This document shows positions 1-64,000 of a stretch of DNA of 64,000 nucleotides, in pieces (the first letter of the stretch is position 1; each line of letters opens with the position of its first letter). Source of the stretch: Costus lasius (lineage: Eukaryota; Streptophyta; Magnoliopsida; Zingiberales; Costaceae). The position numbers and the translations under genes were made by a program. A model generated the notes under the pieces. The model ran no database searches. It worked only from the letters and a program-made list of their open reading frames with translations, and had not been told where the DNA came from. The stretch is taken from positions 85,410,665 to 85,474,664 of the forward strand of contig CM050453.2 in NCBI GenBank assembly GCA_027563935.2. The letters are read 5' to 3'.

Positions 1-2085
1 CACTGGACATCGAACTAATCTGTCAGCAAGCTACAAAGAAATATTAGTTGATTTCAAGTCACCCAAATCCAGCTTTGTTCACAATGATAACGGCATGATG
101 CTGACGCTCGCTCCTAGATCGCAGAGCGCTCTCTGGAAAGTCATCTCTCATATCTGGCACGATATGGAAAAGCTGCCAGGGTCCTTGAGTTTTTGTGGAA
201 GCTTGTTCTGCAAAATCGCACTGCACTCCTCAGTGAGTGCCATAGTTCCTTGGTCTTCTAGCTTCTGTTTATTTGAGAGGATGTCCTTCAGGAACTTCGC
301 ATAGGTCAGCATCTGCGAAAGGGCATCAACAAAGGGAATGTTAATGTATAGTTTTTTCAATATTTCCAAAAATTTACTGAATTACTTGTCTAGCTTGGCT
401 GTGACAAGCCTCTGAGGGAAAGGTATCAGCGGCTTGTAGGCTGGCGGCCCAACATAGGGTCGCTCTTCCTCTGTTCGTTCAGGTTCTGCCGGTGTTGAAT
501 CTGTGTGTTGTTCCTCAGGGTTCGGTATCACTTCATCCCTTGTATCATCGGTCGGCATCTTAGGGTCTTGAAGTTGCTTGCCACTCTGAGTGGAGATTGC
601 ATTGCAATGCTCCCTCGGGTTAACTTCTGGCTGTGATGGAAGCTTCCCTGACGCTCTTGAGGATGAGCTAGCCTGCTGCGCAAGCTGGCTCTCCAACATT
701 TTATTATGCGTTTCCAAGGAGTGCATCGTTGTCATCATCAGTTTCATCATGTCAGTCAGCCCTTCTATCTGCTTACTCAGTTGAGAGTCCTGGGCCGGTC
801 TTGGAGGAGGATTGTAATTCGCTTGTTGAAGTGGAGGATTGTAGTTTCTCTGTTGGAACCCAGGTGGCTGCTTGTAATTTTCTTATTGTGGCGGCCTGAA
901 GTTCCCTTGCTTAGGTTGAACTTGTGGTGGTGCTTGCCCTGGTTGTATAGGCTGCGTGGTACGGTAGGAGAAATTTGGATGGTTACGCTAGCCAAGATTA
1001 TAATAGTTGGAATAAGGGTTGTTCATGGGGTTTGCATTTCCAACTGCGTTTAGATGTTCATGTTGACCTTGGATCACTTGTCCGTCTCCCGCTCGGCACT
1101 CAGCACCTGCATGTCCTGCAACGCCACACAGCTCACAAGACAATGAATTAGTGTCTAAAGAGTTAATAGACCATGAATCAAATTTCTGAGTCAGATTGTC
1201 TACCTTCAGAGCGAGAGCAATTAATGAATCAAGATCAAATTTACCTGCTCTCCTCGAAGGTGTACCTCGCTCTGGATTCCATTGTTGATAGTTCAGTGTC
1301 ATGTCCTCCAGGAGGCTTATAGCATCTTCAGGTACTTTGCTCATTAGTCCTGATCCTCCAGCAGCTGCATCGACTGTGAGTCTAGTATTGTATTGCAATC
1401 CCATGTAGAACGTGTGTACTAGAACCCAAGTCTCAATCCCATGGTGTGGACACAGTCTTTGAAGCTCTTTAAATCTTTCCCAGGCTTCGTACAAAGACTC
1501 TCCATCCTTTTGCATGAAGCTCGTTATCTAGTTTCTGAGTTGGATTGTCTTCGAAGGAGGGAAATACTTCGAGAGGAAAGCTTGAGACAGTTCATCCCAT
1601 GTCTGTATTGAAGCTGGGGGGATAGTGTGGAGCCATGCCCTTGCTCTGTCCCGTGGAGAGAATGGGAACAAGCGTAATATGATAGCATCAGAAGTAGCTC
1701 AATTAATCTTTAACATATCGCAATATTCTAAAAATATAGACAAGTGCATATTTGGGTCCTCAAGAGGAGAACCACCGAATTGATTCTATTGTATCATGGA
1801 AAGTAGATCAGGTTTAATTTTGAAATTATTGGTCTCGACACCAGGCCTAACGATTCCTGATTGAAACCCATGTGAAAAAGGCGCTGCATATTCTCGTAGT
1901 GTTCTGGCATTGTTGTTGTTCACAGGTTGGGGCGCTGGTTCATTCTCCATGTCAATGTGAAGGTGTTCCATATGTTCTTGACCTTCCTTTTGTTGAATTT
2001 GATTAAGCTTTCTTCTTTGTCTGAAGGTCCGTTCTATCTCAAGATCGATTTCAAATAGTGGTCCTGCCCTAGAACTTCTTTGCAT
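1..2085 (-). pseudogene. Element L: broken Athila-type gag-protease region
   Basis: Read on the minus strand, this is the 5' part of a Ty3/gypsy polyprotein that runs off the left edge. The N-terminal Gag piece lies at 1786-2085. A central Gag piece (988-1515) ends with a CCHC zinc knuckle of form C-x2-C-x4-H-x4-C (CELCGVAGHAGAEC), which in this family binds genomic RNA. The Gag C-terminal linker is at 382-750 (motif NPREHCNAI). The protease starts at 148-369 and continues to the window edge, where the active-site motif DLGAS is readable near 105-119. The pieces are in different frames or separated by stops, so no intact polyprotein can be made. The same blocks occur in the same order in element D (45115-47990), which supports the assignment. 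It lies directly downstream of a tRNA-Asp-type primer-binding site and an LTR. Confidence 0.85.
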
Positions 2086-2227
2086 AAAAATTTGTCAGAT
2101 TCAAGTATGAAGTTCAAAGCAGTTGACACAAGCAAAAAGCAGTGTAAAACAAAAATGAAGAAAGAAAAGAAAACTAACTAAATCTTAGTCTACCAATCCT
2201 TAGAAGTATACTGATATCAACCATTGT

Positions 2228-2245
2228 TCCCCGGCAACGGCGCCA
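2228..2245 (-). other. Primer-binding site of element L (tRNA-Asp type)
   Basis: The minus strand reads TGGCGCCGTTGCCGGGGA six bases after the LTR end. This is the complement of the 3' end of plant tRNA-Asp(GUC), the minus-strand primer known for Athila-type elements. It fixes the element orientation and the LTR/internal boundary. Confidence 0.85.
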
Positions 2246-2562
2246 AAAACTTGACACTATCCGCAAGTGCACGGAAATGTCGAAGTAATACAAAAGATAT
2301 CGAATCCCATAGGGAACAAGGTGAGTACTAGAAAATCTAATTCTTGGAATCTAAGCTGATCAAATCGTGGTTTTTGGAACTTGAAAACTAAAACTAAGCA
2401 AAACAATAAACAAGAAATCAAACAGTTACGGCAGGGAAAATATATGAGAGAGAAAATCAAGGCTTTGGTTTCCACCTCTCTAGCGATTTTAATTGCGCTA
2501 AGGAATAAATACCAGTTACAAGGATTTATAGATATGCATAAGGAATCTACCCTATGGTACAA

Positions 2563-2586
2563 GGTGCCCTCTTTCGAGTGTACACC
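2563..2586 (-). other. Leader hairpin of element L with GAAA cap
   Basis: Minus strand: outer stem GGTG(U)/(G)CACC, inner stem CUC/GAG and tetraloop GAAA. The homologous hairpin in A (16473-16496) has the same stems but loop GAGA. Both loops are GNRA tetraloops. Confidence 0.55.
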
Positions 2587-3148
2587 CCGGTATTTACCCA
2601 GAACGTCTCCTACTTTCGGAGTGGACCGCTCCAGACAAACCCAATGGGTTCTGTGGTAGATTATGAACCCTCGAGCGAAGAACAAGCACTTTCGCGTCGA
2701 GCCTTCGTAAGATTCACAATGAGGTTCGGTCGTTATGGTCCTACTCTCATTATGAACCGTAACAACTATGACATGATAATACTTGGCCAAAGTACAAATC
2801 AAGAAATAAGTGCATCAAGTGAAATATGCTTAAGATATGATCCAAATAGCAAAGTTAATACAAGAGTTGCAAACAAAAATCGTCAGAGGGCTTCAACCGA
2901 GCCCTGAAAATAGGTTTACGCTACAACCATTGTTGAATCGCTCAAAATACTCTTTTTAAACATAGGAAAATTACAGTAAAAGGTTTCTAAGAGGGAGGAG
3001 ACAATGAACCGAATGAAATAACCAAGGATTGCTAAGTTCCAACACTCGAATCTCCAAAAATCACCCCAAAGTTGCCCTTTCACTGTCGACTTCCGCCCTA
3101 GCCACTTTGTCACCTGATTCCTCAATGATTAAGTCACAAAATTTAGGG

Positions 3149-3158
3149 CTTTTATATT
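3149..3158 (-). promoter_or_regulatory. TATA box of element L LTR
   Basis: The minus strand reads AATATAAAAGCCC, about 120 bp downstream of the palindromic repeat array. TATAAAAG(C/G)CC also occurs at the equivalent place in LTRs A and B, marking the likely U3 promoter. Confidence 0.6.
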
Positions 3159-3280
3159 CTTTCTCTTCACCTCGAAGTAGGCTTTCCAAAAAGTCCTCAC
3201 TTACTAAATTTGGATTTGAATCGGGCCCAAAATCAGCGAGAAACTGAGTGGAGGTTGGGCTGTTCCGACAGCTTCATGGG

Positions 3281-3577
3281 TGAACCCTATGGGGTTCACC
3301 AGGTGGTGAAGTGCTCAGCGCAGATCTGTTGCAAAATAATCACAGGTGAACCCCATGGGGTTCACTTACCAGTGAAATCCTTGGCATATTTCTGTGCGGG
3401 TATCTTCAGACAGGATCATGGGTGAGCCCCATGGGGTTCACCTGCCAGTGAAGTGTGTGGCAGATTTCAGAAACATTTGACATCATCGGTGAACCCCACC
3501 GGATTCACCAAGCAGTGACGCGCGTGCTGAATTACGTCATTCGGTAAGATCACGGGTGAACCCCGTGGGGTTCACCT
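3281..3577 (-). repeat. Palindromic repeat array in LTR of L (5 cores)
   Basis: Five copies of a core close to GTGAACCCCATGGGGTTCAC, a perfect 20-bp palindrome in its best copy, start near 3281, 3344, 3422, 3489 and 3556. Spacing is about 63-78 bp. The spacers are much less conserved than the cores. The array lies immediately upstream, in element orientation, of the TATA box. Confidence 0.85.
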
Positions 3578-4086
3578 GGCCGTGAAGTCCAGAAAGGGCT
3601 CCGATTGGGCCCAAATTTTACGGGCAGCTTCGTCTTCTCATAAGGAATCACCCCATGCTCTTAAATTCTTCGAAATGACCTCAAAATTGGGTGATTTAAC
3701 CTGAAATTCAATAAGACAGACGAAAAGTGAAGATTCTGAAGTTTTTAACTAAATAAATGATGACACCAAAATTCATAGTATATTTTGTGTCATTTCATGT
3801 GTCTTTTTGTGTCATAATTATGCTCTTTTGCTTGTTTTTAAGCCTTATTTGTCAAATATTACAGAATCTACATCATTTCTTGTTTTTGATCATTTTCAGG
3901 TTAAAAGTGCTATATTTTGATGGATTTTGGAAGATTTGAGCACACCAATGGATTCCAGATGCCGAAACAAAGCTACCCAACAAATTTCAAGGCAAAATAC
4001 ACCTTCTAGCTAAAATATGGCAGTACCATATTTTTCAGAAGATCTCTCACGGTACTGTATTTCTCAGCAGACATATTTGGGTGAAA

Positions 4087-4495
4087 TACGGCACTACTAT
4101 ATGAAGCTTCACGTTACCATATTTTGCGACATTTTTAACCCGAGAGTCTCAACGGAATTACGGCACTACCGTGTTTGGCATAAGAGCTTTCACGGTACCA
4201 TATTTTGCGAAGATATTGACCAGAGAACTTCATCAGAAATACGGCACTGCCATGGTCGCATACACGGTGCCGTATATTTGGACGAATTTAACCAGAAAGT
4301 TTTGACAGAAATACGGCACTACCGTGATCGCATACACGGTGTCGTATTATCTGACGATTCTGATCAGAAGCACTTGACAAGAATATGGCACCACCGTATT
4401 TATGAGAAATATTCTCACGACACCGTATTATTCGCCCAGAGCTCACAGAATGAAATACGGCACTGCCGTATGAAGCTTCACGGTACCGTATTTTG
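4087..4495 (+). repeat. Palindromic repeat array in 5' LTR of C
   Basis: Six units start at TACGGCAC-like cores near 4087, 4159, 4240, 4312, 4384 and 4456, a period of mostly 72 bp. Each unit has a left half near ATACGGCACTACCGT and a right half near CACGGTACCGTATTTT. The core is unrelated in sequence to the GTGAACCCC cores of L, A and B but has the same spacing and position relative to the promoter. Confidence 0.85.
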
Positions 4496-4591
4496 GAACT
4501 CAGAATTCTAATTTTTCCGCCTGATTCTTGCTCGAGCCATAACTTTTGATCCATAAGTCCAAATTGAGATCCGAAAGAAGTGCCGAACTCG

Positions 4592-4598
4592 TATTTAA
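4592..4598 (+). promoter_or_regulatory. TATA-like box of C 5' LTR
   Basis: TATTTAA lies about 100 bp downstream of the array. The 3' LTR has the altered TTTTTAA at the same place. The box is weaker than the TATAAAA boxes of A and B. Confidence 0.4.
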
Positions 4599-5280
4599 GA
4601 GGAGAAGACGAACGAAGTGGAAGGGAGAACTTTTATCGAGTATTGAGAGAGAAATTGATAGAACGGCGCTTAGGGTTTGGCTTCATGCTGAGAGGTGTGG
4701 AGGCCACCTCGGGCCGTGATTTTTACACTGAAGCCTCGCCTAGAGGAGAGGAGGATGCACTAGAAGTTTCAGAGCGTTTGGAGTCTGATCGGAGGAGAAA
4801 TCAACAGAACAGAGGTGACAGTGCTGTTCAAAGGCAATTACGGTGCTGCAATTTCGATTACAGCACCGTGTTTTGTAACTTCTACCCTTCTCCTTTGATT
4901 TCTAATACTTTGAAACTATGGTTGATTGTAATCTTTCCTTCATGCTAGCTTAGATCTTTTTATGGGACATGGGGTGTAATCCCCTTGGTTTGTTAATGAC
5001 TAGAGAACATCGATTTTTGTCAAGTTTAATTTTAGTGTGATAATTTTACTTATGTGATGACTTGTTTTTAATTCTCTTTAGTTTTATAAATATCAGCATG
5101 TTTTAGAGTTTTGCGAAATAGACCGAGAGGTTGATCGTTTGAAATTCGGAACCCTAGGAATTGTTGAGTTTGGAACTATCGTAAGAGATTAGGTAGTTCT
5201 TTGAATTTTGATTTTTAGTGATTTTATTGTCATGTTAAATTTCTAATACTTTGGATTGAGTTAATGTGTAGACTTGATTT

Positions 5281-5525
5281 GATCTTGCACGAGAGTGAGG
5301 ATCGAGTCGTCGGAAAACCATAAGTAAAACCTGTGTTGAGTTTCAGGATGCACAAGAGTGATCCTTGAGATTCCACTTGAGATGATTGACTTAGAATTCG
5401 GATGCACGAGAGTGATCCTTGAGTTCTTTGTTCAATGATTCACTTATCTTTAGCATTGAGAATAGATCTTGCACAAGAGTGAGGATCGGTTATCTGCATG
5501 ATTGTCTGCACGAGAGTAAGACAAT
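5281..5525 (+). other. Five tandem leader hairpins in C 5' LTR
   Basis: Hairpins lie at 5281-5303, 5345-5365, 5400-5418, 5465-5487 and 5501-5525. All carry the apical sequence GCACRAGAGTR, which can fold as CAC/GTG closing a GAGA tetraloop (AAGA in two copies). Stems differ: GATCTT/AGGATC, AGGAT/ATCCT, GGAT/ATCC, GATCTT/AGGATC and ATTGTCT/AGACAAT. They lie downstream of the presumed promoter and about 270-510 bp before the LTR end, so they should be in the RNA leader. Confidence 0.75.
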
Positions 5526-5796
5526 ACCTTTATGAAGTGAATTAGGTCTTTATCATAATAAAATTAAACTGACAAACTTTATTTCCTTCTAGTCATTAGA
5601 ATTAAGGTGGATGAAACCCTAGTCCCAGTTTCTCTCTGATTGTCTTTTTCGTGTGTTCTTCATCATTGCTTTTCATCATATTCGGTTTGCTTAGCTAGTG
5701 AGAATACAACTATTTGGTACTTAACAATAAGGTCTCTGTGGTTCGATATTTTTATTACTTCGAAGTATCCGTGCACTTGCGGACACAACAAGTTTT

Positions 5797-5814
5797 TGGC
5801 GCCGTTGCCGGGGA
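5797..5814 (+). other. Primer-binding site of element C (tRNA-Asp type)
   Basis: TGGCGCCGTTGCCGGGGA begins six bases after the LTR end and is complementary to the 3' end of tRNA-Asp(GUC). Confidence 0.9.
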
Positions 5815-6065
5815 CCTTAGTTTTGTTAATATCAAAATAGTTGTTAGTATTGCTAGACTAAGTTTTATTTATTTTAGATTTAACTTTGTTTTTTTTTATT
5901 TTTGCAGGTTTTGGATTTTCACAATTGTGACAGAACTGTGAATTCTTAAATTTGTGAATTGCTTGTATTTTATTCTTTTTAATTTTTTTAGATATTCTGA
6001 AAAAAATAATTCATTTTGATTGATTGGGTTGGATTATCTTTCTGTTCTTGATAGATTTGATAAAT

Positions 6066-7319
6066 ATGTCTTTTCATTACAATTCTAGGACATCTTATTC
6101 TTCTGTTAGATGTGATATTTGTGGACATTTTGATCATTGTTCCTCTGATTGCCCCTTTTTAAATCCCAATTTATCATGGAAAGAATCTTTTCAGTTGTAT
6201 TTTACATGGGAAAATCAAACTTCTTTTTATGATGATTACTCAAATCATGTCTCTAAACCATACTTTGAGAAAACTGAAAAATCTAACCTAGAATCTATGT
6301 TTGCTCAGTTTATGGAAGCCCAGATGAAACAAAATGAAGATATGAATGAGACACTAAGACGAATAAATTCTAGGCTAAATGACACATGTGCACAACAAGC
6401 ATGTTTAGTTGGGTTTGATTTGGAAGCTGAAAAGATTGATTAAGAAAATTCCCCCCCTGATTATGATTGTTTTGAGATTGAGCCTTATGTTAATATTCAT
6501 GAATCTCACTCTGATTTTGATGATTATAAAATTGATTCCTTTGATAGTTTAGTTGAGGAAAAGTTTGAAGAAATTGAAATTGAAAAACCTTCTTTTGATG
6601 ATAATTCTGATTTTGATGTAAATTTATATATGGTTAAATCTGATGAGCATGATGAAGGTTTGAAAATTATAGACATTAATGAACCACACTGTGATTTTGG
6701 TTATATTTTTGAAATTAATGATAAATCTCTTGTGGTCAACCCTGATTCTATTAATTCTTTTTCATATGATTCTGATTTTGACTCTTCTGATGATGAATTA
6801 TTTGTGGGGAAGCATGAGGAAATTGATTGTGAAGAGTCTCATCTTGATTTTCATAATAATTTTGATATTGATAAATTATTTGATGAAGTGCATGAGGAAC
6901 TTGATAAAAATTTGAATGTTGCAAAAATTGATGTATCTCACCATGTTGATGCTTTGCCCATATCTATTGCTCAATCTTTTGATTTAATTAAAAATTTGTG
7001 CTTTATTGAGGAATCTAATGAAAGACATAACTATTATTATGATGATCCAATGCTTGAATATTTTGATAAAAGTCCTATTGTGATTGCAAAGATAAATTTG
7101 AAGAAAGGACTGATGATTTTACTCTCTAATAAATTTAGGAAGATCATTGAATATCCTTCATGTGAAGATTTTGATTTCTACATATTTAAGAAAGCCACTT
7201 TAATTGTGATTTATATGCAATTCTGGATTTTTGGATTTGTGGCTAAGCTTTATGGACAAAGAAAATGCAGAAAATTGTTTGCAATCTATTTTGGTACTGA
7301 TTCACCTGCTTCACCATGA
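6066..7319 (+). pseudogene. Element C acidic zinc-knuckle ORF with one in-frame TAA
   Basis: One frame runs from ATG 6066 to the stop at 7317-7319, about 416 sense codons, interrupted by a single TAA at 6441-6443 (codon 126). A CCHC knuckle is present at Cys16, Cys19, His24 and Cys29. It is followed by a stretch resembling the Gag C-terminal half (ESMFAQFMEAQMKQNEDMN) and then a long Asp/Glu-rich region. The C-terminus (RKCRKLFAIYFGTDSPASP) closely resembles that of the ORF in element E (RRLYALYYGTNSPTPP). The likely role is a reduced Gag-like RNA-binding protein, inferred from the knuckle and position. Strong purifying-looking openness around one stop suggests recent loss, or readthrough. 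Confidence 0.7.
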
Positions 7320-7334
7320 TATTGATTTTTGGTC

Positions 7335-7380
7335 AAGCTAATGACTTAAAATTAGCGCTTCTTGGGAGGCAACCCAAGTA
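7335..7380 (+). other. Conserved post-ORF motif (GGGAGGCAACCCAAG) of C
   Basis: Just after the last stop the sequence runs GGTCAAGCTAATGACTTAAA, then AGCGCTTCTTGGGAGGCAACCCAAG (split here for length). The same block follows the last pol or ORF stop in A (11785-11840), D (42600-42680, minus) and E (62030-62090, minus). Its function is unknown. Confidence 0.7.
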
Positions 7381-9686
7381 CTCTATCTTAGCTTAGTTTC
7401 TTTTATCCTAGTTTTTTTTAGAATTAATTTTTCTGTTATTTTTGAAAAAAAAAATCTGCATTCCTCTCTGCAGTTTGCTTATTGAGTAGGTGTCTTTTAG
7501 TTGCGATTTTAAGAAACTAGGTTGAGAAAATTTTTTATCTTTGGCACAGCATTGAACTACTTATCTTTTTCTATCATCTAGATATTTTTTTCTAAATTTT
7601 ATAGTCCATGGATCATTCTAAAACACCTAGCAACTTTTTGATTATGATTAATTTCTGCAGCAATTTTTTTTCTAACTAATTTGATTAGCACTTTTGCAGC
7701 AAGTTTTTAAGTTGCTTAAATAACTTGAAACCCGGATTTTTCACTTGGAATTGAAAGTTCGTGTGTCATTCTACCTTGTGGATTAATTATTTTCATGAAA
7801 ATATTTTCTGATCATTCCAGGACGCATAGCAACTTTTTGAATTTTATTAACTTTTGTGCAGTTTGTGTAGTTTTTAATCTGAGTAGCCTTCTTTCTGCTG
7901 ATGCCCTAAATTTCTGATAGATTTTGATCCTTTGATTTTCATACATCTGAAAAGAACATATCTCATTCTATTACATGCCCTATATGGATCATTAAAAAAT
8001 TCAAAAACTGCACAGTTTGTTTTCTACCAGTTATTGCTTATTTTGCATCCAGATTCAGAAATCTTCAAGAGCAACTATCTTCCACCTCTAGCCACCACTG
8101 CATCTGCCTCTGACATCACTGGATCATACCACCAGCAGATTTTTATTTCTTTTGCTGCCTCTTATTCCATGATTTTGTTTATTTTTGCAGCAGTTCTTTA
8201 TTATTGACTCTGATTTTTTTATGCAGTACTATCTTTTGCATCGGTCGACGATCTCACCTCTATGACTGTATTCTCTAGCAGGCCACTAGAGATTACTCAC
8301 TCTACTGTCGGCACCATCACCATCATTGCTAGCAGCTCTTCAGCTAGCCTCTGTTCCACCTCTGCTCGATTCTTTCTATCGGCATCCTCTTTTGGACCAT
8401 CGTTGATATATCTGATTCTTCTTTTAGAAAATTATTTTTATCATTATTATTTTTAAAGACTATTTTTAGACTGAGCCTTATGTACCTTAAAATTTGCAAG
8501 TAAAATTTTCAAAAGGCACATCTTTGAACCTAGCAGCATATGCCCCGACACTATTTTTGATCTAAGCCTTATGTACTTTGGGTCAGAGCTTGCTATATAG
8601 TTTTGTGAGTATTGTTAACACTCTCTTGTATTTTATTTCATATGGTTACATCTTTGATTTATTATAACTTTACACCCTTTGCATTGTTTAAGCCTTATGT
8701 GATTATATGGACCAATCATGTTACACTTTTGACTATGATTATATGAGTTTTCATGCTTCACATCTTTTGCATTGAATTAGAAATTTTTTATGGACATGAT
8801 AAGATTGATAAGTTGATGATATGTTTTTCTTAGATGGGTAGATTTTTCTACATTGATTATGAAAGTTCATGCTAATCCTTGTGAATGAAGATATACCTAT
8901 TATGTTGAATTTATTTCTTCAATATATATCTACTTGTTGAAATTATCCATTGCTTGATGCATATGTTTTGGGTAGGTATGTTGTTTGATGAATGTGATCT
9001 AAGAGTGAAGCATCTTTCTTGAATAAAATGAGCATATGAGTGTAATTTTTGAATTAATGTCAATTGATTTGCCTAGTAAATGTTTGATTTATTTTACTAT
9101 TTGTTGGGAAGAGAGAATCCAGGATCCACAAAAATAGTGAGAGACTCCCCTACTTGGCATTGTGTAAAATTGACAGTGGTACCGAAGAGATGGATTGAAG
9201 TCTATATAAAAAAAAAAGAAAAAGAGAGAAAAAAAAAGACTCCTCCGCTTGGCACTGTGTAAAATTGACAGTGGTACCTAAGATAAGAGTTGAAGTCCAA
9301 ATAAAAGTGTGTATCTATGTGGGTACATACCATCAAAAACACAAAAAAAAAGAGAGAGAGAGAAGCAAGAAAAGAGAGATTCTATGTGGAAAAAGATCTA
9401 GGAGACTTTATTCCTGTAAACAAAGGTTTGATAGATTTAAACTGAAAATTAGGTGAATTCATGAGACTGAAATTCTTTTCATTATGCGAGTTGCGAAGTT
9501 TTATTTAATCAAAGTTGTAGATCTTAAAGATTAATTTCAGAGGACGATGTATTTATCTGAAATTTTGTGCAAAAAGTTGATGGAATATTTCATGAGTGAT
9601 TATATTTTAGAAATTTATTTTCCATACTTAGCATTGTTCTTTATTTTATTTGCTTGAGGACAAGCAAAGTTTGAGCCTTATGTGTT
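7381..9686 (+). other. Element C 3' untranslated internal region
   Basis: AT-rich, with no credible coding frame. It contains a duplicated stem-loop motif (9142-9299) and ends with the GAGGACAAGCAAAG segment (9657-9670), also present at the same place before the 3' LTRs of A and B (GAGGACAAGCAAAA in E). The polypurine tract expected just before the LTR is poorly purine in this copy. Confidence 0.6.
9142..9299 (+). repeat. Duplicated 3'-UTR stem-loop motif of C
   Basis: Two copies (about 9142-9200 and 9238-9299) of CTACTTGGCATTGTG or CGCTTGGCACTGTG followed by AAAATTGACAGTGGTACC, each ending in GTTGAAGTC or ATTGAAGTC. CACTG/CAGTG and CTTGG/CCTAAG can pair. Doublets with the same motif occur in A (14789-14938) and B (19103-19230). 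Confidence 0.65.
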
Positions 9687-11287
9687 TGATGACACCAAAA
9701 TTCATAGTATATTTTGTGTCATTTCATGTGTCTTTTTGTGTCATAATTATGCTTTTTTGCTTGTTTTAAGTCTTATTTGTCAAATATTACAGAATCTACA
9801 CTATTTCTTGTTTTTGATCATTTTCAGGTTAAAAGTGCTATATTTTGATGGATTTTGGAAGATTTGAGCACACCAATGGATTCCAGACGCCGAAATGAAC
9901 CTACCCAACAAATTTCAAGGCAAAATACACCTTCTAGCTAAAATACGGCAGTACCGTATTTTTCAGAAGATCTCTCACGGTACCGTATTTTGGAACTCAA
10001 AATTCTGATTTTTCCGCCCGATTCTTGCGCGGGCTATAACTTTTGATCCATAAGTCCAAATTGAGATCCGAAAGAAGTTACGAACTCGTTTTTAAGAGGA
10101 GAAGACGTACGAAGTGGAAGGGAGAACTTTTATCGCGTATTGAGAGAGAAATTGACAGAACGGAGCTTAGGGTTTGGCTTCACACCGAGAGGCATGGAGG
10201 CCACCTCGGGCCGTGATTTTTATACTGAAGCCTCGCCTGGAGGAGAGGAGGATGCACCAGAATTTTCAAAGCGTTTGGAGTCCGATCGGAGGAGAAATCA
10301 ACAGAACAGCGGTGACATCGCTGTTCAAAGGCAATTACGGTGTTGTAATTTCGATTACAGCACCGTGTTTTGTAACTTCTATCTTTCTCCTTTGATTTAT
10401 GATACTTTGAAACTGTGTTTGATTGTAATCTTTCCTTCATGCTATCTTAGATCTTTTTATGGGACATGGGGTGTAATCCCCTTGGTTTGTTAATGACTAG
10501 AGAATATCGATTTTTGTCAAGTTTAATTTTAGTATGATAATTTTACTTATGTGATGACTTGTTTTTAATTCTCTTTACTTTTATAAATATCAGCATGTTT
10601 TAGAGTTTTGTGAAATAGACCTAGAGGTTGATCATTTGAAATTCGGAACCCTAGGAATTGTTGAGTTTGGAACTATCGTAAGAGATTAGGTAGTTCTTCG
10701 AATTTTGATTTTTAGTGATTTTATTGCCATGTTGAATTTCTAATACTTTGGATTGAGTTAATGTGTAGACTTGATTTGATCTTGCACGAGAGTGAGGATC
10801 GAGTCGTCGGAAAACCATAAGTAAAACCTGTGTTGAGTTTCAGGATGCACGAGAGTGATCCTTGAGATTCCACTTGAGATGATTGACTTAGAATTCGGAT
10901 GCACGAGAGTGATCCTTGAGTTCTTTATTCAATGATTCACTTATCTTTAGCATTGAGAATAGATCTTGCACGAGAGTGAAGATCGGTTATCTGCATGATT
11001 GTCTGCACGAGAGTGAGACAATACCTTTATGAAGTGAATTAGGTCTTTATCATAATAGAATTAAACTGACAACCTTTATTTCCTTCTAGTCATTAGAATT
11101 AAGGTGGATGAAACTCTAGTCCCAATTTCTCTCTGATTGTCTTTTTTGTGTGTTCTCCATCATTGCTTTTCATCATATTCGGTTTGCTTAGCTAGGGAGA
11201 ATACAACTATTTGGTACTTAACAATAAGGTCTCTGTGGTTCGATATTTCTATTACTTTAAAGTATCCGTGCACTTGCGGACACAACA
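9687..11287 (+). repeat. Element C 3' LTR (1601 bp, array deleted)
   Basis: The same ends as the 5' LTR. Only one palindromic core remains (about 9950-9993): the sequence passes directly from the first array half-site to the last, a deletion of about 430 bp consistent with recombination between repeats. Leader hairpins are kept at 10778-10800, 10842-10862, 10897-10915, 10962-10984 and 10998-11022. In the fourth, the right stem is AAGATC instead of AGGATC, turning a U-G pair into U-A. Confidence 0.9.
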
Positions 11288-11377
11288 ATAAGCCTTAAAG
11301 GAGTGTAAAAATATTCTAATAGGCCCAAATTCATCATGAAATATCATTAAAAATCACTACAAAAATGTAAGGCATCA
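11288..11377 (-). repeat. Element L 5' LTR, first 90 bp beyond C
   Basis: The minus strand starts TGATGCCTTACATTTTTG at 11377 and matches the starts of LTR A and LTR B. It completes the LTR interrupted at 3757. Immediately right of it the integrase sequence of element A begins, so L is inserted into A. Confidence 0.75.
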
Positions 11378-11780
11378 CAAATCAACTTCGACTTCAAGAA
11401 CACCAGTGAAAGGAGAAAGCTACAACTTGATGAGTTGGAAGAGATGCGCCTTTTTGCCTATGAGAATGCCAAGATTTACAAAGCATGCACGAAGTTTTGG
11501 CATGAGAAGCGCATAGCAAAGAAAGAATTTCGTGAAGGGGATAAAGTGCTCCTCTTCAACTCAAGACTTCGGCTATTTCTAGAAAAGCTTCGCACGAGGT
11601 GGTCTGGTCCTTTTACAGTTCAGCAAAGTTCAACTGTACAGTGTCATCACAATTTGGACAAAACGAACTAGGAGTTTCACAGTTAACGGGCACCGTCTCA
11701 AGCACTATTTTGAAGACGAGCGGGTGGACAAAGAGGAAGTTCATGCTCTTTCAGACCCCACAGTTTTGACACTCTGATAA
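11378..11780 (+). pseudogene. Element A: integrase C-terminal fragment
   Basis: The frame reads [21 protein letters not shown] (split: INFDFKNTS, then [12 protein letters not shown]), continuing to [26 protein letters not shown] and RWSGPFTV. This is the conserved end of Athila-type integrase, which in the family contributes DNA binding near the C-terminus. It closely matches the D integrase tail at 42634-43127. The 5' end is cut by insertion of element L, and a frame break follows RWSGPFTV, after which a GHRLKHYF-like tail is readable to about 11775. The protein is not functional. Confidence 0.8.
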
Positions 11781-11784
11781 TTCT

Positions 11785-11840
11785 TATGGTTGAGCTACCG
11801 ACCTTAAACTAGCGCTTTTGGGAGGCAACCCAAGTTCTTA
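11785..11840 (+). other. Conserved post-pol motif of A
   Basis: Downstream of the integrase stop the sequence runs GGTTGAGCTACCGACCTTAAA, then CTAGCGCTTTTGGGAGGCAACCCAAG (split for length). It is the same block as in C, D and E. Confidence 0.65.
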
Positions 11841-12027
11841 CTTGTTTTTAGCTTTCATGCATTGTTTTAGACATTGTTTTAGGCTGTTAATTTCTTTCTC
11901 ATTTAATTTTTGGTTTTTTTAAGGGGGTCGCTGCTAATTTAATATCTCTTCGTGTCATAGGATGACGATAGAGCGCATGAAATTTTTCCAAAATTTTCTT
12001 GGGCATATCAGTGCACATCATGGCTTG

Positions 12028-12260
12028 GTGAACCCCATGGGGTTCACCCGTGAAGTGCACTATACCAGCGCATCCAGAGTCGCAACCAGTAAGCTTCATA
12101 GGCAGGTGAACCCCATGGGGTTCACCATCTTTTCTGCACGGAAGGAACCACCCCAGTATGCTTCACGGGCTAGTGAACCCGAGCGGGTTCACCCATGCTT
12201 CTGTAGCAATAGCAACCCACCAGTGCCCATCACAGGCAGGTGAACCCGGGCGGGTTCACC
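12028..12260 (+). repeat. Internal palindromic repeat array of A
   Basis: Four cores of the GTGAACCCCATGGGGTTCAC type start near 12028, 12106, 12173 and 12240 (spacing 78, 67, 67). The last two have the variant GTGAACCC-GGGC/GAGC-GGGTTCAC. This array is not in the LTR but lies between pol and the env-position ORF, about 340 bp before that ORF's first ATG (12599). It matches the U3 array of the same element type. Confidence 0.8.
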
Positions 12261-12598
12261 CGTATTTCCGTCAACTTTTCACAACGAACCAAGTTGCAGC
12301 ACAACTAGGGTTTCGGCTGCCCCCAAATTTCCCCAAGATCCCGCCGATCGCGCCGCTTTCTCCTCTTTCCATTCACGGAGGAGATTTTCACTAGTCCGAT
12401 CCAAGTTTCCTTACAAGAGGGACAGGTTTTCTATCTATTTCATCCCCGATTTCTACGTTGCCAGCTCTTCGAACTCCCTTCCGCTGATCCGCCGCCGCCT
12501 TCGTTTCTCCTTGCAACTCCGGCCGGTTCCTCTCCCACCAAAGCTTGCCTGCCGCTCTCCGATCTTCTCCAGCCACCATGCCTTTGTGAACCAAAGCC

Positions 12599-14055
12599 AT
12601 GGCTTCCAAGCGGACCGCGCGACCCACGCAGACATTCTTCGACTCGTCAGCCACAGATGACGACGAGTATGAGCCATCACCGACTCCTCCATCTTACCGG
12701 CCATAGTCAGCCACACCAGGATCCTCAACATCTCATCATGGACGCACGCCTACCAGCCGGCAAACGCCATACGTCCCCCGAATGAGTTCGGGATCATTTT
12801 TCACAACGCCGGGCAAGAGGAACGTTATCATACATTGCGTCAATGCCGAGTTCTCAACACGAGGTATCTTGACAGAGGTACGTTGCAACTACTCGGGCTG
12901 CGAGAAGATGTCGATATGATGTACGCTGCAGTTGGTTGGGAGCAGTTCCAGCAGCTATTTTCTCCTACTTACGTTGGTGTCACGCTGGAATTTTTGAGCT
13001 CTTTGGAAGTGAAGGCAGATCCGATTCTTGAGGATGATCCCGGCCGCCTGACTTTCCGTCTGGGTAACATCGAACACACCCTCACTCTTTCTTAGTTACA
13101 CAGCATTTATGGCTTTCCAGAACCGAGTGTCTGCAAGGTCCCCACAGAGTACAGTAAGCAAGGTTTCTGGGGAGCGATCACTAATGAGCACATTTACTCC
13201 ACTCGTGTGGCCCGAGCTTCCAGCCTCTGCAACCCGGTCATCAAGTACGTGCACCGCGTGTTGGCTCATACCATATTTGACCGCGGTGAGAGCGACGGTA
13301 TGGTTCGACAGACTGAATTGTTTTATCTCTGGTGCATGCTTCATAGTTTCAAGGTGGATTCTGGGTACTATCTTGTAAAGCAGTTCAGCCGCGTCGCCCG
13401 TTCTTTGAAAAGGGTGATCGTGATTGGCGGTCTTATCACTCCCTTGGCAGTTTCATTAGGCATCATCCTGTACGGCACATTGGAAGCTATTGGCAACAAC
13501 AGGCTCGAGATCGAGTCTTGTGTCGCCATAAAGCTAATTATTCGCAAGGGTGACTCCTACTGCATAACATTCAAAGGGAGTCTATTTTGTCTGCCATTAC
13601 CTAACCTAAAGCGCACCACCGTGCGAATACGAGGGAACTGGCGTATCTAGCCAGTTGAAGATCCACAGCCCGACCCTGTTGACACCGCACCACCAGTACC
13701 GGACGCATTCTCCTTTGGCGGCACTTCACGTTCTGATTCTATGATGTCTGTCTTGCAGGAGATTAGGGAGGAGCAACTTTACCAGCGTGAAGTTATGGAT
13801 CAGATGGACTCCACACTATCTTATCTTGGCCAAGACCAAGCCTCCCGATGGGAAACAAATGAAGCTGAAATGCAACGCCAGCATGAGATGTTGAGCTCGA
13901 TATGGGGAAAGCTATCCGCGATGGACGAGCGACTCGCCTTCATCTCTGAGGAGAACATGGCCCGCATGGACATTTCTTCAGACGAGGAGGTCGAGCCGGA
14001 CTATAGCGCACGCGGCAAGAGCTCTAGGGCTTTTGGCTCTCACTCGTGCAAATGA
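12599..14055 (+). pseudogene. Element A: ATHILA ORF1-like gene in env position
   Basis: The first frame opens at ATG 12599 (MASKRTARPTQTF) and soon meets a stop. The conserved part is read in other frames: about 12780-13095 (NTRYLDRGTLQLLGL, GWEQFQQLF, VTLEFLSSL), 13109-13650 (FYLWCMLHSF, GGLITPLAVSLGI, LPLPNLKRTTVR) and 13741-14055, a Glu/Gln-rich, probably coiled-coil tail. The LGL-x-VTLEFLSSL pattern is typical of the ATHILA ORF-1 protein family, whose biochemical role is not established; in Athila elements it can occupy the envelope position downstream of pol. Several stops and frame changes make it non-functional. A partial homologue lies in element B (18300-18830). Confidence 0.65.
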
Positions 14056-15281
14056 AGGTAGCTTCCTAGAGCATCAACATTGACATCCACTCCTCTTACA
14101 TCATGGCATTGCATAGAGGACTATGCAAACTTTTAGAGTGGGTGAGCTATCTTTACTCCGGTTTCTTCTTTTTGCTTTCATGTGACTGTTTGACTTTGCT
14201 TGCCATACTTGTTATGACTTTTATTCTGTGATGGATGGCATTGTGGCATTGTATCTTATATGCCATTACATTCATGGGTCTGGTCCACATCTTCAGGCCC
14301 CACTTTGTGATAGTGTTGTATGACATTACTAGGTTTGCTTGTGTTAGTACTCTGCCATGTTTATTATGCTTTTCATACATGCTGTGCGAAATTTTTCCAC
14401 GAGTTTGCATGTGAGTTATGTGTATGAATTGTCCTATGATAGCTATTTTAAAATTTTAACTTGAATGCATGATTGGTTAGGAATAATCAAAGTTTGTTGA
14501 TAATACCCCCTTGTTAGAGATACTTTTTAATAGAATCCATATATTCTATGATTCTGAAATCTTGTAATTTGGATTGACTTTGAGTTGTTCAATAGTGGGT
14601 CAAACGTACCTATGATTGTTTAATCAACTCAAGCTTGCAACTTACATGAGAATCGTATTGAGATGCATATTTGCTTAGTTATTCTTTGAATTCATTTCTG
14701 TTGTTGGGGAGACACTGTATTTGTTAAAAAGTTATGTTATCAACTGCTGAGCATGATAATAAAAAAATAAAAAAAAACTCACCCTTAGATTCCTCTACTT
14801 GGCACTGCACAAAATTGGCAGTGGTACCGAAGGACATGAGTTGAAATCGAAGTGATGTGAAATGAAATAAATAAAACTACTCCTCTACTTGGCATTGCGA
14901 AAAATTGGCAATGGTACCTAAGGATATGAGTTGAAGTCTAATGCAATAATCAGTGTATCGTACCCTCTATGAAACATTTGAGTTAACCCCAACAATTTGA
15001 TTAGGAAGGATCGGAATTGCATGAGTGTTATGTGTAAGCTTGATTGAATCCTATGTTTGCTGCTTACTAGGTTGTTTGGCATCTAATCATTGTGGGATCA
15101 AATTGTTGAACACTTGAAATGACCACTTACTTGATTTCTCCTGATTAGATCATGGATTGTTGTTGAATGTTTTTCTAACTTGGATGTATACCTCAACACA
15201 AAAGATTGCTCTTATACCCATCTTGTGTTTCATCCTATTTTATTGCTTGAGGACAAGCAAAGATTTAAGTCTGGAGTATTT
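14056..15281 (+). other. Element A 3' untranslated region
   Basis: AT-rich sequence with no coding frame. It holds the duplicated stem-loop motif (14789-14938), then the GAGGACAAGCAAAG block (15249-15262) and the weak polypurine segment AAGTCTGGAGTATT directly before the LTR start at 15282. Confidence 0.6.
14789..14938 (+). repeat. Duplicated 3'-UTR stem-loop motif of A
   Basis: Copies at about 14789-14848 and 14879-14938, with core CTCTACTTGGCACTGC and AAAATTGGCAGTGGTACC, and ends GAGTTGAAATC / GAGTTGAAGTC. Same arrangement as in B and C. Confidence 0.65.
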
Positions 15282-15547
15282 TGATGCCTTGGATTTTAGT
15301 AGCAATTTTCCTTGGTATTTCATGTTAAATCTAGGCTTATTTTGATGGTTTTATACTCTTTATAGACTTATTTACATAAAAGCTTCGGAATCTTCACTTT
15401 TTCGTGCTTTTGTGGAATTTTAGGTAAAATCACCTGTTTTTCGACCTCTTTTGAAGATTCTAAGGCCATATGATGATTTCTTATATGAAGACGAAGCTAC
15501 ACGTCAAATTTGGGCTCAATTGTAGTTAGCCTGAAAAATACGGCCAG

Positions 15548-15779
15548 GTGAACCCCATGGGGTTCACTAGCTTTTTCGCTAGCCAGCAGATTTCTTCACA
15601 AAGAGCTTCACGGGCAGGTGAACCCGGCGGGGTTCACCCATGCTTCTCTCTGTTGCGCAACACTCAGAATTGGCCAGAATACATCATGGCCAGTTGAACC
15701 CAACGGGGTTCACCCGTGCTTCTGTCAGTCGAATCTATCTAGAGCAAATCACGGCCAGGTGAACCCGGCGGGGTTCACC
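15548..15779 (+). repeat. Palindromic repeat array in LTR A (4 cores)
   Basis: Cores start near 15548, 15618, 15694 and 15759. The best copies extend the palindrome outward: TCACGGCCAGGTGAACCC on the left and GGGTTCACCCGTGA on the right. The array ends about 130 bp before TATAAAA. Confidence 0.8.
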
Positions 15780-15909
15780 CGTGATTTCAACCTAGGCGAA
15801 TGCGAGCCCGACTTTCACTCGGATTTTCCCTGATTTCTGACCCGTTTGAAGTCTAAATTTGGCAAGGAAGGACTCTATGGAAAGTTGATTCGAAGGAGAA
15901 CGCGTAGAG

Positions 15910-15916
15910 TATAAAA
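15910..15916 (+). promoter_or_regulatory. TATA box of LTR A
   Basis: TATAAAA in the context GAGTATAAAAGCCC, downstream of the palindromic array and conserved in LTRs B and L. Confidence 0.65.
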
Positions 15917-16351
15917 GCCCTAATTTTTGTGCCCTAAATATAGAGGAATCACGCGACGAAGCAGAGGAGGGCGGAAGTTCACGGTGACTAGGTGATTTTC
16001 GGAGATTGAGACGTCGGTTCATCATGATTTCATCAGGATACTTACGGTTGATCGTCTCCTTCCCCTCAGATTCGCTTCTTTGTAGATTGCTTTTCTTTTA
16101 AAGAGAGATTTTGAGCGTTTCAATGACGATTGTAGCGTAAACCCTATTTCGGGGCTTAGTTGAAGCTCGTTGACGAATCTTAATTGCAAATCTTGTTTTG
16201 ATTCTTTTATTTGGATTATTATGTGAGCATATTTTATTTTGATGTACATATCTCATGATTTTACCTTGGTCGAGTATTTTTCATGTTTAAGCCATTACGA
16301 TTCATACCGAGAGGAGAATCCTAAGGGTGGATCCTCTTAGTAAAATTTGCG

Positions 16352-16496
16352 AGACCTTGACACGAGAGTGTCTGGTCTTCGCTCGAGGGTTTCACAATCT
16401 TCCATAGAACTCATTGAGTTTGTCTAAAATGATCCACCGTGAGAGTAGGAGATCGTCTTAGTCGAACACCGGGGTGTACACTCGAGAGAGGGCACC
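16352..16496 (+). other. GNRA-capped leader hairpins of LTR A
   Basis: Hairpin 16352-16378: AGACC/GGTCT outer stem, T-T mismatch, GACAC/GTGTC inner stem, GAGA loop. Hairpin 16473-16496: GGTG(T)/(G)CACC outer stem, CTC/GAG inner stem, GAGA loop. A weaker one (GATC...GATC with GAGA) lies between, near 16431-16455. Confidence 0.65.
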
Positions 16497-16788
16497 TTGT
16501 ACCCTAGGGATAGATTCCTTGTGCAAAAACATAAATCCAGGTAACTGATATTCTTTATACGCGATTAAAATCGTCAGCGTGGTGGAAACCATAGCCCTGA
16601 TATCTCTCTCGTATTTATTCTCTACTGACGTAGCGTTGATTTCTGATTTTCGATCTTAGTTCTCAAAACCTTGTTTCGATTCGCCTGGCTATTAAAACTT
16701 GGACTTTCTGGTATTCAACCTTGTTCCCTGTGGGATTCGATATCTTTTATATTACTTCGACATAATCGTGCACTTTCGGGTCATGTCA

Positions 16789-17024
16789 GTGCGGCAGATC
16801 TGCTCCAATGCCTATGTGCTGGATCTACCCGAGGACATGGGGATCCACCCCGTCTTCAACGTGGCAGACATCTTGCCTTTTACAGTCCTTTGGAGGAGCC
16901 ATTGGACACAGATGAGCCTCTTCCCCCTAGTTCTCCAGAGGAGAACTCTTTAAACCGAGGGGTAGTTGATGCAGGAGAAGACAGTAGTGAAGAAGGGGAA
17001 AATCTGGACCAGACAGCACCCTAG
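16789..17024 (+). pseudogene. Element G1: gypsy integrase C-terminal end
   Basis: The frame reads SNAYVLDLPEDMGIHPVFNV then ADILPF, the conserved end of many plant Ty3/gypsy integrases. A frame shift after ADILPF continues as EEPLDTDEPLPP to a stop at 17022-17024. It is a different lineage from Athila and is truncated at its left by element A. Confidence 0.75.
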
Positions 17025-17039
17025 AAAAACTCCAGACGA

Positions 17040-17400
17040 GCCCATCACGGCCAGGTTGTGCCTCCCGTCACGGGCGTGACAAACCCCAGCAGCACCCGAC
17101 ATGGGCGTGCCTAGCAGCCAAAGAGACTCGTCGGTGATGAGCTCGGCAAAATTTGTTGTGAACGATCACAGCCGTGATGGAGAACACGGGCAGGCCATGA
17201 TCAGCTCGGCAGAAATTAGAAAAATCGGTGATTCCAGACGTGAACGTGGTCACGGCCGTGCAACCCATCACAGCCAGGCCGTGAACACCTCGACGGATTC
17301 TAGAGCACCCAATCACAGTCAGGCCATGTCCACCTCGCCAGATCCCAGAACACCTAATCATGGCCGTGACGACTTGCACGGCCAGGCCATGATCACCCTT
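17040..17400 (+). repeat. CACGGCCAGG / CACGGGCGTG repeats after G1 pol
   Basis: Spaced copies of ATCACGGCCAGG, GTCACGGGCGTGA, GTCACGGCCGTGC and similar elements occur roughly every 60 bp, several containing the palindrome CACGGCCGTG. They lie in the 3' untranslated part of G1 and resemble the outer half-sites of the LTR A array (TCACGGCCAGG). Confidence 0.6.
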
Positions 17401-18290
17401 GAATACGTCCTCTTGCCTCGGCGACCCCGTTTCGACGTGCATAACCCTCTCTACCATGTTTATCAATCCAAGGAGGACCCAAAGGAGCTCAACAAGGTGG
17501 TAATATGATGATCTCAATGCACTTCTCAACCACCGGATCTTTTTGTAGGAGTCATCAACCCGTTATCAATCTGCACTGAAGTTCTTCAGTCCAAGGGCAT
17601 TGCAAGCTGTCCACCTGAAGGCCCAGCTCCAGACAGGCCGCGCAATCACCTCAGCAACACAGCCCAAGAGCGCGCCACATTCGTGGTAGCCTAGCCCACG
17701 ACTTCCAAGTTCTGTTGCTTTGTCGCGGTGTGTTCTGAACGCGTCTAAACACCCTAACCACCACTGTACGAAGACCACAAGGACATGCGCCAGTTTCAGG
17801 AATAGTTAGTAAGGGTTTGTTTTAGAGTTTATTTTATTTTGTCTTTTATGGCAGCTTTGACTGCTTTTTGTTGCAAGAGTTGTTAGTTGTTGGGATTCTC
17901 CCCTTTGTCTTGTTGCCTCCCCTCTTGTTCTATAAAAGAGGAGGCTGGGCTAGCTTAATCCTTAGTTCTCTAGTAGGCGATAGAGTTCTCCTAGTGAGCT
18001 GAGAGCCTCCAGCACGTGTGGAAGACGAAGTCGGTGCTTCACCTTCTAAGTTTGTACGGGTCATGGTCGTCGCCTCGATTCCGAAGTTGCTTTTCGTTTT
18101 CTGCGTTATAAGAAGTAAATCCCACTACCTCCGGTGGGTCAGGTTCGCCTATTTTTCTTAGTGTTTGTGATCTATTCCGTTGTGGTTTCCATCTTCTTCC
18201 CTCACTCTTCACCCACGAGCATCCGTGCATTGGAGGCGTGGACGATTCTAGCTCCTTGGTGTATTTCAGGTTCATAGCTATGCAAGCTGA
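17400..18290 (+). repeat. G1 3' region with LTR-like promoter
   Basis: No coding frame. A TATAAAA box at 17931-17937 is followed by GC-rich leader-like sequence, suggesting the 3' LTR of G1, but neither LTR end could be fixed. The right boundary with element B is uncertain. Confidence 0.4.
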
Positions 18291-18299
18291 ACCCCGCGA

Positions 18300-18830
18300 C
18301 CATGCTATTGCCCCTAAGAAAACGTGCTGCGCTTAAAATTTGGTACAAGGCTAGTGGGAAATTTTATAGTTCTGAGTACCATTGTTCTCTTCTCACATTT
18401 GTGTTGCCTCGAATGAATTCGTCGCCGTTTTCATCACATTTTCTTGCTACATTTCTGGAGCATTTTCACTTTCCTCGTCTAAAGACCCTCTCTCGTTTCT
18501 TCGTGCATTGTGTAACACCATAGAGTACGACATTAAGGATCCTCCCACCTACTGTAGCTCCATCAGCCGAGGTGATTCCTACTGCCTCACCTTTAAAGAC
18601 AACCAGTGCACCCTTCCACTACCTAACATTGAGTGCACTACTATGCGCGAGAAGAAGAACTAGCGGATTCAACTAGTAACCAACCCAGTACCTGATCTAG
18701 TTGACACAGCTCCTCCTGCCCCCGGCGCATTTCATTTTGGCAACGCTTCTTCAACAGGATCTATGATGGCACTTCTTCAGGAGATGCGTGAGGAGCTATA
18801 TATATTCTTTGTGATTGAATACATGCATGG
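18300..18830 (+). pseudogene. Element B: partial ATHILA ORF1-like region
   Basis: The segment GDSYCLTFKDNQCTLPLPNIE, read in pieces as GDSYCLTFKD and CTLPLPNIECTTMR, matches GDSYCITFKG and CLPLPNLKRTTVR of element A, followed by the shared VDTAPPAPGAF and SMMALLQEMREE motifs. The N-terminal half is missing or unrecognisable and stops interrupt it, so this is a 5'-truncated relic. Confidence 0.6.
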
Positions 18831-19616
18831 TATGGAGTAATTATGATTTGTTGAATGCACCATCCAATTAGAAAATGCTCTATGATCGTGTCCATTTATT
18901 CTATGATTGTGAAATCTTTTGATTGGAATGTTTAAATCTATTAATTAGTGGGTCACATATTTCTTTGATTGTTCAAGGATTGCATGCTACTAGTTTACAT
19001 ACAATTTCACATTGGGGGTACATATTTGCTTATTCATTCCTTGAATCCTTGCTTCTTGTTGGGGGATAGTTACATATGTTTTGTTAAAAAAAGAAACTCT
19101 TAGACTCCTCTACTTGACACTGTGAAAAATTGGCAGTGGTACCTAAGATGTGAGTTGAACTCTAAGAGAGATTCCTCTACTTGACACTGTGAAAAATTAG
19201 CAGTGATACCTAAGAAATGAGTTGAAGTCCATTATTCCCTTTAGTTTTGATTCTAAACCCAAATATAATGAGAAGTGATCACACCAGGGCTTAATTCCCT
19301 AATAATACATTTGAGTCTAACCTAACAAGTAGATTTTGGATACATTGGATTTGCATGAGTAGTATGTGTGCTTAATTGAGTTCTTTGTATACCATTAGCT
19401 GAATGCCTTAACTTCTAGGGATTGTGGGACCTAACTGCAGAACATTTTGGACATTATCTAATCATTTGATTTCTTCTAACTGGATCATGGATTACTCATA
19501 GACATTATCTGATCTGGTTGTATGTTTTCAACTTGAATAATCACTTTCACACCTGTCATGTATTTTATCTTAGTTTATTATTTGAGGACAAGCAAAGATC
19601 TAAGTCAAGGAGTATT
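18830..19616 (+). other. Element B 3' untranslated region
   Basis: Non-coding. Holds the duplicated stem-loop motif (19103-19162 and 19170-19230) and the GAGGACAAGCAAAG block (19584-19597) before AAGTCAAGGAGTAT and the LTR start. Confidence 0.6.
19103..19230 (+). repeat. Duplicated 3'-UTR stem-loop motif of B
   Basis: Two copies of CTCTACTTGACACTGTGAAA followed by AATTGGCAGTGGTACCTAAG, the second with TAGCAGTGATACC, each followed by ATGAGTTGAA or GTGAGTTGAA. Confidence 0.65.
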
Positions 19617-19881
19617 TGATGCCTTGCATTTTGATAGTGATTTCTAGTACTATTTTATCTCAAAACTATGTTGATTTTGATGTTTCTATGCTCCATATAG
19701 ACTTATTTACTTATTTGCTTCAAAATCTTCACTTTTTCTCGTCTTTGTGCAATTTCAGGTAAAATCACTCATTTTTGGAGCCTTTTGGAGATTCTAAAGT
19801 CATGGAGTGATTTCTTATGAGGAAACGAGGCTACACAGCAAATTTGGGATCAATCGGAGTTTACCTAAAGATCATGGCCAG

Positions 19882-20113
19882 GTGAACACGGAGGGGTTCA
19901 CCCGTGATTCGCATGAAGGTCTGGTACTTCACAGAATACTTCACGGCCAGCCCAAGATCTCGGTGTTTGGCCGTGATTTCATTGAGGACAAATTTTCTTG
20001 AAACAAACAGAACACTTTATGGCCAAGTGAACACGGAGGTATTTGCCCATGATTCTTACTTTGCTAATCTCCATAGAATATTTCACAGCCGGGTGAACTC
20101 GTCCATGTTCACC
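19882..20113 (+). repeat. Degenerate palindromic array in LTR B
   Basis: Cores near 19882 (GTGAACACGGAGGGGTTCAC), 20027 and 20093, with a much-changed unit near 19950. Flanking ATGGCCAGG / CCCGTGAT half-sites are kept. It ends about 120 bp before TATAAAA. Confidence 0.65.
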
Positions 20114-20234
20114 CGTGATCGCAGTTAAGATTCTGAGTTCCTCTCAGTTTTCTCTCAATTTGAGGCTAAGGAAAATTCTAAAAAAATCAATAAAATATGT
20201 TTTAGGAATCTAAGAGGGAGGTGAATCAAAGGAG

Positions 20235-20241
20235 TATAAAA
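20235..20241 (+). promoter_or_regulatory. TATA box of LTR B
   Basis: TATAAAA in GGAGTATAAAAGGCC, in the same position as in LTRs A and L. Confidence 0.65.
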
Positions 20242-20682
20242 GGCCTCTTTCTTGTTGTCTAATAAGCGAGCAATCGACTCACGAAGCGGCTAGGGCAAAC
20301 GGAACAGGCGACAAAGCTTTCGGAGGAGATTTTGAAGAGATTTCGCGACGGATCTTCACGATTTCTGGAGAATATCTTTGATTCCTCTTCTCCTTCCTCT
20401 CCTTTGTGTTTTCTTATAATTTTCGTGATTTATTGGAGAGATTTGTGGGAGTTTACATGGATCTTTTAGTATAAAATCTTATTCGGGACTCTGTTGAAGC
20501 TCGCTGATGTTTTCTATCGTATAATTTGAACTTGTTTTATTATTTTGAGGGTTATATGAGCATATTTTACTTAGTTGTTGCTATTTCATGATATTACTTT
20601 GGCCACGTAGTATTGTGTGTTAATCGACATGATCTTGACCGCAAGGATGATCCTGTTGGCGGATCCCCTAAGTAGAACTTGT

Positions 20683-20791
20683 GAACTTCTAACACGAGAG
20701 TAGTTAGAGTTCACTCGAGGATAACATAATCTTCCATAAAACCCATTGGATTTATCTAAAATGATTTACCATGAGAGTAGTAGATCATTTT
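20683..20791 (+). other. Leader hairpins of LTR B
   Basis: 20683-20712: GAACT(T)CTAAC with GTTAGAGTTC, a ten-pair stem with one bulge, plus AC/GT closing GAGA. 20758-20791: AAAATGAT(T)TAC with GTA(G)ATCATTTT around CATGAGAGTA. The stem sequences are unrelated to those of A, C and D. Confidence 0.7.
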
Positions 20792-21117
20792 AGGTAGGTA
20801 CCAGGTTGTACTCACTGCAAGGAGGCAACCTATACTAGTGGAAAGATTCCTTATGCAATATTATGAACTCATGTAATAGATAAGTTTTAAATCAGATAGA
20901 TTCATCAACGTGGTGGATACCGAAGTCCCGATATTTCTCTTATAGACATCTTCTGTTTAGTTGCGATTGATTTCTTGTGTTTGCTCACTGTCTTCAAAAC
21001 ATAATTTGAACTGCTTTGCTTCTGAAACTTAGATTTCTGGTAATTAACCTTGTTCCTTGTGGGATTGTCAATCTTTTATATTACTGCGATATTACCGTGC
21101 ACTTACGGTACGTGTCA

Positions 21118-22650
21118 CTAAGCGATTAATGAGAAGTGATGTTAGAGAATTTTGTTATCTATAGTTGGGATGAGACGATAAGAGATGATGTTGATTTTGT
21201 TTCATGATCTTTGATATGCCAATAAGTTAAAGGTTGAGCATATGAAACTAACAAGGCAATTACACAATATTTATATCTCTAAGTAGAAGTGAGAGTATAT
21301 TATAATGAATTTTATCTTGGAGCTTTTAAGATCGTACAAAGAATATGATTTGATTTGAGTGATTGTGAATGAATTGATCAAATCATCTCATTACTTAGTG
21401 GTCAAGAAGATTAATGTCTTGGACAAATTGGCAGATCTACAATGTAGAGAGATTATAAGGTTACATGGAATACTTGCTTTTATAATATTTGATAGAGACT
21501 TACTTTGAGATCTAGTTTTCGTTAGCAGGAGGTAGATGGGCTTCCCTGGGATTGTTGTAATATGAATAAAAATGATATCAAAGGTGTATAGTTCTTTAGT
21601 TAATTGGATGTAAACATTTCTAGTATTGTATGAGATAGTTTATAATACATCCTATAACTGAGTGAATTGTCATTATTGATTTATCATAATTGGTTACTGT
21701 AATGGGGATTTGAAATTGTTGTTTATGGGAATATGTTTGATAGTTGTTTTAATTTATTATTTTATTATTGTGTGAGATGGTTATCAATACATATTCAAAT
21801 ACGTTTAAAGTGTAAATTGCTATGGCTCCGTTTAGCCTAGCTTCTGCTTCTAGTTTTTGCTGGTTGAAGAAGTGCTGGTTGAAGAAGTGCTGGCTGAAGA
21901 AGTTTGAGGGTGTTTGGATGCACAGCTTATGGCTAGGTTATTCTATTTATAATAAATAAGTTTTTATTAAAAAAAATTACTAAGATAAAAATTATATGAT
22001 TAAATTTATTGTTAACTATAATTAAAATATTTATTAAAAATATTAAAAATTATACTATTAAAAAATTATTATTATATATAAGGGTTATTGAGCATAAGCA
22101 GGTGGGGGGCCAGAGAAGCAGCTTCACTCTTGCTTCTCAGAGAAACAGCTATTTATGGGTTGGAACAGAGAAGCTGAAGGGCCAAACACCTCAGTTTCTT
22201 AATTTCTACTAGCCGCAACACTATAAGCAGCTTCAAAAGCTAGGCCAAACGAGGCCTATGTCTACTTCTCGATTATGAGATTGTTTGTGAAAGGCTTTTA
22301 GGAATATAATTGTATTTTAGTATACTTTTTGTCCCCCGGATTATGTAGACATTGGAGGATTTACTCATGCTGTACGTATTGGATTTTGGTGATTGTTGAG
22401 TCTTATTTGCACTGGATGGAGATTGTTTATAATGTAATTTATCATTTAGTTGTAGAAGATGTAGATCACGTGTGTTGGGGCACGAGGTTAGAGAAAAATG
22501 AGTATTGGGTCATCAAATGATAGAAGAAAATGCAAAAACAGTTCAAAAGATTAGACAATGGTTATTGACTACTGACTAGATAGAAACGTTATGTTGATAG
22601 AAGAAGGTGAGACTTGAAATTTGTATTGAGGATTATGTTTTCTTAAAGGT
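21118..22650 (+). pseudogene. Element G2: decayed gypsy integrase region
   Basis: About 21355-21540 reads NELIKSSHYLVVK, DKLADLQCREIIRLHG and IIFDRDLL, the integrase core pattern (SAHFLPV-like, then REIVRLHG and SDRD in relatives). About 22550-22650 resembles the SRQK-x-YADRRRR-DL-F-GD-VFLKV segment with several stops. The two parts are separated by a MITE (21824-22256). It is a relic of a chromovirus-like element. Confidence 0.6.
21824..22256 (+). mobile_element. MITE with GGCTCCGTTTAGCC-type inverted ends
   Basis: Left end GGCTCCGTTTAGCCTAGCTT; the right end, reversed and complemented, is GGCCTCGTTTGGCCTAGCTT. A 3-bp TAT duplication flanks it (21821-21823, 22257-22259), so it is perhaps PIF/Harbinger-like. 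No transposase. A 17-bp unit (GTGCTGGTTGAAGAA-like) is repeated near the left end. Confidence 0.65.
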
Positions 22651-23008
22651 ATTACTGTAATACCCTAAAATAATGGTTCTCTTATATAGTATATAAGTGT
22701 ATAATTGCTAAGTTAAATCCTTTTGGATCATACACCTTGGTAAATTTTAGAAACTTCTTATGGTGTTGATGGTATTTTGAATTATAGGGACTTGAATGTT
22801 TTTGTCAGAATCTTGGTGGGCTTTTGGTACATTTTCACCCATTACTTGCCACATAGGCATCTAAAAGGGATTACTTTGTTAAAGTTGATTTTGGGAAGGG
22901 CTTTTGCGGTTGGTTGATTCGATTTGGTTGGGGAAGAACCCTAGAGGTGTTGCTAACTAAGGGGAAAGACAAGGAGAAGAAGCTGCAACAATTTCTTAAG
23001 GCAAGTTA

Positions 23009-23211
23009 GGGTCTGTTTGGCATGCAGCTTTTTCATCCGCTTTTACTGTACACTATTTTTCGCATTTCTACAGTAAAAGCTACAGTACCAACATAGTGTA
23101 TTTTTTGGCTGTTGTGGAAGCGTTAAAATATTAGCTTTCCGGTTATTGTAGCAAGCTTACCACCAAAGCTGCTACAGTAAAAGCTCGGAAAGCTACACCA
23201 AATGCAGCCTC
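23009..23211 (+). mobile_element. Small MITE with GGTCTGTTTGGCATGCAGC ends
   Basis: The left end GGTCTGTTTGGCATGCAGCT matches the reversed right end GGCTGCATTTGGTGTAGCTT imperfectly. CAGTAAAAGCT-type sequences recur inside in both orientations. The target duplication is not clear. Confidence 0.5.
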
Positions 23212-23848
23212 CTCATGATTTCTTTACATGTTCTTGAATTCTTTCTTGAGGAAATGCAAACCCTGTGTTCTATTATGGATATGTTTGACATCAATATTCA
23301 AAATCTTTTCTAACATCAATTTTGGTATGAATGGTGTTAAAAGCAATTTATGTGGGGAAACTCTGTAGGTCATAAATCTGATCTCTTTGTACTTGAACCT
23401 TAAGATCCCTAAATTTACAAACCCAAATTGTGGATATGTTTTGACTTGTTGCATGTTCCATTTATGTTCTATGCTATTATGTTGTTGCATAATAATGACA
23501 TTATTGATTGTGATTTTGTTATCACGATGAGTTGATAATTGCATATTCTATTTTATTTTTTGAGCAAACATTTATGAATAAAATATTATTGTAATGTATA
23601 TGTTTTGTGATAGGAGTTTTCAAGATGGGTTGAGATATACATTGAGATTTATTGTTGTATGCCTTGGGCATAGAGGTGGACGTGGATTCTTAGTGAGGCC
23701 ATCAGTGAGACATTAACACCGATTACATAATAGGCTATTGGTGGTTGTTAGTGAGAGTTACAACGAGATTATCATTTTGACAATACTAGAGCGACCAAGT
23801 ATTGGACACAGAACCATTGGGTTGCTAGAGGATAGTCATTGTACTTTT

Positions 23849-23980
23849 AGGGTATGTTCGGTAGAGCAGAATCCATCGTGGAAAGGATGGAAACATCAAT
23901 GAATCTAGATGACTTTTCATCTAGATTCATTGATGTTTCCATCCTTTCCACAATGGATTCCGCTCTACCGAACATACCCT
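23849..23980. mobile_element. Near-perfect 64-bp foldback MITE
   Basis: The arms 23849-23912 and 23917-23980 are reverse complements with only two mismatches (23868/23961 and 23877/23952) around a 4-base loop. Terminal sequence AGGGTATGTTCGGTAGAGC. No coding capacity. The near-identity of the arms indicates a recent origin or gene-conversion-like repair. A diverged relative is at 54724-54853. Confidence 0.75.
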
Positions 23981-24099
23981 TAAGCGTGGGGGAGTGGAAT
24001 CACTCTTCCTAGAGAATAATGTGAAATGTAAAAGTTGTGACTAGGAGCAACTTGGTGTTTTTATAACTGTCTTATAGTGTATTTTATTACATTATAAAT

Positions 24100-27050
24100 T
24101 TGGATATATGAGTGTTATACTTATATAGTTAGATAGAGAATTGTTATCATGTTATTTTGTGTATACATTCATTTTATTGTAAATCCATATTTAGCTATTT
24201 TTTACTAACTCTCTTGTCTTGCTTCTAGGTAATGAGTCTATGTAGTCTAGAGATGATTAGATAGATAAAAATACCTAGAAAGAGTAATTAGTCATATGTA
24301 ATTTTTTTTATTGCTATTTGTTGACACATGGTACTTTATAGTTTTATTTATTTATAATTAAAGACACTGTTATGAATTTTTTTTCAGTGTTACATAGTTG
24401 AGTAATATTATTTATTATTAATGTCACGTGAGGATTCATGTGAATAGTAGTTGATATAATGGATGTGGTTTCCATTTGGGTTGATTAATTAGTAAATGAG
24501 TTTCAATTTTTTTGATATGTTAAATTGTAAATGTGTGGAATATTGTTGGGCAGATGAAAAATTGTCGTGTCCTGTGTCATTTACTAATGTGTGAAATATT
24601 GTTGGGCAGATAATCCCGTGTCATTTATCAGGTTGCGACAAATATTCTTGTATTTTTTATATATAATATGATATGATTTTTTAAAAAATATTTTTTTGTT
24701 ATTGAGTAATAAAAGTATACAAAGAGAATATAATGTTTCATTAAATAAAGTAGTTTCTTTAAATTAATTTTTTATTATTTAATTTTTCTATGTTATATTA
24801 TATATTTTATTCTTTTCTTTTTATAATTGATTCCCGTATAAGCCCTTGGCTAAGGATGCCAAGATACCCCCAAGTGCCAACAATGGAAAACAATATAGCA
24901 CAATCCAACTAAGCATTCATTTATAAAGAATTGTCTAATTGTAGTTAAATAACTAGAGTATAATTCTTTAATCAAACTAGATTAACTATATTTTAATTGG
25001 ATGTCTAATTGGTCATTTGTTATTGAGTATCTTATGCGGTTAACATTGTGAAATTCGGACTAAAGAGAAGGCCCTTGTCAAGACTTGTATCTCTGAGATA
25101 GAGCTTCCAAACAACAATTTATCGGTGCTAAGGCTATGAACATTCTTCTAAGAGTGGGTCTGCTTGCTTGAGCCTACCGCAAGTTAAGGTTGGGCCCAAC
25201 GACAATTTGTTAGGTGATGACTTGGGATTATTAGCTGAATGAGTTTTTGAGGAAAGCCCAATCTCTTTATGGTTCATAAATAATTGATCCTTAGGAAGGA
25301 GGCATTCAGTGATGTGCCAACTAATTATTTCTCAGAGCTCTTTCTACATCTCTTAGAGTTATTTAGTAAAGGTTTTCAATCTATGTTTGGCTATAACTTT
25401 CCATACTACATAGACTAATCAATTAAGAAATAGAAAAAAAAACTAATTTATAGCAAAGTTGATGTGGATAAATTTTTATAATCAAGTGAATTGAACTTAA
25501 AATCAACTTAGTTGTTTAGAACTAAATAAGTATGACCTTCAAACAATTTGAATGATCCTAAAGAAAGAGGTTAGGTTGAAGTGGTATTTAGATGCCCTCC
25601 CTTCAATATTTAAGTCATAGATTATACATTAGTTAAGTTGAGGAGCTTATAGAAGAATGCAATAAGCTTAAGTAATTTTGTAGAGTTTGGGAGTGTGATA
25701 ACTTTCCTTTGTCCATCCCTCGTATGAAAGATTATATATATCTGTCATTAGATGAGTGGATATATTTATTAAATACTAGTCTATTGAATGTAGATGAAGT
25801 GTTTATGGTGCAATAACTTGATTGAGATACAATGATTATATTGTTGGCCAAATGTTACATTTTCTTAGTCATTGATTTATTTTAATGAGTTCGATAACAA
25901 CATATTATTTTACTAATATTATCCCTTGAATATTTTGTTGAAGTTGAAGGCATTAGATGGTTTATCATAGCAAGCATTGGTAAGGTTTGATAAGCCCCAA
26001 CTTTTTTTATTTTTAAATAAATATAAAGTGTTTAACCTTATAGTTGATGACTCATTCTACCTTACTTTCTTAAAGAAGCCTTTGATCATTTTTTTTTAAA
26101 CCTTACCAAAATCCTTAAGCCAATCTTAATTCTTACCCAACTTCAATGAAATTAGTATTTTTAGAAAGCAGACTTTATAAGCTTTTCAATGGCTTAAACA
26201 ACCCTCATTTTGGACTTCAAATGATTCCAAACTAGCCCATTCAAATTGACCTTATTATGTAATCTCAACTTTGGCTGAACCAAACTATATTGAATTGACT
26301 AGCCCATAACAACTATATTTTGGTCCCAACAATTCTTTAACTTTCTCTAGTTATTATTTATAACCTTTAAAAATCATGTAAATGAAGTGGCTAATTGACT
26401 GGCTCATTTTGCTAAATACACAACACGACATACAACACCTTCACCATCAGTCGATTATGAACTATTTGGGACATGATGCATGATGTCCTTATGTCCATGA
26501 AAGATGTGGCTTTTCCTCATCTCTTAAGGACGCCTCAAAACCTAAGTATAATGATACTCTTTAATATAGGAGATCAGGTAAACAATAAGAGAAACCCATA
26601 CTCCATTTCTCTTCATCTCTTTGATATTATTCATAAGCTTGCTAAATTAAGCATTAGGAGCAGGATATAAGCTAGAAGGTCTATTCATTTAGATCAAAGA
26701 ACCTACTTGCATGTGAGTCCAATCACTTTGGACAATAATATATCAAAGTGACATCATTATGATTCTTTTTTTTGTTAACATTATCATAGTAAATACTAAA
26801 ATTGAGTAATTGACTTGCATTTGTTATGAAACAAAATCATAAGAGAAGTAAAAGTTTGTAAAGGATTGAATATTCATGAAAGAAAAAAAAAAATTAGCCA
26901 CATACCTCCTTAAACGATGTAATATTTAAATTACAAAAATATGAAAAATGTAATAATTTAATTAAAAGTGAGAATTATATCATAAAATAAAAAAAATGTA
27001 TGATTAAGATTCAGTGATATTGTGGATCCTTATTTATAAGATTTTATTTC
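24100..27050. other. AT-rich intergenic DNA, no recognised gene
   Basis: No convincing coding frame, structural RNA or complete transposon was seen on either strand. Short open frames here lack similarity to anything recognised and match the expectation for AT-rich sequence. Confidence 0.5.
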
Positions 27051-30000
27051 ATTTAGAAACGAGACCATTTTTTTTTTTTTTTGTATGCTAGTATGATTAA
27101 TAAATTTTGTGCAGCCGGTTCAATAAGGGTAATGATGTTGAAGTAACGTGAAGGGAGGTAGAGAGTGCAAATTGGCGCCCACCACGAGAGCACATGCATG
27201 TACACATTACCGCTCCCTTGTCCGCTGCTGCACCCAACCACCATTGTCGGTCACCGACGACCCTCCTTATTCTCCTCTACTTCCTCTTTTCCTTTTTCCT
27301 CCTCCTCAATTTTTTTTTATTATTATTACTATTAATATTAAGTGAACGGAGGGAGAGCACGTGCGTGTGCTTAGTTGTGGCATCGAAAAAATCATGAAGC
27401 ATGATGCAACCATGCCAACAGCCGCCAATAATTTACTTCAACCTTGTCCTTGTGGAGGACCTTCCCATTTAATTTCCACCAACGACTAAGAAAGCACAGC
27501 TGCAGCCACCCCCGCTTATAAATTGTGCCATCCTCATTTTTATTATTATTATTATTATTAATAGAGTGGTGTTGCATTCATTTTTGAGAGCTCTCCAAGC
27601 GGTCGTTGGCGCCATGGAAAAAGTCAAGAAGAAATAAGCATGCGTGTCAACTGGTGCACCATGCACATGCATCGCACATGACATGCCTCCTCTTAATTAA
27701 TTAATTAATTAATTGGTTCTTCTCTAAGATCAAACCAGCCCTAATTAATTAACTAGTCATACAATCTGATTCGTTGACTTGTTTGTGGGCCTTGAGATTG
27801 GAGGGGAAAGAAAATGACTCGCTAGTAAGTATAATGAGGCAGGTGAGACGGGCCAAGTGTTAGGCCTATAAGAATTATGTCCTAAGCAACTCCAATTGAT
27901 GGCTCATCTTCATTTTGATGGGAAAAAGAGAGGTTAGTGTGTTGAGATCATGTGCATCCTCCTCAACCCCCCGAACAAAATGGTGTCAATTGCTTTGAGG
28001 GTTGAGGAATTCTCTCCATGTACTTGAGGTTGAGCTGCACGTTTAGAATTATTCCTTTTTATATTTCCTTACAACTGCAGCAAATTTTTTTTTTTTAATT
28101 CAAAATGTCAACTTCAATTTAACGTCGTTGTAGTTTATGAAGATTCCAACGTTAACCCTTGTTGATTGAAGAATTTTAGTTTTAAATTGATACATAAGTT
28201 CTATAATTTATGATATATTTTAAATTATATCATATTTTGATCACATAAGCTTGGTGTCTAATGTTGAGCTTTAGTTCAATGGTTGAGATGGATTTATTCT
28301 GAAAAAAATAGACTTCAAAAGTTGTGTGCTGGATGATGTCTTGGGTCAATTACTTGGGAAAAGGAGCACATCGGGAGGGTTTAGATATAAAACTATTGAA
28401 TTGATTCACAAGATCAACAATTTGAATTTTATAACTTTTTTTTTATTAAGATTCTTTTTTTTTAAAAAAAATACCCTTGATAAAGTAAAGATTTGATTTA
28501 TAATTTTACTATATTTTTTGATATAGACAAGTCAATAATGAAAGTAGAATTAATCTTACTATTTGATCAAATACCATATTTTTACATATGTCTTTGTTTT
28601 ATCTTTTCAAGATAAAAGGTTTTGACTATGCCATAATCTCATAAGTTTTTTTTTTCTTTTTTATCTTGGCCCATAACCATTTTTTTTATTTTATGGATTA
28701 ATTGATAATTCATTACTATTGTAGCAAGATGGTTGGGTTAGAGCTTCTAGAATTTTTAAGAGTGGAGTTAAAGGAGAAAATCACCATTAGGGTTGATTGT
28801 TAGTTTGGACCAAGAAGAAGAAACACTATATAGTTTCAATGACTAAGGTTCCCACACAATAAATGTGTGCTAAGGGCATTTGTCCATGGAGACTATGGCA
28901 TTGGGACCCTAGGTGGAGCCTATAGTAGTTGCTTATGAAGACATAAAAGAGCAAGTCATTATATATTATGCAAAGACTTGGGGAAACTCATTAGAAGGAT
29001 TGGGTGTGCTTACCTAGAGATGGTCTACCTCTACATGTAAAACTTGAGATTCATAGTAGAACCTAAGCACTTTATCATAGTCGCATAGAAGTTCATGTAT
29101 TAAGTTTGTTAAAGTCTAGCTATTATCTTAGGCACCAAGATGGCTTTGCACATAACATCACTTTTAACACCTTCAAGATGTGGCATAGTGGAGTATTTGA
29201 GCAATAAATCCAACATGTCAAAATGGCTTATCAGCACCATTAATCTATAATTGGTCATTGATCCCAAATATTTATGTTGGATGAAAATTAAAAATTAGTC
29301 AGCTATGAAGAGGGTATCTTGAGGGTTTGAATATAAAATCTCTCTATTTAATACTCAGGTGAAGTAGGAATCTAGCTTATATTTAAGAACATTTTCTTTT
29401 CGAGACATAAGAGAACTTACCTATTAGGGAGTGATGGAGAATTCATATCCCTATTAGGCATGTTATATAGTCTAGTAGTACGCTATTGGATCTACACTAC
29501 ATTTTGTCTTAGTAGTATCCTTCTTATGTTGTACATGACTAGTTGGTTTTTTTAGTTTGGTTGTTTTAGAAAATAGAGAGTTAAATAAACCCTAGGTGTG
29601 TAGTTGGTCGAGATGATGGTAAAACAATCTTGGGTCTCTCCATGCAAGTTATTTAAAAATTTATATATATGGTAGGTCAAGCAATTCAATTCAACATATA
29701 AAGGTTATTCTTCATAGGGGAGTACTTTAGTAAACATAGGTTTGACTATAGCATGAAATTTTGAGTTAAACACATTGCCTTGTTGAGTTATACCTCAAAC
29801 TTGACTTTAGATGAACTTTTGCTTAAAATTAGTAATCTCATCCTATCAATTCATTATAAGGATGGATACTTGTCTTTTATCAGCATAACTAATACATTAT
29901 GACATTTTTATTAACAATGCCATTATTTTTGTTGTGTTCAAAATTCAAGTAAGGCCTTTTATGTCTTTTTGATGAGGATATTCTTAACATCAAGTCACTT

Positions 30001-31130
30001 TTTTGGACTACTTTGCTGGACATATACTCAAAGCATTAGATTAAATCCTCTTAAATTTGGACAAATCATCTCATCTCATGATATTTTCTTTTGAGCAGGT
30101 GAGAGAGAATATTCCACATACGATATCATCGGTTATGTCATCTTAGTATAGGGAGCATTTTATGCATAATTAGGTTCATTTATTATCACCATTTATCATC
30201 ATACTTGATAGTTAATATTAACCCATTTTTAGTTTTTAGTGCATCAAGAGTATGGTTTCTTCAATTTAGTTACATTTGTAGAGTGCTACCTCCATTGTCC
30301 ATTGCCTATGTGAATAGGCAAAGTATTAGATGAGTGCATTTGTAGTGCTTAATTGTTTGAATGCACTATATGAATGTGTGTGCCTAATTTATCAAGAGGC
30401 GTTATATTTTAAATGCGAGTTAAAATGTTAAGGAGTCTATCTACGATTTCTACTTCTATTTTGTGATGCTCTCCATGCCATGTACCCTATATTATTTTTT
30501 TCATTTATGACACTCGTTTGATACTAAATTGTAAATACTTACTTTTCAAATTTTAAATTATGACAATTAAAATAAAATAAAATTGCTTTTTGGAAGCTAA
30601 CCTTTTGGGTTGAAGCTTTGTGTTTGCTTTGCTTCTCGTACCTGCAAAGCTCGCAGATCATGATCAGGGACAGCTAGCAAGCAGGAAAGTCTTACCTATG
30701 TCGCTCCCACCTTTGTGGAGCCACCTCTTTTCTCTCTCTCCGTTATTTTGTATTTTCTACTGCACAATTCAACCTTCATCTTTCTGTATTGAACTGAGGA
30801 AGAAAAAGAAAACATCTCCTTCATTGCATCCTTAATGCTCATGTTCGCCATACAGGAGAGTCCACTGTCTCTTTGGCTTGTCCGTTCTCGTCTGTTCCAT
30901 GTGTTACCTCACACAGCTGGAGCATCCTTGTCTTGTTCTTGCGTGCTTCGATTTAATCTGATTTCCAGCAATAATCCAATCTTCTTCTTGTTAGTTATTA
31001 TTATTGTTGTTGTTTTACTTTATATAATAACAATTTGTTTCCAACGTGGATGACTGTGACAGTAAGATTCCCACAATCTCTGAACTGGCGGCGGGGTTAC
31101 CGGGAGATGAATAGTCAAGTTACGTTCCCG
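27050..31130. other. Intergenic DNA upstream of GATA gene
   Basis: Contains simple repeats: a T run near 27068, (TTA)n near 27539-27561 and (TTAA)n near 27693-27713. A mildly GC-richer patch lies at 27170-27300. The stretch 28700-30500 reads like heavily decayed repeat sequence but no domain could be identified. No gene supported. Confidence 0.45.
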
Positions 31131-31132
31131 CG

Positions 31133-31143
31133 TCCACGTCAGC
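31133..31143 (+). promoter_or_regulatory. ACGT-core element upstream of GATA gene
   Basis: TCCACGTCAGC contains an ACGT core of the kind bound by plant bZIP factors, about 155 bp before the TATA box. This is a sequence match only. Confidence 0.3.
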
Positions 31144-31289
31144 CACAAGCGTCGGTGTAGAATATTGCGCCCTCCCATGTCGGTCCTCCCTCTCGGGCAA
31201 CAACAGCAGCAGCAGCAGCCAATGCCACCTCTGGATCCACTGTCTCATTCCCCACTGTACCCGTACCTCCTGCCTGGCTTCTGCTTTAC

Positions 31290-31298
31290 TATATATAA
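31290..31298 (+). promoter_or_regulatory. TATA box of GATA gene
   Basis: CTATATATAA lies 57-65 bp before the start codon, placing transcription start near 31320-31330. A tiny ATG-AAT-AAA-TAA frame (31316-31327) lies at or just before that point, so whether it is in the mRNA is uncertain. Confidence 0.6.
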
Positions 31299-31354
31299 GT
31301 TTATTATTTACAAATATGAATAAATAACCAAGGGGCTTGGCGACTGCCGAGCAC

Positions 31355-32584
31355 ATGGAGCAAGGGATGGCCGATCTGTTTGATCACATCGACGACTTGC
31401 TCGATTTCCCCAGCGACGACGACCAAGACTACGACGGGGAGGATGCGCTGGTCATGGTCCAGCAGCCTTGCAATAACACCGGGGCTTTTCTCCTCCCTCC
31501 AATAGGCCTGCCGCCGCCGCCTCCTGCTGCTCCTATTGCTGTTGATGGCGCTTTAGCCGGCGCCGGAGATGGCTCGCTTGAATGCTCCAGTAACCAAAAA
31601 CCGGTAAGTTGGGATTCGAATGCGTCCTTCTTAATTTGATCATTGGGAAAAAGTTTTCACAATGTCTGTCATAAACAATTGAACATCGATTTGTTAATTT
31701 CTTCTTTGCAGCGTGATGAGCTTGAGATTGCCGAGCTGGAGTGGACAACGGCGTTCCTGGATGGCTCCGATCCCTTCTGCCACGACCTTGCCTGCTATGA
31801 CGTCACTGCCGACACTGATGCCGATGGCGATAACGCTCAATCGAAAGGCGAAATCCACGCCTTCTTTCGTACCGCCAGTCCTGTGTCCGTCCTCGGATCG
31901 AAACCCAAGTCCTGCAGTGCCGGCGCTGACTCCTCTTCTTCGTCATCTTCCTCGACTTGTGCGTCCTATTTAAGCGGCGGCGAGAATGAAGGCGGAGTGC
32001 CTTTTCCTCCGACCGCACGTACCAAGGGGCCTTTAGCTCCCCTGATACCCGCTCGTGCGCGCAGCAAGCGCCGCCGGCCCGCCGGCCTCCTTGCCCGCGC
32101 CCCTGTCGTCACCCCCTCCGTCCCACCTTCCTCTGACTCAATTGCGGCCACCTCCGACCCTGAGAGCTCCGGTGAGTCCTGCCCACCGCGCCCAACGCCG
32201 CCGCCACCTCCAAAGAAGATCAAGATCACGTTCAAGAAGAGGAGCCCGGTGGCCGCCGCCGCCGCGGACGAAGAAGACGAGTGGGGTTCCAATTCGCCGG
32301 CGGCGGCGAGAAAGTGCCTTCACTGCGGGATACAGAAGACGCCACAGTGGCGCGCGGGACCGCTGGGGCCCAAAACGCTCTGTAATGCCTGCGGCGTGCG
32401 GTACAAGTCCGGGCGGCTCTTCCCCGAGTACCGGCCGGCCGCCAGCCCCACCTTCGTGCCCACGCTTCACTCCAACTCGCACAAGAAGGTGGTTGAGATG
32501 CGGATCCAGACAACCAAGCGGGCCGCTGCGCCGCCCGCATCCGACGGCTGCGACCTACTCGAGTACATTCGCCGGCGGCATTGA
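31355..32584 (+). CDS. GATA-type zinc-finger transcription factor (two exons)
   Basis: Exon 1 is 31355-31603, the intron 31604-31711 (donor CCG|GTAAGT, acceptor TTTGCAG|C), and exon 2 is 31712-32584; joined they give 373 residues. The first ATG of the frame is used; upstream codons open only from TTG. Residues 285-310 form one plant-type GATA finger C-x2-C-x18-C-x2-C (Cys285, 288, 307, 310), with TPQWR and LCNACG motifs, followed by the basic [15 protein letters not shown] tail. Such factors bind WGATAR sites in the nucleus. An acidic N-terminus ([13 protein letters not shown]) and the ELEIAELEW segment are typical of plant GATA subfamily A (I) activator regions. Basic clusters RSKRRR (about 200) and [10 protein letters not shown] (251-260) could be nuclear-localisation signals. 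A Ser run lies near residue 160. Complete and uninterrupted; the only intact ordinary gene here. The exact paralogue cannot be named. Confidence 0.93.
31604..31711 (+). other. Intron of GATA gene (phase 0, 108 bp)
   Basis: GT-AG intron with GTAAGT donor and pyrimidine-rich acceptor TTCTTCTTTGCAG. Exon 1 reading frame meets a stop about 36 bp into the intron, so retention would truncate the protein before the finger. Confidence 0.85.
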
Positions 32585-33840
32585 GATGACGGCGATGGCG
32601 ATGGCCATTGATAGACATGTTTCTTCCCATAATTTTTTTCCCCTAGTATTAGAAATTGCAAGTCCGGTTGGGTAATAATTTCATGATTGATTATTACTAT
32701 TTTTTACCACAATCCCCTCAAGTTTTATGAAGAGGATGAAAAGAGGGGGCAGAGAGACGGTCGTTAGGAAGTAGTTGCAAAAAATGAAAGAGAGAAAGAG
32801 CGAGCCATTGCAAGGGCAATTGGAATTGAAAGAGACTCGGTGGCAAATTCTAGTAGTTTGGTGTAAATTAATTTGCATTCTTTTGCAGTTGATTTATTGA
32901 TGATTAGTATGTTGTGAAGATTTTGATTTTGACCACATTCTCTTTATTTATGTATCTGAAATTATTAGCAATTTAAACATTTGATCGCCTTGCATTAGTA
33001 AGTTCTGTGTCATTGAGTACTTTGTGTGCAAAATTTAATTTGTAAAGAATATCTCTTCTAAACGGTGTCTATTCGTAAAAATTCAGCTAAAAGATATATA
33101 TTTAATCCCTCGCATAATAAAAAAAGAATTTACCTTTATATATTCTCAACTCTCATTATGTTGAACGCCCATATCTATATAGAGGTCCAAAAATTATTGA
33201 ATCCATTTAAGATATTTATCATATCTAAGATTTTTGTATAAATGTATAAACTAAAGATTTTTGTATGAATCGTGAATTTGTTTAGATCCTTCGATAAAAT
33301 CTCCCGAATTGAGTCAAATCGAACCAAGAACAAACAATGCTATTGACGTGGGCTCTGGCTACAAGTGCATGTGCTCCCATAACAATTATTGAAACCAACT
33401 CACATTAAGTGCTAGAAATAATGCTTGGTCTCGATATACAAAAGGCAATCCACAGCATCAGCCCTCTATGCTATATGAGTTTAATAGCAGGATCTATTAA
33501 CTCGTAGCTTATGTGTGATTCAAGTTGAAATAAGTATATTATACATAAGTCAAGTCTAACATGGTCTATAATCAGTCCATGCATACGACTCGTGAGCTTG
33601 CCGGAGCTCACCTCGGGTTGGGTTTCCTGTGGGGACCCAAACACCGTCAGGTCGGGTGTAAGACAGATCAGTTTGGGATCAGAGTTGGGTATCAGATTTA
33701 GAAGTCGGGTTGGGATCGGAGTCAAATTTGGCACTATTCGCTCCCACCTTAATCCGTTGTCATCCCTATTTTGAAGAGTGCAATGCGAGGGCAAAACGCA
33801 TAGCAGTGTAGTGCTTTTTTTTTTGTCTGCATTCCTACGT
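32585..33840. other. 3' flank of GATA gene
   Basis: AT-rich 3'-UTR and intergenic DNA. AATAAT-type sequences near 32673 could serve polyadenylation; no classical AATAAA close to the stop was noted. A degenerate GGGT(C/T)GGG-rich patch lies at 33600-33730. No gene supported. Confidence 0.45.
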
Positions 33841-33848
33841 TGGCAAGT

Positions 33849-34316
33849 AGAGGTGTTCATTAATCGAGTTAAACAAAACCGAACCAAACTGAAATAGTCA
33901 GTTCGGTTCGATTTTAAGGTAATTCGGTTCGCATTCGACGGGAGTGAGATTAAATCGGTTTGGTTTCAGTTTTTTATTTTCAAAATCTTATAAACAGAAC
34001 TGAACTGATTAATAATAATTAAAATTAAAAAAAATCCTAAAAGGCTAAAGGCTTTATGTAGGAAAATAGTGAAATTCGACATTTGTACTAATGTATTTTC
34101 TTGTTAGTTAATCTTATGTAGGAAAATGGTGAATTAGTATCTTAAAGTTACACTATTCTATTTAATCGATTTGAACCGAAGTTCGGGTTCAGTTCTTATT
34201 CGGTTTTACTAATATTTGGTTCGGGTTCGGTTTATTAGTATTAAAAAAATTGATTCAATTTAAATCGCATTGATGCAGTTCAGTTCGGTTCGATTTGAAC
34301 TAAATAGACATGCCTA
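33849..34316. mobile_element. Non-autonomous hAT-like element (468 bp)
   Basis: Flanked by a perfect 8-bp duplication TGGCAAGT (33841-33848 and 34317-34324), the length expected of hAT elements. Ends AGAGGTGTTCATTAATCGAG and, reversed, TAGGCATGTCTATTTAG. The interior holds many CGGTTCGG / CCGAACC words in both orientations. No transposase. Confidence 0.75.
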
Positions 34317-34979
34317 TGGCAAGTGATGACACTTGTTGACAGTTGATTTACCTACTGTTGCACACACAACCGAAAAAATGGCCTAAGCTGGGTACCCAGT
34401 TTAAAATTTTTAGACTGGGTGTGTTGATATGCCATTCTTAAATCTTAAAACCACATGGTAGATACGTGAATCTTGATGCTCTTCATAACCGTTTCTTGCC
34501 CGTTACCCAACTCAGCTTAACCCTGGTTACTACTTAGGTTTTAATCCCTTTTGAAACTAAAATTCTGACCACGTGCCATTTGCTTTCCTATGCAAAGCTC
34601 ACTTTGTGCCCTAGCTAGCATGACTAGCAATTCTTGTCTCCGTCTTTATTTCCGGCGAAAGTTCCTTGAAGTGATTGTTGATATAACTTCTCATCTCATT
34701 GGTGGCTACTTTTGATAGATTTTTATGATAGTTTTTGTTAGATTTTATTGTGGGGATAAGGGTTGTGATACCCATGCTTTAATTTCACTATTTATGAAGA
34801 TCATCAATTTTGTGATAGAATCAAATTATAGTTTAAACGTCAAACAATTAGTGTCATGATGCATAAAATGCAAACCTAATAAGTAAAGAGGGTTATTTTG
34901 TGTGTATAGGAACTAAAAGTTAAATTTTGTAGCTAATTGTGATATTCATATTTCGTCTTATAGTGGTATTGCACCTATA

Positions 34980-36330
34980 ACTAAATATTCACACTAGGAA
35001 TCGTAGGGAATAATGGTAAAAGAAAGGTGCAAAGATGTAATTTAACCATGTAGAGCATAAATGATAATTCAATAGGGAGCTTGTTACTATTTGGTGAAGT
35101 AATAAATACGTAGCTTAAATGAAAGGGAGTGAAAAGCCACTTGATACTTGCTTCAAGATCAGAGAAATTAGGTGATGACACCTCATGCTTGCCTTCATGC
35201 CACCTCATGCTTCCTTGAAGATAAGGATTATCTAGGTGCTGACACCTCATTGCTTGAGGATACTATTGGAAAACAAATAAGGGAAATTAGAGAAAAATGA
35301 TTATTTTCACCAACAAGTGATGAGCAAAGTGCTAAGTGTGATGAGAAACAAGGGATTGATTGAAACCAGGATCAAATAAAACTTCTGCAATGATCTCAAA
35401 AACATGAATAGTACCTTCCACTACTGATTTGCAGCCTTTAACATTTGGTTTTGTGATGGTATACACTCGAGTATGACTTATAGGTTTTTGAGTTATTGGT
35501 GTTTTCTTTTTATCATTAGGGCTGATGTCCAACTTCTCCACAACCAAAGCATGCTCCAATTATCCTATGACATTGCTTAGTATCATGCTTTCCTCCACAA
35601 TTTGTTGTTTCCTCATTTCAAACCATAGAAACTTTGCTCTTTTATTGTCTACTTGGAACCCAAATTTTCTCTTTTGCTTTTGAGCATTAGGTCTAAACTT
35701 ATCTCTTTTAGTTCTCAAATCTTGCATGTCTTCAATATCCTTCTCAACAATAGTTGCTCGATCAACAATTTCAATATATGTTCTTAACTTTAATGATAAA
35801 ATTTTACCTCAGATACTTGGCCTTATTCATCTTTCAAACTTCTTTACCTCTCTAGCTTCATCTTCCACCATATGTGGGCAAATATAGATAACTCAGTACA
35901 TTTTGCATTATATTTTGCAACTATAAGATTTCCTTTTATCAACTATATGAATTCCATTTCTTTTGTTACCTTTCACACATTATGGAAACTATTTCTTATG
36001 GAATTCATATGCAAACACTTCCCAAGTGATTGATTCTTGTTTGGCCTTTGTTATTCTATTAACCCTTCTCCACCAGTGTTTAGCTTCTCCTTCCAACATA
36101 TAAACTTTTTGTAAATCTGAATAATTTAGCACATCAAATATTTTTGTATAGGCATAAGCCACCTTGATGTGGGTAACCAATAAAAGAATGATGATTTTGA
36201 TCTGATGTACCAATATGTGGAGTCATTTCTCCTCTAGCAGTTGTTGTTGCATTAGAGTTGTCATGGTATACCAAAACTTTTAAAACACTACTTCTTTTAA
36301 TTTTAGAATCCATTGGAGATTAAAAAGAAA
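34980..36330 (-). pseudogene. Element M: gag-protease remnants
   Basis: Minus strand, about 35989-36213 reads VYMLEGEAKHWWRRV and ESITWEVFAYEF, the conserved Gag segment of chromovirus-like Ty3/gypsy elements. Further on, 35500-35640 holds two zinc-knuckle-like pieces (CGGKHDTKQCHR and CFGCGEVGHQ). At 35332-35480 is the protease region (RVYTITKPN, VVEGTI, VLFDPGF), in which the family active site is usually VLFDSGA or VLFDPGA. Stops separate the parts. Nothing recognisable of later pol domains is found before 34980. Confidence 0.7.
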
Positions 36331-36428
36331 TCGTCATATTGTATCCCCTAAATGAACCAAAATACATTCCCATGAATCATCAAATCAAGAATAAATCAAT
36401 ATCTAAACCTATTACTTCCTCAAATCTT

Positions 36429-36440
36429 GCTCTGATACCA
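36429..36440 (-). other. Primer-binding site of element M (tRNA-Met type)
   Basis: The minus strand reads TGGTATCAGAGC three bases after the LTR terminus GGTGTGACA. It is the complement of the initiator tRNA-Met 3' end used by many plant LTR elements. Confidence 0.8.
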
Positions 36441-37908
36441 CCTTGTCACACCCCTAGAAATATTTACTTATTTAATACAATGCAATTTCTCAGGATCCAA
36501 TATCAAATGGAATAAACGTGAGTACAACCTGAAGACAATTGTTCAATATATTTCTAGAGGAGTAACAACATCACTTAACAAATTCAATCAATATCAACCA
36601 ACTAACACAAGATTTATTGAATATTAACTTTCCTTCACATAACATATCAACATGCATTCATACATCCAATTTACAATGTCATATGCCTTAACAAAATTTG
36701 CTCAAACTTACTATATACAACTCAAAGCAATATTTACATGAGCATATCCACTTGACATCAAACTAATTAGGAGTTTACACTAAATATTGTTAGGGTTTAT
36801 GTCCTAGAACCTATGGTTGGTCCAGTGCGGTGTGTATCACATTTGTGTTTGATAGTTGACATATCCTAACATGGTCATTGTTATGCACCTTGTACATCTG
36901 CCGCAGATGTATATATGCATAGACAATGTCCCTAAGGAGATAGATTTTATCTAGTCTCAGTTTTTATCCCCGATCGAGAATCATAGTGCATATGGAATAT
37001 CTATGATTCATTTGAGACTGGTATATGCGTTGGTTAAGCACGGGTTGCTAACGTAGACATATGGGTATATCAAGGGAGATATATTAGACCGACTCACCGT
37101 GATGATTCATCTTGGTGTCACAAGATGAATATCACCGTGACAGAAGTTTGCTTGTCCTTGACTGGAGGGCATCGATATCTCTATGTGGTGAGGGATATAC
37201 TTTGATACAACCTAATATTTTGCCATAACAGGGAAGTCATAACGGTTGTCATTGAGTATATCATAAGCCATAAGAGAGATTCAATATACCAATAGAGGAT
37301 TTGCCCTACCCTACGGGGAAGCTTGATGTCCATAGCGCCCCTATATGGATGCATGACTGAAAGTGTATGGCCATACCCAGGTGAGAACCTAATTTAGTCA
37401 TTATCATTTGATTGGGATAAACAAGTGTGACAACTTGTCCAATCCGGACATCAGCCAAGCAAAAGGACAAACGCATTCTTTTACTTTATCATAGTTTTAG
37501 GAGATGTCGGTGATGATTCTATTCTGAAGACTTGGGTAGCAATAATGTACTTCTAGGTGTCACTCATTGCTTGTGATGATTTGAGATAATCACTGCCAAT
37601 GTCTGAAGAATCTACAGGGTCGTACACTAGACATCAGAAATTCCGTATTGATCGGATAGCTTAGATCAAGTCATTTGGTTGATTCAGATCTAAGAGGGAG
37701 TCTGATGTATCTCGGATGTATCTAATGAGACTAAGGAGATATGGAGATTAGTTGCATTTTGACCCTGGTTGACCTTCGAGTGACCATGGTTGACCTTCGG
37801 ATGACCTCGATAGATTGGGTCTAGTCGATGGGTCAAAAGTCATAATTGAGCTTCGGATTATTCGGAGGCTATGACTTAAAACAAAATTCATGGGGTTCAC
37901 AGCTTATG

Positions 37909-38068
37909 CATAATTATGAACATTTATGTTCATAATTATTCGCAACTTAAGTCATGGGGGCCAAGCGCAACTTAAGTGAATATTTATAGTATTTATATTC
38001 ATAACTTAAGTTATGGAGCCCAGCATAACTTAAGGAATTATTATGAATATTTATATTCATAACTTAAG
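37909..38068 (+). repeat. Palindromic units upstream of solo-LTR TATA box
   Basis: Three units near 37909, 37979 and 38041, for example ATGAATATTTATATTCATAA, each followed by CTTAAGT or GCAACTTAAG words; spacing about 60-70 bp. The layout parallels the arrays of the Athila-type LTRs with an unrelated core. Confidence 0.55.
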
Positions 38069-38091
38069 TGATGGGACCTGCTTCAATTTTC

Positions 38092-38098
38092 TATATAA
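38092..38098 (+). promoter_or_regulatory. TATA box of the solo LTR
   Basis: TATATAA in TTTTCTATATAAGAGGGGG, 24 bp after the last palindromic unit. Confidence 0.6.
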
Positions 38099-41039
38099 GA
38101 GGGGGCATAGGCGCATGTTCCATTGTCTGAGGCCCTAGCCGCCTAGCCCCCCTCTCCAAGCCCTAGCCGCCCTCTTCCTTAGAGCCGTCGCCACCTTCTT
38201 CTTCTTGTGGTGGCGCCTCTTGGAGTTACAGGACAACAAGGTGTTGAAGGCATTAGCACAAGTTGAAGAGGCTTCCGCTCTCCTTGGCGCATAGATCCTT
38301 CTTCCTCCTCATCAATTGGCCCAAGTGGGAGTGTTGCCCACTCCTTGTGGCCATAGAAGAAGCTTGTTGGCACCTCCATTCTTAATGATTGGCGCAAGCT
38401 TCAAGCAACCTCCCTTAGGCATGGATCTCTTCTCCCGAAGCTAGCACGAGCGTAGAGAAGAGGAGTCTCGAGAAAGTCCATGTGTGTGAGACTGCACAGG
38501 ACACTTCCTTACAAGTCGGCATTATCTTCATCGGCCGCCCCTAGGGTTTGCGTGAAAAGGTACTACTCTTCACATCCGATGGTTTATCACTCGTAAGGGA
38601 TCCTGGCGCTTTGGGAATTCTATTTTGGGCCACCACTTCTACTGTACTTAAATTTAATTTGGTCCGGGGATTCCCAACAAATATTTCTATTGACATCTCC
38701 TCCATGCCCTAAGGAAAATAACCATAGGTCAACCTGTATTGTATATATAAAAAAAAAGTGAGTTATGAAACTCAGCAAGAACTACATCACCCATGCACAA
38801 AATACATTTTTGTTACTAATTTTAATACAAATTTGATAATATGCAAAGAAAATATTGTAATTAAATATACCAAAGAGATACCTAACTCCTACCATAAGGG
38901 CATCAAAAGCATCAAGAACAAAGATCATATGAATAGCCTAGAAAGATCTATTCAATCATAGGAACAAATGAGAATATCATGAACTCATGGAATGAAAATA
39001 AAACATCATAGAATCGAAGATATGATATCCTATCATGAGTCTCGAAAGTACCATATGAGAACTAGTGATAATATCATAATCTCATGAATATCAAAGCTTC
39101 ATACAAAGAGTAGTGGGAACAAAGCAAAACAAAGTCCTCTACATTTGGAAGCAAGACTAACTCACATTTGGGAAAGCCTACAAAGCAAAAGCCGACAAAG
39201 GGCTTGCCATGACCCAACCAAATATGAATTGAGGGATTCTAGAGGTGGCTCCCATGGATTCAAGAGGTGGCCCTCATTATTTCTAATGTGGCACTTTGCT
39301 CCATGTAGCACTTAGTTCCACATCCATCACCAAATATGGAGAGATTCTAGAGGTGGCTCCCATGGACTCAAGAGGTGGCTCCCATTATTTCTAATGTGGC
39401 ACTTTGCTCCATGTAGCACTTAGTTCCACATCCATAGCTATAATTCCCATAAATATGATCAAATTATTTTTCCACTATAAGATGTAAGGGACAAAGAACA
39501 ATGGTATCATAATGAAATCAAAGTAACACAATGGCATTGTTGCCTTCATACAATTGCCCTTACAACATGATCATAGATACAAAGTATCAATGGTGCATAT
39601 CAAAGTCTATAGGAACATTTGGTCAAATGTCAAGTACAATGGTAGTGTCATGAATCAAATAATAAGAGCATAAATACATAGATGATTACTAGTCAATTCT
39701 TATTATCATAAACATGGAGTGTAGTGCAAGGATCATGACATTTTGTAACATATTTGTCATAACACTAAGAGCACAACATGTCAAACATGACCAGTTAATG
39801 CGTTCAACTGAATCACTGGGAAGTGCTATATATAGCCATACAAAAAGGTGTCATTGGAAGGATAATTGAATATACCTTCTATCGAATCTGATTTTGTGCA
39901 AGTTGGCAAAGTATACAAAGAGTTATAGCATATCAAGTGACAAAAGGTCAGACTGCCCAATATCAAGTTGCAGAATCAATGAGCCAAAAGTTACTATTTG
40001 TTTCAAGCCATATTCCGTATCAAATATATGCAATATGTGACTCATTGGAATGATATTTGAGTCTTCTTTCATGCAAAGTAAATATCATTTGAAACCAATT
40101 TATAATCAAAACTTACCAAAAACATACTACAAAGTAGTCAGCCTTATGTTCCAGAAAATATGAGCAGAATATTGCTATCTGTTTGATACCATAATCAGAT
40201 GTTACAGTATGTAATATATGATCCGTCGGAAAGCTATTCAAGTTATCTTTTACTAAAAGTAAATTTTAATTAAAAATCATTTGTATAGACAAAGTTACAT
40301 GACCAAAACCATGAAGAGGTCAGATTTGCATGAGTCAGAAGACCATAATTACTTGCTTTTGAAACATTCTACAATATGATGGTAAATTCTTTGATATTCA
40401 ATAAATCTTGTATTAGTTGGATGATGTTGATTGAATTTGTTAAGTGATGTTGTTACTCCTCTAGAAATATATTGAATAATTATCTTGAGGTTGTACTCAA
40501 GTTTATTCCATTTGATACTGGATCCTAGAAAATTGCATTGTATTAAATAAGAAAATATTTCTAGGGGTGTGACAAGGGTGGTCTATCTCCTTTTTTTGGC
40601 TTGACGTGAGTAGCTGCATCTCCCGTGTTTTCTCATGATGTTTTATTTTGGTGCGATTTTGGAGCTGACATTCTTTATTTTGCTATGATATTTATGCTTA
40701 AGTTCTTGATATGATTTTAGTCCTTTGGTGATGATATGAATATGTTGTTTTATTGAATTTTGCTTGGGTTAAGGGAGTTCCATGCCCCTATATGTGCTTT
40801 GATGAGTTTACTGTCCAAATCTCGCCATTCCCCTATTTTCCCCTATTTTGGTCTTTGATTGTGGAGCTGAGCTCTCTTTGTTCACTGATTTTATATGGGA
40901 TTTTGGTGCAATCAATCCCTGGATATGTTGGAATATGTTAGCGGTTGATATAGTCTTGTGTGAATAAGTTTTGAGGTAGCTATATTAGTTATGGTATCCT
41001 GCTAGAGTTACATGTTGAAACTTTAGTATCATAAAATTT

Positions 41040-41417
41040 ATAATTATGGTTGATATTAACTATAATATAATTAATATCAACTATAAAAAAAATCATATAT
41101 TGACTATAAAAGGTTGTCTGGCAACTATATCATTGATATCAACTATAATATGGTTGATATAACTATAAAAAACTCTACATTGATTGTAAAGGTCATCTTG
41201 CAACTATATGTATGATATCAGCTATAATATGGTTGATATCAACTATAAAAACCCTATATCGACTATAAAAGGTCATCTGACAACTATATGGTTGATATCA
41301 ACTACAATATGGTTGATGTCAGCTATAAAAAAACCTTATATCAAATGTAAAAGTTTATCTAACAACAATATAGTTGATATTAGCTATAATATAGTTGATA
41401 ACAACTATAATATAGTT
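41040..41417. repeat. 21-bp satellite, left part
   Basis: Tandem units of the form GTTGATATCAACTATAATATG with interspersed ATATCGACTATAAAAGGTC-type segments. The unit contains the palindrome TTGATATCAA. It continues at 50066 beyond element D. Confidence 0.85.
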
Positions 41418-41422
41418 GATAT

Positions 41423-42608
41423 TGTTGTGTCCGCAAGTGTACGGATACTCGAAGTAATATTTAAGATATCAAACCACAGGGACTTCGCTGTTAAGTACTA
41501 ACTAATTGAGTTTTCACTAGTTAAGCAAATCGAGGATGGTGTAAATAACAATCGAACTGTAATCGAAGTAAATCAGAATGAGAGAATCGGGACTAGGGGT
41601 TCATTCGTCTTAATATTCATGACTAAATATGATTAAAGATTCATCAATTTATCTTTGTTACGGTTAAGATATAATTCACTTGCTAAACAAACTAACTCAG
41701 TCTCATGCAGTTAATTTATAAAGAACGATCCTCACTCTCATGCAAGATCAATTCAATGCTAAATATAAGTGAATTTTGGCTAAAGAGATAAAGAATCACT
41801 CTCGTGCATTCTACCTCAATACCAAGATCTCAAATAAAACTAAGCACTCTCGCACCTTAGTTTCATAGGTTTTACTCATGGCTTTCTAACAATCTAACAT
41901 CTATCTCTAGCATGTTATCATGTCTGAAACAATAATAAATTCTAGGTCATAACACTAACAAGAAATAAGCTTCTAAAATCTATGGGTAAGAACACAACCA
42001 ATCTCTTGCGATGAGCTCTTACAATAAATTATAGGGTTCCAAGTTCTATGATATCATCTTCTCAGTCGATAGTATAAAACTCTGAAACATGTTAATGCAT
42101 GATGCTAAAAACGATTGAAGACATAAATCACTTGAGTAAAAAAACCATAGCAAAGATATATTGATGTAAGAAAAGTTATCTAGTCATTGAAATATTAAGA
42201 GAATAACACCCCCCGTGTCCCAAGAGGAGTTTAAGCTAGCATGGAGAAGAAGTTACAATATTCCATGGTTTTAGAGAGTCAAAAATCAAAGGAAGAGAAG
42301 AGTTTAGAAAATACAACACGACCGTGAAATATTTCACAGCCATATTTTGCAAGTTGAAACGATGAACAGTGCCGGCGCCTCTTCTTTCTTTGATTTCTCT
42401 TCCAATTGACCTCCTTTCGTTCTAAAACTTCTGGTACGTTGTCTCCTCCTCCAGGCGAAGCTTCAGTATGAATTTCGCTGTCTGAGATGGTCTGGATTCG
42501 TCGGGATGGCGTGACCCTAGGCGGCAGTACGAACTGTGATTTCTCTCTCTCTAGTGGATGAAAATTAGGGCTTTTTGTGTCATCCTCTTCCTCTCGTTGG
42601 TTGCCTCC
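41423..42608 (-). repeat. Element D 3' LTR, truncated
   Basis: Aligns with 48146-49342 of the 5' LTR with few differences. The match ends at GGTTGCCTCC (42599-42608), which is also the start of the conserved post-pol motif. The 5' copy has the same ten bases at 49333-49342. This points to a deletion between the two short identical sequences. Confidence 0.85.
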
Positions 42609-42680
42609 CAAGAAGCACTAATTTTTATGGTCCTTAGCTTGACCCTTTCACTCTTGGATCTGCTTGTATATCATCAAGTA
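42600..42680 (-). other. Conserved post-pol motif of D (partial)
   Basis: Minus strand: GGTCAAGCTAAGGACCATAA followed by AATTAGTGCTTCTTGGGAGG and CAACC, where it fuses with the truncated 3' LTR. Confidence 0.6.
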
Positions 42681-43760
42681 GATAATTCCCCCCTTCTTCA
42701 ATCTGATTTCCATGATAGTAGTGTTTCAATCCCTGTCCATTAACTTTGAATACTCCTTTCTCTTCACTCCATATGTCGACGGCTCCATGCGGATAAGTCT
42801 TCTTCACCTGAAAAGGCCAGACCATCGAGACTTAAGTTTACTAGGAAAAAGTCTCAATCTAGAATTAAACAAGAGAACGAAGTCACCTGGTTAAAATTCT
42901 TTTCTGAGTACGTGTTGATCATGCCATCTCTTGGTTCTCTCCTTGTAGATTTTTGCATTTTCATAAGCAGAGAGTCTAATTTCATCAAGTTCACTCAATT
43001 GCAGTTTTCTCTTTTCACTTGCACTCTTCAAGTCAAAATTTAATGCTTTGATTGCCCAGAATGCTTTATGCTCGAGTTCTACAGGAAGGTGACATGATTT
43101 GCCATAAACCAATTGAAATGGTGACATACCTATTGGTGTTTTGAAAACAGTCCGGTATGCCCAAAGTGCATCATCAAGCTTGAGTGCCCAGTCCTTCCTT
43201 GTTCACTGTCTTTTCCAATATCCCTTTAATTTCTCTGTTAGATATTTCCACTTGTCCACTTGTTTGGGGATGGTAGGGTGTTGCAACTATATGATTTACC
43301 TCATATTTTCTAAGTAAGGCTGAAAATTTGTGTTCAATAAAGTGGGATCCTCCATCACTAATCACAACTTGTGGTACTCTAAAGCGTGGGAAGATAACTC
43401 TTTTAAACAATTTCACCACAACCCTAGAATCATTAGTGGGAGAAGCAATGGCTTCTACCCACTTGGAAACATAATCTATCGCCACGAGTATATAATTATT
43501 CCCTCCAGATGATGGAAAAGGTCCCATGAAATCAATACCCCAAACATCAAAAATTTCAACTTCAAGCATGGTAGACAATGGCATCTTATTCCTTCTATTT
43601 ATGTTCCCCATCCTTTGACAATTATCACAAGACATTATAACATTCCTTGCATCCTTAAATAATGTGGGCCAATAAAATCCAGATTGTAATACCTTGAAAA
43701 CTATCTTCTCAGTACTAGCATGCCCTCCATATGATGATCCATGACACTACGATAATATGT
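42634..43760 (-). pseudogene. Element D: integrase
   Basis: The zinc-binding N-terminus is partly readable before 43635 (CDNCQRMGN). The catalytic core in the 43174-43635 frame has Asp35 ([10 protein letters not shown]), Asp94 ([10 protein letters not shown]) and Glu130 ([12 protein letters not shown]); the D-x35-E spacing is exact for a retroviral-type integrase, which inserts the DNA copy into the genome. A frame shift near 43174 leads to 42891-43127 ([17 protein letters not shown]) and a further shift to the tail at 42634-42825, ending at a stop before 42634. All catalytic residues are present, but the gene is broken by at least two frame shifts. Confidence 0.85.
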
Positions 43761-43763
43761 CTT

Positions 43764-45114
43764 TCATTCTTCTTCGGGGATACATCTCCTAAATATTCCA
43801 TTTGCACATCTTTTGAACACATAAGGCTCATCCCAAAAATAGTGTTTAACATTTGCTAAAAATCTTTTCTTGCCTTGGTAACTCAAATCAATAGGAAATA
43901 TATTAGCAACAAGATAATTCACAATATCTGCATACCAAGGAGCCTTAATTTGTTCAACTCTCATCAGTTGTTCCTCAGGAAAGGAATCATTAATATCACC
44001 TTTTTCATCTTCTACAATCATCCTTGAAAGGTGGTCTACAACTAAATTCTCAGTTCCTTTCTTATCTTTGATTTCCAGATCAAATTCTTGCAGAAGCAAA
44101 ATCCATCTCAACAACCGTGGCTTACTGTCCTTCTTCTTCATCAAATATTTAACTGCAGCATGATCTGTATACACTACAACTTTTGAAATTATCAAGTAAG
44201 ATCTGAATTTGTCAAATGCAAAAACTATAGCCAACAATTCCTTCTCAGTAGTAGTGTAGTTCCTCTGTGTTTCATCTAAAGCTTTACTGGCATAAGAGAT
44301 CACATAAGACTTCTTTTCCTTCCTTTGCCCTAGAACTGCTCCCACTGCAAAATCACTGGCATCACACATAAGCTCGAAGGGTGACTCCCAGTCAGGTGGT
44401 TGCATGATTGGTGCTGATGTCAAGGCCTTCTTTAGTTCCTGAAAAGCAGACAAACATTTCTCATCAAAGCAAAATTTACCATCTTTACAAAGTAAATCAG
44501 TCAGAGGTTTAGCAAGTTTACAGAAGTCCCTGATGAACCTCCTGTAAAACCCTGCATGTCCCAAAAAGCTCCTGATCTCCTTGACAGTGGTGGGTGGTGC
44601 CAACTTCTGAATCACTTATATCTTGGCCTTGTCCACTTCAATCCCTCTCTCTGAAACAAGATGACTCAAAACTATCCCCTTGTCTAACCATAAAGTGATA
44701 CTTTTCCCAATTCAAGACAAGGTTAGTCTCTTCGCATCTCTGTAAAACTCTAGAGAGATTAGCCAAGCAGTCATCAAAAGAGAAACCGTAGACAGAGAAA
44801 TCATCCATAAAAACATCCATGAAATCTTCAATAAACTCAGAAAAAATCGCCATCATACACCTCTAAAAAGTAGCAGGTGCATTGCATAAACCAAAGGGCA
44901 TTCTTCTATAAGCAAAAGTACCATATGGACATGTAAAGGTGGTCTTATCCTGATCATCAGGATGAATGGGAATCTGAAAAAATCTGGAATATCCATCAAG
45001 AAAACAAAAGTAAGAGTGTTTAGCAAGTCTCTCAACCATTTGATCAATGAAAGGCAAGGGAAAATGATGTTTCCTAGTGGCAGTATTTAATTTTCTATAA
45101 TCAATACACATACG
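43764..45114 (-). pseudogene. Element D: reverse transcriptase and RNase H
   Basis: From a stop at 45112-45114 the frame reads MCIDYRKLN, FCFLDGYSRFFQIPI and RRMPFGLCNAPATF, then another stop. It then continues to FMDDFSVYG, the catalytic Asp pair in the xMDD form common in Athila. After a frame shift near 44640 the 43764-44615 frame carries the RT thumb/connection ([12 protein letters not shown]) and RNase H ([29 protein letters not shown]). The enzyme copies element RNA to DNA inside the virus-like particle. Two stops and one shift make this copy dead. Confidence 0.88.
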
Positions 45115-46800
45115 CTAACTAGTGACTGTTCTAATAGGTATCAACTCATTATCCTTATTTTTCATTACAGTGACACCTCCCTTTTTAGGAACACAGTGTA
45201 CAGGACTTACCCACTTACTATCTGAGATAGGGTAGATAATACCTGCATCAAGTAATTTTAGTACTTCCTTCTTCACCACTTCCTTCATAGACGGATTGAG
45301 TCTCCTCTGAAAATCTACATGCGGCTTGTGCTCATCCTCCATGTGAATCCTGTGCATACAAAAAGTAGGATTAATCCCCTTCAAGTCATCAATGGTGTAC
45401 TCAATTACCTTTCTATGAACTCTTAGCTCCTTCAAGAGTAGATCAGTTTCCCTGGCATCTAATTTAACATCCACAATCACAGGGTAGGTGGAGTTAGGAC
45501 CAAGAAATTTATATCTGAGGTTATCAGGTAAAACTTTCAACTCAACTTTAGGGATTTTTTCACTTTCATCATCAAATGTAGCACAATCTAAAATATCATG
45601 AGGTTCATCGTCAAAATCATTCTCAAAACTAGAATTATCAATTTTTTCACAAGAATTTTCCAAGGAATCAGAAAAAGAGTCAGAACAAGAATCAGAAAAA
45701 GAAACATCAACTGACGAATCATCAAACAGACAACTAACATCATAAACTGTGTCATCAATAGCATGAATAGTGCAACAAGAGCTAGCATATGCAGGTTTTT
45801 TCAATGAATTGTTTAAATCAAACTCAATCTTATCGTTGCCAATTCTCAAAGTAAGTTTACCGTTCCTTACATCAATCAGGGCTCCAGCAGTGGCTAAGAA
45901 CGGTCTACCCAAAATAATAAGAATCTTGGCATCCTCTTCCATTTCAAGTACCACAAAATCAGCAGGTATGAAGTACTTACCAACTTGTATAGGAACATCC
46001 TCCAGAATACCTACTGGATATTTTACTGATCGATCGGCGAGCTGCAAAGAAATTGTAGTTGGCTTGGGAGCTCCCATATCCAGTTTCCTGCACATAGACA
46101 AAGGCATCAGACTCACACTAGCTCCCAAGTCACATAAGGCTTGATCGAAAGCAACATTCCCAATTGAACAAGGAATAGAGAAACTACCTGGATCTTTTAA
46201 TTTCGGTGGCAACTTGTTTTGAATGAGAGCACTGCATTCTTCAGTTAGTGCCACAATACCGTAGTCCTCAATTTTTCTTTTGTTAGATAAAATTTCTTTT
46301 AAAAATTTTGCATAAGTAGGCATTTGGGATAATGCATCTGTAAAAGGAATATTAATGTATAACTTTTTCAACACTTCCAAAAATTTCCCAAACTGCCTAT
46401 CTAGCTTAGCTTGCACAATCCTCTGGGGAAAAGGGATAGGTGTCCTATATGGCTGTGGTGAACTAGGTCTAGGTTCCTCAACTTCACAAGGTAAGTCATT
46501 TTCCTGTGAAGACTCCTTCTCCTTAGAAGGAGAAGAATCAGGAATGGACTGCCCTTGTGTGGGTTGTCGTTCCAAAACTGGTTCCTCACTAGGTATGACA
46601 TCAGGCTCAACCTCTTCATCATCTAATGGTCCCCTTGGATCTTCCAATTGTCTCCCACTCCTAGTTATGATGGCATTACAATGTTCCCTAGGGTTAGGTT
46701 TAGGCCTTGCAGGTAACTTCCCTGGGGGTCTGTAAGGTGTACTAGCTTGTTGTGCTATCTGAGTTTCTAACATCTTATTATGAGCAACAACACCATCCAA
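45115..46800 (-). pseudogene. Element D: Gag C-terminus, protease and start of RT
   Basis: An open stretch of 561 codons, kept without a stop. Residues 1-130 are the Gag C-terminal linker (NPREHCNAI, Pro/Glu-rich). The protease active site is DLGAS with Asp224, followed by GRPFLATAGALIDV (the flap/second-half motif). An acidic spacer follows, then the RT N-terminus (VKKEVLKLLDAGIIYPI, WVSPVHCVPKKGG). The frame closes at TGA/TAG-type stop 45115-45117, just before MCIDYRKLN. Its retained openness contrasts with breaks elsewhere in D. Confidence 0.88.
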
Positions 46801-47990
46801 CCTAGAATTTATCTGCTTAAGGGTTTCTAAAATCTCATTATTTTTGCTCAGCTACTTACCCATGAATTTCTCAAACATCTCTTCTAAACTAGATTTTTGG
46901 GGTTGGCTCTGGTTTGACTATCTTTGATTATACCCTCCATTCTCATTTTGCCCACTAGTTTGATTGTTACTCTTCTAAGACAGGTTAGGATGGTTCCGCC
47001 AGCTAGGATTGTAGGTATTGGAGTAAGGGTCATTGGATCTACCTTGGTTATAACCCCCCACTGCATTCCTCAGCATAGTGCCCATTGTTCCCACAAACTT
47101 CACAAACAACAGAAGATACAACAGCGGTTTGCATTTGGAAAGAATTAAAACGGTTGCATAATGAATCTACCTTTTCTACAAGAGAACGCCAACCATCACC
47201 ATCGTTCTTACCCTGAGAAGGCCGATAAAGCACTCCTCTCTCAGAAGCCCACTGGTTGTGATTTAGCGCCATCTCCTTAATCAAGGCATAGGCAGCATCA
47301 ACAGTTTTGTTCATCAGTGCTCCCCGTGCAGTAGCATCAACAGTTAAGCGTGTGTTGTAAAGCAAACCATTATAGAAAGTTTGAATTAAAACCCAGTTTT
47401 CCACTCCATGGTGGGGGCACTTCTGTTGAAGCTCATTGAAGCGTTCCCATGCTTCACTCATTGATTCACCATCTCTCTAAGCAAAGCCTGTGATTTGGTT
47501 CCTCAACTGGATCATCTTACTAGGAGGAAAATACTTCTGCAAGAAGGCGTTAGACAACCGCTCCCAAGTAGTGAACGTCCCAGTCGGATGTGCATGAAGC
47601 CAAGCCTTTGCTCTGTCCCTGAGAGGAAAAAGGAAACAGTCTTAGTCTAAGGGCATCGTTAGATACACCATTAATCTTTATGGTGTCACAAAACTCAAGA
47701 AAAAGGGATAAGTGTTGGTTTGGATCTTCCAAAGGAGATCCTCCAAACTGATTCTGTTGAACGCTGGTTTGATCTCAAAGTTGTTTGCATCTATAGCAGG
47801 CCTAGTGATGCTGGAACGAATTCCCTGTGTATTTGGGGCTACATATTCTCTAAGCGTTCTCCTCTCTGCCATGATGGATTCTTCCTCCTCTCTTCAACAA
47901 ATCTCAACTTCCTGCACAGTCTAAGTGTTTTATTAATTTCAGGATCAAAGGGAACTAATGGCCCTGACCTAAGATTTCTGCGCATAAACA
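46801..47990 (-). pseudogene. Element D: gag
   Basis: N-terminus at about 47678-47872 (RRTLREYVAPNTQG, NNFEIKP), then LEDPNQHLSLFLEFCDTIKI with frame breaks near 47640-47690. The main block at 47048-47461 (EAWERFNELQQKCPHHGVE, FYNGLLYNTRLTVDA) ends with CCHC knuckle CEVCGNNGHYAEEC. Gag forms the particle shell and binds element RNA. It corresponds block by block to element L (1-2085). Stops occur near 47465-47475 and downstream of the knuckle. Confidence 0.85.
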
Positions 47991-48121
47991 GGTAGAAAGT
48001 CAGAAAAGTTCAGAAATTGTAGAGCTTAAAAGAAAATCAGAATCTATCACAGAAAGTAATAAAAAAACAAAAACTTAGTCTAGCGATAATAACAATTATA
48101 TCAATATCAACAAAACCGAAA

Positions 48122-48139
48122 TCCCCGGCAACAGCGCTA
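48122..48139 (-). other. Primer-binding site of D (mutated tRNA-Asp type)
   Basis: The minus strand reads TAGCGCTGTTGCCGGGGA, differing from the C and L site at three positions, six bases after the LTR end. Confidence 0.75.
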
Positions 48140-48414
48140 AAAACTTATTGTGTCCGCAAGTGTACGGATACTCGAAGTAATATTTAAGATATCGAACCAC
48201 AGGGACTTCGCTGTTAAGTACTGACTAATTGAATTTTCACTAGCTAAGCAAATCGAGGATGGTGTAAATAGCAATCGAACTGTAATCGAAGTAAATCAGA
48301 ATGAGAGAATCGGGACTAGGGGTTCATTCGTCTTAATATTCATGACTAAATATGATTAAAGATAAATCAATTTATCTTTGTTACGGTTAAGATATAATTC
48401 ACTTGATAAACAAA

Positions 48415-48586
48415 CTAACTCACTCTCGTGCAGTTAGTTTACAAAGAACGATCCTCACTCTCGTACAAGATCAATTCAATGCTAAATATAAGTGAATTTT
48501 GGCTAGAGAGATAAAGAATCACTCTCGTGCATTCTACCTCAATACCAAGATCTCAAGCAAAACTAAGCACTCTCGTACCTTAGTTT
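48415..48586 (-). other. Four leader hairpins of LTR D
   Basis: Minus strand. 48560-48586: AAACTAAG/CTTAGTTT around GTACGAGAGTG. 48515-48535: AGAAT/ATTCT around GCACGAGAGTG. 48450-48472: GATCTT/AGGATC around GTACGAGAGTG. 48415-48437: CTAACT/AGTTAG around GCACGAGAGTG. The apical sequence is constant, the stems are different and paired. In the 3' LTR the copy of the last hairpin has lost pairing. Confidence 0.75.
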
Positions 48587-49444
48587 CACAGGTTTTACTC
48601 AAGGCTTTCTAAGAATCTAACATCTATCTCTAGCATGTTATCATGTCTGAAACAACAATAAATTCTATGTCATAACACTAACAAGAAATAAGCTTCTAAA
48701 ATCTACGGGTAAGAATACAACCAATCTCTTGCGATGAGCTCTTACAATAAATTCTAGGGTTCCAAGTTCTATGATATCATCTTTTCAGTCCATAGCATAA
48801 AACTCTAAAACATGTTAATGCATGATGTTAAAAACTATTGAAGGCATAAATCACTTGAGTAAAATAACCATAGCAAAGATATATTGATGTAAGAAAAGTT
48901 ATCTAGTTATTGAAATATCAAGAGAATAACACCCCCCCCCCCCCCCCCGTGTCCCAAGAGGAGTTTAAGCTAGCATGGAGAAGAAGTTACAATATTCCAT
49001 GGTTTTAGAGAGTCAAAAATCAAAGGAAAATAAGAGTTTAGAAAATACAGCACGACTGTGAAATATTTCACAGCCGTATTTTGCAAGTTGAAATGATGAA
49101 CAGTGTCGGCGCCTCTTCTTTCTTTGATTTCTCTTCCAATTGACCTCCTTTCGTTCTAAAACTTATGGTACGTTGTCTTCTCCTGCAGGCAAAGCTTCAG
49201 TATGAATTTCGCTGTCTGAGATGGTTTGGATTCGTCGGGATGGCGTAACCCTAGGCGGCAATACGAACTGTGATTTCTCTCTCTCTAGTGGATGAAAATT
49301 AGGGCTTTTTGTGTCGTCCTCTTCCTCTCATTGGTTGCCTCCTCTTTGCTTCTTACAACGTTGAATTTAAGGGTCTAGATCTCTCGCAATCGTCTCCGCA
49401 AAAATCGGGCGTCGAAATTGACCTGGGAGTTGCGTTCAAAAATA

Positions 49445-49805
49445 GAAATACGGCAGTGTAATAGTTCACGGCCCTACTATAAAATCGATCGACCGTTCTG
49501 TTCTGAAAGTGCTGGGAAATACGGCACCGTAATATGGTTCACGGCACTACCGTAAAATCGGATGAACTCTCTGGTCGGGAACGTCTGGAAAATACGGCCC
49601 GTGAAATAGTTCACGGCACTGCCGTAAAATCGGCTGAACTCTCTGGTCAGGAACGTCTGGAAAAATACGGTCGTGTAATTCTTTATGGTGGTGCTGTAAA
49701 ATCCAGAAAGTTCTCTGTTTGGAATATCACCAAAATACGGTCGTGCTCTCGATAATACAGTAGCCGCGAAAAATACGGTACCGTATTATAAATATGGCCC
49801 TGCCG
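49445..49805 (-). repeat. Palindromic repeat array in LTR D
   Basis: About five units spaced 66-70 bp, each with AAATACGGC(A/C) and a facing (C)ACGGCACT(A/G)CCGTAAAAT. The core type is shared with LTR C (ATACGGCACTACCGT). It is upstream, in element orientation, of a weak TTAAATT promoter-like segment near 49360. Confidence 0.75.
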
Positions 49806-50070
49806 TATTTTGGTCCTTAGCCTCGATTTGCATGAAATTTCTTGTGTGACCTCTTCTTGATGTTGAGAATTCTTCTATGTATTTGATTTTGCTCGAAAAT
49901 ACCCTAAAATGATGTCTTTTTGCCTGAAAATCATGAAAAACCAAAATAGAAGTAGACTTTGCAATACTTGATGGATTCAGCATAAAAACAAGTAAAAGAT
50001 CCTCAATTTAGCATGAAAAGGTATCTAAAATGATACAAAATATACTATATATTTTGGTGTCATCAGATAT

Positions 50071-52500
50071 CATCTATTATATGGTTGATATCAACAATAA
50101 TATGGTTGATATTAAGTATAAAAAATTATATATCGATTGTAAAAGGTCGTCTGATAACTATATAGCTAATATCAGCTATAATATGGCTGATGTCAGCTAA
50201 AATATAGTTTATATCCATTATAATATAGTTGATAACAACTATTAAAAACCTTATATCGACTATAAAAGGTTCTCTAACAACTATATAGTTGATACCAGCT
50301 ATGAGATGGTTGATGTCAACTATAATATGGTTGATGTCATATTATAGCTGATATCAACTATATTATAGTTGACATCAACCATATTATTGTTGATATCAAC
50401 CATATTATTGCTGATATCAACCATATTATAGCTGATATTAATTATATAGTTGTCAAACGACCTTTTATATTCAATATAGGGTTTTATATTTGATATCAAC
50501 CATATTATTGTGGATATCAACTATATTATAGTTGGCATCAACCATCTTATATCTGATATCAACTATATAGTTGTAAGATGAACTTTTAGATTCAATATAG
50601 GGTTTTTTTTTTAGTTGATATCAACCATATTATCGTTGATATCAACCAGATTATAATTGATATTATGGTTGATATCAACTATTTTATTACTGCTATCAAC
50701 TATATAGCTATCAGACGATCTCTTATAGTCGATATAAGGTTTTTTATATTGATATCAACCACATTATAATTGATATTAACCATATTATTGTTGAAATTAT
50801 TCTAAATTGAGTACCCAATTTATGCCATTTTTTTCTCTTATCGGTATGAGCAGCCACAATCTTGGACTTTTGCCTAGCTGGAACTCTGGATTATTCTTCT
50901 TTGCTAATGAAATCAAAGTTTGTGGATCTTTGTCGCCGTGGAGGTTTCTTGATCTCTATGGATAGGGTAGCATGTCAGCCATTCATTTTTTATAGAAAAT
51001 ATTTACGGCTACATTTAATCAGATTTTGAATTAAATAAGTTCTCATACTATGACCATCTTTAATTTTAGTGCTCTTTTCTAGCCAATTCATGAACGTGCA
51101 AAAAAAGGAGAAAGAGTTTTTTTTCTTCTAATTACTCTCAATTTCATGCTTGAACTATGATCAACTTAATATTCTGTAATCAAAATGAGTTCTTGAACTA
51201 TGATCAATATTGATACTTTTTTTTTTACCACAATAAGAAACTACATAAAAGAGATTTAGGTTTTTTGTATAATTAATATATATATATATACACTATAATA
51301 TTATTTCTATTTTATAGTTGATATCAACCATATTGTAGTTAATATCAATCATATTATAGCTGATATTAACTATATAATTGCTAGATGACCTTTTATAGTC
51401 GATGTAGGGTTTTTATAGTTGATATCAACCATATTATAGCTGATATTAACTATATTATAGCTGTTATCAACCATATTATGGTTGATAACAGCTATATAGT
51501 TGCTAGACAACCATTTTACAGTTGATATAAGATTTTTTATAATTGATATCAATCATATTATATTTGATATCAAACATATAGTTGTTAGATAACCTTTTAC
51601 AGTCGATATAGAGTTTTTTTTATAGTTGATATCAACCATATTATTGTTGATAACAACTATATTATAGCTGATATCAACCATATTATAGTTGTTATCAACC
51701 ATATTATAGCTTATATCAACTATATAGTTGCTAGACAATCTTTTACAATTGACATAAAGTTTTTTATAGTTGATATCAACCATATTATAGCTGATATCAA
51801 GTATATAATTGCTATATGACCTTTTGCAGTCGATATAGTATTTGTTATAGTTGATATCAACTATATTATCGTTGATAATAATCATGCTATAGATGATATC
51901 AAACATATAGTTGTCAAATGACCTTTTACAATAGATAAAGTATTTTTTATAGTTGATATCAACAATATTACAGTTGATATCAATAATATTACAGCTGATA
52001 TCAATCATATTATAGTTGATATCAACTATATAGTTGTGAGATGACCTTTTTACAGTCGATATAGGATTTTTTACAGTTGATATCAACCATATTATAGCCG
52101 ATATCAACCATATTATAGTTAATATTAGCTATATTATAGTTGTTATCAACCATATTATAACTGATATTAGCTATATTATAGTTGTTATCAACCACATTAT
52201 AGCTGATATCAGCTATATAGTTGCTAGACAACTTTTCACCATCGATATTGCTTTTTTGTATTTGATTTCAACGATATTATTGTTGATATCAACATATTAT
52301 AGTCGATATCAACTATATTATAACTGATATCAACTATATAGCTGCCAAATGATTTTTTACAGTCGATATAGGGTTTTTTATAGTTGATATCAACCATATT
52401 ATTGTTGATATCAACGATATAGTTGCCAAACGACCTTTTATAATCGATATAGGGTTTTTTTATAATTGATATTAATCATATTATACTTGATATAAACTAT
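50071..52500. repeat. 21-bp satellite, right part, with higher-order pattern
   Basis: Units such as TGATATCAACCATATTATAGC repeat head to tail in 21-bp steps. They are grouped into larger blocks by recurring segments near GTTGCTAGACGACCTTTTA and AGTCGATATAGGGTTTTTTA. Because 21 is divisible by three, one frame stays open as seven-residue repeats (YNMVDIS-like); this is not evidence for a protein. Confidence 0.88.
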
Positions 52501-53501
52501 AATTATAAATTTTGTAACATCAAAATTTCAACATGTAACTATATCAGAATACCATAACTAATATAGCTACCTCAAAACATGTTCATACAAGACTATATTT
52601 ACTATTAACATATCCAACATATCAAGGGATTGATAGCACCAAAATCCCATATAAAATCAGCCAACAAAGAGAGCTCAGCTCCACAATCAAAGACCAAAAT
52701 AGGGGAAAACAAGGGAATGACGGGTTCTGAACAACAAACTCGTCAAAGCACAAATAGGGGCATGGAACTCCCTTAACCCCTAACAAAATTCAATAAAACA
52801 ACATCTTCATATCATCATCAAATGACCAAAACCATATCAATAACTTAACAACATAAATATCATAGCAAAATAAAGAATGTTAGATCTAAAATCGCACCAA
52901 AATAAAAGCATCACGAGAAAACACAGGAGATGCAGCTACTCAAGTCAAGCCAAAAAAGGAGATAGAACACCCTCATGCGTATAATAAAATGTAACAAAAA
53001 TTATCATAAAAACCTATCAAAAGTAGTCATCAAAGAGAGGAGAAGTTATATCAACAATTACTTCAAGGAGCTTTCGCCGGAGACAAGGACGGAGACAAGA
53101 TTCGCCAGTCATGCTAGGGTCATAATTTTAATTTCATAAGGGATTAAAACCTAACCAGTAAGTAGGGTCAAGCTGATATAGTCTCATTCTTGTAAGATAC
53201 TTCCATATCTAACAATTACACTTACCTATTCCACATTGATTGGTTTTGTAAATAAGTGTATGTACATTGTTTGGTTTTGCAATATCATGTATATTTAAAA
53301 ATTGTTGAGTGGTTTCCTTGCATAATTTATTTCTAGATGGACCATAATTCAAAAAGATCATAAAAGTCACCACACAAATTTTTTATGATATCTATGTTAT
53401 AGCTATTGGACAAAATATGAGATTTAACACATAGTTCAATGCATAGTTGGAAATATGCTATAGAAATTTTCAATAACAAATGAATATTAATTATGACAAG
53501 G

Positions 53502-54030
53502 CATAATCAATGAGATTAATTAAAAGCAGATTGGAAATTATAGAAAGAATTAAAAGAAAAAGAGACTAGTTTTGGATGGAATATTCGATTAGAAACAATA
53601 GATGCACCACCAAACTAGTAGGCAAGAAAAATTGAGGTATGTTTTTAATTTATTAATATGAAGATTTAATATAAATTTATTATTAATTTGACATATACCA
53701 TTACTACATTGATAGGTTAATAAAAAATATGCCAAACTTTGAAAGAAAGACATTCATCTAAAAATTGAGTGGAAGAATGATGTTATGTTTGGTAATACTA
53801 TGACAATAGAAGTTGATTGTTATGTATCAGGGATACCTTTATAGGAAGATCATAACAAAAATATGGATAATGAAGAATATAGTATGCCTTTAGAGATACG
53901 GGAAGTGGAGCTAGTACATCATCACAAAGTAAAAAGTTGGCTGGTAAGAGAAAAGTTATAAATTTAGATGTAGCAAGATTAAGTGACAACTTTGCAAAAT
54001 TTCTAGAGTTTATTCAACAAAAAAAATGAA
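53502..54030 (+). pseudogene. Decayed Myb/SANT-like gene fragment
   Basis: In one frame at 53502-53636 the sequence reads LKADWKL-stop-KELKEKE, SFGWNIRLETIDAPPN and two stops then ARKIE. It fits the Myb/SANT-like domain common in plant genes linked to PIF/Harbinger-type elements. The exon ends at GAG|GTATGT, a good donor. A Ser/Lys-rich tail is readable at about 53885-54010 (DTGSGASTSSQSKKLAGKRK). Stops at 53511, about 53547 and about 53616-53621 fall where the domain normally has tryptophan, fitting TGG to TAG/TGA change. The rest is unrecognisable. Confidence 0.5.
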
Positions 54031-54723
54031 ATGGAAACTGCATTTCTTAAACCCTCCTGGCTACACTATTAAATATATTATGATTGATTTCAAGACTCTT
54101 ATGAAATATTTTATGTTGCCACACTTATGTTTGAGTGTAAATCGAAATTGAAGAGGGATTTATGAGCCCATCTTGAAACTCTAATAACAAAATTAAGATG
54201 GTTGAATTTCCAATATAACTTGTATAAAAAGTTTATTCAATTTTAGATTGTACGCCATTTCAATATGACTTGTATGCTATTTACCTCTATTTGATGTTGG
54301 TAGACACTTCAATTATGTTTGACTTGTATACTTTGACACTAGTTATGTTTAGTTTTACTATGATCTCATAATGGTACTATGATTGTTGCATTATTTATGC
54401 ATGTTTCTATAGATTATTGATGATTTTTTTATTTACTAGATATGGCTAATGTACCAAATGGATATAATCTTGAAAATAATCAAAATGAAGACATAGACGT
54501 TGTTCTCTTCTTTATGCATGTTTCTATAGTTTTACTATGATTTCACAATTTACCTTGTTCTCTTCTTTATTGTAGACGTTGGTATCTTTTCTTAGTGCTC
54601 AAGTGGTGGCCACAAGTCCCTCATCCCCTTCTCAACTTAACGCAAAAAATTGAAAGATCCATCTTGTGCACTCTTCTTCTCCTCCTTATTCTTCTCCTTT
54701 GTATTAAAGATTATGAAAAGGAA

Positions 54724-54853
54724 TCTTGTGTTTCTTTGGATGGAAAACTAGGAGAAAAGAATGGAAAACATAATGAATCTAGTAGCATATTTCATCTAGA
54801 TTCAATGTGTTTTTCATTTTTTCCTCCCAGTTTTTTGTCTAAGGAAACACAGC
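54724..54853. mobile_element. Older foldback MITE related to 23849-23980
   Basis: Imperfect inverted arms with TGTGTTTC / GAAACACA near the ends and GAATCTAG / CATCTAGATTCA at the centre. The centre matches that of the 23849-23980 hairpin. Arms differ at many sites, so this copy is older. Confidence 0.55.
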
Positions 54854-55009
54854 TTAAGTGTTGTGATTGCTTATAATCCATTTGCTTCTACAAATAAAAG
54901 TTGTTATCATTGAAATATTGGATTTATTGTACCATCCTTCAAGAAATTATTTGTTTCAATATAAATACATATATCCTCTAAGAGTAGTGGTAAAGCTACT
55001 AATGACATA

Positions 55010-56092
55010 GGCCCAGTTTGGGGCGGTTGGAGCTTCTGGCTTATGGCTGGTCTGAGTAAAGCTAGTCTGAAAAGTTAAGGCTGTTTGGATGTTTTAGCTG
55101 GTCTGATAAGCAACTGTGAGCTGCTGTGCTGTGCTGTTTGATTCTATTAAGAAAATATTTTTTATTTATAATAAAAATTAATTTTTTTAATATAAAACAT
55201 AAATAAAATATAAAATTACCTAACACAATAATAAATATTTTTTAGACTATTACATATATGAATTTAAGCTTAAAATAAATATTTTTTTCAAGAATTCCCT
55301 AATTATTAATTTTTTTAAATTTAAAGAAATAATCATACAAATATAAATTTTAATTTTTTTTAAGAATTCCCCTACATACATAATATATAAATTTTAAAGA
55401 AATAATCATAATACATTATAAATATAAATTTAATTTTAATTATATATTATTAATTTAGATAGAAATATTTATTCTCTTTTTTTTTATATTTTTATTATTT
55501 TAATTTTAAAAATTCTTATTTATTAATACTTGGTAAAAAAATTAAAAAAAAGTTAAAAAAATACCAAATCCCACTCGTGGTTGCCACGATGGGATTTGGG
55601 ATTCTTCCATCTCCGATTCGACGCCTTGCCGACGATTCGGCGATCGACGACGAGATGGGCGGAGACGGCCCGAGGCGGCGACGACTGGAGGCTGTGATGA
55701 AGCTGACAACGAGAAGATGCGGCGACGGAAGGTGCGGGCTAGGCGACGACTGGCAGAGCCGAAGACGGAGAACGGCCAGAGGTGGCGATGGCTAGACGCA
55801 GCGACGGTTGGACGCGGCGATGAAGCTGGTGACGAGAAGATGCGGCGATGGAAGGTGCGGGCTAGGCGACGACGGCTGGAGGTGACGACTGGCGAAGCCG
55901 AAGATGGAGAATGGCCGGAGGCGGTGACCTTTTCTTCGTGAGGACGAACGCGAAAACGTCGTGCGAAATGCGAGTGGCTGCCACTGTTCATAGGCAGCCA
56001 CTTATTAATTCCAAAAGTTGCCCATACGCCGCTTCCCCTGTATAGTGGAGCTTCTCAGTTGGACACTGAGAAGCCCCTCTCCAAACACAATA
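55010..56092. mobile_element. Possible DNA element with GC-rich duplicated core
   Basis: Ends resembling GGCCCAGTTTGGGGCGGTTG and, reversed, GTGTTTGGAGAGGGGCTTCT give weak inverted termini. An AT-rich left half precedes a GC-rich part (55570-55990) in which a roughly 125-bp unit is duplicated (GAGAAGATGCGGCGA at about 55710 and 55837). Open frames in the GC-rich part are Arg/Ser-rich, lack recognisable domains and look like composition effects. Confidence 0.4.
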
Positions 56093-56461
56093 ACTTCAAG
56101 CTTTTGGCTGCCCGCAAACACAAACGTTGCTGGGCAGCCGCTCCCAGCTGCTCCCACACCACCGGGAAGCCACCAGAATTCGCTGCCGCTACCGAAGAAC
56201 CCTTCGCCGGAGCCCGCTCGAGGGAAGGGAGTAAGAAATCATGGAGGAGGAGAGACGCCGCCGCCGACGTCACGTTCCACCCGCACGCATAGCGCGAAGC
56301 TAGGGCTATAGTAGCCCTAGCTTGATTTTACTCAAATGGATCGCCCGACCTGTTAAACCACGCTGCCCGATCCGCTTAGCCAAACCCAACCTGCCTGCAG
56401 GCTGAATCAGTGGGCTTGGGCCGCGCATGCGCGTGGTCCAGAACCGAAAATAGGCCTAACA
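56093..56461 (-). repeat. Probable 3' LTR start of element G3
   Basis: On the minus strand TGTTAGGCCTATTTTCGG begins at 56461, directly after the end of the pol-like frame (CACCTCAGGTAGGGGAGAA). The LTR is GC-rich and is cut at the left by the element at 55010-56092. Confidence 0.45.
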
Positions 56462-59400
56462 TTCTCCCCTACCTGAGGTGGTTGTTGTCCTCAGTGACTC
56501 GAGGTAGCTCTTGAGCTCCAACCTCTCAAACCATAACTCTAAAGCCTCATACCAAATGGCTTCTTCCTTAGGTATTCCACTCCCAATGAATGAGAAACAC
56601 CCGTTGTTTACTCATTCAATTGTGACCTAAGAGTCGATAACCTCAAATCTCGACAATCCTTAGATCGAAACTCATTCAAACCATCGGAGAAGTATTGTTC
56701 GAAAGCTTTGTGCTAGGTTTCTTCCTCCATAGGGGATCCATCTCATCGGATGAGAAACTCCGTACATCAATCATCTTACTTTGCCCCAACACTTAGTGAT
56801 ATAAAATATCACGTATCCTTCGGTCGAACTTCGTTCGCACCATCAGTGGGGTTTGGTAAGACAATGATCGAGAAGGATCGTCCAGATCCAAGTGAAACTT
56901 CCCCAGGCTCACATGGAATGTAGGGTACATCTACATTCTGTATTGGAGTTTCAAACGGTATGCCACTGAGTCCACTCAACTCAGTATCTCACACGAACCG
57001 TCATATCTTCGGATAAGACCTCGGTGAGCCTCCCTCATCGGGATCTCCCTACAGATATGTGTGGTAAGTCGGAGAAGAACTAAGTCACCCACGACGAATT
57101 TTTTGATCCAACAACGACGGTTTGCATACCTTTACATCCATTGTGCAGCAAACTCCAAGCTATCTCTAGCCTCTCGGAGTGAATCGATTCATTCCCGAGC
57201 CTTTCGTTGAGTCGTAGGGCACTTCCTCGTGGAATCCCCTCGCATCACGTCAACGGAGGTTAGGGGCTAACTCCCTAACACTAGCTCGAAGCTCAAATGA
57301 GGTGGGACCTATAGATGTTGACCTTTGTAAGTCATAGGCATTCCATGCCACATCGATCTACTTCACCCAGTCATCCTGACTGGCAATCACATAGTGACGG
57401 GGCAGATCTTCCACAAGAGCATTCACCCGCTCAGTTTGCCCATCCGCCTGAGGATGATTGGCTATGGAGAAACTTAACTTGGACCAATATTTATTGAACA
57501 ACATGATTCAATAGTGTCCAGTAAGAAGAGCATCCCTGTCGCTCACGATATCCACTAGGATGTCAAAACGTTTCACCACATTTTGGAAGAATAGATCTAC
57601 AGCAACCTTTGTTATACGCTGCTTAAGCATTGGGATAAAGACCTCATCCATGGATAATCTATCCACGAATATCCGTGCTGAGCTCTCCCCATCAAACTTA
57701 GGAGACCCACTAATAAATTCCTTGGACACCCTCGTCTAGGACATCTCAGGAACAGGCAGTGGTTGTAATAACCCTGCCTCTAGTCTCCGATCGATCTTAC
57801 CTTCCTGGCAATTTCGGTAAGTGCGAACATACATCCCCATGTTTGCGCATGTATTGGGCTAATAGCACAGTCATGCCGACAGGACAATTTTCCCCTTTTG
57901 TCCTGGATGCCTTGCCCAAATTCTGTTATGGAGCTCCCTCAGTAGCTCCCGGCACAGTCCGCCCATTGATGGGACTAGTGGCTAATCGTCTCTGGCCAAG
58001 ATATATCATTTGGACCCAATTAAAAGTGTTAGATCATGTCCGACTTAACTTGCTGAACTTGCTTTTGATCCTCCATGTCAATAGCTGAGGCTGCTTTTAT
58101 TCTACCTAGCAGATCCCTTTCTACTCTAGATAGGGTACAACACATAAGGGCATAAGACTACTGAGCTTGTTAGGAACCACGTTGGCTTTACCCAATTTAT
58201 GTTCCCCTTGGAACTAGAATTCAACCCCCGAATCCCGGCTAACGTGCCTATTTTGCCGACAACTTCTTTTATGTGGTGTAGTGTTGTCGATCTTCAATGC
58301 CTCGAAAAGGTACTCCACGTCTGGAGATAGTGGGCTTCTACTACCTTTTCCTTCTCGTGGCCAAATGTCGTTGCTCAGTCCTACTAGCTTTCAACTCTCC
58401 AAAGCTAAAAGATTCCCATACTATGACTTATACCACCAATAGCTTGGCCCGAAGCATCGGTATGAAACTCAAAAGGCATACTGAAGTCAGGTAACTTCAG
58501 GATCGGTTCAGAGGCAATATGGACCTTCACTCCTGGAAGGCCGACTAACACCAATCAAACACTCCCATTTCGAGTTTCCTTTTAGCAGATTACTGACGGT
58601 AAGGCTTTCCTTGAACAACCTTTAATGAACCTTCGATAAAAGTTCACCACACCGAGAAAACTCCATACTCGGTTTAATTTGAGGGGGAGCGCCATTTCGC
58701 AATAGATTGCCCCTTTACCTTGTCCATGCGCACTTGTCCGTGGTCCATACCAAGACCAAGGAAAGAAATCTCATCCACCACAAATGAGCATTTCTCCAGC
58801 TCCAAACAGAGCTAGTTTTTCCCTCAACACTAGCCATATATGACTTAGGTGTTCCTCAATGCTTGAGGAGAAAACCACGATATCGTCCAAATACACAACT
58901 ACATAGTCATATAAGAAAAGGGGTCAACACTTACTCCTTAGATGACAAAATGTAGAAGGGATTTAATAGTTCAAAGGGCATCACTTTGAACTTAAGGACT
59001 CATATCTGGTTACCTATATGATTTTCTTTTTGTTGGTCTTAGTAAAACGAATTTGCCAATTAACCTACTCTGGCATAGAGAAAACTTGTGCTTCCCCTAG
59101 TCGATCTCTCAGATTAGGGATAAGTAGTATAAGATAACAATCTCTCACCATTACCTTATCCAAGGTTCGATAGCCAACTTAGAACCTTAGCGACCTGTCC
59201 ATCTTCTGTTAGAAGAGGACCAAGGCTCCATAAGGCAATACCATAGGCCGAATGAACCCAGCTTCTAGCAATCCACTCCATTGCTAAAGAAGCTCGGCCA
59301 ACTCCAATGGATAAATACAGTATGAGGCCTTTAGAGGAGGAGTGGATCCTATCACAAGCTCAATCTTGTGATCGATCCCTCTCCTTTAGGAAAAGTGTTT

Positions 59401-59580
59401 AGGAAGCTCCAAGGATAACTCGTCGGAGAATTCTTCCAACAAACCCCTCACCAACGAGGGGACCACTCTTTCGCAAGGAGAATCGTCAAGCCATGTCTCT
59501 CTACAACACAACCCTACTGCTAGGGTGTTACTGACAATAGAAACTCTCTATCTCAAGCATCACCTAGGCATACCGCTGGA
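56462..59580 (-). pseudogene. Element G3: decayed gypsy pol (RT to integrase)
   Basis: Minus strand. 59150-59420 resembles the RT N-terminus (AIDHKIEL-like, then LEAGFIRPM, LPYGALVLF). 58860-58920 reads YVVVYLDDIVVFSSS with the catalytic YLDD. 58600-58680 reads VWSFLGVVNFYRRFI. 57508-57729 is integrase core (FISGSPKFDG, VVKRFDILVDIVSDRDALLTGH). 57310-57480 reads [20 protein letters not shown] and DVAWNAYDLQRSTSIGPTSF. Domain order is normal. Many stops and frame shifts are present. The 5' side is cut at 59580 by element E. Confidence 0.75.
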
Positions 59581-60498
59581 TGTAGCGATCCGCAAGTACA
59601 CGAATTTATCAAAGTAATAAAAATGATTATCGTTCCCATGAGGATTACGTAGTTAAGTACTGACTTATTGACTTATTTGAATCTAGGCAGACTAAAACAG
59701 TGGTTGTTCTAAACTTCTAAGCACGAACAAACTTGAAAGTAGCGTTAAGAGGTTCAAATTCTAAAGGATCGGGATTTCATGGGTTCACCACACTGACAAT
59801 CATGAATCATTTAAAAGTAGCTAATTCTACAGAAATTATCAATCATGAAAGGAACTTTTCCTAGGGTACATATCACCTCCTCTCATTTTCGTGTGTAGAA
59901 GCCCCCGAAACCCTTCCAAAACCCTTCCTTTTATAGTCTAATCATTATAGAACCCATCTAGGAAGGTTTCTAGAGAGTTTGGTTCAATTCTGGTTCGGTT
60001 TGGAGTCAAATCAAGTGAGATATGTGAAGGGGCGGAAACTTTCACCGCCCGTGATGAGTTTATGGCTTCGGCCATAATTCTTTCTGTGTATAAAAACTCC
60101 TGCGCACAGAAATATTCACAGACCGTGAAGGATTCATGGGCTCATCCGTTAAAGTTTATGTGGACTTTTAGACTTAGCCGTTTTTCCGCCCTTCGAAGCC
60201 AAAAATTACGGCCAGCCTAATAATTACGGCCAAGGCCATGAAAGTTATGTTCTTCATTGTTTTCGCTCCAAATTTGATGTGTAAGCTCGTAATCTCCTCG
60301 GGAATCGTATTATGGCTTTAAATCTCCCAAAATCCATCATTTTTGAGCCCTTTTACCTACATTTTCATAAAAATCAAGAAAAGTGAAGATTCTATACAAA
60401 GTGAAGTAAAAACACTAAAAATTGTATAAAATCATTCAATTAAGCCCAAAATATGATCTAAAATATAGGCAAAAATATGGTATAATTGCAACGCATCA
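59581..60498 (-). repeat. Element E 3' LTR (918 bp)
   Basis: On the minus strand starts TGATGCGTTGC after GAGGACAAGCAAAATTTTAA and a GTCTAGGGTATT segment, and ends CTTGCGGATCGCTACA. CTATAAAA at 59929-59936 (minus) is a TATA box. Upstream, 60030-60250 holds spaced CGGCCAGCC / TACGGCC / TTCACCGCCCGTGA words, a loose version of the arrays in other LTRs. The leader hairpins of the other families were not found. Confidence 0.8.
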
Positions 60499-62079
60499 AA
60501 ATACCCTAGACTTAAAATTTTGCTTGTCCTCAAGCAATACCATAATATGTAAAGAGAATGTAAAGATAAGGAACACTCAATTGTTTTTGCCCCTAATAAT
60601 ATCCTTAGTCCACAAATTAAGTAATCAATCTTTCAAACTCAAGCAATTCAAGAAAAATCATAATAGAGATAAATTCCCAAGAGGTTATAATCCAAGAAAG
60701 ATAAAATTCATAATTCATATCATAATATTCATTCTTCACACATTAAATATCAGATACTTTCAACTTAATAAATCCATCTTACTCAATAGACAAAAATTTA
60801 TTTCAAGAATCTTGGTGATGTTAAAGATAATAGATTTTTAATGCAATTTAGTCTTTAAACTGTTATATGCTCTTTCCTGTTAGCATCATAACATTGTTTA
60901 AAGTATACCACATAGTAGTATAATATAACTCATAGTCTCAATCATGAAAGTCAGCGGAGTTGTCCACTTAACCTACAGCTTTCTCTTTTTCTCCATTTTT
61001 TTTCTTTTTTTTTTCCTGGAGAAAGCAGGTTAGTGGCATGGTATTTAAATCGTTGTTGATCTTTCTGCAAGAGGGTTAAATATTTATTTTTAAGATTTTC
61101 CCTCTATTACTTGATCACAACAGATTTAAAGTATACCAAACGATGGTATAATATAACTCATGACTTAAGATTTCTCAACTAGAAGAGTTGGAGCAAATCT
61201 CAATTTAAAGAAATATCACCAATTTTCTATTCATAAAAATTTTCATCAAGCAAAAATAGATAAATTAAATTTCAAGTATAAAAACACTATGCATATGTCG
61301 TATGAACATATAACAATACACATATGCATTTTATCAATACCATAATTGAATTTACTCAGTAATCTAAGTCTATATGAATTTTTAAAAATTCCCTAAGTCA
61401 TCAAATTAATTACTCTAAATGTTTCCTAAGAAAAATTAAAGATAAAACAAGTTTGATTATTCCTTAACAATCATAAACATTCAGAATACATATTTATAAA
61501 GCTTTAGGAAAAGCTAAATATATAGGGACACCCTAGATTTAAATTGTTGCATATGCATGAACATTAAAATCAATGAATGATAGATTTCAGAAAAAATGTT
61601 GCAAGAGTTCCCTTTATAATGTGGGCGAAAACCTGTTCAGTTATATCAAAACATAGAAACATGACCCAGAAAAATCTAGAAACTTTATCACAACCAAGAT
61701 ATCAACAATTTACACTGTAAACAAGTTTCAAATATCAAATGCTGTCATGTTTCACTATCAAAATCACATTCTATATATACTCACAAAGAGATTGTAGCAA
61801 GAATCAATGTCCGTGAATGATTCACGGTTGCACTCGTGATGGTCTCGTTAATCACTTTTCTCTCATATAAAGATTCTCCAAAAATTCCTACAAATAAAAC
61901 AACTTATCAGAAGATTTTCCATCAATAAAAATTCATCAATACATGCTGCAAAAATTCCTAAAAATTTAAATAAAATCAAAAACAAAAAACTAAGAATGCA
62001 AAAATTAATAAAATTCAAAAACTTTGGGCTGCCTCCCATAGCGCTTGTTTAAGGTCATTAGCTTGACCATAGCTTTATG
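60499..62079 (-). other. Element E 3' untranslated internal region
   Basis: Very AT-rich and non-coding. Two related hairpins, GTATACCA/TGGTATA (about 61132-61155) and a mutated copy (about 60902-60925), are each followed by ATATAACTCAT. A CCACTTAACCT/AGGTTAGTGG hairpin lies at 60962-61036. The doublet recalls those in the 3' UTRs of A, B and C. The conserved GCGCTATGGGAGGCAGCCCA motif lies at 62026-62050 (minus). Confidence 0.5.
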
Positions 62080-63443
62080 TCATGGTGGAGTTGGTGAATT
62101 TGTACCATAGTAGAGAGCATATAATCTTCTTCTTTTCCTTTGTCTCAAGAGTGTGCCCACCAATGTATATATCCAGTGAAATAGGTGGATCCGTCTCACA
62201 GTAATCAGTGCATGCATACAAAAATAAGAGTTAAAATCATGCAAAGAATAATCAATAATTTTCATATATTTATCCAAGAGTAATATCATGCATTCTTCCT
62301 TTAGATTTACATTAGCAACTGGAAGAAGATTAGAATTAAAATCAAAGAATTCATACCCTGGAGGAAAACTGAAATTAATATCAAAAAATTCATGCCTTAG
62401 ATTGTTCAAGAAACTTTCAAACTTCAAATTTGGTTTTTCTCTTACATCAATGTCAATGTGATCAAGAATCTCATGTATTATCATCTTTTGGGTATTTGTG
62501 GCTAGATTTGTATCAAATAATATTTCAGTCACGTCATCATCATTGTCCTTAAAATTACCACCTTCATCATCTGTCATGTAAATTTCTAATGAATTTTCCT
62601 GGAGAATAGGAATTGATGGTTCACAAGGTATTGGTGATGTAATATGCTCAGGATCCTCTTTCTCATCTTTTTCCTCAATTTTTTTTCTCTTTAGTGGGGT
62701 ATTCCATCCTAGCATTATCAAATTCATCCCCATCTATGTCACTAGTTCTTACTTGAGGATCCTTAAATTCATCATCTTTCTTCTCACAAGACTCCAAAAG
62801 TTCAAATTTTTCATCAAAACATGTCCCAAGTATTTGTGTTGCAAGACACTTCATTATGTGAGAGGGGACTAGATGGCTGGTAAAGTGTTGAGGAAGATAA
62901 ATCACAATCATCAAAATTTGAAGAAGGTAAATCATAATCAGGAGTCATGACTAATGATTGTTCCAACTCTACAAAATTCTCAGATTTATCATGAAGTTCT
63001 TCCTTTATATCATTTTTATCAGTGCCATAAATTATACTACAAATATCCTCACTTTGTTTGGTTATAGTAGCTATATATTTTTCAAGCATGGCTACTAAGT
63101 TGGATTCTTGATGTTCACTAAAGTCTGATTGTGGAATAAATGTTGGATCATTCTGATAAAACAAGTTTTCATGGTTCTCCCAACTTGGGTTATAGGTACT
63201 AGGGCATAAGTTAAAGCATGGAGGAATCCCTAATTGATATTCAGTAAAATCATGCCCATGAAATCCACAAATTTCGCAAATAACATATTTCAACTTATAG
63301 CATTGCATGCTTAAATGTTCATTACGTTGAGTCAAAGAATTTACCGTTACTAAAAAAGATTCTGATACATCTGTACCATATTCTCTTGTCATTGTCGGTG
63401 GCACATACGTCTGACCTGACCATTGACATTGGTTAAACATCAT
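62080..63443 (-). pseudogene. Element E Gag-like ORF, frameshifted
   Basis: Minus strand. The N-terminal piece 62814-63443 has the knuckle CEICGFHGHDFTEY, in which the fourth ligand Cys is replaced by Tyr, then NPSWENHENLFYQN and SNLVAMLEKYIATITKQSED, as in Athila Gag C-terminal halves. Acidic pieces follow in other frames (62675-62935, 62080-62733), ending RRLYALYYGTNSPTPP. The architecture (knuckle, acidic middle, basic-Tyr tail) equals the ORF of element C, and VNLKEECMILLLDKYMKIID parallels INLKKGLMILLSNKFRKIIE there. At least two frame shifts; non-functional. Confidence 0.65.
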
Positions 63444-63728
63444 ATTTCAATTTATGTAAATAAATTCACAAATATATAATGTAGAACAGGAAATATAAAA
63501 TATGTAGACAAGTGATTTTTGAGTTATCCTGTCCATACAATGTGTTAATCCAAAAAGAGAAAAATAAAATAAACTACCTATATCAAAAAAAATTGTGAAA
63601 AACAAATAAAAAAAAATAAAAACAAAAACAAATAAAAAAATAAAAACAAAACAAAAATAAAAATAAATAGAATAAAAAAAATGTCTAGTCTAGAAATCTC
63701 ACGATTAAATCGATATTGGTTGGTCTAA

Positions 63729-63746
63729 TCCCTAGCAACGGCGCCA
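63729..63746 (-). other. Primer-binding site of E (variant tRNA-Asp type)
   Basis: The minus strand reads TGGCGCCGTTGCTAGGGA, two differences from the tRNA-Asp complement in C and L, about seven bases after the LTR end. Confidence 0.75.
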
Positions 63747-63753
63747 AAAACTT

Positions 63754-64000
63754 AATAGCGATCCGCAAGTGCACGGATTTATCGAAGTAATAAAAAAGAT
63801 TATCGTTCCCACGAGAATTACGTAGTTAAGTACTGACTTATTGACTTGTTTGAATCTAGGCGGACTAAACTAGTGGTTGTTCTAAACTTCTAAGGACGAA
63901 CAAACTTGAAAGCAGCATTAAGAGGTTCAAATTCTAAAGGATAGGGATTTCATGGGTTCACCACACTGACAATCATGAATCATTTAACAGTAGCTAATTC
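63754..64000 (-). repeat. Element E 5' LTR (end part only)
   Basis: Matches 59583-59827 of the 3' LTR with few differences, for example ATCGTTCCCACGAGAATTAC against ATCGTTCCCATGAGGATTAC. It continues beyond the window. Confidence 0.85.

Follow-up and report, generated by a model that had tools for sequence, protein, structure and literature searches.

What are the rows of short inverted repeats that lie in the leaders of several LTR retrotransposons in this 64,000-nucleotide stretch of Costus lasius DNA (the window), and what could they be for? A preliminary description had proposed tandem RNA hairpins with a constant GNRA cap and compensating stems. We folded every 40-nt stretch of the window on both strands with the tetraloop bonus off, and retained hairpins with a central 4-nt loop, a free energy of −8 kcal/mol or lower and at least 8 pairs. 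The scan returned 423 hairpins, 50 of which had GNRA loops (some of these outside leaders too), and the commonest loop overall was GAGA (33). The outer stems quoted in the preliminary description folded as stated there. The stem of hairpin 6 of element C, whose loop lies at 5475 in one LTR and at 10972 in the other, indeed changes from AGGATC to AAGATC with pairing kept, and the contrast of a GAAA loop in element L with GAGA in element A was confirmed. The span first singled out, 5281 to 5525, covers hairpins 3 to 7 of the 5' LTR of C, but the same array begins further upstream, with hairpin 1 (loop at 5125) and hairpin 2 (loop at 5185). The arrays of the window are as follows.

5107 to 5145, plus strand: hairpin 1 of the C 5' LTR, loop GAGA at 5125-5128, apex CC/GG, without a 5' bulge
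5171 to 5202, plus strand: hairpin 2 of the C 5' LTR, loop GAGA at 5185-5188, apex TAA/TTA, G bulge
5277 to 5308, plus strand: hairpin 3 of the C 5' LTR, loop GAGA at 5291-5294, apex CAC/GTG
5340 to 5371, plus strand: hairpin 4 of the C 5' LTR, loop AAGA at 5354-5357 (GAGA in the 3' LTR copy)
5394 to 5425, plus strand: hairpin 5 of the C 5' LTR, loop GAGA at 5408-5411
5461 to 5492, plus strand: hairpin 6 of the C 5' LTR, loop AAGA at 5475-5478 (GAGA in the 3' LTR copy)
5498 to 5529, plus strand: hairpin 7 of the C 5' LTR, loop GAGA at 5512-5515
10604 to 11026, plus strand: array of the C 3' LTR, loops at 10622 (TAGA), 10682, 10788, 10851, 10905, 10972 and 11009
48410 to 48800, minus strand: array of the D 5' LTR, loop starts at 48786, 48728, 48630, 48574, 48526, 48462 and 48427
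41687 to 42077, minus strand: array of the D 3' LTR, loop starts at 42063, 42005, 41907, 41851, 41803, 41739 and 41704
16291 to 16502, plus strand: four-hairpin array of A, GAGA loops at 16309, 16364, 16441 (by homology only) and 16484
20623 to 20835, plus strand: four-hairpin array of B, loops at 20641 (GCAA), 20696 and 20773 (both GAGA) and 20817 (GCAA, by homology only)
2555 to 2766, minus strand: four-hairpin array of L, GAGA (2748) and a third-hairpin GAAA by homology, GAAA at 2690-2693 and 2572-2575 by fold

C and D thus agree in all seven hairpin positions, in order and in spacing, and A, B and L have four hairpins each. Hairpin 7 of the C 5' LTR, hairpin 3 of the D 5' LTR, hairpin 7 of the D 3' LTR, hairpin III of A, IV of B and I and III of L fell below the fold threshold and were recognised by homology. 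The AAGA loops of hairpins 4 and 6 in the 5' LTR of C, where the 3' LTR has GAGA, would fit CpG decay. Three smaller features were seen in or next to these LTRs. Most of the array appears to have been lost from the 3' LTR of element E (59885-59940, minus strand) between a CTATAAAAGG box (59936) and an apparent remnant of hairpin IV; the 5' LTR of D holds a run of 17 G (48932-48948, minus strand; 6 in its 3' LTR); and tandem TATCAACTATATTATAG-like repeats directly follow the 3' LTR of D (41200-41430, minus strand).

The preliminary description had taken the word CACGAGAGTG as the shared apex. Allowing up to one mismatch, we counted 19 matches in the window; shuffled sequence gave 1.33 (sd 1.29), and none of 100 shuffles reached 19. 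As the constant part, however, neither the word nor its CAC/GTG apex held. Leader hairpins that lack it include those at 5185 in C (TAA/TTA) and at 42002 (CAA/TTG) and 41904 (CTA/TAG) in D, which indicates that what recurs is a tetraloop of the GNRA class, in most cases GAGA or GAAA, atop a short apical stem whose pairs vary; CGC/GCG, TAT/ATA, CTC/GAG and CCC/GGG were also met as apices. The GNRA variants comprised GAGA, GAAA, GGGA, GGAA and GCAA. Exceptions in some copies were AAGA, GTGA, GATA, TAGA, GAGG and GAGC among others, TAGA being the loop of hairpin 1 in the 3' LTR of C. In the seven-hairpin type, hairpins 2 to 7 have an apical stem of 3 bp above a 1-nt 5' bulge, which is usually G.

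Judged by the Ty3-type pol of D and a tRNA-Asp-type primer site, the carriers of the array are Athila-type Ty3 LTR retrotransposons. The pol of D matched the Pfam families RT_RNaseH (2.2e-37) and Asp_protease_2 (2.4e-4, which is below Pfam's cut-off), and pol-bearing relatives align along D; among the 120 relatives listed, all those with names were plants. The interiors of C and E gave no match in tblastn with four pol-bearing relatives that do match D, the 291-aa ORF of C and both long ORFs of E had no Pfam match, and the acidic ORF of C had no homologue at E 0.001.

5797 to 5814, plus strand: primer-binding site of C, TGGCGCCGTTGCCGGGGA
5768 to 5783, plus strand: candidate U5-end hairpin of C, TCCG-TGCACTTG-CGGA, adjoining the LTR end

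We take the primer-binding site TGGCGCCGTTGCCGGGGA to be of the tRNA-Asp type. The site of D, at 48139 on the minus strand, differs from it at two positions, and a 19-base form of the C site has 5,622 exact matches in the genome. The primer site follows the last hairpin loop by 285 nt in C and by 288 nt in D. A motif similar to the candidate U5-end hairpin lies near the LTR ends of other leaders.

We then considered the position of the array relative to predicted promoters.

15905 to 15929, plus strand: predicted promoter of A, TATAAAAGCCCTAATTTTTG, TATAAA from 15910, 399 nt before the hairpin I loop
20234 to 20243, plus strand: predicted promoter of B, GTATAAAAGG, TATAAA at 20235, 406 nt before the hairpin I loop
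3136 to 3161, minus strand: predicted promoter of L, TATAAAAGCCCTAAATTTTG, TATAAA at 3156, 408 nt before the hairpin I loop

The TATA boxes of A and L sit within TATAAAAGCCCTAA, and D has a related element, ACACAAAAAGCCCTAATTTT, 512-524 nt before its first hairpin loop. The earlier placement of the array in the transcribed leader was supported by promoters predicted some 400-520 nt before it in A, B, L and D, but not by C, whose own TATA-like box at 5085 is only 40 nt before the loop of hairpin 1, so that transcription from it would start near that hairpin. An exact-pattern search of the leaders of the C and D type (group 1 below) detected no conserved TATA box. Given the promoters predicted upstream of the hairpins in A, B, L and D, the array should be part of the genomic RNA leader.

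Fetched loci and the window elements fell into three leader groups. Group 1 comprised C and D of the window plus 41 fetched loci (45 leaders), and hairpins 1 to 7 were found in 44, 38, 45, 45, 45, 43 and 44 of them, with assignment by exemplar windows that had been chosen as hairpins and with the order constrained. This choice of exemplars biases the percentage paired upward; the bias should be smaller for counts of co-substitution and of G-U against A-C. The loops of group 1 are mainly GAGA, plus GAAA and a few others, and the bulged base of hairpins 2 to 7 is G in 41/45 to 45/45 copies. Group 2 (ten loci, e.g. L039 and L049) has further GNRA hairpins in addition to the one with the motif, at about −355 to −392 (8 of 10 loci), −52 (10 of 10), +120 (9 of 10) and +250 (10 of 10), with apices that include CGC/GCG, GCC/GGC, CCC/GGG and CTC/GAG. 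Group 3 consists of 34 leaders, including A, B and L, three of which are doubtful or partial (L125, L128 and L130). Its hairpins I to IV were found in 29, 34, 31 and 32 of the 34, with 17 of the 29 rows for hairpin I centred on a neighbouring GTGA-like word rather than on the array loop. Stems in group 3 differ widely between subfamilies.

Folding of whole leaders indicated a further level of structure.

5437 to 5448, plus strand: 5' strand of a helix enclosing hairpins 6 and 7 of C, pairing with 5532-5543
5532 to 5543, plus strand: 3' strand of this helix, from whole-leader folds and covariation

Whole leaders were more stable than their shuffles (z −3.71 for C 3', −3.25 for D 5'), and a 4-base hairpin loop formed at 6 of the 7 positions in each; the exceptions, in both the minimum-free-energy and the centroid fold, were hairpin 1 of C 3' and hairpin 3 of D 5'. 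The helix around hairpins 6 and 7 was present in both folds. It covaries across 25 distinct strand pairs, and one of its base pairs is T-A in 16 and C-G in 7.

The preliminary description had read the compensating stems as selection on RNA structure and had named a lack of covariation in a larger alignment as the result that would speak against it. We examined covariation in the 45 leaders of group 1 with a script of our own rather than R-scape, using a FastTree tree, Fitch parsimony and 48 stem pairs. Both partners of a pair changed on the same branch in 43 events, against 9.6 (sd 2.9; maximum 20 of 2000) when changes were redistributed, on a tree that was built from the same leaders, midpoint-rooted and with parsimony ties resolved arbitrarily, from one contig plus the window and with exemplar-based hairpin assignment. 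Thirty-seven of the 43 ended paired. Slid registers (30-48 usable pairs) gave 10-21 double-change events, 2-11 of them paired. One-sided changes kept pairing in 45 cases and broke it in 8 on internal branches (37 and 42 on terminal branches); double changes kept it in 26 and broke it in 1 on internal branches (11 and 5 on terminal ones). This retention of pairing on internal branches and its frequent loss on terminal ones points to selection in replicating lineages, followed by decay after insertion.

The strand on which selection acted could be read from wobble pairs. Transitions from Watson-Crick pairs on internal branches led to G-U 29 times and to A-C twice (two-sided binomial about 5e-7), and on terminal branches 28 and 15 times, respectively. 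Stem cells in the distinct windows of hairpins 2 to 7 comprised 1275 Watson-Crick, 142 G-U, 19 A-C and 57 other combinations. The large excess of G-U over A-C on internal branches indicates selection on the sense-strand RNA before insertion. In addition, 112 distinct motif hairpins formed 4.11 of 6 outer pairs, against 2.61 (sd 0.12) with the right arms shuffled, and a flank duplex of −6 kcal/mol or lower was present at 128 of 149 motif matches in 54 loci, the others being matches without a stem.

Genome-wide, the motif is abundant. Counts in the 1.279-Gb genome were 12,326 for GCACGAGAGTG (reversed pattern, 111), 9,483 for CACGAGAGTAG (261) and 1,023 for ACACGAGAGTGT (128), part of the last belonging to another repeat. 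This different interspersed repeat (L073, L077, L081-L085 and L087-L090) contains ACACGAGAGTGT without a GNRA array, and has recurring hairpins of its own with GCTA, CACA and CGTA loops. When the motif hairpins themselves were set aside in the 54 motif-ascertained loci, GNRA loops accounted for 110 of 254 hairpins on the sense strand of the leader zone and 5 of 183 on the antisense strand; outside the leader zone the counts were 26 of 355 and 28 of 367.

We also sampled leaders by primer-binding site rather than by motif, taking the 1 kb upstream of 20 sites on contig 1 (5.8-21.8 Mb), which were hand-picked along the listed sites with those beside already fetched loci left out. Each of the 20 leaders contained two or more GNRA hairpins. 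In folds without a tetraloop energy bonus, GNRA loops made up 72 of 121 tetraloop hairpins on the sense strand, 0 of 68 on the antisense strand and 2.3 of 46 after dinucleotide shuffling, and the 20 leaders spread over 11 of the 16 leader clusters. Control leaders with a tRNA-iMet-type site (19 usable of 20) gave 6 of 134 on the sense and 7 of 111 on the antisense strand, and at least two GNRA hairpins were present in one of the 19. Covariation, the G-U bias and the sense-strand excess of GNRA loops strongly support selection on RNA structure. That an array of sense-strand RNA hairpins is under selection and tied to one class of primer site is, in our view, close to certain; the strong evidence comes from one genome, mostly from the first part of one contig.

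Other sequence collections were searched with the primer-site pattern. Viral contigs yielded nothing, and the RNase H region of D had no confirmed relative among them. Bacterial assemblies yielded 23 stretches, five of which, chosen by base composition, were inspected more closely: L095, L101 and L108 are likely plant contaminants, and L109 and L112 do not look like such. L095 (BMWJ01000030.1, labelled Streptomyces clavifer) is AT-rich and has a box reading CTATAAATAG near 1440, three GNRA hairpins (all GAGA; 1582, 1736 and 1841) plus a CACT-loop hairpin, and a primer site at 2934, in the order TATA box, hairpins, primer site. GNRA loops were found in 3 of 20 sense and 2 of 17 antisense hairpins at a relaxed threshold, and L095 is only suggestive as a cross-species case. 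L101 (NZ_JABGCI010000027.1, labelled Blastococcus endophyticus), also AT-rich and with the same primer site, has five tandem hairpins with a common CC-ACTT-GG apex and partly varying stems, i.e. another constant loop. No GNRA hairpin was detected in L108.

Loop type proved to be concerted within leaders. We compared one representative of each of the 16 clusters, namely the member with most GAGA or GAAA loops, and counted these two types (GGGA, GCAA and others were left out); this choice has no obvious bias towards either outcome. Of the within-leader pairs, 100 of 114 were identical, against 59.5 expected (sd 5.1; maximum 82 of 5000). Pure leaders numbered 12 of 16, against 3.9 by chance (maximum 9). 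GAAA-rich families occur in group 1 (L028, L052) and group 3 (L of the window and L135), and further ones are L137/L152, L145, L146/L151 and L153. Mixed loops were found in L135, L141, L028 and L052 (one GAGA), L143 (GGGA) and B (GCAA). Since the clusters are still related, independent loop switches must be few; we infer at least two. Such concert is the outcome that a co-evolving recogniser would cause.

A candidate recogniser is encoded by the elements.

6024 to 6443, plus strand: open stretch of C with a Gag-type zinc knuckle, CDICGHFDHCSSDC, at 6111
47063 to 47104, minus strand: CCHC zinc knuckle of the D Gag, CEVCGNNGHYAEEC

E has a degenerate zinc knuckle at 63278. The knuckles of C and E are followed by an NPSW- or NLSW-like segment, which D has in another frame. 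In both C (6024-7319, plus strand) and E (62080-63446, minus strand), a small knuckle-bearing stretch precedes an acidic ORF, and the two acidic ORFs share a similar terminal stretch, QRKxRxL(F/Y)A(I/L)Y(F/Y)GT(D/N)SP.

We propose that the array would function in cis, as an RNA element of the genomic 5' leader, with four to seven short, mostly GNRA hairpins and, in the seven-hairpin form, the last two held in a junction by the longer helix ahead of the primer-binding site. One trans-acting protein would read the loops multivalently. Concerted loops together with Gag zinc knuckles make the nucleocapsid encoded by the element the best candidate, so the reader would most likely be the element's own Gag, acting through its nucleocapsid zinc knuckle. 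Loop reading would select genomic RNA for packaging and reverse transcription, and pol-less elements such as C would keep the array and rely on Gag and Pol supplied by relatives such as D. That C matches D in all seven hairpin positions and in their order is what a shared trans-acting factor predicts. Judged from sequence features, we lean somewhat towards this multivalent packaging tag for Gag or nucleocapsid. It has to accommodate that a host RNA-binding protein or a role in translation would yield the same covariation, that some copies have no GNRA cap (with the ACTT array of L101 and the GNRA-free L108), and that the box of C at 5085 and the lack of a conserved TATA box in group 1 count against a place of the array in the transcript. 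A more tentative extension, possible rather than probable, is that the loop serves as a recognition code: each lineage would tag its genomic RNA with a series of tetraloops of one type, GAGA in some and GAAA in others, for recognition by its own nucleocapsid, so that stems drift freely, loops switch together and pol-less elements parasitise the system by keeping the code.

Among the other explanations, control of gag translation by internal entry, shunting or an inhibitory leader structure has the array's place in a predicted long leader upstream of gag in its favour, and the long leaders of plant pararetroviruses are described as using structure for translation (PMC5902531, excerpt). We nevertheless consider it unlikely, as many like small loops on freely changing stems resemble repeated binding sites rather than one entry fold, loop type is concerted within leaders, and C keeps the whole array with only a small recognisable Gag remnant. 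A host protein might instead read the loops, for example for RNA stability or for nuclear export of unspliced RNA, to which the constitutive transport element of Mason-Pfizer virus offers a comparison. The repeated small motif is alike in pol-less C and pol-bearing D, as this reading would have it; but a conserved host protein would be expected to keep the loop to a single type, whereas many families are wholly or mainly GAGA or GAAA, and the control LTR leaders of the same genome have no array. A host reader therefore seems unlikely to us.

GNRA loops dock into receptors in many RNAs, and the loops here could bind helical receptors in their own leader or in a second genomic RNA, giving a scaffold for folding or dimerisation. 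GACG tetraloops are described as acting in retroviral dimerisation and packaging (PMC516450, excerpt). However, a leader with seven loops would call for an equal number of receptors, and GAGA and GAAA are not self-complementary, so that loop-loop kissing seems unlikely; docking as a whole we consider improbable. Were the repeats to act as DNA, as palindromic transcription-factor sites or cruciforms of the kind proposed for Sirevirus repeats, inverted repeats of partly constant sequence in an LTR would be expected, but so would equal numbers of G-T and A-C; the observed 29 against 2 on internal branches and 142 against 19 in stem cells, and the wide differences of stems between subfamilies, leave a DNA role very improbable. 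Tandem duplication of one palindrome with shared descent and no selection could explain why hairpins 3 and 6, and 4 and 5, are alike, to the point that their order was confused in 24 of 45 leaders without the order constraint. It is hardly credible against the excess of paired double substitutions over the tree null and the pairing that is kept internally and often lost terminally.

We compared the proposed packaging tag with known systems. In gammaretroviruses the GACG loops lie downstream of the primer site, and the GACG hairpins are shared with non-autonomous VL30 RNAs, which are packaged by autonomous virus. By analogy, these hairpins may be the closest in working to the array, both being short leader hairpins with a constant tetraloop, and they have been implicated in retroviral packaging and dimerisation (PMC516450, excerpt). 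The array here differs in comprising four to seven mostly GNRA hairpins in an LTR-encoded leader of plant Ty3 elements, upstream of the primer site, whereas gammaretroviruses are vertebrate and have GACG. Identity with their double hairpin was accordingly rejected on loop and position; 12 GACG hairpins did occur among other loops in the leader zone. RNA phages such as MS2 use coat-protein operators, hairpins whose apical stem is very short, with a purine bulged on the 5' side and a loop of four bases, as repeated packaging signals, which are alike in layout only, since the loop class differs and the proteins are unrelated. BARE1 and BARE2 belong to the Ty1/copia lineage. In this barley system an element without its own Gag is packaged, for which conserved dimerisation and packaging signals are invoked (PMC3735527, excerpt). 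The likeness is a plant element that is unable to make Gag and yet is packaged; no repeated GNRA array appears in that excerpt of PMC3735527. The LTR palindromes of Sireviruses, also repeated palindromes of plant retrotransposons, mostly have a CGG-CCG core, lie upstream of the TATA box and are discussed as cis-acting transcriptional activators (PMC2829016, excerpt). The variable stems and constant loops of the array, downstream of a predicted promoter, led us to reject it as a motif of this kind.

A search of one library of open-access full texts, judged by titles and the starts of abstracts, brought up no description of such arrays, and among the matches listed for the motif strings none was evidently on retrotransposons by the same measure. 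To our knowledge, little is known of the cis signals by which plant Ty3 retrotransposons choose their genomic RNA. The array is a simple, countable RNA feature: every one of the 20 leaders that were sampled by primer site from this group, in a genome of 1.28 Gb, contains it, and it is conspicuous in the covariation test on the tree. It offers a direct test of the mobilisation of pol-less elements and of how element specificity evolves, and may help to find and orient such LTRs by sequence alone.

Rfam models gave no match at the gathering score over the array. The other strand of 10560-11320 had two matches far below that score. The only matches in the window were two to the snoR71 model, away from the array at 1436-1541 and 47403-47508 (both plus strand). 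The latter is antisense within the gag region of D, so this model may be picking up a piece of a retroelement instead of a gene for a snoRNA. Finally, the product of a GATA-type gene in the window was closest to a protein of Canna indica (66% identity), followed mostly by those of other Zingiberales.
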